A stretch of DNA of 64,000 nucleotides, taken from positions 124,001 through 188,000 of the forward strand of contig NZ_JACVAK010000004.1 of assembly GCF_014851805.1 (NCBI RefSeq), written 5' to 3'. A model generated the notes under the pieces. It did no database searches, was not told the origin of the DNA, and saw only the letters and a program-made list of their open reading frames with translations. A program made the position numbers and the translations under genes. The DNA is from Pseudoxanthomonas sp. PXM02. GTDB taxonomy: Bacteria > Pseudomonadota > Gammaproteobacteria > Xanthomonadales > Xanthomonadaceae. Shown here one piece after another: positions 1-64,000 of the stretch; the first letter of the stretch is position 1; the number at the start of each line of letters is the position of its first letter.

Positions 1-750
1 GGCGTGCTGCGAGGCGTGGCCGACGATGCTGGCCGTGCCCGACAGCAGCAGCGGCACGCGCGGCGAGGGCGGCAGCAGGGCGCGCGCGAAGCTGGGCGAT
101 TGCGGACCGTACTCGCGTGGGTAACGGTAGGCGCTGACCTGGCGCGGATTTTCCAGTGGCAAACCGGGCTCGCGCGCGGCCAGCCAGTACACCTGCAAGA
201 TGCGGCGTCCGTCGCGGCTGCCGATCGCGGTGGCCGCCGGCAGCACGCGGGTGTCGACTTCACCCAGGCCCTGCACGCGGCCAACGCAGAATTGCCGGTA
301 GCGCTCGGCATCACCGTCGCCATCGGTGATCGCGTCGAAATAGTTCCATATCCGCAGCAGGTGCGGATATCCGCTGTCGCGCCAGAACGCGGCCATCGCC
401 GCGTAGGCATGCGCACTGGCGTGCAGGATGCCGCCTTCGGGCTCTTCCCACTCCACCACGCCGAACATCAGCGTGCCGTCGTGGCTGTAGCGCACCGCGC
501 CGTCGCGGCCGGTCACCACCGGTCCGGTCGCGCGCCAGACTTCATAGGGCGCCGCCGCTTCGCGCAGCGGCGACAGCGGCACGCGCAGATAGCGCGGATC
601 GTCGATGGCGCTGGTCGCGGGGGCCAGTGCGCCGAAGCCGAACACGGCCAGGGTTTCCGGCAGGCCCAGCAACGCCTGCGGCGTCGGGGCGTGGATGTAG
701 TCGACGGCCAGCCGCTGCGGTGCGGGTGGATGGTCGGGGGCGGAGCTCAT
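1..750 (-). CDS. xanB2: XanB2-type chorismatase, partial (C-terminus outside window)
   Basis: The minus-strand frame opens at ATG 750 (MSSAPDHPPAPQRLAVDYIH) and stays open to the window edge, giving the first 250 residues of a family that is usually about 330 aa. Motifs match the FkbO/Hyg5/XanB2 chorismatase family: VWRATGPVVTGRDG, MFGVVEWEE, LLRIWNYFDAITDGDGDAERYRQFCVGR, and LQVYWLAAREPG followed by ENPRQVSAYRYPREYGPQSPSF (each seen as consecutive stretches). In Xanthomonas, XanB2 hydrolyses chorismate to 3- and 4-hydroxybenzoate, feeding the xanthomonadin pigment, the diffusible factor and ubiquinone. It is divergent from the next gene. Family assignment is strong; the exact product ratio cannot be read from sequence. 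Confidence 0.85.
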   Translation of the reverse strand, partial: MSSAPDHPPAPQRLAVDYIHAPTPQALLGLPETLAVFGFGALAPATSAIDDPRYLRVPLSPLREAAAPYEVWRATGPVVTGRDGAVRYSHDGTLMFGVVEWEEPEGGILHASAHAYAAMAAFWRDSGYPHLLRIWNYFDAITDGDGDAERYRQFCVGRVQGLGEVDTRVLPAATAIGSRDGRRILQVYWLAAREPGLPLENPRQVSAYRYPREYGPQSPSFARALLPPSPRVPLLLSGTASIVGHASQHA

Positions 751-881
751 CGTGCAGGAAACGGGGACATGGTCTGGGCGAAATGATAACCCGCCCACCC
801 CGTCACGCCCGGCGTTGCCGGGCTGTGCCAACATTCAGGCCCTGCGGCGGAAGATCGCCTTGACCCGAAGGGAGAAGCCCC

Positions 882-1346
882 ATGACGCTCCGCATCGCAC
901 CCGTGTTGTTCGCCGCCCTGCTGGTGGCCGGTTGTGCCAGCAGCTCCAAGGTCATGCTCGGTCAGGCACGTCCCGCCGTCGATCCCGCCCAGGTGCAGGT
1001 CTACCGCACCGCGCCCGCGGGATCGCAGGAAATCGCGCAGCTGGAATCCAAGAGCGCCGTCGGCTTCGGCACCCAGGGCCAGACCGATGCCGCCGTGGCC
1101 CGCCTCAAGCGCGAAGCCGCCGCCCTCGGCGCGAACGGCATTGTGCTGCTGGGCGTCGGCTCCAGCGGTTCGCCGGTCGGCATGTCGGTGGGTGCCGGCA
1201 GCTACGGTCGCCATTCCGGTGGTGGCCTGAGCATGGGCATCCCGACCACGCAGAAGCAGGCCGCGGGCGTGGCGATCTACGTGCCGCCCGGCACGCCGGT
1301 CGATCCGACCCTCGTAGTGCCCGACGCACCGCCGAAGAATCCCTGA
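882..1346 (+). CDS. Small outer-membrane-type lipoprotein, unknown function
   Basis: 154 aa. The N-terminus MTLRIAPVLFAALLVAGCAS is a lipoprotein signal with lipobox VAGC, so Cys18 should be lipidated. An SD-like AGGGAGAA lies 8-10 nt before the ATG. The mature part holds a repeated pattern of short beta/alpha segments (AQLESKSAVGFG, AAVARLKREAAALGANGIVLLGV) and a glycine/serine-rich stretch around residues 95-120, then ends in a proline-rich tail. The pattern 'AxLKxxAAxxGANGIV' is common in small bacterial lipoproteins of the DUF4156 kind, but I cannot assign it firmly. It is divergent from xanB2 and lies 77 bp before the alpha-2-macroglobulin gene. Confidence 0.75.
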   Translation: MTLRIAPVLFAALLVAGCASSSKVMLGQARPAVDPAQVQVYRTAPAGSQEIAQLESKSAVGFGTQGQTDAAVARLKREAAALGANGIVLLGVGSSGSPVGMSVGAGSYGRHSGGGLSMGIPTTQKQAAGVAIYVPPGTPVDPTLVVPDAPPKNP

Positions 1347-1423
1347 TCCGCCGCGCCGGCCCCGTCGGGCCGGGTGGCGTTTGCGCCTGATCGCAGGCAG
1401 CATCGGGTCCGGAACGGACACCG

Positions 1424-4400
1424 ATGGGGGACGGCATGCGACGTCAGCGCATTGCGGCATGGGGTTGGCTGTTGGGGATGGCGGGATGGGCCTTCGCGGT
1501 GCACGCGGCGGATCCGCCGGTCGAAGCCGACTTCTCCTATGGCGGGTTGCAACTGGAATTCGCAGAGCCCATGCGGGTCTGGGACAACCAGGTCCACCGC
1601 GATGTCGTGCGTACAACGCCTGCGCTGCCGCTGGCGTGCCACTGGGACGATGACGTCCTGCTGCTGTGCGCGATCGAGCGTCCCGCCGAACCGCGCCTCG
1701 CGACCCGCTATCGCATCGACCTCGCCCCGGGCCTGCTGACCCAGCAGGGCAAGGCCATCCCGGCGCAGGTGCTGCACGCCGAAACCGAGCGTCCGGCACT
1801 GAACGCCTACGTGGAAGCGTGGGGCGACGACGGCACGCCGCGTTTCAGCGTCGTCGGCAACATGGCGATGACGGCTGCCGACGTACAGGCCGTGCTGCGC
1901 GTGCGGATCGGCGAGCGTGACGTGCCCTATGCGATCGAACGCCGGCAGCGGTACCGCTACGAGGGAGGCGGGCATCGCTTCGAAGTGCGGCTTTCCGGCG
2001 ACGTCGGCAGCGACACGCGTGTCCAACTGCACGTGCTGCCCGGGCTGCGGAGCGAGGCGGGCGAACTGAGGGGAACGCAGGACGCGACGTTGCTGTCCGC
2101 ACATGCGAACGAATCCTTCCGCGTGCGCCAAATCTCGTGCCGGCAGCGCGACGAGGTGCGCACGCTCGACGGACCGGTCACGCGCGCGACGCTGGCGTGC
2201 CTGCCGGGCGAACCGATCCAGGTGGTGTTGTCGCGGATGCCCGATGCCGCGTCGCGCGAGCGGTTCGCTGCGCGTCTGCCGGCCGGTGTGGTCGTGGCCG
2301 GTTGGCATGCGGGCAGTCCCTATTACGGCGGAGGGCGTGCCGCGTACGACGTGCTGGCACCGGGCGCGGTCGTGCAGCTGACCGTGGCGGCGGCCAAGAC
2401 GCAGCTGTCGCTGGCGTGGGATGACATGGTCACGGCGACCGGCGCGTCGCTGGTTCCGCTGACGCTCGACGTGACCACGACCGATGCGCAACCGAGTCTG
2501 AAGGCGCCCGGTGAACGTGTGCTGCTCGATGGCCGTGCGTTGCCCGCGTCGCGGCTGGAGGGCATCAACGCGACCGGTGCGCCGTTGCGTGTCACCGCGC
2601 TGGGCAACGCCATGCAGGCGGGCGAGGCACGCGTGCCGGCCGCGCCATCCAACAGCCGTGTGGCGGTGACATCGCCGGTCGATGATCGCGCGCTGCGCGA
2701 GGGAGGATGGACGCGCTGGGAGGTCCAGTCCGCCGCCGCCGGTCGTTCGCGCTACACGCGCCAGTCCGCTGGCGTGGAGTTCGCCGCACCGGCCTTCGAC
2801 TTGACCGCGTGGACCGGCGAGCGCGAAGTGATCGTCTGGGCGCAGGCCTGGGCGGAGGACGACGCGGTCGCCGGTGCGCGCGTCGAACTCATGCTGCAGG
2901 CGTCCGCCGACGCGGTGGCCAGCACGCTGTCGGAAGCCCGCACGGATGGGGATGGCGTCGCCCGGCTGTCCCTGCCGGCAGGTTATGTCCTGCCGGACGC
3001 GCTGGAGGGGGAGTATCCGCGGTGGTGGCTGCGCGCCACGCGCGGCAGCGGTGCCCGGGCCGAGCGCGCGGTGTTGCCGCTGGGCGCAAGCCAGCGCTAC
3101 GGCATGAGGCTGGGTGCGTCGGCGCGCCGTCATCTGTGGGGCGTCAGCGACCGGCCGCTGTACATCGCCGGCGCCAAGGTCCAGTACCAGTTGTGGCAAC
3201 GCGAACGCGTCGGGGGTCGACTGCAGCACATCGCGCGACCGGAGCCGCTCGAGTTGGCCCTGGTCGCCACGGAAGAAGCCAAGACCATCCTGCGATGGCA
3301 GGCGACGCCGGATGCGCAAGGCGTCATCCATGCCGAACTGGCGTTGCCCGTGCACCTGACCGACGGCACCTACTGCATCGGGCTGCCCGATACCGACGAA
3401 GAGAGCGGCGCCTGCTTCTTCGTCGGCACGTATCGCGCGCAGGATCTGTGGGCGCGCGCCGACACTCAAGACCGCGTGCTGCGCGAGGGCGACACGTTCG
3501 TGTTCGACGTCGAAGCCGGGTACTACTCCGGCGGCCCGGCGGCCGACATGCCGCTCGAGCGCATCAGCACCCTGTTGACCGGCCTGCCGTTGGGCGAGGC
3601 CTATCCGCGATATGCGGACTACACCTTCGTTGATGTCCTCTCGGGCGCGGGGCGCGGCGGCATCGCGCTGGCACCGCCGGCCACGCGTGTGCGCACCGAT
3701 GCCGATGGCAAGGCGCGCATCGCGCTGCCGGTGGCCTTCCCGGAAGGAAAGGAGCCGTATTTGCAGCCGCCCGCATTTGGCACCCTGCAGGCGGTGGTGG
3801 AGGCCAAGCCCGACGAGCGCGAAGGCACGGTCAGCAACGCCGCGAAGAGCCGCTACGCCCGCCATGCACGCTACGTCGGCCTGCGCACCGACCCGCGCTG
3901 GTGGGATGCACGCTCGCCGCTGCAACTGCAGACAGTCGTCATCGATGCCAACGGCAACGAGGTCGATGCCGCGCCCGTCGAGGTGCAGGTGGATTACCTG
4001 GGGCAGGACTGGCAGGTACGCGAGGACGTGGTCGGCAAGCGGGTGGCGATCTGCACACTCGTTGCAGGGCAACGCGCCGCCTGCGACGTGCCGCGCACAC
4101 GCAGCGGCCGCTACCGCCTGGTGGCCCGCAGCGGCGACGCCGCGCCCGCGACGATGGTGCAGTACGTCTGGGCTGGCGATTCCGTCGCCGCCGCGTCGCG
4201 CGAGATCAGCCTGGCACCGGGTCGCAGCGAGGCGCTCCCGGGCGAGCCGATCAGCGTGGTGCTGACGCAGCCGCAAGCGCGGGCCACCGCACTGTTCGTG
4301 TTCCGCCAGCACGGGGCGCTGGTCGGCTATCAGGTGGCCGAGGTGCAGGCCGGTACGCAGGACGTCGCGTTGCGTCTGCCGCCGGGCACCCAAGGACGCC

Positions 4401-7369
4401 TGACCATCGGCGTGCATATCCGTGACCGCGGTGAGGTCGCCGAAGCCGCCCCCGGGTACCGCGCACCGCTGCCGCTGCGCAGCGCCAGCATCGACATCAC
4501 CGCTCCCCGTCCGAAGGCCGCGCCGGCGGTGACGGTGTCGCTGCGGGCAGACGAGGCACGTCCCGGACAACCGGCGCGACTGGTGCTGACCAACACCAGC
4601 GACCGTCCGCGGCAGGTCGCGGTCGCCGTCACCGACGACGCCCTGCGTGCGATGGCCGGGCAATGGCTGGCGTACGCCGATCCGCTGGGCACCCACTGGC
4701 TGGGACGCGAGCAGGAATACGGTTTCGCGTGGCCGATCGGTTTCCACCAGTGGCGCAGCAACGGCTGGACCTGGGCGTTGCCATGGCCGCGCGCGGTGGA
4801 GGGCGACCGCGAAGCGCCTGCGCAGGGCAGGGCACTGTCTCCGCCCCGCACCTCATCGCTGCCGCCACCGCCCCAGGCGCCGTTGATGGAGATCGCCGAA
4901 CCGCGGCCGACGGACATCCTCTCTGCACCTTCGCCACCCGCGCCGCCACCCCCGCCTCCGCCGGCCGCCTCGCTGGCATTTGACGCAACCGGCGGTGCCG
5001 CGCTCGACAAGGTGGAAGTCACCGGCTCCCGCATCGAGCCGTCCGACGTCTTCCAGGCCGGCGAGCGCCCGCCGACCGACCTGCGGCCGCGCGAGCAGGG
5101 CAGCACGCAGTCGCCGCTGGCGCGCGTCCGCACGCACTTCGCCGATACCGCGTTCTGGCAGGCCGGTATCGTGCTGGCGCCGGGAGAGTCGCGCAGCTTC
5201 GATGTCGCGCTGCCCGACAACCTGACCCGGTGGCGCGCGGTGGCCTGGAGTGGCGACGTGGACGACGGCTTCGAGCAGGCCGATGCGGCGCTGGAAGTCG
5301 GCCTGCCGGTGGAAGCGCGGCTGCAGGTGCCGGTGCGCCTGTATCCGGGCGACCGCGCACGGCTGGCCGCGCACCTGCGGCAGGCGGGTGACAGCGCACT
5401 CCCGGTGCAGGCGCGCATCGCGATCCAGGGCGAAGGCGTCACCCAGACCGAAGCCGGCGAACACGCGTTGACGCTGGCCGCACGCGGCCAGGCCGGTATC
5501 GCCACCACCATCGAACCCACCCAGGTGGGGTCGGTACAGGTCGTGGCGTCGGTGGAGGCCGCGACGGGCCGCGACGCCATTGCCGCCCCGATCGACGTGG
5601 CGTCGCCGCTGGTTGCCGCACGTCGCGTGCAGGCGGGATGGCTGGACGATGCGCCGGTCGCGCTCGATGTGCCGGCCCTGCCTGCGGACGCCCGTGATCC
5701 CCGTCTGGTGGTGGAGGTCAGTCGTGGCGGCACGGGCCTGGTCGAGCGCTGGACGCGCGACCTGCATGCCTATCCGCACCGCTGTTGGGAACAGATCCTC
5801 AGCCGCGCGGTGGGCGCGGCGCTGGCCGTCGAACGCGGCGATAACGCTACCTGGCCGGACGCAGCCGCGGCGGTAAAGGAGGCGCTGGACAACGCGGCCG
5901 TCTTCCAGGGCGAAGAAGGCGGCATGCGCTACTTCGCGGAAGAGGCAGCCATGGACGACGGCGGCTTCGGCACGCGCGGCCAGGTCGCGCTGACCGCCTA
6001 CACGCTGCAGGCCTTCGCCTGGCTGCGCCAGCGAGGGTACGCCGTACCCGGGCAGGTGGAGGAGGATGCGCGCGACTTCCTCCGCGACCAGCCGCTGCCT
6101 TCGCCGGAGGACGCGACACCGCGTCGGTTGGTCGCACCGCCGGCCGACGCCGATGCAGAAACGCAGGCCAGATTCGCAGCGGCCGCCGCGGCTGACGCGG
6201 CGGCTGATGCCGCCGATGCTGCTGCAAGGGCCGGCGATGAGGCCGCGGCGCGCGCGCAGGGCATCGAGCCCGGTGACCGCAACGACGCCGCCCTCGCGGC
6301 GGCGGCCGTGCGCTCGGATCGTGCGAGCCTGGACAACCTGTGGGTGTCGTGGGATTCGCTGGCGCTGCCTGCACGGATCAGCGGTCTGCGCGCGCTGGCG
6401 GACGCCCGGCACACGGCGGCGCCCGACGCGCTGGCGTCGGTGCTGGCGCGGTTCCCCGCGCGCGGCCTGGCCCGGCGACTCGATCGCGATGACGGCTGGG
6501 CCCGCTGGATGGGCTCGCGGATGCGCGAACAGTGCGCGCTGATCGGCGTGTTGAACGACCATCCCGCGCTCGCGGATGCGCAGGTGCGCGACGCGTTGTT
6601 GAAGGGCCTGGTGGATCTGTACGCCGGTGGGACGGCCAGCGTCGACACGCAGACAGGCGCGTACTGCCTGGTGGCGATGCAGGGCGCGACGGCGACAGGT
6701 CCGGCGCAGCCGGCGACGGTGCAGGCGTCGCTGGGGACGCAGCAGTCCACGCTGTCGTTGCCGGCGGGCGAGAACCGCGCGCGCTGGTCGGTTCCGCAGG
6801 CGCCCGCGCCGGGCGAAACACTCGCCCTGGCCCAGGCGCCCGGCCAACGCGCATGGCTGGGATACGTGGCCGACGTCGGCTACCACGAGGACGCCACGCG
6901 TGCGCGTGCCTCGGCCGTCGGCCTGTCGCTTGCGCGCCGTTACGAGGTGCTGCGCGGCGGGCAGTGGCAGGTGCCAGGCGCGCAGCCTGTGCAGGAAGGG
7001 GACTGGATCCGCGTCACGCTGGTCGTACAGACGGCCTCGCCACGCCACTTCGTCGCGCTGACCGACGACGTGCCCGGTGGCCTGCGGCCGACCGATCTCG
7101 CGCTGTCCGCGGTGGCGGGGCTCGACCTCCAGCAGGTGTCGTCGACCGGCGGTGGGGCGTTCCGCACGCGCAAGCTGGATCCGCGTGCGCCCAAGTTCTA
7201 CGCCGACTACCTGCCGGCGGGGCGGCACGAAGTGCACTACTTCGCGCGGGTGGGGAACGCGGGCGACTACCTGGCCGCGCCGGCCACGGCGGAGTTGATG
7301 TACGGCAATGCCAGCCATGCGCGCACGGCGGCGGATCGCCTCCGGATCTTGCCTTCGACTTCACCCTGA
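1424..7369 (+). CDS. Bacterial alpha-2-macroglobulin-like protein with thioester motif
   Basis: 1981 aa from ATG 1424 (an in-frame ATG at 1436 gives a cleaner signal peptide, MRRQRIAAWGWLLGMAGWAF, ending AVHA/AD). The length and layout fit the bacterial alpha-2-macroglobulin/MG2 family: N-terminal MG domains, an MG2-like region, a central A2M domain (ALEVGLPVEARLQVPVRLYPGD near residues 1285-1305), then the thioester motif CWEQ at about residue 1454 within YPHRCWEQILSRAV, a family variant of CxEQ. A macroglobulin traps attacking proteases in the periplasm by a reactive thioester. Between residues about 1140 and 1200 sits a Pro-rich linker ending in LDKVEVTGSRIEPSDVF, which looks like the segment before a TonB-receptor plug. 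An Ala-rich stretch lies near residues 1585-1620. No pbpC is adjacent, unlike in Escherichia coli. Confidence 0.88.
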   Translation: MGDGMRRQRIAAWGWLLGMAGWAFAVHAADPPVEADFSYGGLQLEFAEPMRVWDNQVHRDVVRTTPALPLACHWDDDVLLLCAIERPAEPRLATRYRIDLAPGLLTQQGKAIPAQVLHAETERPALNAYVEAWGDDGTPRFSVVGNMAMTAADVQAVLRVRIGERDVPYAIERRQRYRYEGGGHRFEVRLSGDVGSDTRVQLHVLPGLRSEAGELRGTQDATLLSAHANESFRVRQISCRQRDEVRTLDGPVTRATLACLPGEPIQVVLSRMPDAASRERFAARLPAGVVVAGWHAGSPYYGGGRAAYDVLAPGAVVQLTVAAAKTQLSLAWDDMVTATGASLVPLTLDVTTTDAQPSLKAPGERVLLDGRALPASRLEGINATGAPLRVTALGNAMQAGEARVPAAPSNSRVAVTSPVDDRALREGGWTRWEVQSAAAGRSRYTRQSAGVEFAAPAFDLTAWTGEREVIVWAQAWAEDDAVAGARVELMLQASADAVASTLSEARTDGDGVARLSLPAGYVLPDALEGEYPRWWLRATRGSGARAERAVLPLGASQRYGMRLGASARRHLWGVSDRPLYIAGAKVQYQLWQRERVGGRLQHIARPEPLELALVATEEAKTILRWQATPDAQGVIHAELALPVHLTDGTYCIGLPDTDEESGACFFVGTYRAQDLWARADTQDRVLREGDTFVFDVEAGYYSGGPAADMPLERISTLLTGLPLGEAYPRYADYTFVDVLSGAGRGGIALAPPATRVRTDADGKARIALPVAFPEGKEPYLQPPAFGTLQAVVEAKPDEREGTVSNAAKSRYARHARYVGLRTDPRWWDARSPLQLQTVVIDANGNEVDAAPVEVQVDYLGQDWQVREDVVGKRVAICTLVAGQRAACDVPRTRSGRYRLVARSGDAAPATMVQYVWAGDSVAAASREISLAPGRSEALPGEPISVVLTQPQARATALFVFRQHGALVGYQVAEVQAGTQDVALRLPPGTQGRLTIGVHIRDRGEVAEAAPGYRAPLPLRSASIDITAPRPKAAPAVTVSLRADEARPGQPARLVLTNTSDRPRQVAVAVTDDALRAMAGQWLAYADPLGTHWLGREQEYGFAWPIGFHQWRSNGWTWALPWPRAVEGDREAPAQGRALSPPRTSSLPPPPQAPLMEIAEPRPTDILSAPSPPAPPPPPPPAASLAFDATGGAALDKVEVTGSRIEPSDVFQAGERPPTDLRPREQGSTQSPLARVRTHFADTAFWQAGIVLAPGESRSFDVALPDNLTRWRAVAWSGDVDDGFEQADAALEVGLPVEARLQVPVRLYPGDRARLAAHLRQAGDSALPVQARIAIQGEGVTQTEAGEHALTLAARGQAGIATTIEPTQVGSVQVVASVEAATGRDAIAAPIDVASPLVAARRVQAGWLDDAPVALDVPALPADARDPRLVVEVSRGGTGLVERWTRDLHAYPHRCWEQILSRAVGAALAVERGDNATWPDAAAAVKEALDNAAVFQGEEGGMRYFAEEAAMDDGGFGTRGQVALTAYTLQAFAWLRQRGYAVPGQVEEDARDFLRDQPLPSPEDATPRRLVAPPADADAETQARFAAAAAADAAADAADAAARAGDEAAARAQGIEPGDRNDAALAAAAVRSDRASLDNLWVSWDSLALPARISGLRALADARHTAAPDALASVLARFPARGLARRLDRDDGWARWMGSRMREQCALIGVLNDHPALADAQVRDALLKGLVDLYAGGTASVDTQTGAYCLVAMQGATATGPAQPATVQASLGTQQSTLSLPAGENRARWSVPQAPAPGETLALAQAPGQRAWLGYVADVGYHEDATRARASAVGLSLARRYEVLRGGQWQVPGAQPVQEGDWIRVTLVVQTASPRHFVALTDDVPGGLRPTDLALSAVAGLDLQQVSSTGGGAFRTRKLDPRAPKFYADYLPAGRHEVHYFARVGNAGDYLAAPATAELMYGNASHARTAADRLRILPSTSP

Positions 7370-7376
7370 GTCCGCA

Positions 7377-7404
7377 CACACGGTGGTCTTCGGGCCACCG
7401 TGTG
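7377..7404. terminator. Hairpin between convergent genes
   Basis: CACACGGTGG (7377-7386) and CCACCGTGTG (7395-7404) form a perfect 10-bp stem with an 8-nt loop, 8 nt after the macroglobulin stop and 14 nt before the stop of the convergent Coa1-family gene. There is no T-tract on either side, so this may be a 3'-end stabiliser or a Rho-assisted end rather than an intrinsic terminator. Confidence 0.55.
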
Positions 7405-7418
7405 GTCTTGCGGAGGAA

Positions 7419-7856
7419 TCAGCGGTCTGGCGTGGGCGACGCGTCGTCCTCCAGCACGATGCGTTCGCCGCCGTCGACATTCACGGCCAGCGTTTCGTAG
7501 CGCCATTCGCCGGCGCGCTTTTCCGCAACGACATACAGCGTGCCGTCGGCGCGTGCGCCGTCCAGCGGAATCGCCAGGTCGGCCTTGCCACTCGCGCCGT
7601 CAACGCTGATGTTGCCCTGGACGAACCAGCCGGTCGCAATCGGTTCGCCCAATGCGGCGATCACGGCAGGGTCGGCTTGCGCCCTTGCCACTGCGTGCTG
7701 GTAGGGGCCGGCGGACTTGATGGCGCCGAAGATGAGCGCCAGGAAGCCGATGACGCAGGCGGCGAACAAGGCAAGCAGCAGCGCGACCAGCACGGGAACG
7801 CACCACTTCCAGTTGCGCTGCCACCAGCCGGGTGCTGCAGGGACGTGCGTCGACAT
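7419..7856 (-). CDS. Coa1-family (cytochrome oxidase assembly factor 1-like) membrane protein
   Basis: 145 aa with one strong N-terminal membrane span (VPVLVALLLALFAACVIGFL, about residues 20-39) after a basic/aromatic start (WWQRNWKW). The remaining domain (SAGPYQHAVARAQADPAVIAALGEPI, then ATGWFVQGNISVDGASGKADLAIPLDGARADGTLYVVAEK in consecutive pieces) follows the Coa1/Tim21-like fold pattern: 'A...A..DP.V...LGEPI' followed by a glycine-rich beta-sheet ending in a W-x-Y strand. In bacteria these are small inner-membrane proteins of unknown job. The start lies 20 nt downstream of the DPP IV stop on the same strand, so the two are likely co-transcribed. Confidence 0.75.
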   Translation of the reverse strand: MSTHVPAAPGWWQRNWKWCVPVLVALLLALFAACVIGFLALIFGAIKSAGPYQHAVARAQADPAVIAALGEPIATGWFVQGNISVDGASGKADLAIPLDGARADGTLYVVAEKRAGEWRYETLAVNVDGGERIVLEDDASPTPDR

Positions 7857-7876
7857 CGCGGGGCTCCTGGGTTGGA

Positions 7877-10138
<2,262 letters not shown>

Positions 10139-10166
10139 TTATGCCGCGAACGCCCGCGCGGGTTCC

Positions 10167-10883
10167 TCAGGCCTTCGTCGCGCCCTGGCCGAACAGGAGC
10201 TTGCGTTCCTCGTCGGTCAGCGGCTTGCCGGCATCCGGATTCACCTGCGTCTTCAGCGCGTACGCGCGCTGCACGGCAGGACGCGCCGCGATGGCGGCCT
10301 GCCAGCGCTGCAGGTGCGGATACGGCGACAAGTCCAGCGGTGCCTTGTCATAGGCGTTGACCCACGGATGGATCGCCATGTCGGCGATGCTGTAATCGTC
10401 GCCGGCGACGAAGGCATGCTTCGCCAGCTGCGTGTCCAGCACGCCGAGCAGGCGTTGTACTTCGCGCGTATAGCGATCGATGGCGTACGGGATCTTCTCC
10501 GGCGCGTACACGGTGAAGTGGCCGTACTGCCCGCTCATCGGGCCCAGGCCGCCCATCTGCCACATCAGCCACTGGTTCACCGCCACCTTCTGTCGCGTGT
10601 CGGTGCCGAAGAAGCGGCCGGCCTTGTTGGCCAAGTACAGCAGGATCGCGCCGGATTCGAACACGCTGATCGGCTCGCCGCCGTCGGCGGGCGCATGGTC
10701 GATGATCGCCGGCATCTTGTTGTTGGGCGAGAACGCCAGGTACTCCGGTTTGAACTGGTCGCCCTTGCCGATGTTCACCGGCACGATGCGGTAATCGAGC
10801 TTCGCACCGGCTTCGGCCAGCTCTTCCAGCAGCAGGGTGATCTTGTGGCCGTTGGGCGTGGGCCAGTAATAGAGGTCGATCAT
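10167..10883 (-). CDS. yfcG: YfcG/YghU-type glutathione S-transferase (disulfide-bond oxidoreductase)
   Basis: 238 aa starting at ATG 10883, where the protein begins MIDLYYWPTPNGHKITLLLE exactly like the YfcG family; an upstream ATG at 10895 would add only MDSA. The N-terminal thioredoxin-like domain contains the family motif SPNNKMPAIIDH and the glutathione-binding pair ES (SVFESGAIL). The C-terminal helical domain has WLMWQMGGLGPMSGQ and the conserved YSIADMAIHPWV. YfcG-type enzymes reduce disulfides using glutathione without an active-site cysteine. It is divergent from yqhA. Confidence 0.9.
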   Translation of the reverse strand: MIDLYYWPTPNGHKITLLLEELAEAGAKLDYRIVPVNIGKGDQFKPEYLAFSPNNKMPAIIDHAPADGGEPISVFESGAILLYLANKAGRFFGTDTRQKVAVNQWLMWQMGGLGPMSGQYGHFTVYAPEKIPYAIDRYTREVQRLLGVLDTQLAKHAFVAGDDYSIADMAIHPWVNAYDKAPLDLSPYPHLQRWQAAIAARPAVQRAYALKTQVNPDAGKPLTDEERKLLFGQGATKA

Positions 10884-10992
10884 GGCGGAGTCCACAGCAG
10901 GGGGAGGCCTCCGAGTCTAGCGGTCCGCGCAGACTTGGCAGCGTCAAATCCGGCCGGTACCCTGCGCCATCCTTGGAAATGACTGTTCCCCC

Positions 10993-11613
10993 ATGTCCCC
11001 CTCGCCGAACGCCCGTCCCGCCTTCCTGCCCGGCCTGATCTTCGCATCGCGCTGGCTGCAGCTGCCGTTGTACCTGGGCCTGATCGTGGCGCAGTGCGTC
11101 TATGTGTTCCTGTTCGGCAAGGAGCTGTGGCATCTGATCCATCGCGCGCCTGGACTTGGCGAGCAGGAGATCATGCTGATCGTGCTGGGCCTGATCGACG
11201 TGGTGATGATCTCCAACCTGTTGGTCATGGTGATCGTCGGCGGTTACGAGACCTTCGTGTCGCGCCTGCGCCTGGAAGGCCATCCCGACCAGCCGGAGTG
11301 GCTGAGCCACGTCAATGCATCGGTGCTGAAGGTGAAGCTGGCGATGGCGATCATCGGCATCTCCTCGATCCACCTGCTGAAGACCTTCATCGCGGCCGGC
11401 GCCCTAAACGGCCTGCCGTTCTGCACGCCCGCGCAACTGGCGCAGATGAAGGCCGAAATGGCGATCACCAGCACGCAATGCACCCAGCTGACGCCGGATG
11501 GCGTGCTGTGGCAGACGATCATCCACTGCGTCTTCATCCTGTCGGCGATCGGCATCGCGTGGACGGACAAGCTGATGAATGGCGGAGTTCCTGCCAAGCA
11601 CGCCGCGCACTGA
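10993..11613 (+). CDS. yqhA: YqhA/UPF0114 family integral membrane protein
   Basis: 206 aa. The N-terminal LIFASRWLQLPLYLGLIVAQ and the middle EIMLIVLGLIDVVMISNLLV / MVIVGGYETFVSRL are hallmark segments of the TIGR00645/YqhA family. Four membrane spans can be placed, near residues 20-40, 60-85, 110-130 and 175-195. A hydrophilic stretch between spans three and four (CTPAQLAQMKAEMAITSTQC, residues about 143-162) is longer than in the Escherichia coli protein and carries two cysteines. Function is unknown. Its 3' end touches the downstream acetyltransferase gene, suggesting an operon. Confidence 0.88.
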   Translation: MSPSPNARPAFLPGLIFASRWLQLPLYLGLIVAQCVYVFLFGKELWHLIHRAPGLGEQEIMLIVLGLIDVVMISNLLVMVIVGGYETFVSRLRLEGHPDQPEWLSHVNASVLKVKLAMAIIGISSIHLLKTFIAAGALNGLPFCTPAQLAQMKAEMAITSTQCTQLTPDGVLWQTIIHCVFILSAIGIAWTDKLMNGGVPAKHAAH

Positions 11614-11617
11614 TCCC

Positions 11618-12118
11618 GTGACGGCCGAACCGCTGATCCGGGATGCGAACGAGGGCGATATCGCCGCCATTGTCGCGCTGAACGAATCAGAGGTCCGTCA
11701 TACCAGTCCGATGGATGCGGACAGGGTCCGCGAGCTTGCGTCCCTGTCGGCCTACCACCGCGTAGCCGCGCTGGACGGCCGCGTCGTCGCCTTCCTGTTG
11801 GCGATGCGTGCCGGCGCCGCCTACCGCAACGACAACTTCGGCTGGTTCGCCGCGCGCCATGCGGACTTCCTCTATGTCGACCGCATCGTCGTCGATGCGT
11901 CGGTGCAGGGACACAGGCTGGGGTCGCGCCTGTATGCCGACCTGTTCGCCTTCGCCCGCGAGCGCGGCATCCCACGCATCACCTGCGAGTTCAACGTGGT
12001 GCCGCCCAATGAGCCGTCGCGCCTGTTCCATGCGCGCCACGGCTTCGTCGAAACCGGCCGGCAGTGGCTGGACGAAGGCCGCAAGCAGGTGTCCATGCAG
12101 GTCGCCGAACTGGCCTGA
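11618..12118 (+). CDS. GNAT-family N-acetyltransferase
   Basis: 166 aa with a GTG start at 11618, 4 nt after the yqhA stop; the only upstream ATG, at 11579, would overlap yqhA by 35 nt and adds residues without homology to the fold. The GNAT fold is visible: beta1 PLIRDANEGDIAAIVALNES, beta4 YVDRIVVDASVQGHRLGSRL with the acetyl-CoA pyrophosphate-binding pattern (V-x-G-H-R-L-G-S), then ITCEFNVVPPNEPSRLFHAR and GFVETGRQWLDEGRKQV. Its substrate cannot be inferred. Confidence 0.85.
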   Translation: MTAEPLIRDANEGDIAAIVALNESEVRHTSPMDADRVRELASLSAYHRVAALDGRVVAFLLAMRAGAAYRNDNFGWFAARHADFLYVDRIVVDASVQGHRLGSRLYADLFAFARERGIPRITCEFNVVPPNEPSRLFHARHGFVETGRQWLDEGRKQVSMQVAELA

Positions 12119-12155
12119 ACGGCCCGCGTCTCAGGGTGTGGGCTGCTACAGGCCG

Positions 12156-12161
12156 TAAAAT
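12156..12161 (+). promoter_or_regulatory. -10 element of a probable leaderless uvrD transcript
   Basis: TAAAAT ends 6 nt before the uvrD ATG and no Shine-Dalgarno is present, so transcription would start at or next to the initiation codon. No good -35 box is visible. Confidence 0.4.
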
Positions 12162-12167
12162 GGGCGG

Positions 12168-14369
12168 ATGGATGTTTCCCACCTGCTCGACGACCTGAAT
12201 CCCGCCCAGCGCGACGCCGTTTCCGCCGAACCCGGACATTACCTGGTGCTGGCCGGTGCCGGTTCCGGCAAGACCCGCGTACTGACCCACCGCATCGCTT
12301 GGCTCAACGAAGTCCATGGCGTGCCCACCCACGGCATCCTGGCGGTGACGTTCACCAACAAGGCCGCCGGCGAAATGCGCGCGCGTGCCGACCTGCAGCT
12401 GCGCACCGGCAGTCGCGGCATGTGGATCGGCACCTTCCATGGCCTGGCACACCGCCTGCTGCGGCTGCACTGGCAGGAAGCGAAGCTGCCCGAGACCTTC
12501 CAGGTGCTCGACAGCGATGACCAGCAGCGACTGGTCAAGCGCGTGGTGCAGGCGATGGAGCTGGACGAGGGCAAGTACCCGCCCAAGCAGCTCACCTGGT
12601 GGATCAACGAACAGAAGGACGAAGGCCGCCGGCCCGAGCACATCCAGCCGGCGCCGAACGACGACTGGCTGGACGTACGCCGGCAGGTCTATGCCGGTTA
12701 CCAGGAGCGCTGCGATCGCGCCGGGCTGGTCGATTTCGCCGAACTGCTGCTGCGTGCACACGAGCTGCTGCGCGACACGCCGGCGTTGCTGGCCCACTAC
12801 CGCACGCGCTTCCGGCAGATCCTGGTGGACGAGTTCCAGGACACCAATGCCATCCAGTACGCCTTCGTGCGCGTGCTCGCGGGTGACACCGGGCACGTCT
12901 TCGTGGTCGGCGACGACGACCAGAGCATCTACGGCTGGCGCGGTGCGAAGGTCGAGAACATGCAGCAGTTCCTGCGCGACTATCCGTCCGCGCGGACCAT
13001 CCGGCTGGAGCAGAACTACCGCTCCAGTGCCAACATCCTGGGCGCAGCCAATGCGGTGATCGCACACAACCCGGGACGCATCGGCAAGCAGCTGTGGACC
13101 GACACCGGTGACGGCGAGCCGATCGATCTCTACGCGGCCTACAACGAGATGGACGAAGCGCGCTTCGTCGTCGAGCGCATCCGCCAGTGGGTGCGCGACG
13201 GCGGGAGTCTGGGTGACGCCGCCATCCTTTACCGCAGCAACGCGCAGTCGCGCGCCTTCGAAGAGGCGCTGCTGTCCGAGCAGGTGCCGTATCGCGTCTA
13301 TGGCGGCATGCGCTTCTTCGAGCGTGCCGAAATCAAGGATGCGCTGGCCTACCTGCGCCTCATGGCCAACCGTGCCGACGATGCCGCCTTCGAGCGCGTG
13401 GTCAACACGCCCACGCGCGGCATCGGCGAACGCACGCTGGATGAAGTGCGCCGGCTCGCGCGTGGTGCGCGCGTGTCGCTATGGGGGGCCGCCTCGCTGG
13501 CAGCACAGGGCAGCGAGCTTGCGGGTCGCGCACGCAACGCCCTGGCGGCCTTCGCCGCGCTGGTGGACCAGCTGGCGGAGGAGACCGCCGAGATGACGCT
13601 GGCCGAACGCGTCGACCATGTCCTCGCGCGGTCCGGCCTGCGCGAGCACTGGGCGCGCGAAAGCCGGGGCGGACTGGATTCCGAATCCCGCACCGAGAAC
13701 CTCGACGAACTGGTGTCGGTGGCCTCGCGCTTCGTGCGTCGCGAGGACATCGCCGCGGAAGAAGATGGTCAGGAAGGCATGAGCGAGCTGGTGGCGTTCC
13801 TGTCCTACGCGGCGCTGGAGGCCGGTGAGGGGCAGGTCGAGGCGGGCGAGGACGGCGTGCAACTGATGACCCTGCATTCGGCGAAGGGCCTGGAGTTCCC
13901 GCTGGTGTTCCTCGCAGGCCTCGAAGAAGGCCTGTTCCCCAGCAACCGCTCGCTGGACGAGAGCGGACGGCTGGAAGAAGAGCGTCGGCTCGCCTACGTG
14001 GGCATCACGCGCGCACGCCAGAAGCTGGTGCTGAGCTATGCCGAAGCGCGCCGCCTGCATGGCCAGGACATGTATGGCATCCCGTCGCGCTTCCTGCGCG
14101 AGATTCCGGCGAGCCTGATCAACGAGGTGCGGCCGCGTGTGCAGGTCAGTCGGCCGGCATCGGGTTTCGCGACCCGCGCCACACCGGGCCACGCGAGCCT
14201 GGAAACGCCGGGGCTCAAGCTGGGCCAGACCGTCACGCATGCGAAGTTCGGCCATGGCGTAGTGACCGATTACGAGGGCAGCGGCGCGCATGCGCGTGTC
14301 CAGGTCAACTTCGACAGTGAAGGCAGCAAGTGGCTGGTGCTGGCCTACGCGAACCTTCAGGCGGTGTAA
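12168..14369 (+). CDS. uvrD: DNA helicase II (UvrD, superfamily 1A)
   Basis: 733 aa, close to the usual 720. It starts MDVSHLLDDLNPAQRDAVSA, near-identical in pattern to the Escherichia coli protein. Motif I is GAGSGKTR (residues about 29-36), motif II LVDEFQDTN, motif III VVGDDDQSIYGWRGA, motif IV LEQNYRSS, motif V LMTLHSAKGLEF and motif VI EERRLAYVGITRA. The C-terminal Tudor-like domain (GQTVTHAKFGHGVVTDYEGS) that contacts RNA polymerase is present. It unwinds DNA 3'-5' in nucleotide excision repair and mismatch repair. Confidence 0.96.
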   Translation: MDVSHLLDDLNPAQRDAVSAEPGHYLVLAGAGSGKTRVLTHRIAWLNEVHGVPTHGILAVTFTNKAAGEMRARADLQLRTGSRGMWIGTFHGLAHRLLRLHWQEAKLPETFQVLDSDDQQRLVKRVVQAMELDEGKYPPKQLTWWINEQKDEGRRPEHIQPAPNDDWLDVRRQVYAGYQERCDRAGLVDFAELLLRAHELLRDTPALLAHYRTRFRQILVDEFQDTNAIQYAFVRVLAGDTGHVFVVGDDDQSIYGWRGAKVENMQQFLRDYPSARTIRLEQNYRSSANILGAANAVIAHNPGRIGKQLWTDTGDGEPIDLYAAYNEMDEARFVVERIRQWVRDGGSLGDAAILYRSNAQSRAFEEALLSEQVPYRVYGGMRFFERAEIKDALAYLRLMANRADDAAFERVVNTPTRGIGERTLDEVRRLARGARVSLWGAASLAAQGSELAGRARNALAAFAALVDQLAEETAEMTLAERVDHVLARSGLREHWARESRGGLDSESRTENLDELVSVASRFVRREDIAAEEDGQEGMSELVAFLSYAALEAGEGQVEAGEDGVQLMTLHSAKGLEFPLVFLAGLEEGLFPSNRSLDESGRLEEERRLAYVGITRARQKLVLSYAEARRLHGQDMYGIPSRFLREIPASLINEVRPRVQVSRPASGFATRATPGHASLETPGLKLGQTVTHAKFGHGVVTDYEGSGAHARVQVNFDSEGSKWLVLAYANLQAV

Positions 14370-14378
14370 CCGTCGCGA

Positions 14379-14392
14379 TTGATCCAGATCAC
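14379..14392 (+). promoter_or_regulatory. FNR/Anr-type box, class II position
   Basis: TTGATCCAGATCAC matches the FNR/Anr consensus TTGAT-N4-ATCAA at 9 of 10 positions. A -10-like TGTAAT lies at 14415-14420, which places the start site near 14427 and the centre of the box at -41.5, the exact class II activator spacing. The target is the universal stress protein gene, a classical member of FNR/Anr regulons. Confidence 0.6.
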
Positions 14393-14449
14393 GGCGCCCT
14401 ACACCGGCCGCGCGTGTAATGGCCGCATCCCATCACCATGAGGTGCGGC

Positions 14450-14896
14450 ATGTACCGGCATATCCTGATCGCGACCGACGGTTCGGAGCGGGCCGCCAAG
14501 GGTGTGGAGCATGGCTTCGCGCTGGCCCGGCAACTGCAGGCCAAGGCAACGGTGCTGACGGTCAGTGAGCCGATCAACACCGGCTTCGACGATGCGCTGG
14601 GCTGGAGCGCGGTGGCGACCTCGCTGCCGGATTTCCAGAACGCCCGCGACGAGGCCGCCCGCAAGGTGCTGGATGCCGTCACCGGACAGGCGCAACAGGC
14701 GGGCGTCACGCCGCAACTGCTGCACGTGGCCGACCGCTATGCGGCGGAAGCGATCGTGGACACGGCCGAACGCGAAGCTTGCGATCTGATCGTCATGGCC
14801 TCGCATGGCCGGCGCGCGCTGGGTCGCCTGCTATTGGGCAGCCAGACCAGCGAAGTGCTCGCCCGCTGTGGTGTGCCGGTGCTGGTGATCCGCTGA
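14450..14896 (+). CDS. Universal stress protein, UspA family
   Basis: 148 aa. I start at ATG 14450 because the family begins MYRHILIATDGSE and a GAGGTG ribosome site sits 4-9 nt upstream; the ATG at 14438 would add four residues and overlaps that site. ATP-binding signature of the UspA fold: ATDGS at the N-terminus and the C-terminal G-x2-G-x9-G-S pattern in ASHGRRALGRLLLGSQTSEV. Probably an ATP-binding single-domain Usp, induced by low oxygen given the box upstream. Confidence 0.9.
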   Translation: MYRHILIATDGSERAAKGVEHGFALARQLQAKATVLTVSEPINTGFDDALGWSAVATSLPDFQNARDEAARKVLDAVTGQAQQAGVTPQLLHVADRYAAEAIVDTAEREACDLIVMASHGRRALGRLLLGSQTSEVLARCGVPVLVIR

Positions 14897-14914
14897 GCGC
14901 GGATTGTCACCAGC
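14881..14914. terminator. Hairpin spanning both stop codons of convergent genes
   Basis: GCTGGTGATCCGC pairs with GCGGA-TTG-TCACCAGC (13 bp with a 3-nt bulge, loop TGAGC). The universal stress protein stop (14894-14896) lies in the loop and the convergent DUF2782 stop (14907-14909) lies in the stem. No T-tract. Confidence 0.5.
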
Positions 14915-15209
14915 CGTAGAGCTTCCAGTACACCGGCGAGACGTCGCTGTTGTCCTTGCTCTTGTCCAGGCGGCCGTCGCCATCGGAGTCGTACAGGTAA
15001 TAGGGCGCGCCGCGCGAGGGCGTGACCTTGACCATGCGCAGGTTGCCGGACACACGGTACTCCTCGATGGTGTCGCCGTTCTTCTCCGTGCGCACGGCCA
15101 CCTGGGCGTTGGCGAGATCCACATCGGCGGGGTTGCTGCCGGTCGAGGCGCAGCCCGCCATCGCCAACAGGCAGGACAACGGCAGGGCAAGGGTCGTCAT
15201 GCGGTTCAT
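14907..15209 (-). CDS. DUF2782 family lipoprotein
   Basis: 100 aa from ATG 15209 (MNRMTTLALPLSCLLAMAGC). Upstream in-frame codons belong to the promoter region and lack a signal. Lipobox AMAGC, so a lipid-anchored envelope protein. The mature part matches DUF2782: IEEYRVSGNLRMVKVTPSRG, then APYYLYDSDGDGRLDKSKDN and SPVYWKLYGW at the end. DUF2782 genes are often found beside polA in gammaproteobacteria, as here (divergent, 97 bp apart). Function unknown. Confidence 0.85.
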   Translation of the reverse strand: MNRMTTLALPLSCLLAMAGCASTGSNPADVDLANAQVAVRTEKNGDTIEEYRVSGNLRMVKVTPSRGAPYYLYDSDGDGRLDKSKDNSDVSPVYWKLYGW

Positions 15210-15294
15210 GCGGGCGTCCGATCGGGGGAGTGTTGGCCCGATTATGCGCCCATTGCGGCACCACGCACGTGACGCCGTGCGCAGGGGCGGGGCG

Positions 15295-15300
15295 TAGAAT
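15295..15300 (+). promoter_or_regulatory. -10 element of a probable leaderless polA transcript
   Basis: TAGAAT ends 6 nt before the polA ATG. No Shine-Dalgarno is visible between them, so translation would start on a leaderless mRNA. A weak GTGACG lies 20 nt upstream. Confidence 0.4.
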
Positions 15301-15306
15301 GTCCGC

Positions 15307-18084
15307 ATGAAACGACTCGTACTGATCGACGGCTACAACTACCTCTACCGCGCCTATCACGCCATCAAGGCACAGGGTCGCGAACTGACCGCCCCGGACG
15401 GATTTCCCACCGGTGCGCTGTTCGGTGTGGTGAACATGCTGCGCGCGTACCTCAAGGAACGGCCGGACTATGTCGCGTTCGTGGTCGATGCGCCGGGCAA
15501 GACGTTCCGGGACGAGCTCTATCCGGAATACAAGGCCCAGCGCCCGCCGATGCCGGACGACCTGCGCATGCAGATCGAGCCCTTGCTGGAGATCGTCACC
15601 GCACTCGGGTTTCCGATTCTTCGGGTGCCGGGTGTCGAGGCCGATGACGTCATCGGAACGCTCGCGCTGCAGGGTGCAGCGCAGGGTATCGAGGTAATCG
15701 TCTCCTCCGGCGACAAGGACATGGCACAGCTCGTGCGGCCACACGTGGCGCTGGTCAACACCATGACGGGTAGCCGGTTGGACTCGGACGAGGCGGTGAT
15801 CGAGAAGTTCGGCGTGCGCGCCGACCAGATCATCGATTACCTGGCGCTGATGGGTGACACCGTGGACAACATTCCCGGTGTGCCCAAGTGCGGACCCAAG
15901 ACGGCCGCCAAGTGGCTGGCGGAGTTCGACACCCTCGATGGCGTGATCGCCAACGCAGATAAGATCGGCGGCAAGATCGGCGAAAGCCTGCGCGATGCGT
16001 TGGATCGCCTGCCGCTGAATCGCGAGCTGACGACCATCAAGACGGACGTGGCGCTGGAGCAGACGGTCTCCGATCTGCAGCTTCGCGAGCGCCATGTCGA
16101 GCAGCTGCGCGAACTGTACGCGCGCTATGGTTTCAAGCAGGCGCTGAAGGAGCTTGAAGGCGGCGCGATCGACGCAGCGTCGGTGGCCGAGAAGGAGCCT
16201 GGCCGCGCGCGCGGCACGGGACGCGTCTCTGCATCCACCTCCGATGATGCGCCCGTCGATCCCGCGTTGGGCGTGGCGGGCGAGTACGCGGCGGTAACGG
16301 AGCCCGCGCAGCTCGATGCGCTGGTGGCACGCCTGCAGAAAGCGGATGAGTTCGCCTTCGACACCGAGACCGACAGCCTTGATCCGATGCAGGCCAATCT
16401 GGTCGGCCTGAGCTTCGCGACCGATACAGGCAAGGCCGTGTACGTGCCGGTGGGGCACGACTATCCCGGCGCGCCGCCGCAGCTCGATCGCGACGCCGTA
16501 CTTGCGGCGCTCACGCCTGTGCTGGCGGATCCCGGCAAGCGCAAGCTGGGCCAGCACGGCAAATACGACCTGCACGTACTGCGCCGGCACGGTGTGGAGG
16601 TACAGGGGTATGCGGATGACACGATGCTGGAGAGCTTCGTGCTGAATGCCGGCAGCAACCGCCACGATATGGACAGCCTGGCCAAGCGCTTCCTCGGCTA
16701 CGACACCGTCAAGTACGAAGAGGTGGCGGGCAAGGGCGCCAAGCAGATCCCGTTCTCGCAGGTGGCCGTCGATGACGCCACTCGCTACGCCGCCGAAGAT
16801 GCCGACATCACGCTGAGGCTTCACCGCGTGATCGCACCGAAGCTGGCGTCCGAGCCGGGGCTCGAAAGCGTCTACCGCGACATCGAGATGCCGCTGGTTC
16901 CTGTGCTGGCGCGCATCGAAGCCAATGGCGTGATGATCGATGGCGACGAACTGCGTCGCCAGAGCGCCGACCTGTCCAAGCGCATGCTGGCCGCGCAGCA
17001 GAAGGCCACCGAGCTGGCTGGCCGCACGTTCAATCTCGACTCGCCGAAGCAGCTGCAGGCGCTCTTGTTCGACGAGCTGAAGTTGCCGGTGCTGGTGAAG
17101 ACGCCGACCGGCCAGCCCAGCACCAATGAGGAAGCGCTCGAAGCCATCGCGGACCAGCACGAGCTGCCACGCGTGATTCTCGAGTATCGCGGCCTCGCCA
17201 AGTTGCGCAGCACTTATACCGACAAACTGCCGGAAATGGTCAATCCTGATACCGGCCGTGTGCACACCAGTTACCACCAGGCGGGCGCCGCGACAGGGCG
17301 GCTGTCATCGACCGATCCCAACCTGCAGAACATCCCGATCCGCACCGACGATGGCCGCCGCATCCGCAAGGCCTTCGTCGCGCCGCCCGGCCGCAAGCTG
17401 GTCGCCTGCGACTACTCGCAGATCGAGCTTCGGATCATGGCGCACCTGTCGCAGGATCCTGGTCTCGTGCGCGCGTTCGAGTCGGGCGCGGACATCCACA
17501 AGGCGACGGCCGCGGAAGTGTTCGGCCGGAAGCTGGAAGACGTCACCGGCAACGAACGCCGTGCCGCGAAGGCGATCAACTTCGGCCTGATGTACGGCAT
17601 GAGCGCCTTCGGCCTGGCGCGCCAGCTGGGCATCGCGCGCGGCGAGGCGCAGGATTACATCGCGCTGTATTTCAGCCGGTATCCGGGCGTGCGCGACTAC
17701 ATGGAGCGCACCCGCCAGCAGGCGCGCGAGCTGGGCTACGTCGAAACCGTATTCGGCCGCCGCCTGTACCTGGAATACATCAACAAGGGCACCCAGGGGC
17801 AGCGTGCCGGTGCCGAGCGCGCGGCGATCAATGCGCCCATGCAGGGGACGGCGGCGGACATCATCAAGCGCGCGATGATCGGGGTGGATGCATGGCTGGC
17901 CGGACATCGCGAGCAGGCCCTGATGATCCTGCAGGTACACGATGAACTGGTCTTCGAGGCCGAAGCCGAATTCGTGCCGACTTTGCTGAAAGAGGCGTCA
18001 GCCCGGATGGCGGCAGCGGCGCAACTGAGCGTCCCGCTGGTGGTCGATAGCGGGGTCGGCGATAACTGGGAAGAGGCCCATTAG
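15307..18084 (+). CDS. polA: DNA polymerase I
   Basis: 925 aa, full length. N-terminal 5'-3' exonuclease (MKRLVLIDGYNYLYRAYHAI, VEADDVIGTLA, SSGDKDMAQLV, GDTVDNIPGVPKCGPKTA; residues 1-290). The proofreading domain is active-looking: FAFDTETDSL carries the first two acidic residues and YAAEDADITLRL the last. Polymerase motif A DYSQIELRIMAHL, motif B RRAAKAINFGLMYGMS, motif C QVHDELVFE. It fills gaps in repair and removes Okazaki RNA primers. It is divergent from the DUF2782 gene and followed by an sRNA locus. Confidence 0.97.
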   Translation: MKRLVLIDGYNYLYRAYHAIKAQGRELTAPDGFPTGALFGVVNMLRAYLKERPDYVAFVVDAPGKTFRDELYPEYKAQRPPMPDDLRMQIEPLLEIVTALGFPILRVPGVEADDVIGTLALQGAAQGIEVIVSSGDKDMAQLVRPHVALVNTMTGSRLDSDEAVIEKFGVRADQIIDYLALMGDTVDNIPGVPKCGPKTAAKWLAEFDTLDGVIANADKIGGKIGESLRDALDRLPLNRELTTIKTDVALEQTVSDLQLRERHVEQLRELYARYGFKQALKELEGGAIDAASVAEKEPGRARGTGRVSASTSDDAPVDPALGVAGEYAAVTEPAQLDALVARLQKADEFAFDTETDSLDPMQANLVGLSFATDTGKAVYVPVGHDYPGAPPQLDRDAVLAALTPVLADPGKRKLGQHGKYDLHVLRRHGVEVQGYADDTMLESFVLNAGSNRHDMDSLAKRFLGYDTVKYEEVAGKGAKQIPFSQVAVDDATRYAAEDADITLRLHRVIAPKLASEPGLESVYRDIEMPLVPVLARIEANGVMIDGDELRRQSADLSKRMLAAQQKATELAGRTFNLDSPKQLQALLFDELKLPVLVKTPTGQPSTNEEALEAIADQHELPRVILEYRGLAKLRSTYTDKLPEMVNPDTGRVHTSYHQAGAATGRLSSTDPNLQNIPIRTDDGRRIRKAFVAPPGRKLVACDYSQIELRIMAHLSQDPGLVRAFESGADIHKATAAEVFGRKLEDVTGNERRAAKAINFGLMYGMSAFGLARQLGIARGEAQDYIALYFSRYPGVRDYMERTRQQARELGYVETVFGRRLYLEYINKGTQGQRAGAERAAINAPMQGTAADIIKRAMIGVDAWLAGHREQALMILQVHDELVFEAEAEFVPTLLKEASARMAAAAQLSVPLVVDSGVGDNWEEAH

Positions 18085-18149
18085 ACGGGGCTGAAAACGG
18101 TTTCCCTTCCGGAACATGGACTTGCGCAAGCTTCAGGAAAATCCCGTCA

Positions 18150-18165
18150 GGTATATTTGTATACC
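18150..18165. other. AT-rich hairpin in the polA-sRNA gap
   Basis: GGTATA-TTTG-TATACC is a perfect 6-bp inverted repeat. A second one, CGGTT-TTTT-AACCG, lies at 18202-18215, and a 10-bp palindrome CTTGCGCAAG at 18121-18130. The whole 18140-18225 stretch is strikingly AT-rich for this chromosome and contains no plausible gene. It sits between polA and the sRNA, so polA 3'-end processing or sRNA regulation are the natural roles. Confidence 0.4.
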
Positions 18166-18256
18166 GATGAGTTCAATAAAATGAATTCCTCCTGAATCTT
18201 ACGGTTTTTTAACCGGAATCTTCACGAACCATCCATGTGCGGAGTGGTCATATAGC

Positions 18257-18387
18257 CCGTGACAGATGCAACGTCTGTCACTGATCTCTCCCATCCCCTG
18301 GAGCGATCTCCCCCGGAGCGACGACCCCTCCCCAGGTCCCGCTCCCCTGGCCCCGCCGATCTCCCCCTGGTCTGCGGGGCTTTTTAT
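18257..18387 (+). ncRNA. sX13: sX13-like small RNA with C-rich loops
   Basis: Located directly downstream of polA, the position of sX13 in Xanthomonas as I recall it. The 5' end is a perfect 8-bp hairpin, GTGACAGA (18259-18266) with TCTGTCAC (18274-18281). The body carries C-rich single-stranded loops: CCTCCCCA inside a GACC/GGTC stem (18323-18338), CGATCTCCCCC at 18304-18314 and the same 11-mer again at 18357-18367 within the terminator loop. The 3' end is an intrinsic terminator. A CATATA/TATAGC -10-like box sits at 18250-18255. sX13 binds G-rich mRNA regions through such loops and controls type IV pili, motility and virulence. Ends are approximate; no similarity search was run. Confidence 0.72.
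18350..18387 (+). terminator. Intrinsic terminator of the small RNA
   Basis: GCCCCGC (18350-18356) pairs perfectly with GCGGGGC (18374-18380), followed by TTTTTATT. The 17-nt loop contains CTCCCCC, so the terminator loop doubles as a C-rich target-binding loop. Confidence 0.8.
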
Positions 18388-18453
18388 TGCCCATCGTTTG
18401 CCCAGCCCCGCGTGCGCTACCGTGCGCTCAGTCCCTGAGCCAGCGGGTGAGGC

Positions 18454-18966
18454 ATGAGCACGACGTTCGACGACATGTTCCATCTCGCCATGCCTTGGTG
18501 GGCCTTCGTGCTGCGGGCCTGCGTGGTCTATTTCCTCCTGCTGGCGATGATCCGCATGACCGGCAAGCGCACGATGGGCCAGTTCACGCCCTTCGACATG
18601 CTGCTGGTCGTGCTGCTCGGCAATGCGGTGCAGAACGCGTTGCTCGGCCAGGACACCTCGGTGGGCGGCGGGCTGCTGCTTGCGGCCACGCTGATCGCAT
18701 TGAACTGGATCGTGGGCCTGGCATCGGCACGTTCGCCTAAGGTGGAGCGCTGGGTGGAAGGCGTGCCCGTGCTGTTGGCCCGCGACGGGCAGGTCTATCG
18801 CGATGTGCTGCGAAGAGAGCTGATCAGCCACGAAGACTTCGAGAAGGCGATGCGCGATGCCGGTTGCCTGGACATCGCCGATGTCCGCTTGGCCGTCCTG
18901 GAAAACAATGGCCACATCACGGTGGTGCCGCGACAGCAGGAAATCCCTGGCGTGGGAGCGACGTAA
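18454..18966 (+). CDS. DUF421 (YetF-type) membrane protein
   Basis: 170 aa. Three hydrophobic segments at the N-terminus (ALVFVLRACVVYFLLLAMI-like span, then MLLVVLLGNAVQNALLGQD, then LLLAATLIALNWIVGLASA), followed by the cytoplasmic DUF421 domain with the diagnostic EGVPVLLARDGQVYRDVLRRELISHEDF read in pieces, where an R-x-E-L-x3-E pattern is seen. GGTGAGG upstream of the ATG serves as ribosome site. Its last codons and TAA stop (VGAT-stop) are supplied by the left arm of an intergenic inverted repeat. Homologues are linked to envelope and spore physiology; the molecular role is unknown. Confidence 0.85.
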   Translation: MSTTFDDMFHLAMPWWAFVLRACVVYFLLLAMIRMTGKRTMGQFTPFDMLLVVLLGNAVQNALLGQDTSVGGGLLLAATLIALNWIVGLASARSPKVERWVEGVPVLLARDGQVYRDVLRRELISHEDFEKAMRDAGCLDIADVRLAVLENNGHITVVPRQQEIPGVGAT

Positions 18967-19014
18967 GTCGCGACGGAGCATCGGGATCACGATCGCGACT
19001 TACGTCGCTCCTAC
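18952..19014. repeat. Intergenic inverted-repeat element, copy 1
   Basis: Arms of 22 nt (18952-18973 and 18993-19014) match as inverted repeats with one mismatch; the core is GGAGCGACGTAAGTCGCGA. The loop is 19 nt. A second copy with the same arms but a different loop lies at 36997-37061. This copy overlaps the end of the DUF421 gene, providing its stop codon, and ends 12 nt before the hemF stop. REP-like elements with GGAGCGACxTxAGTCGCGA arms are common in Xanthomonadaceae. Confidence 0.85.
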
Positions 19015-19025
19015 CAGAGCGTAGT

Positions 19026-19955
19026 TCAGGCCAGCTCGCTCAGCCAGTCGCGGGGACGCAGATAGTCCGCCAGTCGCTGCTCGTCGCTGCCGTCTTCCGG
19101 CGCGAAGCCGTACTCCCAACGTACCAGCGGGGGCAGGCTCATCAGGATGGACTCGGCGCGCCCGCCACTCTGCAGGCCGAACAGCGTGCCGCGGTCGTAG
19201 ACCAGGTTGAACTCGACATAGCGTCCACGGCGATAGAGCTGGAACTGCCGCTCGCGTTCGCCATAGTCCGCATCCTTGCGGCGCGCGACGATTGGCAGAT
19301 AAGCGTCGAGAAATCCATCGCCCACGGCACGCAGGTAGGCGAAGTCCTTGTCGAAGTCCTCGCTCAGGTCGTCGAAGAACAGTCCGCCGACGCCGCGCGT
19401 CTCGTTGCGATGCTTGAGGAAGAAATACTCGTCGCACCAGCGCTTGTGCGCGTCGTAGCGCGCTTGGCCGCCAAACGGCTCGCACAGGTCGCGTGCGGTG
19501 CGGTGCCAGTGCCGGACATCGTCATCGACCGGATAGAACGGCGTCAGGTCGAAGCCGCCGCCGAACCACCATGCCACCGTCTCGCCATCGCGCTCGGCAC
19601 GGAAGTGGCGCACGTTGGCGTGCGTGGTCGGCAGGTAGGGATTACGCGGGTGGAAAACCAGCGACACACCGACCGCGCGCCATGATGCGCCCGCGAGTTC
19701 CGGACGATGCGCCGATGCGGAGGGCGGCAGCCGGTCGCCCGACACGTCCGAAAAGCCGATGCCGGCCTGTTCGAACACCGCACCGTCTCGCAGGATCCGC
19801 GTGCGACCACCACCGCGAATCGGTGACGTATCGCCCGGCGGTCGCGACCATGCATCCTCGCGGAAGCGGGCGCTGCCATCGGCAGCTTCGATGGCAGCGC
19901 AGATGCGGTCCTGCAGATCGGTCAGATAGTCGCGGACGGGCGTGATGTCGTTCAT
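19026..19955 (-). CDS. hemF: Oxygen-dependent coproporphyrinogen III oxidase
   Basis: 309 aa. I start at ATG 19955 ([20 protein letters not shown]), which leaves a 10-bp gap to the upstream gene on the same strand; the ATG at 19982 would overlap it. Family signatures are complete: [59 protein letters not shown] and [20 protein letters not shown], then [17 protein letters not shown]. It converts coproporphyrinogen III to protoporphyrinogen IX with oxygen in haem synthesis, in the cytoplasm as a dimer. Confidence 0.97.
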
Positions 19956-19965
19956 GCGGCGCATT

Positions 19966-20535
19966 CTAACGGGGCGATCCAAGCATCCCGAATTCCGCCC
20001 GCACGCCTGGCCGGCAGAGCTGCCAGACCACCAGTGCGTGCAGCACTGCGAACACGAGCGCGCTTACCCACAGCGTGGCCAGCGTCAGCAGGCGCAGCGC
20101 CACCAGTTCCGCCTGCATCTGTTCGAGTCCCGGCTGGCGGGGCAGCGCCTGTATCCAGGCGAACGTGCCGTCGATGGCCGCGATTCCGACGAAGTTGAGG
20201 GCCGCGCCGACGACCATGAAGAGCACGAAGCCCCACCATCCCCACGCCCGGCGGCGCAGCAGGCCCACCGATACGGCGAGGAACGCGGCGCACACGGCGA
20301 GGAAGACGACGGCGATCGTGGTCAGGTGCGTCAGCACCCACAGCACGGGTCCAGGCACCGACTGGGTTGCCAGAAAGCCGAGCACGGCATCGCTGTCCAC
20401 CTGGCCCAGCAGGATCAGGGCCGCGATGACCTGCACCGCGGCGTAAAGCGTGGCGAAGATGCCGATGGCGATCGACACCTTCGCCGTGACGGTGACGAAA
20501 GCCGAACCGGTGGTGCTGGCCGGAGCGGGCGCCAT
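19966..20535 (-). CDS. Four-span membrane protein, unknown
   Basis: 189 aa with four predicted membrane spans: [60 protein letters not shown] and [20 protein letters not shown]. Positive residues (LLRRRAWGW) sit on one side between spans two and three. No catalytic motif and no family I can name. It lies between an S9 peptidase gene (3 nt upstream of its ATG) and hemF (10 bp), all on the minus strand, so it is probably co-transcribed with both. Confidence 0.75.
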
Positions 20536-20538
20536 CGG

Positions 20539-22902
20539 TTACTTCAGGTTCTGCTCGAACAGCTTGAGCACGCGCTTGTACTCGTCCAGCCAGGAATCCG
20601 AGCGCGTGAAGCCGTGGCGCTCCAGCGGATAAGCCGCCAGTTCCCAGTTGTCCTTGCGCAGTTCGATCAGCTTCTGCGTCAGCACCACCGAATCCTTGAA
20701 GAACACGTTGTCGTCGATCATGCCGTGCGCAATCAACAAGTGGTCCTGCAGGCCGGCGGCGTACTCGATCGGCGACGAAGCGCGGTACGCCTCGGGATCC
20801 AATTCCGGCGTGTTGAGGATGTTGCTGGTGTACTCGTGGTTGTACTGCGTCCAGTCCACCACCGGCCGCAGCGCGGCGCCGGCCTTGAACTTGCCGGGTT
20901 CGCGGAACAGCGCCATGAAGGTCATGAAGCCACCGTAGCTGCCGCCGTAGATGCCGGCGCGGTCGCGGTCGCCCTGTTTCTGTTCGACCAGCCAGTCCAG
21001 ACCGTCCAGATAGTCCTCGAGTTCCGGGTGGCCCATGTTGCGGTAGATCGCCGTGCGCCAGTCGCGGCCGTAGCCTTCGCTGGCGCGGTAATCCAGGTCG
21101 AGCACGATGTAGCCGCGCTCCACCAGCAGGTGGTGGAACATCTGCTCGCGGAAGTAGTTGGGATAGCGCGCGCTGACGTTCTGCAGGTAGCCCGCGCCGT
21201 GCACGAACATCACGATGGGATAGCGCTTGCCCGGTTCCATCGTCTTCGGGCCGTAGTACTTGCCCCACACCACGCCTGCGCCGTGCTTGGACGGTACCTG
21301 GACGTACTGGGGTTCGATCCACTCGCGGGCCTTGAAGGCGGCGGTGCGGGTGTCGGTCAACGCCTTCGCGTCACCGCCCTCGATACCCACGACCGACAGT
21401 TGCGCCGGCGTGTAGCTGCGCGAGTGGCGGACCAGCAGCTGGCGTCCGTCCGGAGACGTGCTGAAGCTTTCCACGCCATCCAGCGCAGTGACTTCGCGCA
21501 GCTGGTTGCTGGCCAGATCGAGCTTGCAGACTTCGTAGTCGCCCGGCCACGCGCGGTTGCAGAGGAACAGGAAGCCGTTGCCATCCGGAGCGATCTCGGG
21601 TTCGGAGACTTCCCACTTGCCTGAGGTGCGCGCGCGGAACTTTTCGGCGCCGGTCGCGGTGTAGAGATGCGAGTAGCCGGACTCTTCCGACAGTAGCCAC
21701 AGCGTGCGGTTGTCGGGCAGCCAGCCGAACTGGTTGAAGCCCCAGTTCACCCATGCCGTATCGGTCAGTCGGTGGCGGGGCTGCAGCTTCGCGTCCGCCA
21801 GATCGACCGTCGCAATCCAGCGGTCCTTGTTGTCCACCGCATGGATCTGCACGGCGACCTGCGTGCCGTCGTTCGTCCAGGCGATGCCGCCGTCGCCGTC
21901 GTTCTCCACGCGCACGTCGCGATTGCCCTTCAACGGATCCTTGTTGGCCGCCTTGCGCAGCGCGGCCAGCGGGTCCTTGTCGATGCCGGGCAGCGGATCG
22001 AAGGCGAGCGGCTTCACGCTGCCGGCGGCCAGGTCCACCCGCCACAGTGCGTGCGGCAGCGGCGCGTTGCGACCCACGCGCGTGCGCACGTCCTGGAACT
22101 CCTCGTAACCGGACTCGGTGATGTACTTGGGCATCTTGCCGCCCTGTCCCGCATCGGCGCCCTTCTTGCGCGTCACCACCAGCAGCCAGCGGCCATTCGG
22201 CGACAGCGAGCTGGATTCGATCTCGACCTCGTTGCCGAGGTAGATCGGTGCGGGTGCACGGGTGGGATCGGCCTTGCGCCAGGTCTCGGCCTGCTTCATG
22301 GCGGCTTCGCGCTGGGCGCGGTCTTCGGCGAGTGTGCGGATGGTGCGCAGCTGCTGTTCGCGCAGGGCGTCGGCCTTGGGCGGTGCGAGCGGATCGCGTT
22401 CGGTCTTGAGTTCGGCGACCGTCGACGTGCCGTTGCCTGCGGTCCAGCGATACCAGGTGGCACCCGCGCGCCAGATGACGGCGCCGTCCTGGGCGAAGCG
22501 TGCCTGCTGTTCCGCCTCGTTGGTGCGGGTGACCTGGGTCAGTGCGCCGCTGCGCAGGTCGCGTACGAACAGGTCGCCGTTGCGCGACAGCAGCATCCGC
22601 TGGCGACCGGTGTCGTAGACCGGATTCGCGGCGTCCAGCGTCGCGCGCCGGTCGTCGCCGACGCGCTGCGCGGCGCTGCCGTCCAGGCTCTGTTCGAAGG
22701 TATCGCGCACGAGGCTGCTGTCGCGCTTGAGATCGTACTGCACCTGCCGGCCGTCCCAGGCCCACCAGGCGCGCTCCACCGGCGGACCGATCCAGTCCGG
22801 CTCGGCCATGGCCTGTTCGATCGTCAGCGGCGCGGAGGTCTGGGCCATCGCCGACGGGGCGAGGGCGAGCGGCAGCAGCAAGGCGAGCAGGGCGGGGCGC
22901 AT
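20539..22902 (-). CDS. Secreted S9-family peptidase (prolyl oligopeptidase clan)
   Basis: 787 aa from ATG 22902, chosen because it gives a signal peptide [21 protein letters not shown]; earlier in-frame codons lie in unrelated sequence. An N-terminal beta-propeller (repeats such as [40 protein letters not shown]) precedes the catalytic domain with nucleophile elbow GGSYGGFM, acidic residue region [11 protein letters not shown] and terminal RHGFTR histidine. Likely a dipeptidyl- or oligopeptidase of the periplasm. It is the first gene of a minus-strand run with the membrane protein and hemF. Confidence 0.88.
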
Positions 22903-23065
22903 CGGGCATCCGTTAGTGCGAAGTGAAGAGGCCAAGAGTACCAGTCCCGCCACGCGGCTCCGGCCGCCGATGGTCATGCTTCGGCGTGAACGCGTGCGGG
23001 TTTCGCGCATAAGGCATTTCCCGCACAATCCCCGCTTGTCCACACGCGGGGCGCGATACGCGCGG

Positions 23066-23323
23066 ATGCAAGCCTACGTCTACAAGAGCCAGCGCAAGGC
23101 TGACACGTTCGTCTACCTGGCGAAGCGCGACGACTTCACCCTCGTGCCGGAACCGTTGCGTACCCAGTTGGGTGATCTGTCGTTCGTGCTGGAAGTGGCC
23201 CTGACCCCTGACCGGAAACTGGCACGCGAGGATGCCGCCGTGGTCCGCGAAAACCTGTCGGCGCGCGGCTTCCACATCCAGTTCCCGCCGCAACCCGATC
23301 CCCGCGTTCGTGCCGATGCCTGA
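23066..23323 (+). CDS. ycgL: YcgL domain protein
   Basis: 85 aa from ATG 23066. It matches the YcgL family: [20 protein letters not shown], then [20 protein letters not shown] and [20 protein letters not shown] with the final [10 protein letters not shown]. Small cytoplasmic protein of unknown function, widespread in gammaproteobacteria. Its stop overlaps the start of the ankyrin gene by 8 nt, suggesting translational coupling, a neighbour pair I do not know from other genera. Confidence 0.9.
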
Positions 23324-26300
23324 GTCGCGCCTGCAGACCCGCCCCATTGCCATCGCCACCCTGCTGGCCGGCCTGCTGTTGGCGGGCGTCGGTGGCTGGG
23401 CGGGGGGCGTGATCGCCGCGCTCACCGCCTGCCTGGCGCAGCCTGCCGTTGCGCTGGGTGTCTCGTGGCTGCGCGGCACGCGGGTGCTGGCGCCCGCCCG
23501 CGCATGGCGCGAAGACCTGCCGGCGCTGCTGCTGGCCTGGGCGGTCGCGTTCGTCGGCAGCGCCGCGCTGCTGGCCTGGCCCCTGGCGTCCCTGCACGAC
23601 AGCGGCAGCCTGCCGGCGGCGCTGGGCGTCAGCGCGGTGGTCGGCGCCGTCATCGTCGGCTTGTGGCGCACCTGGCCGCTCTGGCATGGGCTGGAACGCG
23701 ATGGCGGCGCCCTGTCCGCGCACTGGCGGGGCCTGGTGGAGCGCGACTTCCACGCCTGGCGTGGTCTGGCCGTGGCGACCTTGCTCGCGCTCGCGGTCGG
23801 TGGCGGTCTCTGCCTGGCCTGGCCCGGCCTGGTGCCCGAGGCAGCGCGCACGGGTTCCGCGCTGGCGTATGCGCTGCTGCTGCCGTTGTTGCACTGGGGC
23901 GTGCAGCGTCTCGATGGCGCGGGCGTGCTGCCGGTGGTGGAAATGCCGGATAGCGACGACGGCGAGGTGCCTGTTGTTACGACGGCAGGCGAACACCCCG
24001 CGCAGGATCTGGACCTGGAACAGGCGCTGTTCGAAGCGGCCCGCACCGGACGCGTCGATCGCGCACTGGAATTCATCGACGCCGGCGCTGACGCGCACGC
24101 ATTGCCGGCGGAGGGCGCGCGCGACCAGCGCAGCCTCGGCGCGCTGGCGGCCGTGCTGCCCGATCTGCGCCTGCTGCGCACGCTGATCGCGCACGGCGTC
24201 GACCTCAACCATGCGCATGCCGGCGTCACCCCGCTGCTCGCGGCAACCCGCGACAGCTGGCATGGCCGGCCCGATGCGGTCACCACGCTGCTGGCCAACG
24301 GTGCCGATCCGCGCATCGCCGATGCCGATGGCAACACGCCGCTGCACCATGCTGCCCGCAGCTCCGATCCCGGCGTGGTGGCGCTGCTGCGCGACGCGGC
24401 GGCGGAACTGGATGCGCTGAACCACGACGGTCTCACACCGCTGGGCGTGGCCTGCGTGGCAGGCAACTGGCGGTTGGCCAAGTTCCTCCTCGAGCGCGGC
24501 GCGCGGCCGGATCCGCAAGGCGGACAACCGGTGCTGCTGGCGGCCGCGTCGACGGAAGAAGACGATCCGGCCGGCGTCCAGCTGCTGCTCAAGCACAAGG
24601 CCAAGGTCGATGCGCGCGATGGACAGCGCCGCAGCGCGCTGCACGAGGCCGCGTTCGCCGGCCATGCCGAGATCGCCACTACCCTGCTGGCGGCCGGCGC
24701 CGACGTGCACGCGCGCGATGGACAGCAGCGCACGCCCTGGCTGGACGCGGCGCGCGGCGCACACCTGACGGTGCTGGAAAAGCTGGCGGACGCCGGTGCC
24801 GATCGCCACGCGGTGGATGCCGAGCGCCGCACCGCGCTGATGCTGGCCTGCACGGCCGAGCTCGCGTCGCCGGTGCTGGTGCGTCGCCTGCTGGAATGGG
24901 GCGTGGACCCGGCCGCTACTGATGCGCAGGACCGACGTGCGGTCGATGTCGCGGCGGAAGCCGGTCGCTGGGCACTCGTGTCCGCGCTGGATCCCGGTTA
25001 CGCACTGCCGACGGCCGTTGCGGCGGCCGACGACGAAACACCCCCCGACCGCGCGCCGTCGGCGCTGCTGCGGGAAGGACTGGCAAGCGGACAGTTCGAC
25101 GGACTCGATGCACTGGCGCGCCTGAGCTCGCGCGAAGAACTCGGCGCGCTGCTGCATGACAAGGACATGCAACGCCCGGCGCGGCTGTCTTGGCTGCTGC
25201 GCCACGGTGCCGACGCGGAAAGCCGGAATGCCGATGGCGACACGCTGCTGTTCGCGCTGCTGTCCGAGGGGCCGGCGGGCCAGCCGGCCGTGGCGACGCT
25301 GCTCGCGCGCGGCGTATCTCCCGCAGGTGCCGGTGGACTCGCGCGCTTCATGGCGGCCTGCGCGGCGGACGATCAGGCGGCGCGTGTGCTGGAGTCCAGT
25401 GCGCTCGACCTGATCGAGCGCGGCGCCGATCCGTTCGCGTCTTCGTCGCAAGGCGATCCCGCGCTGTCGCTGGCCGTGCGGCTGGGCTGGCAGCGCGTGC
25501 TCGACCGCCTGCTGGATATCGGCGTGGACCGCGAGGCGCGCGACAGCCATGGCATGACGGCGCTGCACCTGGCGGCCGTGCTGGGGCGCGAGACCGCACT
25601 CAAGCAGCTCATCGCGAAGGGCGCGTCGCCCGATGCCCGTGCCGCCGACGGGCAGACACCGCTGGGCGTCGCACTGGCCTGCGGCCGTCGTGATCTCGCC
25701 GACTGGCTCGACTGGCGCGTGTGGTCGTTGCCACGTCGCGCGCTGCGTCCGGCGGACCTGCCGGCCGCGGCAATGGCGGGCGACCGCGATGCCGTGCGCC
25801 GTTTGTTGGATCTCGGTTTCGATGTCGATTCGCCGGATGCCCAGGGCTGCACCGCGCTGCTGCGCGCGGCGGGTGGTGGCGCTGCGTCCACGGTCGAGCT
25901 GCTGCTCGCGCGGGGCGCCGATCCGCAACGCGCCGCCAACACGGGCGCGACGCCGCTGTCGGCGGCGGTGAGCATGCGCCAGGTCGAAATCGTCGGCGCG
26001 CTGCTCGCGGCCGGTGCCGACATCGAACATCGCCTGCCCGGTGGCGTCACCGTGCTGATGCTCGCGGCCGCGCTCGGCCTGCCCGAGATCGCCGCGCGCC
26101 TGATCACGGCGGGCGCCAACGTCCATGCCGGCGATGCGCAGGGGCTGACGCCGCTGCACTGCGCCGCGCTCTACGGCTTCACGGCCCGCGAGAAGCCGCG
26201 ACTGGTCGCGCTGCTGGATACGCTGCTGCTGTCCGGCGCGGAGTTCGACCAGACCGCGGCCGGCGCGGTGACGCCGTTGCTCCTGCTGCTGGGCGCCCGC

Positions 26301-26615
26301 GCCGAACCGGGCACCGCCTGCGATGAAGAGGTGGTGCTGGCCGGCCTGGAGCGCCTGCTGGACGAAGGCGTGTCGCTGGACGTGCAGGACCCGCGTGGCT
26401 TCGGTCCGCTGCACCTGGCGTCGCTGCACGGCCTGTTGCGCGTGGTCAGTCGCCTGCTGCGTGCCGGTGCCGATCCGGAGCTGCGCGACACGTTGAACCG
26501 CACGCCGCGCGAAATCGCGGTGATGCGAGGCTTCATCGATGTGGCGGCGGAGTTCGTACCCGCCACGCCGGGCGCCGGCGCCTCGATGGCGCGCTTCCTG
26601 CGCGACCGCGGCTGA
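23316..26615 (+). CDS. Membrane-anchored ankyrin-repeat protein
   Basis: 1099 aa from ATG 23316. The first about 220 residues are hydrophobic with some five spans ([92 protein letters not shown]), then a long array of ankyrin repeats of about 33 residues from residue 240 to the end; typical units are [40 protein letters not shown] and [20 protein letters not shown]. Roughly twenty units can be counted. Such proteins serve as scaffolds; the partner is unknown. Ankyrin repeats with an N-terminal membrane domain are an unusual arrangement. Converges on the Kef gene. Confidence 0.9.
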
Positions 26616-26632
26616 CGCGGACCCGCGTCAGC
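26611..26632. terminator. Hairpin spanning both stop codons of convergent genes
   Basis: GCTGACGCG (26611-26619) pairs with CGCGTCAGC (26624-26632). The ankyrin TGA (26613-26615) lies in one arm and the Kef stop TCA (26628-26630) in the other. No T-tract. Confidence 0.5.
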
Positions 26633-28424
26633 GCGCTGGTGGCGCGTCCTCGCCGGTCGCGTCGGCTTCGAACAGTTTCTCCAGGTCGCTGACCGCATCG
26701 CGCGCGGTCTGGATCACTGCGCCGTCATCGTCATAGACCAGGTATTGCGCGCGCAGCAGTTTCTCGTCGTGCTGGCGGAAACGGCGGGCGTGCTCTGCCG
26801 CGGTTTCCGGCGGCAGGCCCAGCTCCACCAGCACTTGTTGCGCCATCTCCAGGCTCGAGCCCAGCGTTTCGCGATACGCCTCCGCGCTCAGGTCCATCAG
26901 TCGCCACGCATGCTGGCGGTTGCGTGCGCGCGCCAGCACGCGTGCGTCCGGATACATGCGACGGATCAGTCGCGTCGCCTTGATGTTGGTGTCGGGATCG
27001 TCCATCGCGATGACGAACACCTTCACGTGCTGCGCACCAGCGGACCGCAGCAGGTCGGGGCGGGTCGGATCGCCGTAATACAGCCGGATGTTGCCGAACC
27101 GCCGCAGCGTATCGACGGTGTCCGGGCTGTGCTCCAGCGCGACGAACGGAATCCGCTGCGCGGTCAGCAGGCGCGCGACGATCTGGCCGAAGCGGCCCAT
27201 GCCGGCGATCAGCACCTGCGGCTGTTCGTCCGGGATCTCGTCGAACGTGCGCGGCGCGGCGGAAGGCTTGTGCTTCACCTCGGCCAGCAGGCGATGCAAG
27301 CCCAGCAGCAACAACGGCGTCAATGCCATCGATACGCCGACGATGGCGGTCAGCTGGTTGCGCAGTTCCGCGTCCATCAGCTTCACGCGCGCCGCTTCGC
27401 TGAAGACCACGAACGCGAACTCGCCCCCGAGCCACAGCGTGCCGGCGAGCATCAGCGCACCGCGGGGATCCAGCCGTCCGGGCCAGCGGCCGATGCCGAA
27501 CAGCAGGCCGAACTTCACCGTCAGCAGGACCGCCACGCCTGCCGCGACCAGTCCGGGTTCCTTCACCACCGCGTCGAGATCGATGTCCATGCCGACGGCG
27601 ATGAAGAACAGGCCCAGCAGCAGTCCCTTGAACGGATCGATCTGCGATTCCAGTTCGTGGCGGAATTCCGAATCCGACAGCAGCACGCCGGCGAGGAACG
27701 CGCCGAGGCCGGCGCTCAGCCCGGCCAGCTGCATGAACCAGGCGATGCCCAGCACCACCAGCAGCGCGGTGGCGGTGAACACTTCCGGCATGCGCGTGCG
27801 TGCGACGATGCGGAACAACTGGCGCAGCACCAGCCGTCCGCCGAGGATCACGATCGCGATGGCGCCCACGGCGTGGAGCACCATCGTCCACGTCAGCGTC
27901 TCGTTCTTCGCACCGCCAAGCAGCGGGATCGCGGCGAGCAACGGAATCGCCACCAGGTCCTGGAACAGCAGGATCGCGAAGCCGAGCCGGCCATGTTCGC
28001 TGGTGAGCTCCTTGTGCTCGGCGAGCAGCTGCAGGCTGACCGCGGTGGATGACAACGCCAGGCCCAGCCCGATCACCAGCGCGGTCTTCCAGTGGTGCTC
28101 GAAGGCCAGCGCGATCCCGCCCAGTACCACGGCGCTCAACAGTACCTGCAGGCCGCCAGCACCGAACACCGGTTTTCGCATTACGCGCAGGCGGGACGGC
28201 GACAGTTCCAGGCCGATGACGAACAGCATCATCACCACGCCGATCTCGGCCGCATTGAGGATGCGGTCCGCATCTCGCACCAGCGCCAGCCCGTCCGGGC
28301 CCAGCACCACGCCGGCCACCAGGTAGGCCAACACCGCCCCCAGGCCAAAGCGCTTGAACACCGGCACCGCGATCACCGCGGCCAGCAGGAACACCAGCGC
28401 CAACTCCAGACCACTACCGTGCAT
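26628..28424 (-). CDS. Kef-type monovalent cation:proton antiporter (CPA2) with RCK domain
   Basis: 598 aa. Residues 1-385 form a 12-13-span CPA2 exchanger: VLAYLVAGVVLGPDGLALV, LFVIGLELSPSRLR, AVSLQLLAEHKELTSEHGRL and FQDLVAIPLLAAIPLL (the ion-binding QD pair). Residues about 400-520 are an RCK/TrkA-N domain (VLIAGMGRFGQIVARLLTAQ, YYGDPTRPDLLRSAGAQHVK). The tail contains SSLEMAQQVLVELGLP and an acidic end. Probably potassium efflux under electrophile or osmotic stress, like KefB/KefC; whether glutathione adducts gate it is unproven. No ancillary KefF/G gene is adjacent. Confidence 0.9.
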   Translation of the reverse strand: MHGSGLELALVFLLAAVIAVPVFKRFGLGAVLAYLVAGVVLGPDGLALVRDADRILNAAEIGVVMMLFVIGLELSPSRLRVMRKPVFGAGGLQVLLSAVVLGGIALAFEHHWKTALVIGLGLALSSTAVSLQLLAEHKELTSEHGRLGFAILLFQDLVAIPLLAAIPLLGGAKNETLTWTMVLHAVGAIAIVILGGRLVLRQLFRIVARTRMPEVFTATALLVVLGIAWFMQLAGLSAGLGAFLAGVLLSDSEFRHELESQIDPFKGLLLGLFFIAVGMDIDLDAVVKEPGLVAAGVAVLLTVKFGLLFGIGRWPGRLDPRGALMLAGTLWLGGEFAFVVFSEAARVKLMDAELRNQLTAIVGVSMALTPLLLLGLHRLLAEVKHKPSAAPRTFDEIPDEQPQVLIAGMGRFGQIVARLLTAQRIPFVALEHSPDTVDTLRRFGNIRLYYGDPTRPDLLRSAGAQHVKVFVIAMDDPDTNIKATRLIRRMYPDARVLARARNRQHAWRLMDLSAEAYRETLGSSLEMAQQVLVELGLPPETAAEHARRFRQHDEKLLRAQYLVYDDDGAVIQTARDAVSDLEKLFEADATGEDAPPAR

Positions 28425-28497
28425 GCATCACCTCAGGCGGCTAGTATGCGGGCGACGCGCCCGGCATGGGCCGCTTCCATGGAAAAGGGAGAGCGTG

Positions 28498-29370
28498 ATG
28501 AAGCAGGGAATCGTATGGCGTGCGCTGGCCTTGCTGGCCGCCCTGGTCGTGACGCAAGGGGCGGGTGCGCAGGGGCCGGGGGCCGTCCGCAAGCAGACCG
28601 AGGCGAGCCTCCGGGTGACCGGAACCATCCATATCGCCACCGATGGCGGTGTCGAACAGGTGGTGCTGGATGAGCGGGACAAACTGCCCAAGGGCATCGC
28701 GGACTTCGTCGACCGCAACGTCATGGCCTGGCAGTTCGAGCCTACGTTGGTCGATGGTGTCGCACGACGGGCGGTGACGCAGATGAGCGCGCGGCTGGTC
28801 GGCACGTCGATCGGCGATGGCCAGATGCGCGTGTCCATCCGGGGGGCGGATTTCAGCGACGGCAAGGCGGTACCTGCCAACGAACAGGTCAGCGGCAACG
28901 TGATGACCCCGCCACGCTACCCGGTCGGCCCTGCGCAAAGTGGTGCGCAAGGCATCGCGTACCTGCTGGTCCGGGTAGAGCGTGACGGCACCGTGGGCGA
29001 CGTGGCCACCGAGCAGGTCAACCTGCGCATCATCGGGAGTGAGGCGCAGATGTCGCAGTACCGCCAGCGGTTCGCGGACGCGGCGATGCAGGCGGCACGC
29101 AAGTGGACGTTCGTTCCGCCGACCGCTGGCGAGCAGGCGGGCCAGCCCCACTGGCTGGTGCGTGTTCCCGTGGACTTCTCGTTCCAGGGCAGCGAGCGGC
29201 TGCGCTATGGAAAGTGGGAGGTCTACATTCCAGGACCGCGCACGCGCCCGGCTTGGGCGCCGGACGAAGACCGTCCCGGCTTCTCCCCGGATACGCTGGC
29301 CGAAGGCGGCATACATCTGGCGGGCGCGAGCCGCGGCCCCAAGCTGTTGACGCCGCTGGACGGCGCCTGA
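28498..29370 (+). CDS. Secreted TonB-C-like protein, paralogue A
   Basis: 290 aa from ATG 28498, with an AAGGGAGAG ribosome site. Signal peptide MKQGIVWRALALLAALVVTQ ending AGA/Q. Two tandem TonB-C-like units: the first contains VMAWQFEPTLVDGVARRAVT, the second PPRYPVGPAQSGAQGIAYLL then RKWTFVPPTAGEQAGQPHWL. The pattern 'PxYP...G..G...V.....DG.V...........W.F.P' is that of energy-transducer C-terminal domains, but no membrane anchor is present, so it cannot be a standard TonB. A second, shorter member lies at 45796-46536 with the same VMxWxFEPxxVxGV core. Confidence 0.7.
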   Translation: MKQGIVWRALALLAALVVTQGAGAQGPGAVRKQTEASLRVTGTIHIATDGGVEQVVLDERDKLPKGIADFVDRNVMAWQFEPTLVDGVARRAVTQMSARLVGTSIGDGQMRVSIRGADFSDGKAVPANEQVSGNVMTPPRYPVGPAQSGAQGIAYLLVRVERDGTVGDVATEQVNLRIIGSEAQMSQYRQRFADAAMQAARKWTFVPPTAGEQAGQPHWLVRVPVDFSFQGSERLRYGKWEVYIPGPRTRPAWAPDEDRPGFSPDTLAEGGIHLAGASRGPKLLTPLDGA

Positions 29371-29457
29371 CGCAGTCACCCCGTGGAGACGGCGGGTACG
29401 GAGTCAGGCTGAAGCACGCGATGCGGGATCGTTCCCGCCGCTTCCGGCATGCAGAAG

Positions 29458-29488
29458 AAAAAACGCCCCGCAATGCGGGGCGTTTTTC
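29458..29488. terminator. Bidirectional intrinsic terminator
   Basis: AACGCCCCGC (29462-29471), loop AAT, GCGGGGCGTT (29475-29484) with an A-run upstream and a T-run downstream, so it can end both the plus-strand TonB-C-like gene and the minus-strand rho transcript. Confidence 0.88.
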
Positions 29489-29502
29489 TTTCCTTCGCCG
29501 GA

Positions 29503-31206
29503 TCAGCGCTTCATCGAGCTGAAGAACTCGTCGTTGGACTTGGTGTTCTTCATCTTGTCCAGCAGGAACTCCATCGCGGCGATTTCGTCCATCGGGTGCA
29601 GCAGCTTGCGCAGGATCCAGATCTTCTGCAGCAGCTCCGGTTCGATCAGCAGGTCCTCGCGGCGGGTGCCCGAGCGGTTGATGTCGATGGCCGGGTAGAC
29701 GCGCTTCTCGGTGATGCGACGGTTCAGGTGCACTTCGCTGTTGCCGGTGCCCTTGAACTCTTCGTAGATCACCTCGTCCATCTTGCTGCCGGTCTCGACC
29801 AGCGCGGTGGCGATGATGGTCAGCGAACCACCTTCTTCCACGTTGCGCGCCGCGCCGAAGAAACGCTTCGGGCGGTGCAGGGCGTTGGCGTCCACGCCGC
29901 CGGTCAGCACCTTGCCGGAGCTGGGCACGACGTTGTTGTAGGCACGGGCCAGGCGGGTGATCGAGTCCAGCATGATCACCACATCCTTCTTGTGCTCGAC
30001 CAGGCGCTTGGCGCGCTCGATCACCATTTCGGCGACCTGCACGTGGCGCGCGGCCGGCTCGTCGAACGTGGAGCTGACCACTTCGCCGCGCACGGTGCGC
30101 TGCATTTCGGTCACTTCTTCCGGACGCTCGTCCACCAGCAGCACGATCAGGTGCACGTCCGGGTGGTTGGTGGTGATGGCGGTGGCGATCTGCTGCATCA
30201 TGATCGTCTTGCCGGCCTTCGGCGGCGACACGATCAGGGCGCGCTGGCCCTTGCCCTGCGGCGCCATCAGGTCGAGGATGCGGCCGGCGATGTCTTCCGA
30301 CGAGCCGTTGCCGCGCTCCAGGGTGAAGCGGCGGCGCGGGAACAGCGGCGTCAGGTTCTCGAACAGCACCTTGTTCTTCGACGCTTCCAGTGGCTCGCCG
30401 TTGATCGTGTCGATGGTCGACAGCGCGAAGTACCGCTCGCCGTCCTTCGGCCAGCGGATGCGGCCGGCCAGGTGATCGCCGGTGCGCAGGTTGAAGCGGC
30501 GGATCTGGCTGGGGCTGATGTACACGTCGTCCGGACCGGCCAGGTAACTGGCCTCGGCGGCGCGCAGGAAGCCGAAGCCGTCCGGCAGGATTTCCAGTAC
30601 GCCGTCGGCGGCAACGCCTTCACCGTGGCGGGTCAGCACCTTCAGCAGCGCGAAGATCACGTCCTGCTTGCGCGCGCGGGCCACGCCTTCCTGGATGTTC
30701 AGCTGCTCGGCGATATCCAGCAGCTTGGGCGCGGGCATGCGCTTGAGGTCGCCCAGCGAGTACTGCGGGAAGCCCTCCGGCACGCTCGGCGGCTGCCGGG
30801 GCACGTAGTTCTCCTGCTGGCCGCCACCGTTGCCGCCGTCCTGGGGCATGCCGTCATGGCCCTGCCGATCGCGATTGCGTTCGCGGCGGTTGCGGAAACG
30901 GTCGCGGCGGTTGTTGTTATTGAAGCGGTTGCCGTCGCGCTGGTCGCCGCCTTCATGCTGCTGGCCGCCGCCCTGCGCCTGCGGGGCGGGGGCTTCGCCG
31001 CCGCCGTCATGGGACGGTGCGGGTGCGGACGGTGCGGGCGGCGCCGGGGCGCGTTCGGCCGCGACGGGCGGCAGCGGGAGCGGCGGCGCGATGTCGGGCG
31101 CGCGCTCGGCCGGTGCGGCGGCGTCGGCGGTCGGGGTTTTCGGGGCGCGCGTTTTGCGCACGCGCTTCTCGGCGGGGGCGCCGGTTTCGTTGCTGCTGTC
31201 GGACAA
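29503..31206 (-). CDS. rho: Transcription termination factor Rho
   Basis: 567 aa, about 150 longer than the Escherichia coli protein because of an N-terminal, low-complexity extension rich in Ala/Pro then Asn/Arg/Asp/Gln ([20 protein letters not shown] near residues 92-111). The conserved part includes the primary RNA site ([20 protein letters not shown], then [16 protein letters not shown]), P-loop [12 protein letters not shown], Walker B with [17 protein letters not shown]-loop [17 protein letters not shown] and R-loop [20 protein letters not shown]. Hexameric ATP-dependent RNA translocase. It lies 206 bp behind trxA on the same strand, as in many proteobacteria. Confidence 0.97.
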
Positions 31207-31381
31207 GTTGCGAATCCTCGCTAGGTGGCGAGCGCCGGCGTTGCGGCGGCGGGTGAAAAGAAGAGTGGGTATTCAGATGGGTGCGGCGCATCCCCTGCGC
31301 CGGATTTCGGGCTTGACACTACCACCGGCCCGGTATGGCGGCAAGACGCGCCAGGGGCGTGGGTTCGAACGGATTCAGCCA

Positions 31382-31405
31382 GCGCCCCGGCAATGGACGG
31401 GGCGC
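31382..31405. other. GC-rich hairpin between trxA and rho
   Basis: GCGCCCCG (31382-31389) pairs with CGGGGCGC (31398-31405). It lies 8 nt after the trxA stop, without a T-tract, in the 206-nt leader before rho. Rho genes are commonly autoregulated in this leader; this hairpin is a candidate element. Confidence 0.4.
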
Positions 31406-31412
31406 GGGGCGA

Positions 31413-31754
31413 TCAGGCGGCCTGGGAGCCCAGGGCCTTGTCGATCATCTGGGTCAGCTGACCCTTGCCGACGGCGCCGATCTGGGTAGCCTGGATCTGG
31501 CCGTCCTTGAACAGCAGCAGCATCGGGATGGAGCGCACGTGGTACTTGATGGCGGTGGCGCGGTTCTCGTCCACGTTGACCTTGGCGACCTTCAGCTTGC
31601 CACCGTAGGTTTCGGCCAGCTCGTCGAGGACCGGCGAAATCATCTTGCACGGGCCGCACCATTCGGCCCAGAAGTCCACCAGCACCGGCTCGCCGGACTG
31701 CAGCACGGCAGCATCGAAATCGGCATCGCCGACGTGGGTCACTTTGTCGCTCAC
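31413..31754 (-). CDS. trxA: Thioredoxin 1
   Basis: 113 aa. Canonical fold and active site: [20 protein letters not shown] (CGPC), [20 protein letters not shown] with the cis-proline, and [14 protein letters not shown]. Cytoplasmic protein disulfide reductase and electron donor to reductive enzymes. A GGAGAT ribosome site is 7-12 nt upstream of the start. It is divergent from rhlB by 226 bp and precedes rho; this trio is conserved in gammaproteobacteria. Confidence 0.97.
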
Positions 31755-31980
31755 GGGGATCTCCTGCGGGGTCCGCGGGCGGGCGCGGACGGGTTCGGGC
31801 CGGGACGGCCACCACTATTGGGGTAAACTGGGGCGTTCCGCGACCTTATTCAAGGGTTCCCAGGTGGTCGCGCAACCCGGCACAGGGGGCGCAGTGTGCG
31901 ACGCCGGTCAGGCCGTTGCAAGCACACCCACCGCATTCATAAGAGACGCGCGCGGAACACAGCGACGCAAAGAAGAAGGC

Positions 31981-33669
31981 ATGAGCGACAAACCGTTAAC
32001 CGACATCACTTTCTCCTCGTTCGACCTGCATCCGGCGTTGCTCGCCGGCCTGGAAGGCGCAGGGTTCTCCCGTTGCACGCCGATCCAGGCGATGACGCTG
32101 CCGGTCGCCTTGGCGGGCGGCGACGTCGCTGGCCAGGCGCAGACCGGTACCGGCAAGACGCTGGCGTTCCTGGTCGCGGTGATGAACCGCCTGTTGAGCC
32201 GCCCCGCGTTGGCCGAACGCAAGCCCGAGGATCCGCGCGCGCTGATCCTGGCGCCTACCCGCGAGCTCGCCATCCAGATCCACAAGGATGCGGTGAAGTT
32301 CGGCGCCGACCTCGGCCTGCGCTTCGCGCTGGTCTACGGTGGCGTGGATTACGACAAGCAGCGCGAACTGTTGCAGAAGGGCGTGGACGTCATCATCGCC
32401 ACGCCGGGCCGTCTGATCGACTACGTCAAGCAGCACAAGGTGGTCAGCCTGCACGCCTGCGAGATGTGCGTGCTGGACGAAGCCGACCGCATGTTCGACC
32501 TCGGCTTCATCAAGGACATCCGCTTCCTGCTGCGCCGCATGCCCGAGCGCACCACGCGGCAGACGCTGCTGTTCTCGGCCACGCTGTCGCACCGCGTGCT
32601 GGAGCTGGCGTACGAGCATATGAACGAGCCGGAGAAGCTCGTCGTCGAGACCGAGTTCATCACCGCGGCCAAGGTGCGGCAGAAGCTGTACTACCCGGCC
32701 GATGAAGAAAAGATCCCGCTGCTGATCGGCCTGCTGTCGCGCAGCGAAGGCGCGCGCACGATGGTGTTCGTCAACACCAAGGCGTTCGTCGAGCGCGTTG
32801 CGCGTGCACTTGAGCGCGCCGGCTACCGTGTCGGCGTTCTGTCCGGCGACGTGCCGCAGAAGAAGCGCGAGTCATTGCTGAAGCGCTTCCAGGCGGGCCA
32901 GCTGGAACTGCTGGTGGCCACCGATGTCGCCGCGCGCGGCCTGCACATCGACGGCGTGTCGCACGTGTTCAATTACGATCTGCCGTTCGATGCCGAAGAC
33001 TACGTGCACCGCATCGGCCGCACCGCGCGCCTTGGTGCCGAGGGCGATGCGATCAGCTTCGCCTGCGAGCGGTATGCGATGTCGCTGCCCGATATCGAGG
33101 CGTACATCGAGCAGAAGATCCCGTCCGAGCCGGTCACCGCGGAGCTGCTGACCGCGTTGCCGCGTCCGGAGCGTCCGAAGCCGGTCGCCGGCGAGGGCGA
33201 AGAGGAAGAAGAAAGCGTCAGCCAGATCTTCCGCGAAGCGCGCGAGCAGAAAGCCGCCGACGAAGAGCGTCGTGGCGGTGGCCGCAAGCCGGGTGGTGCC
33301 GGCGGAGCCGGTCGTCGCGACGGTGGCCGCCGTGAGGGTGGTCGCCGCGAAGGACCGCGCTCGGCCGATGGCAAGCCGCGTCCGCCGCGCGCACCGCGTC
33401 CGGAAGGCGAAGCGGCCAAGCCGCAGGCGCCTCGCCCCGCGAACGAAGAAGCGCGCGCTGGTGTCGCTGCCTTGCCGGAAGGCGAGCGCAAGCCGCGCAA
33501 GCGTCGCCGTCGCCGTCATGGTCGTCCGCTGGAAGGTGCCGAAGGCGTCGTGGCGAATGCCGCACCGGTTGCCGCGAAACCCGCGACCGCGCCCAAGCCC
33601 GCCGACGACAGTGCCGGCTTCCTGACCCGGCTGGGCCGCAAGATCCGCTCGCTGGTGTCCGGCGGCTGA
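31981..33669 (+). CDS. rhlB: DEAD-box RNA helicase RhlB
   Basis: 562 aa from ATG 31981 ([20 protein letters not shown]) with an AAGAAGAAGG site just upstream; in-frame ATGs further upstream lie in antisense trxA. Motifs: Q motif with F17 and [13 protein letters not shown], Ia PTRELA, Ib [40 protein letters not shown]. Residues about 400-562 are a long Glu/Arg/Gly-rich tail ([20 protein letters not shown]) ending in [12 protein letters not shown], much longer than in Escherichia coli. In that organism RhlB is the degradosome helicase; the tail probably binds RNA. Confidence 0.93.
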
Positions 33670-33694
33670 GCCACGGCATCGCGTGCATGAGGAG

Positions 33695-33721
33695 AAGCCG
33701 GGCATGTCCCGGCTTTTTCTT
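33695..33721 (+). terminator. Intrinsic terminator after rhlB
   Basis: AGCCGGG (33696-33702), loop CATGT, CCCGGCT (33708-33714), then TTTTCTTTT. Confidence 0.88.
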
Positions 33722-33758
33722 TTCCTCGACGGCATCGCCAGTGTCTCGACCGGTCCGG

Positions 33759-33764
33759 CATAAT
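33759..33764 (+). promoter_or_regulatory. -10 element before ftsE
   Basis: CATAAT ends 8 nt before the ftsE ATG with no Shine-Dalgarno between; a leaderless or near-leaderless ftsEX transcript is likely. No clear -35 box. Confidence 0.35.
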
Positions 33765-33772
33765 CGACGCAC

Positions 33773-34459
33773 ATGAGCGTCCTTCGATTCGAAAACGTCA
33801 GCAAGCAGTACCCCGGCGGCCATGCGGCGCTGGAGGACGTCAGCTTCGAGGTGGCGGAGGGCGAGATGCTGTTCGTCACCGGGCACTCGGGTGCCGGCAA
33901 GAGCACGCTGCTCAAGCTGATCCACCTGAGCGAGCGACCCAGCCGTGGTGCGGTGGTCTTCGGCGGCAGGAACCTGTTGAAGGTGCGCGGCGGCCGCATT
34001 CCGCTGCATCGTCGCGAGGTCGGCGCGGTCTACCAGGACCATCGCCTGCTGACCGAGCGCACGGTGATGGAGAACGTCTCGCTACCGCTGATCCTGCGCG
34101 GCGACCGTCGTGGCGACATCGGCAAGCGTGTGCGCGAAGTGTTGGCGCGGCTGGGCCTGGGCCATCGCGAGAACGCATTGCCCACGCAGCTGTCGGCCGG
34201 CGAGCAGCAGCGTGTCGGTATCGCGCGCGCGATCGTCGCCGAGCCGCGCCTGCTGGTGGCCGACGAACCGACCGGCAATCTCGATCCGACGCTGGCGGCG
34301 GAGATCATGTCGCTGTTCGCCTCCATGCCGGAGCGCGGCACCAGCGTGCTGGTCGTCAGCCACGACCTGTCATTGCTGAAGCGCATGAAGAAGCGCGTGC
34401 TGATCCTGGACCACGGCAAGCTGGTCGACGACATTTCCCCGGCGGACCTGGCCGAATGA
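33773..34459 (+). CDS. ftsE: Cell-division ABC ATPase FtsE
   Basis: 228 aa. MSVLRFENVSKQYPGGHAAL start, Walker A GHSGAGKSTLLKL, Q-loop with VYQDHRLL, signature LSAGEQQRVGIARAIV (SAGEQ rather than SGGEQ), Walker B LLVADEPTGNLD and the H-loop in VVSHDLSLL. With FtsX it forms the septal complex that activates peptidoglycan hydrolases. Its stop overlaps the ftsX start by 4 nt (ATGA). Confidence 0.96.
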   Translation: MSVLRFENVSKQYPGGHAALEDVSFEVAEGEMLFVTGHSGAGKSTLLKLIHLSERPSRGAVVFGGRNLLKVRGGRIPLHRREVGAVYQDHRLLTERTVMENVSLPLILRGDRRGDIGKRVREVLARLGLGHRENALPTQLSAGEQQRVGIARAIVAEPRLLVADEPTGNLDPTLAAEIMSLFASMPERGTSVLVVSHDLSLLKRMKKRVLILDHGKLVDDISPADLAE

Positions 34460-35400
34460 GCGACGCGAAGAACAGTCGCGCGCAGGCGCGCTCCGGATTC
34501 GGCATCTGGCTGGACCAGCACCTCTACAGTTTCGTCGCCAGCCTGGGTCGTACCGTGCGTCGCCCGTGGGCCACGTTGCTGACGATCGGCGTGATGGCGG
34601 TGGCGTTCGTATTGCCGCTCGGCCTGTGGCTGGCGCTGCAGAACGTCGGGCAGTTCGCTGGTGACGTGCAGCAGTCCCGCGAGATCGATCTGTTCCTCAA
34701 GACCGAGACCTCCGTGGCGCGTGCGCAGGCGCTGGCGGAAGTACTGCGCGGCCGCGACGACGTCGCCCGCGTCGAGCTGCGCACGCCCGAGCAGGGCCTG
34801 GCGGAGTTCCGCGAGCGCAGCGGCCTGGCGGGTTCGCTGGACCTGCTGGATGGCAATCCGTTGCCCAGCCTGCTGGTGGTGGTGCCCGAGGGTGACGAGG
34901 CACGGCTGGTCGCCGCGCTGGAGGCGTTGCCCGAGACCGACCTGCTGCAGCACGATGCCGCCTGGCGCGAGCGCCTCGCGGGCTGGATGGGCTTCGGCAA
35001 GCGACTGGTCTGGGTGCTCGCGGCGTTGTTCGGCCTGGGCGCACTGCTGGTGGTCGGCAACACCGTGCGCCTGGACATCCAGTCGCGGCGCGAGGAAATC
35101 GGCGTGCTGCAGCTGCTGGGCGCGAGCGATGGCTTCATCCGTCGGCCCTTCGTCTACCTGGGGGCCTGGTACGGCCTGGCGGCGGGTGCGCTGGCGCTCG
35201 GTTTGCTGACGCTGGCGGCCCTTGCCTTGCGCGAGCCGCTGGCCGCGCTGGCACGCAGCTATGGCAGCCCGTTCGTGCTCGTCGGGCTGGATCCGGTGGC
35301 GGCCACGGCCGTCGTCGTAGCGGCCACGATCATCGGTTGGCTCGGGGCGTGGCTGGTGACCGGCCACTTCTTGCGGCAGACTCGCCCGACTGAAACCTGA
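34456..35400 (+). CDS. ftsX: Cell-division permease-like protein FtsX
   Basis: 314 aa with four membrane spans: ATLLTIGVMAVAFVLPLGLW near residues 35-54, then a periplasmic domain (QSREIDLFLKTETSVARAQA), LVWVLAALFGLGALLVVGNT, GAWYGLAAGALALGLLTLAA and VVVAATIIGWLGAWLVTGHF. The NxVRLDIQSRREEIGVLQLLGAS segment is the family hallmark. It transmits FtsE ATPase cycles to periplasmic amidase activators. rpoH, which often follows ftsX, is not here. Confidence 0.95.
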   Translation: MSDAKNSRAQARSGFGIWLDQHLYSFVASLGRTVRRPWATLLTIGVMAVAFVLPLGLWLALQNVGQFAGDVQQSREIDLFLKTETSVARAQALAEVLRGRDDVARVELRTPEQGLAEFRERSGLAGSLDLLDGNPLPSLLVVVPEGDEARLVAALEALPETDLLQHDAAWRERLAGWMGFGKRLVWVLAALFGLGALLVVGNTVRLDIQSRREEIGVLQLLGASDGFIRRPFVYLGAWYGLAAGALALGLLTLAALALREPLAALARSYGSPFVLVGLDPVAATAVVVAATIIGWLGAWLVTGHFLRQTRPTET

Positions 35401-35415
35401 ACCTTCCGCACCTTC

Positions 35416-36255
35416 ATGGCCCAAGAGCTCCGGCATCTGATCAGCGACGCACCCCGCGTGATGGTGGTGGACGGGTCGAAGCTGGTCCGCAAGTTGATCG
35501 CCGACGTGCTGCAGCGCGAGCTGCCGGGCGTCGAGGTGATCGGCTGCGCCAGCATCGCCGAGGCGCGCGAGGCGCTGGCGAGCGGCGAGGTGCATCTGGT
35601 GACCACCGCGCTGGCGTTGCCCGATGGCGACGGCATGGAGATCGCGCGCAGTGTGCGCGAAGCGGCCGGGCAGGCGTACGTGCCGGTCATCGTCGTTTCC
35701 GGCGATGCGCAGCAGCACCTGGAAGAGCGCCGCTTCACCGAGTTCGTCACCGACTATTTCGACAAGGCGCTGGGCCACGAGGCGCTGGCGGCCTTCATCC
35801 GCGGCTACGTGCAGCCCGAGCCGGTGGTCGGCGCGACCATCCTCTACATCGAGGACAGCCGGGTCGTTGCAGAGACCACGCGGCGCATGCTGGAGCGGCA
35901 GTCGCTCAACGTGGTGCACGTGATGAAGGCGGAAGACGCCTTCGCGCTGCTCACCGCCGAATCGCTGGGCCTGTCCACGCACAAGTTCGACCTGGTGCTG
36001 ACCGACGTGATCCTGAAGGGCGAACTGAGCGGGCGCGACATCGTGCAGCGTATCCGCATCGATTTCGCCTACGGCAAGCGCCGCCTGCCCATCCTGGTGA
36101 TGACCGGCGACAGCAACCGCGACAACCAGGCCGAACTGCTGCAGGCGGGCGCCAACGACCTGGTGCTGAAGCCGATCGCCGAACGCCTGCTGGTGACCAA
36201 GGTGCTGTTCCAGTTGCGCCTTGCGCGCATGGACGAATCGCGCAGTCTGGTCTGA
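35416..36255 (+). CDS. Tandem-receiver response regulator, first receiver degenerate
   Basis: 279 aa of two REC domains and no output domain. REC1 (residues 13-135): the acidic pair is reduced to VVDGS and the phosphoacceptor aspartate is replaced by Ala65 ([11 protein letters not shown]), although the Ser and Lys of the switch remain (VVSGD, FDKAL), so it should not be phosphorylated. REC2 (residues 140-275) is complete: YIEDS, D197 in [13 protein letters not shown] and LKP. It likely works as a phosphorelay adaptor or a receiver controlling a partner by binding. It sits 15 nt behind ftsX and 4 nt before ung. Confidence 0.85.
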
Positions 36256-36259
36256 GCGC

Positions 36260-36967
36260 ATGACGGACGACGACCGCGTCAGGCTGGAACCCTCGTGGAA
36301 GGCGCGCATCGGCGATTGGCTGGTGCGGCCCGAGATGCAGGAACTGTCGGCCTTCCTGCGCCAGCGCAAAGCGGCGGGCGCGCGCATCTACCCGCCGGGC
36401 CCGCAGATCTTCGCCGCGTTCGATGCCACGCCGTTCGATGCAGTGAAAGTGGTGATCCTCGGACAGGACCCGTACCACGGGCCTGGACAGGCGCATGGAC
36501 TGTGCTTCTCTGTGCTCCCGGGCGTGCCAGTGCCGCCGTCGCTGGTGAACATCTACAAGGAAATCAACGCCGACCTCGGCATCGCGCCGCCCAACCATGG
36601 GTGCCTGCTGCCGTGGGCACGGCAGGGCGTGCTGCTGCTCAATGCCGTGCTGACGGTAGAGGACGGCCGCGCGGGTGCCCATCAGGGCAAGGGCTGGGAA
36701 GGCTTCACCGACCACGCCATCGAGACGCTGGCTCGCGAGCGCGAGGGGCTGGTGTTCCTGCTGTGGGGCAGCTACGCGCAGGCCAAGGGCAAGGTGATCG
36801 ATACGCGCCGCCATCGCGTGCTGCGTGCGCCGCACCCGTCACCGCTGTCGGCACATCGTGGCTTCCTGGGTTGCGGGCACTTCAGCGCGACCAACCAGTA
36901 CCTCGCGCAGCGCGGGCAGACGCCGATCGACTGGCGACTGCCGCCGCAGGATCAGCTGGTGCTCTGA
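36260..36967 (+). CDS. ung: Uracil-DNA glycosylase, family 1
   Basis: 235 aa from ATG 36260 ([20 protein letters not shown]), 4 nt after the response-regulator stop. Catalytic motif GQDPYHG with Asp/His, uracil pocket [11 protein letters not shown] and [26 protein letters not shown] and the Leu-intercalation loop [11 protein letters not shown]. It removes uracil from DNA. Converges on the DUF2059 gene across repeat copy 2. Confidence 0.96.
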
Positions 36968-36996
36968 GGCGAGCGTGTGCTGTCGTGCAGGTTGGT

Positions 36997-37061
36997 GTGG
37001 GAGCGACGTAAGTCGCGATGATCCACCGGTAAGGCTTCATCGCGACTTACGTCGCTCTCAC
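36997..37061. repeat. Intergenic inverted-repeat element, copy 2
   Basis: Arms 36997-37018 and 37040-37061 (22 nt, one mismatch; core GGAGCGACGTAAGTCGCGA) with a 21-nt loop. The left arm is identical to copy 1 at 18952; loop sequences differ. Both copies sit between convergent genes. Confidence 0.85.
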
Positions 37062-37084
37062 AGCCGAAGATCCTGGATCCGGCC

Positions 37085-37642
37085 TCAGCGCGTACGACGC
37101 CGCTTCTGCGGCGGCGAGACAGGCGGCGGCGGTGTGACCGGGATGTTCTTAATCTCGCCCTGCAGCTCTTCCAGCATCGGCACCATCTTCTGCTGCACGG
37201 CGCTCATGATGTTCTGCATCAGCGCCGGATTCTTGTCGAGCATGCGCTGGCCGGCCGCGCTTTCGTAGAACTTGGTGATCGCGCGCACATCGTCGCGCGT
37301 GTAGGTCTTCTTGTAGACGTCCAGGTAGACCGGCCGCATCTCTTCCCACGACAGCGCCCTGCGCACGATCTCCTGGGTCTTGGCCTGGATGCGGGCGACC
37401 TCGGTCTTCTGCTCCTCGGTCATTTCCTTGCCCGCGAAATGCTTGTCGAACTCCTGCTGCTGCACCGCCTCCATCTGCGGGACCACCCCCGCCAGCAGGC
37501 TCTCGGCGCGCGAGGCCTTCAGCAGGCGGTCGATATCGGCATCGGAGGGTTCGGCGGCGAAGGCCGGCGCGGCAACCGCCAGCGCGACGATGACGAAGAG
37601 GCGGGGGAGCAGGCGGGCCGCGTTCGGCGAAGAGGCGATCAT
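37085..37642 (-). CDS. DUF2059 domain protein, secreted
   Basis: 185 aa from ATG 37642 (an ATG at 37672 would add ten residues). Signal peptide ends VALAVAAPAFAA/EP. The DUF2059 domain is clear: MRPVYLDVYKKTYTRDDVRA followed by ITKFYESAAGQRMLDKNPAL and MQNIMSAVQQKMVPMLEEL. A Pro-rich then basic tail (VTPPPPVSPPQKRRRTR) is unusual for the family. Periplasmic, function unknown. Confidence 0.87.
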   Translation of the reverse strand: MIASSPNAARLLPRLFVIVALAVAAPAFAAEPSDADIDRLLKASRAESLLAGVVPQMEAVQQQEFDKHFAGKEMTEEQKTEVARIQAKTQEIVRRALSWEEMRPVYLDVYKKTYTRDDVRAITKFYESAAGQRMLDKNPALMQNIMSAVQQKMVPMLEELQGEIKNIPVTPPPPVSPPQKRRRTR

Positions 37643-37754
37643 GCGGTGGCGGGCGGACTGGAACGGGGGCACAGGGTGCCTGCCGGGGAGTAAATCTGGT
37701 GTTAACTGGCGCCCATCCTGCGCCAGTACGCTACGAACTGACGTCCATCCTGAC

Positions 37755-37760
37755 TACAAT
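37755..37760 (+). promoter_or_regulatory. -10 element of a probable leaderless arfB transcript
   Basis: TACAAT ends 7 nt before the arfB ATG with no Shine-Dalgarno in between. The upstream 60 bp shows no convincing -35. Confidence 0.4.
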
Positions 37761-37767
37761 CCGCCGC

Positions 37768-38202
37768 ATGGGGAGCACCGCACTCGAGATCACGCCGACG
37801 CTGGCGATTCCGGACGACGAACTGGTCGAGCGCTTCGTGCGTGCGAGCGGGGCCGGCGGCCAGAACGTCAACAAGGTGGCGACCGCGGTGGAGCTTCGCT
37901 TCGACGTGGCCGGTTCGCCGTCGCTGCCGGATGCGCTGCGCGAGCGTCTGCTGACCCGGCGCGACCGTCGCCTGACCGACGAGGGCGTGCTGGTGATCGA
38001 CGCCCAGCGCTTCCGCACGCAGGACCGCAATCGGCAGGATGCGCGCGAGCGGTTGGCGGCCATCATCGCCGCCGCCTTGATCGTGCCGAAGAAGCGCGTC
38101 GCCACCAAACCGTCGCGTGCGGCGAAGGCGCGTCGCCTGGATGCCAAGCGCGAGCGCAGCCAGGTCAAGCGCGGACGTTCGCAGAAGAACACTTGGGAGT
38201 AA
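37768..38202 (+). CDS. arfB: Alternative ribosome-rescue factor B (peptidyl-tRNA hydrolase)
   Basis: 144 aa from ATG 37768. The GGQ motif is in VRASGAGGQNVNKVATAVEL, and the C-terminal basic tail (KKRVATKPSRAAKARRLDAK, then RERSQVKRGRSQKNTWE) is the part that enters the empty mRNA channel. ArfB (YaeJ/ICT1) releases peptides from stalled non-stop ribosomes. Length and layout are standard. Confidence 0.94.
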   Translation: MGSTALEITPTLAIPDDELVERFVRASGAGGQNVNKVATAVELRFDVAGSPSLPDALRERLLTRRDRRLTDEGVLVIDAQRFRTQDRNRQDARERLAAIIAAALIVPKKRVATKPSRAAKARRLDAKRERSQVKRGRSQKNTWE

Positions 38203-38206
38203 CCGT

Positions 38207-38803
38207 TTGAGCCACGACATCGTTCCTGTCATCCCGCCCAACATGCCGCAGGTGCCGCCCAACCGGTTCACCCGCTGGATGGGCCGCACCTTCCTGCGGA
38301 TCTTCGGCTGGAAGATCGTGGGCACGCTGCCGGACCTGCCCAAGCTGGTGATGATCGTCGCGCCGCACTCGTCCAACTGGGACGGCATCTGGGGCATGGC
38401 GGCGAAGATCGCGATGGGCTTCCAGGTACGCGTGCTGGGCAAGGCGCAGCTGTTCTGGTGGCCGCTGTCGCCGCTGCTGCGCAAGCTCGGCGTGGTGCCG
38501 GTGGATCGCAGTTCGCCGCAGGGCACGGTGGAGCAGGCGGTGCGGATGATCCGTACCTCCGAGAAGATGTGGTTCGCGCTGACGCCGGAAGGCACGCGCA
38601 AGCGCGTGGACAAGTGGAAGGGCGGTTTCCTGAAGATCGCCCACCAGGCGCAGGTACCGATCCTGATGGCGTACTTCCATTATCCGGACAAGATCGTCGG
38701 CATTGGTGATGTGTACTACCCGACCGGCGACATGGAGACCGACATGGCGGCGATCCGGGCGTGGTACCGGCCGTGGCAAGGGAAGAATCGCGGGACGGTG
38801 TAG
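38207..38803 (+). CDS. Lysophospholipid acyltransferase-family protein
   Basis: 198 aa with a probable TTG start at 38207, 4 nt after the arfB stop, with GGGAG about 8 nt upstream; the first in-frame ATG (38243) would lose 12 residues. PlsC-family motifs: block I HSSNWD (H-x4-D), VPVDRSSPQGTVEQA and block III LTPEGTRKR. Short, without a clear membrane span beyond IFGWKIVGTLPDLPKLVMIV. Likely transfers acyl groups to a lysophosphatidate-type or other glycerolipid acceptor. The start codon choice is the weak point. Confidence 0.82.
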   Translation: MSHDIVPVIPPNMPQVPPNRFTRWMGRTFLRIFGWKIVGTLPDLPKLVMIVAPHSSNWDGIWGMAAKIAMGFQVRVLGKAQLFWWPLSPLLRKLGVVPVDRSSPQGTVEQAVRMIRTSEKMWFALTPEGTRKRVDKWKGGFLKIAHQAQVPILMAYFHYPDKIVGIGDVYYPTGDMETDMAAIRAWYRPWQGKNRGTV

Positions 38804-38827
38804 ACGCCGATCCGCCTCAACGGCAAA

Positions 38828-38855
38828 GAAAAACCCGCCTTTCGGCGGGTTTTCG
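38828..38855. terminator. Bidirectional intrinsic terminator
   Basis: AACCCGCC (38832-38839), loop TTTC, GGCGGGTT (38844-38851), flanked by AAAGAAA and TTCG. Separates the acyltransferase and the convergent TonB receptor gene. Confidence 0.8.
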
Positions 38856-38878
38856 TTGTAGATGGCGCAGGCAATGAG

Positions 38879-41800
38879 TTACAGCTTCTCGCCACCCAGC
38901 TTCCACGTGACCTGCAGGTAATAACTCCGGCCCATGGAATCGAACCATGACGTGTCGTAGTACGGGTAGTTGGACCACGTTGCGTCGCGTGGCGGCATCT
39001 TGTCCAGCAGGTTGTTGACGGTCAGCGATACCCGCAGGTGATCGGTAACGTCGTAGCGCGCGCCCGCATTGAAGCGCCAGGTCGCTTCGGTCCACGCATC
39101 GTTGGCGTAGTTGGCCACCTTGCCCAGATAGTTGCCGAACAGGCTGGCTCCCCACGCGTTGCGGTCCCAGCTCATGCCCAGGTTGCCTTTGTGGCGGGGC
39201 AGGGTGGTGGCGCTGAAGCTGACGTCCAGCATGTCTTCTTCAGGGTCGCCCGGGTACTGCTGGCGCGTGTGCTCGTCGGCCCAGGTGTAGCTGCCGCTGA
39301 AGCGGAAGTCGCCGGCATTGGCGGTCTGCAGCCGGTAGTTGGCGGTGACGTCGATGCCCGAGGTTTCTTCGTTGGCGATGTTGATCGGGCTGAAGTGCAC
39401 GCTGGTGATGTAGCCGTCGGCATCACGGATCACACGGGCCAGCGCATCCACGCAGGTGGGCGAATTGATGTCGACGCTCGCCCCGCTGTCGGTGACGCCG
39501 AGGCGGCAGTCGGCTTCGGTGCTGCGCAGCAGTTCGCGGTCCTGTGTCTGGACCTGGTTCATCACGCGGATCCGGTAGTAGTCCACCGCCAGATCGAAGT
39601 TGGCAGTCGGCGACCAGACGAAGCCCACCGAGGCCGAACGGCTGGTTTCGACGTCCAGGTCCATGTTGCCGGTATAGACGTCGAACGTGGCGCCATCCCA
39701 GCTGCCATCGTCGTAGCACTCGTCGTTGCTGTAGCCCGGCTCGTCGGTCCGGCACATGTAGTAGTCGGTCGCGTAGCGCGTGCGGTAGTAGTCGTCTCCG
39801 GCGAACAAGTAGTGCATGTCAGGCGCACGGAAGCCGGTGCCATAGGAGCCGCGCACCAGCAGGGTGTCGACCGGGCGCCACTCCAGGCCGGCGCTGTAGG
39901 TGAACTTGCCTGGATTCTTGTTGCCGTAGCTGTAGCGGTCGTAACGACCCGCAAGGCTGGCTTCCAGCGTGGAGGCCACCGGCAGGCGCAGTTCGGCCGC
40001 GGCGCTCCAGCGATTGCGGTCACCGCTGCCGTCGCCGTAACGCGGGCCGTAGTAGGCATCTTCGGTCAACGCCAGCGGGTCAGGGTTGATGCGATACGAC
40101 TGGCGGCCGTACTCGATCGCCGCCGCGAAGCCGGCGTCGCCGGCCGGCATGGAGAACAGGTTGGAGTTGTCCGTGGTGAAGCTGACGTTGTCGTTCTTCG
40201 CCACGGGATGCCAGGTGGACATCGCGGCGATCGAGTCGAACTCGGCAGTCGTCAGCGGCCTGAACAGACGCGACGGATCGGCGTTGTAGATGGCGTAGCC
40301 GTCGTCGTCGTAACCCAGCAGCGGGCCGAGGAACAGTTCGTTGGCCGCCGCCGCGCGGATCCGCGGCATTTCCACGTCGGCCTTGTACTCGGAGTGGTTG
40401 TAGGCCGCTTCCCAGTTCCATGCGTCGCCGAAGGCGCCAGTGAAACCGGTAGTCACCGCCAGCGTCTTCTGGGTGGTGGTGTTCATGCGGTTGCGCAGGC
40501 CGCCGGTCTCCTCCGGCGTGAACTGGCGCGACCAGATCTCGTAGCGCTCCGTGGCGGCGTTGTAGAAGACCTTGTTGCGGTAGTTGTTGGTCGACGCGGG
40601 ATCGTGGAACTCCCAGCCCATGTGGTCGCTGGCCGCGAGATTGCCGTTGGTGCCGGTCAGCAGCTTGACGGTCTGGCGGCCGGCCTGCACGTCGGCGAAC
40701 CAGGACAGGTTGTCGTTGATCCGGTACTCGAACGCGCCGTAGGCCGTGATGCCGCGACGTTCGTTCTGGATGGTGCGGTAGGCGATGGCGCGGTCGCTGC
40801 CGCAGTACGTGCCGTAGTCCGGATCTTCCGCCAGCACCGTGGTGCCTTCGTTCAAGCCGGCCATGCTGGCACAGTCGTCGGTCGGCGACACGTTGAGGTC
40901 GTTGTCCCAGTCGTAGAGCTGCGCTGTCATGCGGGGGAGGCGGCGCTCCTCCGTCGGGGCATCGAAGGTCGAGTCCTGGTTACGCCGTTCGAAACCCCAC
41001 AACGGTCGCTTGTCGAGCAATTCCACACCGACGATGCCACTGAAGTTGCCGCGTTCGAAGCCGGTGGTCAGCGTCAGCTTGTGGGATTCGCCACCACCGC
41101 GTTCGGTATCACCGTAGCGGTAGTCGATGATGGTGCCGTCGGTGGACTTCTTCAGGATGAAGTTGATCACGCCGGCCATCGCGTCGGATCCGTAGACGGC
41201 AGACGCGCTGCCGGTCAGCACTTCCATGCGATCGATCATGCCGAGCGGGATGTTGCCGATGTCGGTGAAGTTGCTGCGTCCGTTCAATGGCAGCGGAAAG
41301 TCGGCGACGCGGCGGCCATTGATCAACACCAGCGTGTGGTTGGGGCCCAGGCCTCGCAGATCGACGGCTTGTGCGCCAGGCGTGGACTGCGCGTTGGTGG
41401 TGTTCTGCTGGCCATAGACACTGCCGCTGTTCTGGCTCAGCGAGCGCAGCACATCGGCGACCGATGTCAGGCCGGCGGCCTGGATCTGCTCGGCGGTCAC
41501 CACGGTGATCGGCGCGGGGCCCTCTATTTCCGCACGTTTGATGCGCGAGCCGGTGACCTGCAGGGTCTCCAACTGGGTTACGGGTTCTTCGGCTTGCGCG
41601 CCGCCGCCGGGAGGCGCCTCCTGAGGCGCGGGACGCGGCGCCGGTGCGCGACGGGGCGCGGTGTCGGCCTGCACGATCAGCACGGCGCCGGAGGCATCGC
41701 GCTTGGCCTGGAAGCCGCTGCCCTGCAGCAGGCGGTCAAGCGCCTGGTCGGTCGAGGTGGCGCCCTGCACTCCCGTGGTGCGTCGGCCCTTCAACTGATC

Positions 41801-41965
41801 GGCACGGTAGACCAGCTGCGTGCCGGACTGCTTGGCCAACGTGTTCAACGCCGTAGCCAGCTCCCCTGCTGGCAGATCGATGCGGCCCGGGGCCGCCTGG
41901 GCCTGCGCGGCAAGCGCCGCACTACAGGCCGCACTCAACAACAGCATGCGCACTGGATACCGCAT
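38879..41965 (-). CDS. TonB-dependent receptor with N-terminal STN signalling domain
   Basis: 1028 aa from ATG 41965 (MRYPVRMLLLSAACSAALAA signal). Residues about 27-100 are an STN domain (GRIDLPAGELATALNTLAKQ, GATSTDQALDRLLQGSGFQA), which signals to a FecR protein. The plug follows a Pro-rich linker: LETLQVTGSRIKRAEIEG, then PAPITVVTAEQIQAAGLTSV and VLINGRRVADFPLP, with YGSDAMAGVINFILKK. The beta-barrel ends YYLQVTWKLGGEKL. The barrel resembles the NAGG/oligopeptide type more than siderophore receptors, but the ligand is unknown. Forms one unit with the FecR and ECF genes upstream. Confidence 0.92.
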   Translation of the reverse strand: MRYPVRMLLLSAACSAALAAQAQAAPGRIDLPAGELATALNTLAKQSGTQLVYRADQLKGRRTTGVQGATSTDQALDRLLQGSGFQAKRDASGAVLIVQADTAPRRAPAPRPAPQEAPPGGGAQAEEPVTQLETLQVTGSRIKRAEIEGPAPITVVTAEQIQAAGLTSVADVLRSLSQNSGSVYGQQNTTNAQSTPGAQAVDLRGLGPNHTLVLINGRRVADFPLPLNGRSNFTDIGNIPLGMIDRMEVLTGSASAVYGSDAMAGVINFILKKSTDGTIIDYRYGDTERGGGESHKLTLTTGFERGNFSGIVGVELLDKRPLWGFERRNQDSTFDAPTEERRLPRMTAQLYDWDNDLNVSPTDDCASMAGLNEGTTVLAEDPDYGTYCGSDRAIAYRTIQNERRGITAYGAFEYRINDNLSWFADVQAGRQTVKLLTGTNGNLAASDHMGWEFHDPASTNNYRNKVFYNAATERYEIWSRQFTPEETGGLRNRMNTTTQKTLAVTTGFTGAFGDAWNWEAAYNHSEYKADVEMPRIRAAAANELFLGPLLGYDDDGYAIYNADPSRLFRPLTTAEFDSIAAMSTWHPVAKNDNVSFTTDNSNLFSMPAGDAGFAAAIEYGRQSYRINPDPLALTEDAYYGPRYGDGSGDRNRWSAAAELRLPVASTLEASLAGRYDRYSYGNKNPGKFTYSAGLEWRPVDTLLVRGSYGTGFRAPDMHYLFAGDDYYRTRYATDYYMCRTDEPGYSNDECYDDGSWDGATFDVYTGNMDLDVETSRSASVGFVWSPTANFDLAVDYYRIRVMNQVQTQDRELLRSTEADCRLGVTDSGASVDINSPTCVDALARVIRDADGYITSVHFSPINIANEETSGIDVTANYRLQTANAGDFRFSGSYTWADEHTRQQYPGDPEEDMLDVSFSATTLPRHKGNLGMSWDRNAWGASLFGNYLGKVANYANDAWTEATWRFNAGARYDVTDHLRVSLTVNNLLDKMPPRDATWSNYPYYDTSWFDSMGRSYYLQVTWKLGGEKL

Positions 41966-42064
41966 CGACTCTCTCCCCGGGGGCGCTCGGAATGGCGCCT
42001 GTTGGCTATCAGGACGAACGAACCGCGCAAATCCCCCCATGACCTTCGTCGTGGCGGTGGGGGC

Positions 42065-43117
42065 CTAGCGTGTGTGCAGCACGATGCGGTCCGCATGCCG
42101 CTCCGCGCGCACCGGAAATCCCTGCTCCAGCAGGTGCGCGAAGCCGTCGGCATTGGACCAGCGGAAGTTGCCGCCCACGCGCAGGTCGGCGACGGCGGCG
42201 TCGCCCAGTTCCAGCTTGCGCGTGTTGAAGCGGTTGAACTCGGCGGCGGCGTCCGCCAGCGAGGTGTCGTCGAAGGTCAGGAAACCGTCGCGCCATTCCA
42301 GGAAGCGCTCCGCCTCGGCCACCGGCAGCGAGCGCACCAGCACGCCGTTGCGACCGGCGGTGGCCACGCTGCCGGCCGGTAGCAGCGACACCGGCTGCGC
42401 GGTGCCGTCCGGAGCGGGGCGGCTCTCCAGCCGCACCTTGCCCTCGGTCACCACCACACGGATTTCCTGCGGATCCCGCCGCACGGAGAAGCGCGTGCCT
42501 ACCGCTGCGACGCGACGTCCATCCGTCTCGACCACGAACGGCCGCCGCGTGTCGTGGGCGACGTCGAAGAACGCTTCGCCTTTCGCCAACGCTACGTGCC
42601 GCTCGCCGCGGCTGATCTGCACATCCACGCGGCTGTCGCTGCTCAACGTGGCGACGGAGCCATCCGGCAGCGTGACGGTCTGGATCTGGCCGACGCCGCT
42701 GGCATAGCTGGCCTGCTCGCGACCGGTCAGCTGCCAGCTGCCCCACGCGGCGGAACCGAGCGCGACCAGGGTCAGCGCCGCCGCGATGCCGTGCTGCCAT
42801 CCGCGGCGGCGCGGGGTGCTGCGGTCCCGGGGAGCGAAGCGGAGATCGCGCAGATCGGGAGCCGCGCCGGTTGCGTCAGAGGCGATCGCCGAACCCGCAC
42901 GCGCCGGCAGCGTGCCCGCGGGCAGGCCGGCGGCCAGTGCCTGCAGGCGACCGGTCTCGTTCCAGGCGGACTGCACGCGCAGGAAGGCGACCTTGTGCCG
43001 CGACGACGCCGACAGCCAGGCATCCAGTGCCTGCTGCTCGCCTGTCGTCCAGTCCTCCGCGTCGCGCCGGGCCAGCCAGTCGGCGGCCTGCGCTTCAATC
43101 TGTCTGCTGTCGGCCAT
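42065..43117 (-). CDS. fecR: FecR-family anti-sigma factor
   Basis: 350 aa from ATG 43117, which lies inside the end of the sigma gene (23-nt overlap). N-terminal DUF4880-type segment (QAADWLARRDAEDWTTGEQQ, LDAWLSASSRHKVAFLRVQS), one membrane span near residues 97-115 (HGIAAALTLVALGSAAWGSW), then the periplasmic FecR domain (LPDGSVATLSSDSRVDVQIS, RHVALAKGEAFFDVAHD) and an STN-like end (DTSLADAAAEFNRFNTRKLE). Relays occupancy of the receptor STN domain to the ECF sigma factor. Confidence 0.92.
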   Translation of the reverse strand: MADSRQIEAQAADWLARRDAEDWTTGEQQALDAWLSASSRHKVAFLRVQSAWNETGRLQALAAGLPAGTLPARAGSAIASDATGAAPDLRDLRFAPRDRSTPRRRGWQHGIAAALTLVALGSAAWGSWQLTGREQASYASGVGQIQTVTLPDGSVATLSSDSRVDVQISRGERHVALAKGEAFFDVAHDTRRPFVVETDGRRVAAVGTRFSVRRDPQEIRVVVTEGKVRLESRPAPDGTAQPVSLLPAGSVATAGRNGVLVRSLPVAEAERFLEWRDGFLTFDDTSLADAAAEFNRFNTRKLELGDAAVADLRVGGNFRWSNADGFAHLLEQGFPVRAERHADRIVLHTR

Positions 43118-43688
43118 GTGCTTCGTCCTCGTCCATGACGGGCCGGGCACGTCGCCCGTCCAGCGCAGGCACGGCGTCGCCGCCGTACAGGTGGTCGGCG
43201 ATCAGGCGCATCCCTTTGGCCAAATGCTTTTCCACGGTCTTCTCGCTGATGCCCAGTCGACGGGCGACGTCCTTCTGCGGCAGTTCCTCAACGCGCCGCA
43301 GCCACACCACTTCGCGGCAACGGTCGGGGAGCCGGTCCAGGGCCTCGACCACGCGCTTGAGCGCCTGTCGGGTCCCGGTCCACCGCTCGGGCGACACCTC
43401 GTCGATCAGGTAGACGTTCGAGGACTCGAAATCACCCACTGGCTCGATCGACACCACCCGGCTGCGGCGCAGGCGGTCGGTCATCAGGTGGCGCGCGGTG
43501 GCGAACAGGAAGGCCTTGGGCGCATCGGGACGCGCGCGCCCGGCGGCTTCATAGACCCGCGCGTAGACCTCCTGGCGCAGGTCGTGCCATTCGTCGCGGT
43601 GCGGCCAGCTGCGCTGCAGGAACATCGCCAGCGCCCGTTCGTGGACGAGCACTTCGCGGACGAACCAATCGTCGAATTCGGTGGGCAT
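43095..43688 (-). CDS. fecI: ECF sigma factor, FecI type
   Basis: 197 aa. Region 2 (HRDEWHDLRQEVYARVYEAA with FLFATARHLMTDRLRRSRVV) and region 4 (ALDRLPDRCREVVWLRRVEE, LPQKDVARRLGISEKTVEKH) are complete. The C-terminal tail after residue 170 is Arg/Asp rich. It directs RNA polymerase to the receptor operon when released by FecR. It is divergent, by 120 bp, from the cyanophycinase-peptidase fusion gene. Confidence 0.93.
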   Translation of the reverse strand: MPTEFDDWFVREVLVHERALAMFLQRSWPHRDEWHDLRQEVYARVYEAAGRARPDAPKAFLFATARHLMTDRLRRSRVVSIEPVGDFESSNVYLIDEVSPERWTGTRQALKRVVEALDRLPDRCREVVWLRRVEELPQKDVARRLGISEKTVEKHLAKGMRLIADHLYGGDAVPALDGRRARPVMDEDEAHGRQQTD

Positions 43689-43808
43689 GTCCGCACTCTA
43701 GCCCAAGCGCGAACGCTTCCGCATGGGGGAACACCGCCGCCGGTTCGTCTCACTTCGTCATCGGTGCGTGGCATCCTGCCGCGACCTTCGACCTGGGAGT
43801 ACGACGGC

Positions 43809-45749
43809 ATGGTGTCAGTCTTCGGCATGTTGCAGCGCGGCGCGATCTGCGTGGTGGCGCTCGCCTTGTCCTTGCCGGCGCTCGCCGCCAAGCCCGCGCA
43901 CTACGTGCTCGGCGACACCACGGCGAAAACGCCGGGACAGGTGCAGCCGGGCCTGCTGCTGATGGGCGGCGGCGACCGCAACTTCGATGCCATGCACTGG
44001 TTCATTAAGAAGGCCGGCAATGGCCACATCGTCGTGCTGCGTGCGTCGCAGGCCGGTGAGATCGGCGAGGAATTCTTCAACGAGGTCGGCGGCATCGTTT
44101 CCGTTGAAACCTACGTGTTCAGCGATCGCGAAAGCGCCAGCGATCCCGCCGTACTGCGCAGCCTGAAGCGCGCCGACGGCATCTTTCTGGCCGGTGGCGA
44201 CCAGTCGCGTTACGTGCGCTACTGGCGCGGCACGCCGGTGGGTGCGGCGCTGGACGCGCATGTGCGCGCAGGCAAGCCGCTCGGCGGAACGAGCGCCGGC
44301 CTGGCGATGCAGGGCGAGTACCTGTACGGCGCGATGGACGGCGGCAGCCAGATCAGCCCGCGCGCGCTGGCCGATCCGCTCGGTGCCGACAACACCATCG
44401 AGACCGGCTTCCTGCAGCTGGCCCTGCTGAAGGGCGTGCTGACCGACACGCACTTCAGTGAGCGCAACCGTCTCGGCCGCCTGATCGCGTTCGTCGCCAA
44501 GGCCGAGTCGATGGCCGGTCGCCCGATCCTCGGACTCGGTGTGGACGAGGACGCTGCGGTCGCGGTGGAAGGCGACGGCAGCGCGCGCGTGTATGCCACT
44601 GCGCCGGGTGCTGGCGCCACGGTGGTCAAGGGCGGCTTCGCGCAGAAGCAGGTCGAAGACGAGGCGATGAACCTCGATCGCGTCGACACGGTCATCGCCG
44701 GTGTCGACTCCGTACTGCACCTGCCGAGCGGTCGCGTCGACAGGCCCGCCGCCGAGCGTCATTACGCCGTGCGCAACGGCGTGCTGGTGGCGCTGGATTC
44801 GCCGCTGCTGGTGATCCACGGCGGTGCCGGCGTCGAGCGCGCCGGCATGACGCCGGCTGACGAAGACGCGGCACGCAAAGCGCTGGAAGCGGCGCTGCGC
44901 GCGGGCCACGCGCAACTCACGGCCGGCAAGCCGGCGCTGGATGCCGTGACTGCCGCGATCACCGTGCTGGAGGATGCGCCGCAGTTCAATGCCGGTCGCG
45001 GCGCGGTGTTCACCCACGACGGCAAGAACGAACTGGATTCCTCGATCATGGACGGCGCCACCGGCAAGGCCGGTGCCGTGGCCGGCGTGCACCGCGTCAA
45101 GAACCCGATCACGCTGGCGCGCGCGGTAATGGACAAGTCGCGCCACGTGATGATGGTCGGTGGCGGCGCCGAGGCGTTCGCGAAGGAGCAGGGCATCACA
45201 CTGGTCAATCCTTCGTACTTCCGCACCGAGAAGCGCTGGCAGCAGCTGCAGAACGCGCTGAAGGAAGAGAAGCAGGCGCAGGCGAGCAACACGTCGCTCG
45301 AACTGCCGGGCAAGGCCTACTTCGGCACCGTCGGCGCACTGGCGCTCGACGCGAAGGGCCAGCTGGCCGCGGGTACGTCGACCGGTGGCATGACCAACAA
45401 GCGCTACGGCCGCGTCGGCGACTCGCCGATCATCGGCGCGGGCACCTGGGCCGATGACCGCTGCGCGTTCTCGGGCACCGGCTGGGGTGAGTACTACATC
45501 CGCGCGGCCGCCGCCCACGAAGTCTGCGCCCGCGTGCGCCTGGCCGGGCACAGCATCGCGCGCGCCTCGGAAGGCGTGATCAACCGCGACATCCCCAAGG
45601 CCGGCGGCGACGGCGGCGCCATCGCGCTGGGCGCCGACGGCAGCATGGCCTTCCCGTTCAACACCGAAGGCATGTACCGCGGCTGGATCGGCGCCGACGG
45701 CGTCCCGCACGTGGCGATCTACAAGGAAGATCCGCTGCCTGCGCGCTGA
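43809..45749 (+). CDS. Secreted cyanophycinase / isoaspartyl peptidase fusion
   Basis: 646 aa from ATG 43809 (GGGAG 9-13 nt upstream). Signal peptide GAICVVALALSLPALAA. Residues about 40-325 are a cyanophycinase-like S51 domain: LLMGGGDRNFDAMHW, FLAGGDQSRYV, nucleophile Ser162 in GGTSAGLAMQG, DTHFSERNRLGRLIA and GLGVDEDAAVAVEG. Residues about 330-640 are a plant-type (type 2) asparaginase/isoaspartyl peptidase: LLVIHGGAGV, FNAGRGAVFTHDGKNELDSS, self-cleaving Thr507 in GTVGALALD, TSTGGMTNKRYGRVGDSPII. Known cyanophycinases release beta-Asp-Arg dipeptides and isoaspartyl dipeptidases split them, so both steps of cyanophycin breakdown sit in one exported chain. Actual substrate unproven. Confidence 0.9.
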   Translation: MVSVFGMLQRGAICVVALALSLPALAAKPAHYVLGDTTAKTPGQVQPGLLLMGGGDRNFDAMHWFIKKAGNGHIVVLRASQAGEIGEEFFNEVGGIVSVETYVFSDRESASDPAVLRSLKRADGIFLAGGDQSRYVRYWRGTPVGAALDAHVRAGKPLGGTSAGLAMQGEYLYGAMDGGSQISPRALADPLGADNTIETGFLQLALLKGVLTDTHFSERNRLGRLIAFVAKAESMAGRPILGLGVDEDAAVAVEGDGSARVYATAPGAGATVVKGGFAQKQVEDEAMNLDRVDTVIAGVDSVLHLPSGRVDRPAAERHYAVRNGVLVALDSPLLVIHGGAGVERAGMTPADEDAARKALEAALRAGHAQLTAGKPALDAVTAAITVLEDAPQFNAGRGAVFTHDGKNELDSSIMDGATGKAGAVAGVHRVKNPITLARAVMDKSRHVMMVGGGAEAFAKEQGITLVNPSYFRTEKRWQQLQNALKEEKQAQASNTSLELPGKAYFGTVGALALDAKGQLAAGTSTGGMTNKRYGRVGDSPIIGAGTWADDRCAFSGTGWGEYYIRAAAAHEVCARVRLAGHSIARASEGVINRDIPKAGGDGGAIALGADGSMAFPFNTEGMYRGWIGADGVPHVAIYKEDPLPAR

Positions 45750-45795
45750 GGCGGGATGGCGTTATGCTCGTCTCACCATCAAGGAGGGGGCGGGC

Positions 45796-46536
45796 ATGAA
45801 GAGGGCGCTGTGGGTCGGCCTGCTGGCGTTCGCGTCAGCGGCGTCAGCAGGGGAGGCAAAGAACGAGGCAGTCAAGTTCCATGCCAATGCACGCGTGATC
45901 CTTGATGATCAAGGTGTGCCGCAACAGGTGCAGGCGGGTGAAACGCTGCCTGAGGCCATCCGCGCACTCGTCGAACAGCGCGTCATGACATGGCGGTTCG
46001 AACCGGCGCAGGTCAACGGCGTACCGATGGCAGGTGTCACCCATGTATTCCTGAATGCCTGCCTGGCCCCGCTTCCGGGCGACGGCATGAGTCTGGCGAT
46101 GAATTACCGGAACCATGGGCCGGGTTATGCAGGCGGCGCATCGCTGCCGCCGCCGCCGCGCTATCCCGCCAGAGCTGCCCGTGACGACAAGGAGGGCAGC
46201 TTCCGTGTGGTGACCCGGATTGAAACGGATGGTCGCGCGAAGATCGAGTCGATAGAAACGGTGTCCGGTTCGTTGAAGGTTTTCGAGCCGGCGCTGCGGG
46301 AATGGGTGGCGTCTATCCGCTACCTGCCGGAACAGGTAGCCGGCATGCCGATTGCCACGCGGGTGGCGTATCCGGTCACGTTCGCTATTCCCGGGGGATC
46401 CCTCAGTCGACTCAGGAAAGAGCGTCGTGAGGCCGACCTGCAATCCGCCGAATGCCAGGCGGCCACCGGTCAGGACGGCAATGCGCCGCGCCCTGTCGTG
46501 CTGGATTCTCCGTTCAAGCTGCGGGACGCAGGCTGA
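45796..46536 (+). CDS. Secreted TonB-C-like protein, paralogue B
   Basis: 246 aa. Signal peptide MKRALWVGLLAFASAASAGE, with a strong AAGGAGGGGG site. The core (ARVILDDQGVPQQVQAGETL, VMTWRFEPAQVNGVPMAGVT, PPPPRYPARAARDDKEGSFR) is clearly homologous to the 28498-29370 protein in domain order: a first 'DG/DD.G....V' strand set with VM-x-W-x-FEP, then a second 'PP.RYP' unit. Two cysteines flank the middle. Not a membrane-anchored TonB. It follows the fusion peptidase gene by 46 bp and could be in the same transcript. Confidence 0.7.
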   Translation: MKRALWVGLLAFASAASAGEAKNEAVKFHANARVILDDQGVPQQVQAGETLPEAIRALVEQRVMTWRFEPAQVNGVPMAGVTHVFLNACLAPLPGDGMSLAMNYRNHGPGYAGGASLPPPPRYPARAARDDKEGSFRVVTRIETDGRAKIESIETVSGSLKVFEPALREWVASIRYLPEQVAGMPIATRVAYPVTFAIPGGSLSRLRKERREADLQSAECQAATGQDGNAPRPVVLDSPFKLRDAG

Positions 46537-46635
46537 CGGCCGATCCGGTTCGGGGCGGGGCAGGGATTGCGTGGCGGGCTGGCAGCCGCTGATCCCTCCG
46601 GAGTGGGTACGGCGGAGCCCACTGTGACCCGTGTC

Positions 46636-46677
46636 GCAAATGTGAACCCTGTAAGTTAAGATACAGATCACATTTGC
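46636..46677. promoter_or_regulatory. Nested inverted repeat upstream of the DUF11 gene
   Basis: Outer arms GCAAATGTGA (46636-46645) and TCACATTTGC (46668-46677), inner arms CTGTA (46649-46653) and TACAG (46662-46666), all nearly coaxial. AT-rich for this genome. The form (TGTA-N8-TACA inside TGTGA...TCACA) suggests an operator or promoter-proximal cruciform. A -10-like TAAGAT lies at its centre. Confidence 0.5.
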
Positions 46678-46699
46678 GGTCGGCCCCTCCTTGCCTGGA

Positions 46700-46800
46700 A
46701 GGCGTCTTGGGTCGGCTTGCCACAGGGGGCAAGCAATAAGGTCTGTGTCGGACGAGACCTGGGGAGCGCCTCTTCCACAGAAGCGTCAGGGGATCCGTTC
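46700..46800 (+). other. Structured leader of the DUF11 gene
   Basis: GCTTGCC/GGCAAGC (46715-46721, 46728-46734) and AGGTCT/AGACCT (46739-46744, 46755-46760) are perfect stems in the untranslated leader. No known riboswitch consensus was recognised. Confidence 0.4.
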
Positions 46801-46804
46801 ATCG

Positions 46805-48532
46805 ATGTCGTACCGCGCTATTGATGCCTTGCGTCCGCAGGGCGCTCGCTCCACACGTCTGCCTTCTTCCGTCAACGCCCCGCTCGCCGCACATCGCGGC
46901 TGGCGTCGTCGCGCCTCGCAGGCCGGCCTGCTGCTCGCCAGCCTGCTGGTGGCGGGATCGGCGCTGGCGCTGATCACCGGCAGCTGGACGACCACCGGCG
47001 CCTCCTCGGCGAGCACCACCGTCAACGGCATCACCGTAACCCTGACCGGCGTGGCCAGCGAGGCGTACGCGAACGGGACGTTCAACAACACCAATTACTG
47101 GAACGACCCCTACGGCGGCACCGTCAACGGCGGCACCTCGCTGACGATGGTCTACAACGCCTCCGGCGCGCGGAACTACGTGTTCACCTTCAGCAAGCCG
47201 GTCGACAACCCGGTGCTGCACGTGGACCGCATCGGCGGTTTCTACGACACCAACCGGCCCAACAGCACGCGCTGGCAGCTGACCTCGTTCGCTGCGACGG
47301 GCGGCGCGGTCGCGCTGGAGCGCCTGTCGGGCAACACGCAGTTCTCGGTCACCCCGGCGCAGTCGCGCTTCCAGCGCACGACGGGTGGCACCTTCGGCAA
47401 CGCCTCGGGCACGTCGGACTGCCTGACGTCCACCAACGGCACCGGCTGCGGATCGATCCGCTTCAACGGCACCGGCATCACCAGCCTGACGTTCTCGGTG
47501 GAGATGGTGGGCGATCCGGGCGCGGGCGACGAACTGGAACTGCGCTGGAGCTTTGCCGGTTCCAACCTCATCGTGCGCAAGCAGTCGACGGGCGGCACCG
47601 GTACGTTCGGCCTCAGTGCGAGCGGCGCCCTGTCGCAGACGTTCAACCTGGCCACGACGGCGCAGAACACGCCGGTTTCCTCGTCGACGTTCGCCGTGAC
47701 CAACCATGCCGCGGCGATCACGCTGGCCGAGCCCACCGTGCCCAACGGCTACGTGCTGACCGCAGGGGCTTGCACCGACCAGAGCGGCGCCACGGTGCCG
47801 GCCACGATCAACGCGGCGAACCGCCAGCTGACCGTCGCCGCCGGTGACTACCGCGCCAACCAGACCATCACCTGCACCCTGACCAACAGTGCGACCGCGT
47901 CGCTGGCACTGGCCAAGACCTGGGTGAACGCGGCCATCAACGACACCGCGGCGCTGTCGGCCACGGGCGGCGCAAACGCCGCTTCCCTGTCGTCCGTTGC
48001 CAACAGCGCAGCCGAGACGGATACGGGCACCCCCGTGCAGGTCGTGCCGGGCAACGTCATCACGCTGGCGGAGACGCTGGGCGCGGGCAATGCGCGAACC
48101 TACACGGCCAGCGCCTGGTCGTGCAGCGGCGGCAGCCTCAGCGGCAACACGCTGACCGTGGCCAGTGCACATGCGGGCCAGGCGATCGTGTGCACGATCA
48201 CCAACAGCGCGCGCGTGACCGACGTGTCGGTGGTCAAGTCGACCACCGGCGGCGCGGTGACCAGCGGGCAGGTGAGGAACTTCACCGTGGTCGTCTCCAA
48301 TGCCGGCCCTTCCGCCGCCGATGGCACCGTGGTCAGCGACACGCCGGGCGCGGGCCTGACCTGTCCGGCGTCCGGCAATCCGATCAGCTGCACCGCCAGC
48401 GGCGGCGCCGCGTGTCCTGGTGCGGCCGCGCTGCCGACGCTCGTCAGCAGCGGCGTGGCGGTGCCGACGCTTCCCTCGGGCGGCATGCTGACCTTCACCG
48501 TGCCGTGCCAGGTGACCGCCAGCGGGCTGTGA
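46805..48532 (+). CDS. DUF11-domain surface protein
   Basis: 575 aa from ATG 46805, with a late signal/membrane segment (RRASQAGLLLASLLVAGSAL, residues about 35-54). The mature protein is rich in Thr, Ser, Asn, Gly and Val: a lectin-like N-terminal domain (TLTGVASEAYANGTFNNTNY, VDRIGGFYDTNRPNSTRWQL), two Cys-containing beta-sandwich units (TNHAAAITLAEPTVPNGYVL; ETLGAGNARTYTASAWSCSG), each ending 'ITCTLTNSA', and a single DUF11 unit (VSVVKSTTGGAVTSGQVRNF). Related proteins carry many DUF11 copies; this one ends abruptly after TFTVPCQVTASGL, so it is short for its kind. Probably extracellular. Confidence 0.8.
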   Translation: MSYRAIDALRPQGARSTRLPSSVNAPLAAHRGWRRRASQAGLLLASLLVAGSALALITGSWTTTGASSASTTVNGITVTLTGVASEAYANGTFNNTNYWNDPYGGTVNGGTSLTMVYNASGARNYVFTFSKPVDNPVLHVDRIGGFYDTNRPNSTRWQLTSFAATGGAVALERLSGNTQFSVTPAQSRFQRTTGGTFGNASGTSDCLTSTNGTGCGSIRFNGTGITSLTFSVEMVGDPGAGDELELRWSFAGSNLIVRKQSTGGTGTFGLSASGALSQTFNLATTAQNTPVSSSTFAVTNHAAAITLAEPTVPNGYVLTAGACTDQSGATVPATINAANRQLTVAAGDYRANQTITCTLTNSATASLALAKTWVNAAINDTAALSATGGANAASLSSVANSAAETDTGTPVQVVPGNVITLAETLGAGNARTYTASAWSCSGGSLSGNTLTVASAHAGQAIVCTITNSARVTDVSVVKSTTGGAVTSGQVRNFTVVVSNAGPSAADGTVVSDTPGAGLTCPASGNPISCTASGGAACPGAAALPTLVSSGVAVPTLPSGGMLTFTVPCQVTASGL

Positions 48533-48539
48533 GGGCAGC

Positions 48540-48562
48540 GGGCGCGCTTCCCAAGCGCGCCC
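48540..48562. other. Hairpin between DUF11 and NHL genes
   Basis: GGGCGCGCTT, loop CCC, AAGCGCGCCC: a perfect 10-bp stem 8 nt after the DUF11 stop and 44 nt before the next ATG. No T-tract. Confidence 0.5.
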
Positions 48563-48605
48563 CGAGTCCCCATGATGCGGCACCGTTCTTCGCCGTCCTG
48601 ATGCA

Positions 48606-50705
48606 ATGAGCCGTACCGCCTGGCTGTGGGCGGTGGTGATACTGACCACCCTCGCCCTGGCCGCGACCTTCCTGGTCACGCCGCGTTTTCCCGTTCCCGT
48701 GCCCGAGGCAGGTCCGCCCGTCACGCCCTTCGGCTGGGCCGGCCAGCTGTCGCTGGTCGCCGGTGACGGCGTGCGAGGGACGCAGGATGGCCCGGGCCTG
48801 CAAGCCCGCTTCGACGATCCCTGGGGCATCGTCGTGATGGAGGACGGCACGCGCTACGTCGCCGACGCCGGCGACAGCAACCGTATCCGGCGCATCGCGC
48901 GCGATGGCGTCGTGTCGACGCTCGCCGGTGGCAATGAAGGCTTTGCCGATGGCATGGGCGCGGCCGCCGCATTCCACACGCCGTCCGCGCTGGCGCGGGA
49001 CGCCCACGGCAACCTCTACGTGGCCGACACCGGCAACCATGCCATCCGTAAGGTCACCCCGGCCGGCGTCGTGACCACGATCGCCGGGACCGGCGAGGCT
49101 GGCTTCCGTGACGGCCCGGCGCTGCAGGCACAGTTCAACGGTCCCATCGGCGTGGCGGTGGATGGCCGCGGCCGCATCTATGTGGCGGACACCTACAACG
49201 ACCGCATCCGCCTGATCGACCGGGATGGCCAGGTCACCACACTGGCTGGTGGCGATGCCCCCGGTTTTTTCGATGGTTCGGGCAGCGAGGCGCGCTTCGA
49301 CACGCCCACCGGGATAGCCGTGGATGCGACCGGCGTGGTCTGGGTGGCCGACCTGCGCAACGACGCCATCCGCCGCATCGGGCCGCAGGGCAACGTCGTT
49401 ACGTTGCCGATGCAGCCCGACCTGCCGACGCAGGCCGGTCCGCGCCGCCCGCTGTCGCTGGCGCTGACGCACGACGGCAACCTGTATGTCGGCGAGCTGT
49501 TCACCGGTCGCGTGATGCAGGTGATGCGCGACGGTCGCTGGCACGCGCTTGCCGGCCATCTGCCCGGACAACGGCTGTCGCGCACAGCCGGACTGGCCGT
49601 GGATCCCGCAGGCCGTGTGCAGTTCACCGACGCGGGCAGTCATCGCGTGCACGGGATCGCGCCGCTGCCGGCGGGCGCGACGCCCGTGGCCGCGATCGTC
49701 GGACCGTCGCAGGACGATCCCTTGCCCGCCACCGCCGGTCGGTGGCCGCTGCAACCGCAGGATGGCTGGCACGAAGTCGTAGGCACGCTGGGCGAAGTGC
49801 GTGGCGATTACCAGGGCGAGAGCCGGCATCACCTGCATGGCGGTCTCGACATCCGGGGCGATGTCGGCGCCACGGTGCTTGCCATCGCCGACGGCAAGGT
49901 CAGCAGTCCGTCCGCCGCGTGGAATTTCGATGGCCTGAGCGAAGGACTGGGCGTGGGGCCGCTGGACTACATCCACATGCGTGTCGGTCGCACGCCGCGT
50001 GGCGATCTGCTCGATCCCACGCGCTTCCAGCTGCTGCACGACCTGAGCGGTGACCCCAGCCGCATCCGCGTGCGTCGGGGCACGCGTTTCGCCGCGGGCG
50101 ACGCACTCGGCACGATCAACCGCATGGCGCACGTGCACCTGTCGATCGGACCCTCAGGCTACGAGCGCAATGCCATCGCGCTCGGCTTCACCGGTTTCAC
50201 CGACACCTATCCGCCACGCATCGACGAAGTCGCGCTGTTCGACACGCTGGACCAGCCCATCGACCAGCGCCAGGATGGCCGCGTGCTGGTGCCGCGCGAA
50301 CTGCAGGGTGTACGCATCGTGGTGGACGCGTGGGACCAGGTGGACGGCAATCTGCCGCGTCGTCGGCTGGGCTTGTACGCCGTGGGCTACCAGCTGCTCC
50401 ACGACGACGGCACGCCGGTCGCCGGCTTCGAGTCGCCGCGCATGAACCTCGACTTCCGCCGGCTGCCGTCCGACGACGCCGTGCAGGTCGCCTATGCGGC
50501 GGGCAGCGGCATCACGGTGCACGGCAGTGCGGTGACCCGCTTCAAGTACAGCGTCACCAATACCGTCCGCGAGGGTGCGTGGGGCGAGGGCACGTGGCAG
50601 GCAGGTGAGCTGTCGCCCGGGGACTACCTCCTGAGGATCACCGCGCGCGACTACAGTGGCAACGAAGCGCAAGGCCGTCGCGACCTGAAGCTGCGCCTGC
50701 AGTAG
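48606..50705 (+). CDS. NHL beta-propeller fused to an M23-type metallopeptidase
   Basis: 699 aa. N-terminal membrane anchor (LWAVVILTTLALAATFLVTP). Residues about 50-345 are an NHL propeller with repeats such as LARDAHGNLYVADTGNHAIR and IGVAVDGRGRIYVADTYNDR, interleaved with VSTLAGG blades. Residues about 380-520 are an M23 (LytM) fold: H411-G-G-L-D in HHLHGGLDIRGDVGATVLAI and the HVH pair at 509-511 in AHVHLSIGPSG, with a beta-sandwich tail to the end. The zinc ligands look complete. A peptidase of peptidoglycan or of a protein ligand bound by the propeller is likely. This combination is not one I know. Confidence 0.85.
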   Translation: MSRTAWLWAVVILTTLALAATFLVTPRFPVPVPEAGPPVTPFGWAGQLSLVAGDGVRGTQDGPGLQARFDDPWGIVVMEDGTRYVADAGDSNRIRRIARDGVVSTLAGGNEGFADGMGAAAAFHTPSALARDAHGNLYVADTGNHAIRKVTPAGVVTTIAGTGEAGFRDGPALQAQFNGPIGVAVDGRGRIYVADTYNDRIRLIDRDGQVTTLAGGDAPGFFDGSGSEARFDTPTGIAVDATGVVWVADLRNDAIRRIGPQGNVVTLPMQPDLPTQAGPRRPLSLALTHDGNLYVGELFTGRVMQVMRDGRWHALAGHLPGQRLSRTAGLAVDPAGRVQFTDAGSHRVHGIAPLPAGATPVAAIVGPSQDDPLPATAGRWPLQPQDGWHEVVGTLGEVRGDYQGESRHHLHGGLDIRGDVGATVLAIADGKVSSPSAAWNFDGLSEGLGVGPLDYIHMRVGRTPRGDLLDPTRFQLLHDLSGDPSRIRVRRGTRFAAGDALGTINRMAHVHLSIGPSGYERNAIALGFTGFTDTYPPRIDEVALFDTLDQPIDQRQDGRVLVPRELQGVRIVVDAWDQVDGNLPRRRLGLYAVGYQLLHDDGTPVAGFESPRMNLDFRRLPSDDAVQVAYAAGSGITVHGSAVTRFKYSVTNTVREGAWGEGTWQAGELSPGDYLLRITARDYSGNEAQGRRDLKLRLQ

Positions 50706-50820
50706 GGCGACGCCCAACCCGTCGCTGCCCATCGCGCCGGACCATGTCGATCCGCGCCATGTCCGTTCGTCGTTATCCTGAAAGCGGCCGGAGCGTCCGG
50801 TTGCATGACAGGAGACTGCA

Positions 50821-51246
50821 ATGCGCGTCATGGTCATCGTGAAAGCAAACGCCGATACCGAAGCCGGTCGGATGCCCAGCACCGAACAGCTGGCGGAGAT
50901 GGGCAAGTTCAACGAAGCGCTGGTCAAGGCCGGCATCATGCTGGCCGGCGAAGGCCTGCACCCCACCTCGCGCGGCGCGCGCGTGCGTTTCGACGGCAGG
51001 CAGCGCACCGTCATCGATGGACCCTTCGGCGAAGCCAAGGAACTGATCGCGGGGTTCTGGCTGTGGCAGGTGCGCAACTTCGACGAGGCGATCGAATGGA
51101 TCAAGCGTGCGCCGTTCGACGGCGGCGAGGAGATCGAGCTGCGACCCGTGTTCGAAGCCGATGATTTCGGCGACGAACTGACCCCCGAGCTTCGCGAGCA
51201 GGAAGCGCGCCTTGCCGCGCAGATCCAGTCGCAGACCCAGGCCTGA
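50821..51246 (+). CDS. YCII-related (DGPF) domain protein
   Basis: 141 aa. The DGPFxEAKE motif (VIDGPFGEAKELIAGFWLWQ) marks the YciI/DGPF family, with an N-terminal MRVMVIVKANADTEAGRMPS and a charged C-terminal helix. Such proteins often accompany ECF sigma factors of the SigJ type. Enzymatic role unproven. AGGAGA lies 7-12 nt before the start. Followed by a VOC gene 10 nt away. Confidence 0.88.
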   Translation: MRVMVIVKANADTEAGRMPSTEQLAEMGKFNEALVKAGIMLAGEGLHPTSRGARVRFDGRQRTVIDGPFGEAKELIAGFWLWQVRNFDEAIEWIKRAPFDGGEEIELRPVFEADDFGDELTPELREQEARLAAQIQSQTQA

Positions 51247-51256
51247 GGCATCGACC

Positions 51257-51664
51257 ATGACCACCCAGATCTTCGTCAACCTGCCGGTCCGCGACCTGGA
51301 AAAATCCAAGGCCTTCTTCGCGGCCCTCGGCTATGCGAACAACCCCCAGTTCACCGACGAGAACGCCGCCTGCATCGTCATCAGCGACACCATCTACGTG
51401 ATGCTGTTGGTGGAACCGTTCTTCCAGGGCTTCACGCGCAAGACGATCTGCGATGCGCGCGCGCAGACAGAAGTGATCCTGTGTCTGTCGGCCGATACGC
51501 GTGCCGGCGTCGATGCGCTGGCGGACAAGGCGCTTGCGGCGGGCGGCAGCGAGACGCTCGAGGCCAAGGACTACGGCTTCATGTACCAGCGCAGTTTCCA
51601 GGACCTGGATGGTCATCAGTGGGAAGTCGTGCACATGGATGATGCGGCAGCGCCATCGGCTTGA
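51257..51664 (+). CDS. VOC-family protein (glyoxalase-like)
   Basis: 135 aa. VOC fold with one betaalphabetabetabeta unit visible at the start (IFVNLPVRDLEKSKAFFAAL) and another at the end (KDYGFMYQRSFQDLDGHQWE). A metal ligand Glu is in HQWEVVHM; an N-terminal His is not obvious. Commonly annotated as glyoxalase/bleomycin resistance relatives. Likely in an operon with the upstream DGPF gene. Substrate unknown. Confidence 0.88.
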   Translation: MTTQIFVNLPVRDLEKSKAFFAALGYANNPQFTDENAACIVISDTIYVMLLVEPFFQGFTRKTICDARAQTEVILCLSADTRAGVDALADKALAAGGSETLEAKDYGFMYQRSFQDLDGHQWEVVHMDDAAAPSA

Positions 51665-51665
51665 T

Positions 51666-51679
51666 GTACATGAATGTAC
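51666..51679. promoter_or_regulatory. Inverted repeat before the immunity/effector pair
   Basis: GTACAT-GA-ATGTAC, 95 nt before the lipoprotein start. A second perfect repeat, CTTCTGT-CGT-ACAGAAG, is at 51727-51743. Both stand out in an AT-richer patch and could be regulator sites or RNA hairpins. Confidence 0.4.
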
Positions 51680-51773
51680 GCGGCGCGTGTGCAGTAATTC
51701 ACAGGTGAAAGCTTGCGTGCATGGCGCTTCTGTCGTACAGAAGACGTCACGCATGACGCGAGAGGCCGATCCC

Positions 51774-52415
51774 ATGCAGGGCAGGAAGCCGTCACCCCAT
51801 CGAGGTTCGCCGCGCCAAGCACGTTCGCTGGCGCTGGTCTCGGCGATGATCATTTCAACCGCAGGATGCCAGGGCATGGCGATGACGCAGGAATCGGACA
51901 ACGGAAGGACGATCGGCAAGATCGACAACACGGTCGCCGACTGGCCGCTGACGTTCGTACAGCACAACTTCGGCGCGCACTGCTTCGACACGATCGGCTG
52001 CAGGATTACCTATAGCGGCTTCACTCATGGCGTGGACCGGGACGACGAGGTCAGTCCCCCGGTGTCGTCGTACAAGGGGACGCACTCGCAGTTGCTCAGC
52101 GCGGGTCACATTGCGCGACGGAACTTTCCGCCTCCCGCCCATGTGAAATGGCGGTCGAAGGATGGGGTGGAGCACGAAGCCGACGTGGATGTTGCCGATA
52201 TCTTCCACGACAGGAAGATCCTGCATCGGGTACCGCGCGAGGACATCCGGGAGGGCGTATCCATCACGGATCCCGACGTAATCCTGGAAGTGAACGATCG
52301 CACCATCAATGTTTACATGCGGGCATTCATACCTACGCGGGAATTGCAGATTCCGGGGAACAAGTACAGCGGTTTTCGCGACGATCTGGTCCTGGCCTGG
52401 ACGAAAACATACTGA
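51774..52415 (+). CDS. Periplasmic lipoprotein, probable immunity protein
   Basis: 213 aa from ATG 51774 (GAGAGG ribosome site; an ATG at 51753 adds seven residues). Lipoprotein signal RSLALVSAMIISTAGC with Cys lipidation. Mature domain: HNFGAHCFDTIGCRITYSGF, then PPPAHVKWRSKDGVEHEADV and VNDRTINVYMRAFIPTRELQ to the end. It starts 22 nt before the downstream Tle1-like gene ends its spacer, a layout seen for lipoprotein immunity genes of phospholipase effectors (related lipoproteins carry DUF3304; I cannot confirm that name here). It would block the enzyme in the periplasm. Confidence 0.68.
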   Translation: MQGRKPSPHRGSPRQARSLALVSAMIISTAGCQGMAMTQESDNGRTIGKIDNTVADWPLTFVQHNFGAHCFDTIGCRITYSGFTHGVDRDDEVSPPVSSYKGTHSQLLSAGHIARRNFPPPAHVKWRSKDGVEHEADVDVADIFHDRKILHRVPREDIREGVSITDPDVILEVNDRTINVYMRAFIPTRELQIPGNKYSGFRDDLVLAWTKTY

Positions 52416-52436
52416 CACACCTCCAAGGAGTGGAGC

Positions 52437-53789
52437 ATGGGCGGAGAACGGCATCCTGATGGGGTCAGTACGATACCGGCAGCGGCATCCGACCTCGCGA
52501 GTTTCCCCGAAGCCAGCAGGCAGCTGGGAGATTTCTCAGTGCCGCTGTTGCGTGATGGCAGCGAGCCAAACCATCGACTTTTTGTTGCTGCTTTCGATGG
52601 AACAGGCAACAGCATGTCCAAGGATGCGCCCGAGAACCACACCAATGTGGCGCTGATCGCAAAACAGCTTGAACAGTTGAAAGATCCCACCATTGGGCAT
52701 GGATACGTCGAAGGTCCCGGCACGCAGGAAGGACTGGCTGGCGTTGTCGACTTGATGCACGGCGGGACTTATGAGTCACGCATGGAGGAGATGTATCTCC
52801 AGTTCATCCGTAAGTCCGCGCTATGGTTGAGGGACAACCCCGATGCGGACATTCGTCTCGCCGCCATCGGATTCAGTCGTGGCGCCGAACAGGCTGCGGG
52901 GTTCACGCGAATGGTGGAGGAGCGCGGCATTCAGGACCCTGCGGACATGAAGGTGGTACGCGACCGCAATGGCCATATCGAGCGGCTTGAGCCCACGCGT
53001 CCCAATTTGCGCGAACCCGGCACCGTCATCCAGGCCGTCGGCCTGTTCGATCCCGTCGGTACCGGCGAACCGCGCGACCACGATCGCCGGTTGCCGCCGT
53101 CGGTCGTGTCGGGTTTCCAGATCACCGCCGACGACGAGCGGCGCAACCTGTTCCAGTCCACGCGCATCCTCGATCCCGGTGTGACCGAAGGCGGACGCTT
53201 CCTCAATGTCACCGTGGCCGGCGCGCACAGCGATATCGGCGGCGGCTACACGCAGGACGGTATCGCCATCAGCAGTGGCAACGTGATGATCGACTACCTC
53301 AACGGATTGAGTGACCGGCCTTACCTGGAAAAGCGCGAAGAGCCGACCGATCCCGCCCGCAACGTCATCCATCGCTCGGAAGAGCACCAGTTCTTCTACC
53401 GCACCTCGGTCTACGACAAGGCCGGGACGCGTGGCATGCAGGAAGAGCTGGCCCCCTCTTCGCTGTGCAGGATCGACTGCCTGGATGCGCAGCCGCGCAA
53501 CGAGGCGATGGCGTCGGCACTGTCGTGGCGTCCGGTCGAGATCGGCCCGGCACCGACGACGCAGCCGGTATCGGCGGAGCCCGCCCGCGAAGGCGGCATG
53601 GTCGAACGGCTGCTCGAAGCCGCGAAGCGCGGCGACGGTGGCGCGATCGAACGTATCTCGCGCGATGAACTGCAGGGCGAAGCCGGACAGGCATGGCTGC
53701 AGGGTGGCCAGCAGCGGCTGGAGGCCGAGGCCGCCACGCGGGCGCCGCCGGTCGAGCGGCAGCAGGAGCCGGCCGCGCTGGCGCGCTGA
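52437..53789 (+). CDS. Tle1/DUF2235-family phospholipase, probable antibacterial effector
   Basis: 450 aa from ATG 52437 (AAGGAG site). Alpha/beta-hydrolase of the DUF2235/Tle1 type: FDGTGNSMSKDAPENHTNVA, nucleophile Ser147 in GFSRGAEQAAG, acidic residue in VGLFDPVGTG, and AGAHSDIGGGYTQ with the His. No signal peptide. The C-terminal 90 residues are Ala/Glu/Gln-rich (GQAWLQGGQQRLEAEAATRA). No core motif of the XVIPCD secretion signal used by the Xanthomonas type IV system (GLxRIDHV) is visible. The paired upstream lipoprotein and low GC over the first 400 bp suggest an acquired toxin. Delivery system unknown. Confidence 0.8.
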   Translation: MGGERHPDGVSTIPAAASDLASFPEASRQLGDFSVPLLRDGSEPNHRLFVAAFDGTGNSMSKDAPENHTNVALIAKQLEQLKDPTIGHGYVEGPGTQEGLAGVVDLMHGGTYESRMEEMYLQFIRKSALWLRDNPDADIRLAAIGFSRGAEQAAGFTRMVEERGIQDPADMKVVRDRNGHIERLEPTRPNLREPGTVIQAVGLFDPVGTGEPRDHDRRLPPSVVSGFQITADDERRNLFQSTRILDPGVTEGGRFLNVTVAGAHSDIGGGYTQDGIAISSGNVMIDYLNGLSDRPYLEKREEPTDPARNVIHRSEEHQFFYRTSVYDKAGTRGMQEELAPSSLCRIDCLDAQPRNEAMASALSWRPVEIGPAPTTQPVSAEPAREGGMVERLLEAAKRGDGGAIERISRDELQGEAGQAWLQGGQQRLEAEAATRAPPVERQQEPAALAR

Positions 53790-53886
53790 GTCCGTCGTTG
53801 CGGTGACGTGACCGCGTGCGCTTGTCCGCCACCGGGGCGCTGCGCTTTAATCCGCGCGGGGATACGCGATGCCACGGGAGGCGTCC

Positions 53887-55824
53887 ATGGGGTGGGGAAC
53901 AAGGAGTGCGGGCATCCTGCTGGGATGCCTGCTGGCGCCGCTGGCGCAGGCACAGGTGGATCTGCAGCCGTTCCTGAAGAGGGACGTGCTGGAGACCTTG
54001 AAGATCTCGCCGACCGGCGAGTACTACGCGATGACGGTGCCGCTGGAGGACCAGACCATCCTGGCGGTGGTGCGGCGCGCCGACAAAGAGGTGACGTCCA
54101 AGATCCACGCCGGTAGCGACAGCGTCATCAGCAACGTGTGGTGGGTCAGCGACCAGCGCGTCGTCGTGTCTGTCGCAAAGAAATACGGTTCCCGCGACAA
54201 GCCGTATCCCACCGGCGAGCTGTACGCGACCGATGCGGACGGTACCAAGCGGCGCCAGATCTTCGGACGCTACGGACTGGACGGCACGGAACTGCAACCC
54301 CGTGCCGCCTACCTGATCGACACGCTCCCCGAAGATCCTCGCAAGGTGCTGGTCGGCATGTATGCGCTGGATACATCGACACCCAGCACGCGGGTGGAAA
54401 GGCTGGATGTGCTCAGTGGCAGCATGACGACCGTGGCGACCGCGCCGGTGCGCAGGGCCAGCTTTACTGTCGATGCGGCCCGCCACGTGCGTTTCGCGCA
54501 CGGAGCAGGCGACGACAACGTAAGCAAGCTCTACCACCGCGCCAACGAAGATGCGTCATGGGCGCTGGTCAACGACGAGGCGAAGACGGGTCTGGTGGAG
54601 TGGCCGCTCGGGATGTCTGCCGATGGTGTGACCGCCTACCTCCAGGCGCAGCGGGCGAACGGACCGGATGCCATCGTCGCGCTGGATACCGTTGCCGGCA
54701 CGCGCACGGAGATCCTGCGCGATCCGGTCGTCGATCCTTACGACATCATCTATGCCGACGACGGGCGCACACCGGTCGGCAGTTTCTTCATGCACGGGAA
54801 GTTGCGTACGGCGTTCTTCGACGAGAAGTCGCCGACGGCGCGCCTTTACCGCAAGCTGGAGCGCGCATTTCCCGGCTCGTCGATCCGGGTCACCTCCGGT
54901 ACGCGCGATGGCCGGCTGAAAGTGGTGTACGTGTGGAGCGACACCAGTCCGGGCGACTTCTACCTGTTCGATACGACCGACAACTCTGCCGACCTGATTT
55001 TCAGTCGTCGCAGCTGGCTGGATCCGGCGACGTTGGCGCCCAGCGAACTGGTCTCCCTGCGCGCGCGCGATGGACTGCCGTTGTACGGCTACCTGAACCG
55101 GCCGCGCGAGGGCCGTGATGCCCCCATGCCGCTGGTCGTGATGCCGCACGGCGGCCCGTTCGGTATTGCCGACGGCTGGGAAATCAATGACGAGGCAGAG
55201 ATGCTGGTGCGCGCAGGCTACGCGGTGCTGCGCCTGAACTACCGGGGATCAGGCAATTATGGCCGGCGCTTCCAGCACGTGGGGGCACGGCAATGGGGCC
55301 GCACGATGCAGGACGACATCACCGACGCCACGCGCTGGGCGATCGAGCAGAAGATCGCCGATCCGCAGCGGATCTGCCTGTACGGCGCCAGCTACGGTGC
55401 TTACGCATCGCTGATGGGCGTGGCGAAGGAGCCGGAGCTCTACCGCTGCGCCGCGGGCTATGTCGGTGTGTACGACCTGGCGCTGATGCACAAGCAGGAT
55501 TCCCGCGACAGCCAGGCCGGTCGCAACTGGGCGGACGACTGGATAAGCGACGACCGCGCCACGCTGGCTGAGGTGTCGCCCAACCTGCTGGCACAGCGCA
55601 TCCGCGTACCGGTCTTCCTGGCGGCGGGTGGCAAGGACGAGATCGCGCCGCAAGCCCACAGCGAGCGCATGGAGAAGGCCCTGAAGGCCGCCAACGTGCC
55701 GGTGGAAACGCTGTACGTGCGTACCGAGGGGCATGGCTTCTACGCCGAAGCCAACCAGCGCACCTACTACACCCGGTTGCTGGATTTCCTGTCGCGCCAC
55801 TTGGGTGGCGCGAAGGCGAAGTAG
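53887..55824 (+). CDS. Secreted S9-family peptidase (acylaminoacyl-peptidase-like)
   Basis: 645 aa from ATG 53887, preceded by a perfect GGAGG five nt upstream; ATG 53869 adds only MPREAS. Signal peptide GILLGCLLAPLAQAQ. Propeller half (residues about 30-370) and hydrolase half with VVMPHGGPFGIADGW, LRLNYRGSGNYGRRF, nucleophile in LYGASYGAYA, FLAAGGKDEIAPQ and TEGHGFY. Third S9 enzyme of the window, differing from the DPP IV type. Confidence 0.9.
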   Translation: MGWGTRSAGILLGCLLAPLAQAQVDLQPFLKRDVLETLKISPTGEYYAMTVPLEDQTILAVVRRADKEVTSKIHAGSDSVISNVWWVSDQRVVVSVAKKYGSRDKPYPTGELYATDADGTKRRQIFGRYGLDGTELQPRAAYLIDTLPEDPRKVLVGMYALDTSTPSTRVERLDVLSGSMTTVATAPVRRASFTVDAARHVRFAHGAGDDNVSKLYHRANEDASWALVNDEAKTGLVEWPLGMSADGVTAYLQAQRANGPDAIVALDTVAGTRTEILRDPVVDPYDIIYADDGRTPVGSFFMHGKLRTAFFDEKSPTARLYRKLERAFPGSSIRVTSGTRDGRLKVVYVWSDTSPGDFYLFDTTDNSADLIFSRRSWLDPATLAPSELVSLRARDGLPLYGYLNRPREGRDAPMPLVVMPHGGPFGIADGWEINDEAEMLVRAGYAVLRLNYRGSGNYGRRFQHVGARQWGRTMQDDITDATRWAIEQKIADPQRICLYGASYGAYASLMGVAKEPELYRCAAGYVGVYDLALMHKQDSRDSQAGRNWADDWISDDRATLAEVSPNLLAQRIRVPVFLAAGGKDEIAPQAHSERMEKALKAANVPVETLYVRTEGHGFYAEANQRTYYTRLLDFLSRHLGGAKAK

Positions 55825-55825
55825 C

Positions 55826-56200
55826 TCAGGCGCCGACGCGCCTGCGCACTTCGTCGAAGTCGCGCACCGGCCGCACCTCGATGCTGCCGGTGCCGATCCA
55901 CGGAAACTCCTGCGCGATCCTCACCGCCTCGTCGAGGCTGTCGGCCTCGATCAGGTTGTAGCCCCCCAGGATTTCCTTCGTCTCGGCAAACGGGCCATCG
56001 ACGATGCTCGTTTTGCCATCACGCACGCGCACGGTGCGCGCGGTGCTGCCGTGCTCCAGCTGCTGCGATTCGATCAGGGTGCCCCCGGCCTTCAGTTCGT
56101 CGGCGTGGGTGATGCAGCCGTGCATCATCTGGTCGAACGCGCCATCGGGCAGCGCTTCGAGCAGGGAATCGTCCGTGTAGATCATCAACAGGAACTTCAT
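55826..56200 (-). CDS. YCII-related (DGPF) domain protein
   Basis: 124 aa from ATG 56200 (GGAGGG 5-10 nt upstream), MKFLLMIYTDDSLLEALPDG. DGPF motif at VDGPFAETKEILGGYNLIEA, with AQEFPWIGTGSIEVRPVRDF. Second family member in the window; the first is at 50821. Converges directly (1 nt gap) with the S9 peptidase. Confidence 0.9.
   Translation of the reverse strand: MKFLLMIYTDDSLLEALPDGAFDQMMHGCITHADELKAGGTLIESQQLEHGSTARTVRVRDGKTSIVDGPFAETKEILGGYNLIEADSLDEAVRIAQEFPWIGTGSIEVRPVRDFDEVRRRVGA
55827..55844. terminator. Hairpin at a convergent junction
   Basis: CAGGCGC, loop CGAC, GCGCCTG (7-bp perfect stem) starting 3 nt after the S9 peptidase TAG stop and lying within the 3' end of the convergent DGPF gene. 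No T-tract. Confidence 0.4.
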
Positions 56201-56279
56201 GCGCCCTCCCGGCATGCGATGCAGGCCGGGATTGTGCCACGCGCTCAGGTTCAGGCCATGTGCCGCGGCCCGGTCGCGG

Positions 56280-56528
56280 TCACTCCGCGGCGGGCGAGCG
56301 GTACCAGGCTTCCACGGCGCCCTTGACCTTCATCGTCATCGGGTTGCCGCGACGGTCCTTCGACTTGCCCACCGGCACGCGCACCCAGCCCTCGCTGATG
56401 CAGTACTCCTCCACGTTGTCGCGCTCGACGCCGTTGAAGCGGATGCCCACGCCGCGATCCATGGCGACCGCATCATGGAACGGGCTGCGCGGATCGGAGG
56501 ACAGGCGGTCGGGAGGCGTATCGGACAT
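56280..56528 (-). CDS. DUF3297 family protein
   Basis: 82 aa. MSDTPPDRLSSDPRSPFHDA followed by GVGIRFNGVERDNVEEYCIS and RRGNPMTMKVKGAVEAWYR matches DUF3297, a small cytoplasmic family with no assigned function. It stands alone between the DGPF gene and DUF6445. Confidence 0.88.
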   Translation of the reverse strand: MSDTPPDRLSSDPRSPFHDAVAMDRGVGIRFNGVERDNVEEYCISEGWVRVPVGKSKDRRGNPMTMKVKGAVEAWYRSPAAE

Positions 56529-56579
56529 GGGAGGGCATCGTGCGGAGAACGGGGCGCAAGGATAACCGAAGCGTGGCGT

Positions 56580-57290
56580 TCACCAGGCCACGCGGTTGCG
56601 GCTGCAGGCCAGCGTGGCCCGCAGCGTCAGCCTGCCGTGGCGCGGATCGGCGCTGAGCCGGGCGGGATCGGCGATCGCGGGTGCGCGGAAGGCGCTCCCA
56701 TCGTGGATCAGCAGCCGGTTCCAGCGAGCCGGCACCGTCAGGGCATGGGTGAACGCGGCACCCGATGCCTGCGGATAGCCGGCCGCGAGCGCATGGCGCG
56801 CGGAGAATTCCTCCGGCGACAGCGCGTCGGCGTCGTGTTCGAGCTGCTCCACCTGCTGCGGCGATACGCGCGGCAGGAAGAAATGCGTGCCGCCGAGCGC
56901 GGCGTCGTGGAACAGGAACAGTTCGGCTGCCACGAGGCACTGGTCCGGCGCGAAGGCGCGCTGCCGCCGCGGCAGCCAGTGCGTCGGCGCGAGCTGCGTC
57001 ACGGGCGAGGTGACCAATGACAGCAGGCTGGCACTGCGCAGCACACGGCGTACACCCAGGGCGCGACGCGCGTGATCACGGACCACCTCGTGCAGCAGCG
57101 CGGTGAAGTCCTCCGGCATGCGCAGGTGCAGGCCGGGGAACAGCGCGGGCGGCGCGGGCTGGAAGTCTTCGCGGTACGCCTCGGCGAAGGCGGGGAGCCG
57201 CTCCGGTGCCAGCAGTGCGTCGTCGATGATGATGCAGACATGGCCATGGCCGATGGCCACCTGCTGCACCTCGGGACGCGGGTTGAACAT
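56580..57290 (-). CDS. DUF6445-like protein
   Basis: 236 aa from ATG 57290 (MFNPRPEVQQVAIGHGHVCI). Regions: FPGLHLRMPEDFTALLHEVV, then APDQCLVAAELFLFHDAALG and GTHFFLPRVS, and a terminal RHGRLTLRATLACSR. The pattern (short VxxVxIGxG start, FPG, and the HRVHxD-like middle, here LLIHDG) recalls DUF6445/2-oxoglutarate-oxygenase-like proteins that accompany tryptophan-halogenase genes in this family; no halogenase is nearby. Function unknown. Confidence 0.72.
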   Translation of the reverse strand: MFNPRPEVQQVAIGHGHVCIIIDDALLAPERLPAFAEAYREDFQPAPPALFPGLHLRMPEDFTALLHEVVRDHARRALGVRRVLRSASLLSLVTSPVTQLAPTHWLPRRQRAFAPDQCLVAAELFLFHDAALGGTHFFLPRVSPQQVEQLEHDADALSPEEFSARHALAAGYPQASGAAFTHALTVPARWNRLLIHDGSAFRAPAIADPARLSADPRHGRLTLRATLACSRNRVAW

Positions 57291-57440
57291 GGCGCGGCCT
57301 CCCCGGCAGGCCGGCATGTGGGCCGGCGACGACACGATAGACCCGGGAGGGCCGCGACGGAACCACCCGGGCATATCGACGGACTTCACGGGAACAGGCG
57401 CGTACCATGGCGCCGCCTGTCCGCTTCCGTACCGCCCGCC

Positions 57441-57995
57441 ATGAGCCTGCCCGACCACGAGTTCGATCCCGACGACAACTTCCGCCATGCGTTCGACGAT
57501 GACGACGACATGGACCTGGACGACACCGAGGCGCTGGTCTGGAACCTGCTGGTCCTGATCAATCCCGGCGACGAGGAAACCGCGCTGCGGCAGTTCGCGG
57601 TTTACCGCGATGCCGGCGGCGAGGAGGGCACGGAGCCCGACCAGGTGCTGTGGACGCTGAAGGACGCGATCGACTGGACGTCCGGCTTCTATGTGGACTG
57701 GAAGGACGCGGAGTCCTTCATCGACTGCGTCAACCAGCTCGCCGCGCGCTATGCCATCGAGATTGACTGGGGCGGCGACAGCAGCGACGAGGACTTCCTT
57801 GACGCCACCGACGTCCCCGCGCTGATGGCCGTCGCCTACGACCGCCTGCGCGAGCACGGCTACACGCTGTGGAACTGGAACACCGGCAGCGATGCCTACG
57901 CCGGATGGATGGCGCTGCGTCGCGACGACGACGGCATGCAGCAGCTGGCCGCCGTGATGGGCGTTGAGATCCGGCCGGGCAGCGACGCGTTCTGA
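57441..57995 (+). CDS. Acidic DUF6630-like protein
   Basis: 184 aa, very acidic at both ends (DDDDDMDLDD near residues 19-28; GGDSSDEDFLDATD near 112-125). Core LVWNLLVLINPGDEETALRQ, AIDWTSGFYVDWKDAESFID and LREHGYTLWNWNTGSDAYAG. Resembles DUF6630 in the INPGDEE segment. Function unknown; cytoplasmic, no signal. Confidence 0.72.
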   Translation: MSLPDHEFDPDDNFRHAFDDDDDMDLDDTEALVWNLLVLINPGDEETALRQFAVYRDAGGEEGTEPDQVLWTLKDAIDWTSGFYVDWKDAESFIDCVNQLAARYAIEIDWGGDSSDEDFLDATDVPALMAVAYDRLREHGYTLWNWNTGSDAYAGWMALRRDDDGMQQLAAVMGVEIRPGSDAF

Positions 57996-58054
57996 TCGCC
58001 GCCCGTGGCGGCCGCGCTAGACTCCGGGAGTCCCTGCACCGGAAGGATCCCGTG

Positions 58055-60526
58055 ATGCGCGTGCTGCTGGCCTGCCTTGTCTGCCTGCTGTTCTCCGCGG
58101 TGCCCGGTGCGTGGGCGCAGGACGCGACCACGCTGCTGTCGCCGGCCAAGCCCAAGGCGCCCGAAGCGATCGCACTCGCCGATGTTCCCGGGCGCGCCGA
58201 TGCCGACGAGCGCTATGCGGAAGAAGTGTCGCTGCGCGCGGCCCGCGGCAACCCGCTGGGCCGGCTGGTGCCGCGGCTGGCGGCCATCGAACAGTCGGTG
58301 GCGCAGAAGAACGGCCTGTTCGCGTACGGTGAACTGCGGACGCTGCCGGTGGTGCGACTGGAGAGCATGGAGCGCCACTGGAAGTTCGACGCGCGGCAGT
58401 ACGCGCGCTGGCGCGCCGACATGCAGGCGGCGGTCGCGCCCTACGCGGAGGATGCTGCCGAACTGGCACTGCGACGCGCCGACTGGGACCTGACACGCAA
58501 AAGTATGGCGGCCGACAGCACGCCGGCTGCGCTGAGTTCGCGCGTGGACGCGGTGGCGGCACGGCTGCAGCAGGCCGAGCAGGCGCTGTCGGCGCCGTTG
58601 GCCGAACAGATCGGCCTGGGACGGCGCGCCAACCTGCTGGCGGCCCGCATCCAGTCCGGCCAGCAGGCGGTCGATGATGCGATCGCCTACGCCGATCGTC
58701 GCCTGCTGCGGCTGGACGCATCGCCGCTGTGGCGTGCGCAGGACACCACGACGCTGCGCGAGGATCTGGCGGGCACACTGACCCGCCAGATCCAGTCGGA
58801 AAACAGTTTCGTCGCCCAGTACGCCGCCGCGGACATGGGCAACCAACGGCTGCTGCACATCCTGCAGATCCTGTTGCTGCCCGTGCTGCTGTGGGTGGCA
58901 TGGCGCCATCGGCGCCGCGGTGTGGATCCCTCTGCAGTGCTGGCGACGGATGCCGAGGCGCGCGTCATCCGGCGTCCGTTCTCGACCTGGCTGCTGCTGT
59001 CGATGATCGGCGTGCTGGTGCTGGAACCGAATGCGCCTCTGTTCGTGCACCAGGTCGCCATGCTGGTGGCACTGGTGCCGGTGCTGCGGCTGATGCCGCA
59101 GCAGGGGCGGCGACTGCTCGGCCCGTGGCCGTACCTGGCGACGGCGTTCTATCTGCTGCAGCGACTGTCGGTGCTGCTGATGGCCAGCGACTACCTGTAC
59201 CGCATGTACTTCCTGGTGCTGGCGGTACTGGCGCTGGCAGCGACGGGCTGGCTGCTGTGGCGTTCGCGTGGTCAGCGGTTTGCCGGCCTCGCGGGGCGCG
59301 CGGGCCGGCTGGTGCATGCACTCGCATGGGCGGGCGTCGCCGTCCTGCTGGTATCGATCGGCGCCAACGTGGTGGGCAACGTGTCGCTGGCCGAGATGCT
59401 CGCGTCCGGCATCATCGAAAGCGGCTACTTCGCCCTGGTGCTCTACGCGGCGGTGACCGTGTTCGAGGCCTTGTTGCGACGGTTGGGCGCGCGACGGGCC
59501 GTGCGGCGCCTGTGGCTGATGCGCCGGCATGGCGGGACGCTGCTGGAATCGGTCGCGCGCTGGGCGCGGGTGGCCGCGGTGATCGGCTGGTTCGCCTACA
59601 CGATGAGCCGCTTCCGCGTGTTCCGGCCGGTGTACGACACGGTGAAGGCGATCGTGACGCACCGGTTCGAGTACGGCGAACTGTCCATCAGCCTGGGACA
59701 CGTGCTCGTCTTCGTCATCGGCGTGGTGATGGCGGTGTGGGTCGCACGGACGCTGCGCGCGCTGTTGCGCGAAGAGGTGCTGCCGCGCATGTCGCTGCCG
59801 CGCGGTGTCGGCAACAGCGTGGCCTCGCTCAGTTACTACGCGCTGTTGCTGCTGGGTTTGCTGGCCGCACTGTCGGCCGCGGGCTTCAAGATCGGCCAGT
59901 TGGCCTTCCTGTTCGGAGCACTGGGCGTCGGCATCGGTCTGGGCCTGCAGGACGTAGTGAAGAACTTCGTGTCCGGCCTGATCCTGATGTTCGAGCGCCC
60001 GGTGCAACCGGGCGACGCGGTGGACATCAGCGGCACCACGGGTCGCGTCCGCGCCATCGGCATGCGTGCCACCACGGTTCGCACGTACGACGGCGCCGAC
60101 GTGGTCGTGCCGAACGGCATGCTGCTGGCCGACAAGCTGACCAACTGGACGCTGACCGACCAGAACCGACGCGTCGACGTCGACCTGGGTGTGGCCTACG
60201 GCAGTGACGTGACGCGGGTGATGCAGCTGCTGCAGGAAACCACGCGCTCGACGCCGGGCATCGCCGAGGATCCGGCGCCGGCGGTGCTGTTCACCGGCTT
60301 CGGTGCGAGTTCGCTGGACTTCGCCATCCGCGCATGGACGCAGCGCTTCGACGACTGGTCCACGATCCGCAGCGAGCTGATGACGCGGCTGCATGCGGCG
60401 CTGGCGGAGGCCGGCATCGAGATCCCGTTCCCGCAACAGGACCTGCACGTGCGCTCGGTCTCCGACGACATCCTTCGTTCGCTGTTGCCACGAACGGAGC
60501 CGCCTGCGGATCCTGCGCCGAAGTGA
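58055..60526 (+). CDS. Large MscS-type mechanosensitive channel
   Basis: 823 aa from ATG 58055. Signal peptide MRVLLACLVCLLFSAVPGAW. A long periplasmic region (residues about 25-260, DUF3772-like with coiled-coil AERYAEEVSLRAARGNPLGR), about eight spans and the MscS core: pore helix GFKIGQLAFLFGALGVGIGL, GLQDVVKNFVSGLILMFERP, beta domain VQPGDAVDISGTTGRVRAIG and TVRTYDGADVVVPNGMLLAD. Opens under membrane tension to release solutes. Confidence 0.92.
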   Translation: MRVLLACLVCLLFSAVPGAWAQDATTLLSPAKPKAPEAIALADVPGRADADERYAEEVSLRAARGNPLGRLVPRLAAIEQSVAQKNGLFAYGELRTLPVVRLESMERHWKFDARQYARWRADMQAAVAPYAEDAAELALRRADWDLTRKSMAADSTPAALSSRVDAVAARLQQAEQALSAPLAEQIGLGRRANLLAARIQSGQQAVDDAIAYADRRLLRLDASPLWRAQDTTTLREDLAGTLTRQIQSENSFVAQYAAADMGNQRLLHILQILLLPVLLWVAWRHRRRGVDPSAVLATDAEARVIRRPFSTWLLLSMIGVLVLEPNAPLFVHQVAMLVALVPVLRLMPQQGRRLLGPWPYLATAFYLLQRLSVLLMASDYLYRMYFLVLAVLALAATGWLLWRSRGQRFAGLAGRAGRLVHALAWAGVAVLLVSIGANVVGNVSLAEMLASGIIESGYFALVLYAAVTVFEALLRRLGARRAVRRLWLMRRHGGTLLESVARWARVAAVIGWFAYTMSRFRVFRPVYDTVKAIVTHRFEYGELSISLGHVLVFVIGVVMAVWVARTLRALLREEVLPRMSLPRGVGNSVASLSYYALLLLGLLAALSAAGFKIGQLAFLFGALGVGIGLGLQDVVKNFVSGLILMFERPVQPGDAVDISGTTGRVRAIGMRATTVRTYDGADVVVPNGMLLADKLTNWTLTDQNRRVDVDLGVAYGSDVTRVMQLLQETTRSTPGIAEDPAPAVLFTGFGASSLDFAIRAWTQRFDDWSTIRSELMTRLHAALAEAGIEIPFPQQDLHVRSVSDDILRSLLPRTEPPADPAPK

Positions 60527-60592
60527 TCACGCCGGTCCTGTCGATCCCGTGCGCCGCCGTTCGTCGCCAGGGAAAGCCCCAGGAACATCGCC

Positions 60593-61015
60593 ATGACACG
60601 ACCCTTCGACCTCCAGCGCATTGACCATGTGGTGCTGCGCGTACGCGACCTTGCACGCAGTGTCGATTTCTATGGTGAGGTGCTGGGATGTCAGGTCGAG
60701 CGACGGCGCGAGCATCTGGGGCTGGTGCACCTGCGCGCGGGCACGTCGATGATCGATCTGGTGGGCATCGACGGGAAACTCGGTGCGCGCGGTGGCGCCC
60801 CCGCGGGGAACGAGGGGCGCAACGTCGATCATCTGTGCCTGCGCATCGAGCCGTTCGACGAACCCGCGCTGGTCGCGCACCTTGCGCAGTTCGGCATCAC
60901 ACCCGACGGGCCGGCCGAGGTGAACTTCGGTGCAGAGGGCGACGGACTGTCGCTCTACTTCAAGGATCCGGACGGCAACACGATCGAGTTGAAAGGGGCC
61001 GCCGAGGGCCGCTGA
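60593..61015 (+). CDS. VOC-family protein
   Basis: 140 aa. MTRPFDLQRIDHVVLRVRDL with a metal-ligand His in IDHVVLRV, then RNVDHLCLRIEPFDEPALVA and YFKDPDGNTIELKG with a Glu ligand. The DPDGNxIEL end is typical of glyoxalase/dioxygenase relatives. Independent from the VOC gene at 51257. Converges on motB. Confidence 0.9.
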   Translation: MTRPFDLQRIDHVVLRVRDLARSVDFYGEVLGCQVERRREHLGLVHLRAGTSMIDLVGIDGKLGARGGAPAGNEGRNVDHLCLRIEPFDEPALVAHLAQFGITPDGPAEVNFGAEGDGLSLYFKDPDGNTIELKGAAEGR

Positions 61016-61032
61016 GCCACGCGATGGCTCAG
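61012..61032. terminator. Hairpin spanning both stop codons of convergent genes
   Basis: CTGAGCCA (61012-61019) pairs with TGGCTCAG (61025-61032), loop CGCGA. The VOC TGA (61013-61015) lies in one arm and the motB stop TCA (61029-61031) in the other. Confidence 0.5.
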
Positions 61033-62033
61033 GGCGCTACCGCATCCCGTGCGGTGGCGGGCATGGCCGGCGCCGACGTGGACTCGGCGACCGCTTCCAC
61101 CGGCGCATCCGGCATCGCCGTGTCAGCGTCCGGCAGCGGAGCGCCCGGCGCCAGCAGGTTGCCTTCGCCCTGCAGTGCTTCTTCCGCGGCCTTGGTCATC
61201 ACCACGATGCTGATGCGGCGGTTGATCGGGTTCTGCGGATTCTGCTTGTCGAACAGCACCGACGACGACAGGCCGACCACGCGCGACACCTTGTCTTCCT
61301 GCATGCCGCCGATCACCAGGGCGCGACGTGCGGCGTTGGCACGCTCGGCACTGAGTTCCCAGTTGGTGTAGCCGCGGTTGGACGCGTACTGGGTGGTGTC
61401 GGTATGGCCGGTGATGCTGATGTGGTTCGGCACCTGGTTCACGAAGCCGGCCAGCTCGGCCAGGATGGCCTGCGTGTACGGTTTCAGCACCGTGCCGCCC
61501 AGGTCGAACATCGGCCGGTTTTGCTGGTCGACGATCTGGATGCGCAGGCCTTCCGGCGTGAGGTCCAGCAGCAGCTGGTCCTTGAACGGTTCCAGCGCCT
61601 GGCTCTTGCCGATGGCTTCCTGCAACGCCTGCATCAGCGTTTCCAGGCGCTGCTTCTCCTGCGCCTTCTGCTGTTCCTCGCTGGCCTCCTCGCCCTGGCC
61701 TGGCGGCTTGGCGAACGGCTCGTCGCTGTCGCCCTTGGGCAGGTCCATCGTGCCGCCGAGCTTGATCATCGAGGTGCTGGCGCCGCCCGGCCCGTTCGGA
61801 CCCGGTGCCGGCGAGAAGCTCTTGCCGCTCAGCGGACTGGGATTGCGGAAGTACTCCGAGATCGCGGCGCGATCCTTGTTGGTGGTGGCACCCATCAGCC
61901 ACATCACCAGGAAGAACGCCATCATCGCGGTGACGAAGTCCGCATAGGCGACCTTCCACGAGCCGCCATGATGACCGCCACCGGCGACCTTCTTGACGCG
62001 GCGGACGATGATGGTGGGACGCTGCTCGCTCAT
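61029..62033 (-). CDS. motB: Flagellar motor protein MotB
   Basis: 334 aa. Single membrane span with the proton-binding aspartate in KVAYADFVTAMMAFFLVMWL (residues about 27-46), linker, plug and OmpA-like peptidoglycan-binding domain (GHTDTTQYASNRGYTNWELS, AERANAARRALVIGGM). The tail after residue 290 is acidic and Ala/Pro rich (LLAPGAPLPDADTAMPDAPV). Follows motA by 9 nt on the same strand. Confidence 0.95.
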   Translation of the reverse strand: MSEQRPTIIVRRVKKVAGGGHHGGSWKVAYADFVTAMMAFFLVMWLMGATTNKDRAAISEYFRNPSPLSGKSFSPAPGPNGPGGASTSMIKLGGTMDLPKGDSDEPFAKPPGQGEEASEEQQKAQEKQRLETLMQALQEAIGKSQALEPFKDQLLLDLTPEGLRIQIVDQQNRPMFDLGGTVLKPYTQAILAELAGFVNQVPNHISITGHTDTTQYASNRGYTNWELSAERANAARRALVIGGMQEDKVSRVVGLSSSVLFDKQNPQNPINRRISIVVMTKAAEEALQGEGNLLAPGAPLPDADTAMPDAPVEAVAESTSAPAMPATARDAVAP

Positions 62034-62042
62034 CGCCGTGGC

Positions 62043-62897
62043 TTACTTGTTGGCCTTGAGGTGCGCTTCGAACTCGGCGAACGGCGGGCGTACGTCCGAG
62101 GGCAGCGTCTTGCGGGCGAACTCCAGCGCGACGGCCGGGTTGTAGCCGCGCAGGCAGGCGAGCAGGGCGGTCTTCACCGACTCGTACATGCGGCTGTCCT
62201 GTTCCACCTGCGCTTCGATCGCAGCGGCCAGCGGCGAGACGAAGCCGTAGGCCAGCAGGATGCCGAGGAACGTACCGACCAGCGCGGCCGCGACGTGCGC
62301 GCCGACCGCGGCGATGTCGCCGCCGATCGAACCCATCGTCACGATGATGCCCAGCACCGCGGCCACGATGCCGAAGCCGGGCAGGCCGTCGGAGACCTTC
62401 TGCAGCGCGTGCGCGGGCGCCATCGCCTCGTGGTGGTGCTTTTCCAGCTCCAGTTCGAGCAGCGGTTCCAGTTCGTGCGGTTCGATGTTGCTGCCCACCA
62501 TCAGGCGCAGGCACTCGGTGAGGAAGTCGAGCAGGTGGTGGTCGGCGAGGATCTTGGGGTACTTCTGGAACAGTGGGCTGTTGGCCGGGTTCTCGATGTG
62601 CTCTTCCAGCGACATGAAGCCGTCGCGGCGCGCCTTGTTGAGCATCTCGTGGATGAGCGTCAGTACGTCCAGGTAGTCGCCGGACTTGTACTTGGCGCCC
62701 TTGAACACCGACAGCGTGGCCGCGAGCGTGCTCTTGACGACCTTGGTCGGATTGCTCGCCATGAAGGCGCCCAGTGCGGCGCCGCCGATGATGACCAGCT
62801 CGAACGGTTGCCACAGGGCGGCCAGCTTGCCGTGCGCGCCAAGGTAGCCGCCGATCACGCTGAGCGTGACGATGATGAATCCGACGATGATGAGCAT
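62043..62897 (-). CDS. motA: Flagellar motor protein MotA
   Basis: 284 aa from ATG 62897 (MLIIVGFIIVTLSVIGGYLG), the usual length. Four spans, the cytoplasmic loop with charged residues (LELEKHHHEAMAPAHALQKV) and the conserved GLPGFGIVAAVLGIIVTMGS, plus AALVGTFLGILLAYGFVSPL. Proton channel stator with MotB. Confidence 0.95.
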   Translation of the reverse strand: MLIIVGFIIVTLSVIGGYLGAHGKLAALWQPFELVIIGGAALGAFMASNPTKVVKSTLAATLSVFKGAKYKSGDYLDVLTLIHEMLNKARRDGFMSLEEHIENPANSPLFQKYPKILADHHLLDFLTECLRLMVGSNIEPHELEPLLELELEKHHHEAMAPAHALQKVSDGLPGFGIVAAVLGIIVTMGSIGGDIAAVGAHVAAALVGTFLGILLAYGFVSPLAAAIEAQVEQDSRMYESVKTALLACLRGYNPAVALEFARKTLPSDVRPPFAEFEAHLKANK

Positions 62898-63002
62898 GAC
62901 GACGCGGCCGCAGGGTGGGGTCACCCAAGGATCGGCCTGTCGCCCGGTTTCTTGAGCGGCGACCGTTCGTCGGCCAGCCCTTCGGGATGACCTTCGGCAG
63001 GG

Positions 63003-63047
63003 TTGACTACAATTGTCGTCACGGGCATGTTGACGACAACTGTAGTC
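63003..63047 (+). promoter_or_regulatory. BlaI-type operator over the blaI promoter
   Basis: Two 17-nt arms (63005-63021 and 63031-63047) form an inverted repeat with one mismatch; each contains a BlaI/MecI half-site (TACAATTGTC and GACAACTGTA). A TTGACT at 63003-63008 with CATGTT at 63026-63031, 17 nt apart, gives a promoter that the arms cover. Confidence 0.7.
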
Positions 63048-63060
63048 ACCAGGTGAACCC

Positions 63061-63456
63061 ATGTCCGGCAAGGCCCGCAAGTCCATCGGCGACCAGGAAC
63101 TGGCGCTGCTCCAGCATCTTTCCGAGCACGGCGAGGCCAGCGTTGGCGAGGTGGCCGCCGCCTTCGGCGAGGCCCGCGGACTGGCCCGCTCCACCGTGCT
63201 GACCATGATGGAGCGGCTGCGTGCCAAAACCTATCTGCGGCGTCGCCAGGTGGACGGCGTGTATCGCTATGCACCGGTCGCGCAGTCCGAGGACGTGATG
63301 CGCAGCGCGGTGGGCAGCTTCGTCGAGAAGACGCTGCAGGGCTCGCTGTCGCCGTTCGTGGCGTGGATGTCGCAGCGCACCGAGGTAAGCGACGACGAAC
63401 TGGCGGAACTGGAAGCGCTCGTCGCCAACCTGCAGTCGAAGCGGAAGGAGGGCTGA
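63061..63456 (+). CDS. blaI: BlaI/MecI-family transcriptional repressor
   Basis: 131 aa. Winged-helix domain: SIGDQELALLQHLSEHGEAS, then GLARSTVLTMMERLRAKTYL and RRRQVDGVYRYAPVAQSEDV; C-terminal dimerisation part ending LEALVANLQSKRKEG. In beta-lactam systems, BlaI is cleaved after BlaR1 senses the drug. Autoregulation is suggested by the operator directly upstream. The next gene starts 2 nt after its stop. Confidence 0.92.
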   Translation: MSGKARKSIGDQELALLQHLSEHGEASVGEVAAAFGEARGLARSTVLTMMERLRAKTYLRRRQVDGVYRYAPVAQSEDVMRSAVGSFVEKTLQGSLSPFVAWMSQRTEVSDDELAELEALVANLQSKRKEG

Positions 63457-63457
63457 G

Positions 63458-64000
63458 ATGGACCTCGTCGCCTTCGCCGATGCCGTGATGGACCGCCTGC
63501 TCGCGGTCGGCCTGCAATCCCTGATGCTCGCCGCTCTCGTCTGGGCGTTGTGCCGTTACCTGCCGCGGCTGGATGCGCGTACCCGCGCCTGGCTGTGGTG
63601 GCTGGTCGCCACACAGATGGTGGTCGGGCTGGTCTGGCATGCACCGGTCGCATTGCCGCTGCTACCGGCGGAGTCCGTCACGGTGCCGGTTGCGACGATC
63701 ACGGCCGCGTCCCTGCCCGCGACGATGGCGACGGCATCCGCCACGACCGCGCTGGACCTCTCCGCGCCGGTGATGCAGGAATCCCGGTTCGATCTCGGTG
63801 TCCTCCTGCTGGCCGCCTGGCTGGCGGGTATCGCGGTAATGCTGGCGAACACGCTGCGCCATGCCTGGCGTTTGCGCGGTCAGATCGAACGCGCCCGCCC
63901 GTGCCGGGATCGCCGTGCGCGCGCGGTCTACCACACCCTGGTGCGTCGACTGGATGTCGCGGCCGCTCCCGTGCTGCTGGTCAGCGACGAGATCGATTCG
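63458..64000 (+). CDS. blaR: M56-family (BlaR1/MecR1-like) peptidase, partial
   Basis: The first 181 residues are in the window; the frame continues past the end. Membrane segments include LQSLMLAALVWALCRYLPRL, WLWWLVATQMVVGLVWHAPV and LLLAAWLAGIAVMLANTLRH, then ARAVYHTLVRRLDVAAAPVL, the region just before the M56 HExxH, which is not reached. Pairs with blaI as sensor-protease; no beta-lactamase or PBP gene lies in the window. Confidence 0.85.
   Translation, partial: MDLVAFADAVMDRLLAVGLQSLMLAALVWALCRYLPRLDARTRAWLWWLVATQMVVGLVWHAPVALPLLPAESVTVPVATITAASLPATMATASATTALDLSAPVMQESRFDLGVLLLAAWLAGIAVMLANTLRHAWRLRGQIERARPCRDRRARAVYHTLVRRLDVAAAPVLLVSDEIDS

Follow-up and report, generated by a model that had tools for sequence, protein, structure and literature searches.

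Cyanophycin is a nitrogen reserve polymer of cyanobacteria, and to our knowledge little is known of its uptake by other bacteria and of the way in which they complete its breakdown outside their own granules. A locus of Pseudoxanthomonas sp. PXM02, a bacterium of soil and water, raises the question of whether a single exported protein might carry out both steps of that breakdown and of how the polymer would reach it. Within the 64,000 nucleotides analyzed here (the window), one gene encodes a leader peptide, an S51-type cyanophycinase domain, and an isoaspartyl peptidase domain, and it lies divergent from genes for an ECF sigma factor, a FecR-type regulator, and a TonB-dependent receptor (Table 1). 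We consider it likely that the product is an exported two-step cyanophycin degrader and that the locus around it is a receptor-coupled, substrate-sensing one for scavenging external cyanophycin. An earlier note on this DNA had proposed such a degrader; the leader and the two intact domains with their catalytic residues stand, but the suggestion that autocleavage would separate the two enzymes does not. The divergent genes, and relatives in which separate genes encode the two domains, are additions to that note.

Table 1. Features of the fused gene and its divergent neighbors; S51 rows are from the best 80 of 269 encoding stretches
Feature	Position in window	Strand	Basis
Fused exported cyanophycinase (S51, CphE-like)/isoaspartyl peptidase (IaaA-like) gene, 646 aa	43809..45749	+	Translation, Pfam, PDB matches, relatives
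Putative Sec leader peptide, residues 1-26	43809..43886	+	By eye; cleavage after ALA, no lipobox, both by eye
Cyanophycinase domain, TIGR02069 match at residues 81-270	44049..44618	+	Profile matches; Pfam S51 at 112-257
Ser162, predicted S51 nucleophile, in GGTSAG	44292..44294	+	Ser in 60/60 S51 rows
His215, predicted S51 catalytic histidine, in TDTHFSERNRLGR	44451..44453	+	His in 60/60 S51 rows
Glu247, predicted third S51 triad member	44547..44549	+	Glu in 57/60 S51 rows, Gln in 3
Junction, about residues 320-335, cyanophycinase end to first peptidase strand (LLVIHGGAG)	44766..44813	+	No linker
Isoaspartyl peptidase (Ntn-hydrolase, Asparaginase_2) domain, residues 332-638	44802..45722	+	Pfam and PDB matches
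Thr507, predicted self-cleavage nucleophile and first beta-chain residue, in GTVGALALD	45327..45329	+	PDB chain matches, alignment
ECF sigma factor gene, divergent from fused gene	43095..43688	-	Neighborhood homology and domain matches
FecR-type regulator gene	42065..43150	-	Neighborhood homology and domain matches
TonB-dependent receptor gene, with N-terminal STN signaling domain	38879..42040	-	Domain matches
Conserved blocks (cgcactctagcc; ccggttcgtct; ggtgcgtggcatcctgcc) between sigma and fused genes	43692..43782	.	Alignment with 9 close relatives

Reading frame, leader, and cyanophycinase domain

Translation of the gene (43809 to 45749, plus strand) yields 646 amino acids followed by a stop codon, with no internal stops, just as the earlier note had described, and the same single open frame recurs in 44 of the 198 family genomes. 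This recurrence and the strong constraint on both domains rule out a broken or chance frame as well as a sequencing error; in five pairwise comparisons, dN/dS was 0.01 to 0.08 in both domains and 0.09 to 0.37 over the 35 codons surrounding the junction. We retained the ATG at 43809 as the start because GGGAG stands nine bases upstream and because the matches of nine Pseudoxanthomonas relatives (L041 to L046, L059, L068, and L069) begin at residue 1. By eye, residues 1 to about 26 resemble a Sec leader, in keeping with the signal peptide claimed at the outset. The opposite strand is open across 631 codons (43815 to 45710, minus strand), which is probably an effect of high-G+C codon use.

Pfam recognized Peptidase_S51 at residues 112 to 257 (40.7 bits against a cut-off of 23.9), and a PDB sequence search with the first 330 residues returned three matches at an E value of 0.01 or better (3en0, 7uqw, and 7uqv), all of them cyanophycinases. 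Alignment to CphB placed the S51 triad at Ser162, His215, and Glu247, the last two of which the earlier note had left unassigned, with the GxSxG elbow present. The S51-type cyanophycinase domain with Ser162 in GGTSAG is thus borne out, and the catalytic His and Glu, whose loss the earlier note had named as damaging to its proposal, are both in place in the window.

In the excerpted text of PMC3235067, the pocket residues of CphB are given as Gln101, Asp172, Gln173, Arg178, Arg180, and Arg183, and the extracellular CphE is said to retain all of these but Gln173, which is Thr there. The window follows the CphE pattern (Gln132, Asp213, Thr214, Arg219, Arg221, and Arg224), and its Ser-to-His spacing of 53 residues equals that of CphE. 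The CphE proteins of Pseudomonas anguilliseptica BI and P. alcaligenes DIP1 share with the window's domain a leader, the Ser/His/Glu triad, and the pocket of Gln, Asp, Thr, and three Arg, a likeness that rests on the residues printed for CphEal in the same excerpts. CphE, encoded by a 1260-bp gene, stands alone, whereas the window's domain leads without interruption into an isoaspartyl peptidase. Across the S51 rows compared, drawn from the best 80 of 269 encoding stretches (54 domains, 32 fused and 22 split, together with 5 third-gene copies), the Ser, His, Gln, Asp, and three Arg were invariant, and the position of CphB Gln173 was held by Thr, Ser, or Gln. In three of the five Rhodanobacter fusions in this set (L063, L064, and L066), the catalytic Glu has become Gln, with Ser and His retained; the cyanophycinase step of these proteins may be altered or lost.

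The third triad member also bears on the very improbable alternative that the S51 domain detoxifies isoaspartyl-nucleotide antibiotics in the manner of MccG, the antibiotic entering through the receptor. Peptidases of such function do exist among the S51 relatives covered by PMC9239234, but in the excerpted part of that source their clade has a conserved Asp where the window has Glu, and the toxic product arises inside the cell, whereas the window's protein has a leader. Glu alone would not exclude this function, since PepE and CphB also have it.

A different alternative, which we regard as unlikely, is that this exported protein scavenges Asp-containing peptides in general: its S51 domain would be a PepE-like aspartyl dipeptidase, its C-terminal domain would clear isoaspartyl residues of aged proteins, and cyanophycin would not be the main substrate. 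The score of 104 bits against TIGR02069 (cyanophycinase), the nearest NCBIfam model for the N-terminal part, is under the curated cut-off of 126.6 and lends itself to this reading; four relatives (two split, one stand-alone, and one fused) likewise score under that cut-off, at 77 to 105 bits. The CphB/CphE pocket, kept in 60 of 60 S51 rows (best 80 of 269) bar the Gln173 position, and the uniformly cyanophycinase PDB matches of the N-terminal part speak against it. From the sequence, we infer that the substrate of the S51 domain is cyanophycin.

Isoaspartyl peptidase domain and predicted self-cleavage

The full Asparaginase_2 model (positions 1 to 309 of 309, 365 bits) matched residues 332 to 638, and the E. 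coli isoaspartyl peptidase (PDB 2zak, E value of 8e-83) matched across residues 333 to 640, so that the type 2 isoaspartyl peptidase domain with Thr507 in GTVGALALD, as first proposed, is well founded. The nearest NCBIfam model, PRK10226 (beta-aspartyl-peptidase), gave 311 bits, and its equivalog cut-off of 567 was not reached. Thr507, Thr525, Arg535, Asp538, Thr557, and Gly558 were invariant in the 32 fused, 22 split, and 24 peptidase-only rows from the best 80 of 269 stretches, and we take the active-site roles of the first five to be those known for the IaaA family. IaaA (EcAIII; PDB 2zak and 8dqm) shares the whole Ntn-hydrolase domain, the Thr nucleophile, and Thr525, Arg535, Asp538, and Thr557, but in E. 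coli it is a separate protein, whereas the window's domain has a 330-residue exported N-terminal extension. Trp559, which is Thr in E. coli IaaA, was considered as a mark of cyanophycin specificity and ruled out, as the leaderless paralogue in the same genome shares the Trp.

The solved alpha chains of this family align to the window up to residues 486 to 504 (491 for 8dqm), and the solved beta chains start at window residue 507 or 508. Self-cleavage before Thr507 is predicted and would give fragments of residues 27 to 506 (cyanophycinase plus alpha chain) and 507 to 646 (beta chain). The notion that the C-terminal domain autocleaves and thereby parts the two enzymes has to be abandoned, because Thr507 lies within the peptidase (332 to 638) and because the alpha and beta chains of known members of this Ntn-hydrolase family stay in complex after self-cleavage. 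Autocleavage as a release of the peptidase from the cyanophycinase is ruled out: the predicted cut falls inside the peptidase and would free the beta chain only, the alpha chain staying joined to the cyanophycinase.

The C-terminal domain may serve other peptides as well, since two isoaspartyl dipeptidases from cyanophycin clusters were promiscuous in the assays described in the excerpted text of PMC10206079, a property that would also suit a general Asp-peptide scavenger. So would the 24 loci, among the best 80 of 269 stretches, that have the C-terminal domain but no cyanophycinase (a leader was seen by eye in the 4 looked at); because these loci keep the domain on its own, it must have a use of its own.

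Distribution of the fusion and its split relatives

A search for the fused architecture, the check that the earlier note had proposed, showed the fusion to be conserved in the family and in further lineages. The 44 of 198 family genomes with full-length, single-frame matches fall in 14 of 54 genera, and the window's genus has the fusion in four of nine genomes. In the order-, class-, and phylum-level draws, which overlap with one another and with the family draw, it was present in 16 of 200 genomes (three families), 2 of 369 (both from the window's own family), and 3 of 398 (one of these, G1085, being 49% identical and of another family), respectively. The protein of Pseudoxanthomonas sp. PXM01 (L041) is 99% identical to the window's. 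Two Novosphingobium megaplasmids carry the fusion (60% and 57% identity), which is also present in Rhodanobacter and Chitinophagaceae. Phage records gave three matches, none covering 80% of the 646-residue protein, and an independent fusion considered in G245 was ruled out, as it consists of two adjacent genes without leaders.

For comparison of loci, the best 80 of 269 encoding stretches in named genomes were kept as 78 loci, a set biased to close relatives whose members are related to one another, so that its counts are not independent. Thirty-two of these are fused (29 Proteobacteria and 3 Chitinophagaceae), 22 are split into two neighboring genes (17 Proteobacteria and 5 Bacteroidota), and 24 have the peptidase only. 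At the 15 split loci of this set that were looked at, the cyanophycinase gene comes first and the peptidase gene second, in the same direction, each with a hydrophobic leader of its own (by eye). Neighboring same-direction genes with separate leaders in relatives are a usual sign of shared function, and for this reason we suppose that the two domains work together. Sharon and Schmeing (2023, PMC10206079) likewise found, in the part of their article excerpted, that cyanophycinase-isoaspartyl peptidase clusters occur in genomes without cyanophycin synthetase, the genes being clustered in 94% of 32 such genomes with IaaA. The same two activities are encoded together for scavenging there, but in separate genes, and those excerpts mention neither a fusion nor a signal peptide. 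We found no account of a cyanophycinase-isoaspartyl peptidase fusion in the excerpts available from the open-license literature, and it may be described elsewhere.

From the Glu motif to GGAG, the distance is 95 to 96 residues in Lysobacteraceae fusions (in L054, 93 to the corresponding position), 98 in Rhodanobacter fusions, and 112 in L067. At the proteobacterial split loci, the 17 cyanophycinase genes stop 90 to 118 residues past the Glu motif, 13 of them within 100. Because the split-gene ends match the distances in the fusions, the main-group fusion reads as a linker-free joining of the first protein's end onto the second's first strand, with the second leader absent. Trees made by a quick method from rows of the best 80 of 269 stretches (the program warned of long branches) need 10 changes among fused, split, and peptidase-only rows for the peptidase and 3 changes between fused and split for S51, all 3 forced by starred branches; such counts give no direction, whether joining or parting of genes. 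Separate fused groups appear on the S51 tree, namely, Lysobacteraceae (24 rows, window included), Rhodanobacter (5), L067, and Chitinophagaceae (3). The 24-row clade has a long stem there (1.08), whereas on the peptidase tree the same lineages have short stems and are interspersed among split and peptidase-only rows. Given this disparity, we tentatively suggest that the S51 part of the clade changed fast or was replaced.

Two other arrangements were observed. In five loci (L099, L103, L112, L113, and L116; four Pedobacter and one Chitinophagaceae), the cyanophycinase and peptidase genes are followed by a third gene for a very distant second S51 protein, and the first cyanophycinase of L099 and L103 is lipoprotein-like by eye. 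An operon on a Deinococcus plasmid (L129) holds genes for a cyanophycin synthetase, an isoaspartyl peptidase, a cyanophycinase, a Mur ligase family protein, and a second synthetase-annotated product, all separate, in a storage-type contrast to the exported fusion.

The window's genome has one S51 match, the fusion itself, and no cyanophycin synthetase over the cut-off (best match, 77 of 850 bits). It also encodes a separate IaaA (L002, leaderless by eye and 58% identical to the C-terminal domain) and a more distant relative of that domain (L003). With a cyanophycinase, an isoaspartyl dipeptidase, a transporter (the TonB receptor, by its presumed cargo), and no CphA, the locus has the makeup of a cyanophycin utilization locus, an arrangement that Sharon and Schmeing (2023) cite. 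In the family, a synthetase over the cut-off was found in 41 of 198 genomes, and it was commoner among genomes with the fusion (18 of 44) than among the others (23 of 154; Fisher p 0.0005, kinship ignored). Since 18 of the 44 fusion genomes encode a synthetase, "scavenging only" need not hold for all of them. The same association would favor a further alternative, which strikes us as quite unlikely, that the fusion serves mainly in the turnover of kin-made cyanophycin released on lysis and not of the cyanobacterial polymer. This is hard to square with the 26 of 44 fusion genomes, the window's included, that have no synthetase over the cut-off, and an exported enzyme should be barred from the stored granules of a living cell. 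Elsewhere, a cphA-cphB pair is reported for Lysobacter capsici (PMC4742617, as excerpted), and synthetase, cyanophycinase, and peptidase genes are reported for Dyadobacter (PMC11573002, as excerpted).

Receptor and regulatory genes and the proposed pathway

Of the 46 proteobacterial loci with an S51 domain from the best 80 of 269 stretches, 45 have a homologue of the window's receptor (threshold, E value of 1e-8) next to that domain, 29 of 29 fused and 16 of 17 split loci; at the lone exception, L072, the contig ends inside FecR. None of the 24 peptidase-only loci of this set has a homologue at that threshold, L083 and L095 having less than 4 kb of upstream sequence. Given 45 of 46 against 0 of 24, the receptor goes with the S51 domain in Proteobacteria and not with the C-terminal domain, which again argues against a general Asp-peptide scavenger. 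The receptor is also found in L130 to L134 (L132 is apparently the contig of L052, the two being equally long) and at both plasmid loci, and the lone cyanophycinase gene of L125 is divergent from a gene for such a receptor. At the same threshold, none of the eight Bacteroidota loci (best 80 of 269) has a homologue of the window's receptor; there, the receptor link depends on another protein, a SusC-like one recognized by eye at a single locus (L100, Chitinophagaceae), where the order is FecR, SusC-like receptor with an STN-like start, SusD-like gene, and fused gene (names by eye). The window's receptor itself matched 23 NCBIfam models, in every case with a score far under the cut-off.

Of the proteobacterial loci (best 80 of 269), 28 of the 29 fused and 12 of the 17 split ones include the sigma and FecR genes. 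STN was found in 40 of 47 receptors (the window, 45 loci, and L125): all 40 with sigma and FecR have it and none of the 7 without, the STN-less receptors (L065, L067, L101, L102, L109, L115, and L125) being exactly those of loci without sigma and FecR. At the window locus, the ECF sigma factor, FecR, and an STN-bearing receptor occur together as a FecIRA-type module, and the FecI-FecR-FecA transmembrane signaling system likewise has them in one block; unlike that system, the window's block adjoins a peptide-degrading enzyme. The stretch between the sigma and fused genes contains conserved blocks (Table 1) that are candidate promoter elements, or a candidate ECF sigma binding site. A TonB receptor near a cyanophycinase gene in Citromicrobium has been read as serving cyanophycin uptake (PMC3400609); in contrast to the window locus, the excerpted text of that report mentions no fusion or isoaspartyl peptidase.

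Downstream of the fused gene lies a gene with a TonB_C domain (45796 to 46536, plus strand), with homologues (E value of 1e-8) in 6 of 78 loci (best 80 of 269), all of them Pseudoxanthomonas and fused; it may or may not serve the receptor. On the other side, the window's locus is flanked by release-factor-like (by eye) and acyltransferase genes at 37699 to 38803. A peptidase-only gene comes after those flanking genes at 16 Xanthomonas loci and L095 (together L080 to L087, L090, L091, L093 to L098, and L107), and at L080, where the isoaspartyl peptidase shows a leader by eye, the M3 peptidase gene that comes next is the one also seen at the fused loci L056, L057, and L122. Between the acyltransferase and peptidase-only genes of these 17 loci, no remnant of a cyanophycinase, sigma, FecR, or receptor gene was found at an E value of 0.01. 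The simplest reading would be that Xanthomonas lost the receptor, FecR, sigma, and cyanophycinase genes and kept the peptidase.

For an exported two-step degrader, we would picture the following sequence of events. Once the protein has been exported by the Sec route, its N-terminal CphE-like domain would free beta-Asp-Arg (or beta-Asp-Lys) dipeptides from the polymer. The C-terminal domain, having folded and cut itself before Thr507, would hydrolyze these dipeptides to Asp and Arg or Lys, and the covalent alpha-chain link would hold both active sites together in a single complex. Passage of the polymer or its fragments through the outer membrane would be the task of the divergently encoded TonB-dependent receptor, and substrate binding would turn on the locus through the receptor's STN domain, FecR, and the ECF sigma factor. 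The receptor's cargo, the signaling, the cell compartment, and any channeling are all features that we infer. Because free dipeptides should pass porins, a TonB receptor suggests that pieces of the polymer are imported and finished in the periplasm. The fusion enzyme may instead be located outside the cell, as the Pseudomonas CphE is believed to be secreted further (PMC3235067, as excerpted). One can go further, albeit tentatively and with considerable doubt, and envisage a self-processed complex of cyanophycinase domains on an isoaspartyl-peptidase core, with a dedicated TonB receptor drawing the polymer in, a single particle, periplasmic or at the surface, taking it down to free amino acids, and sensing of the polymer by STN turning on the whole locus, the joining having arisen more than once (in Proteobacteria and Bacteroidota).

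If the activities are as predicted, the fusion would allow cyanophycin to be converted to free arginine and aspartate by a single enzyme, which would be useful in polymer processing. With the fusion present in several separate lineages and the receptor tied to the cyanophycinase part, a route for cyanophycin uptake becomes testable in one locus.
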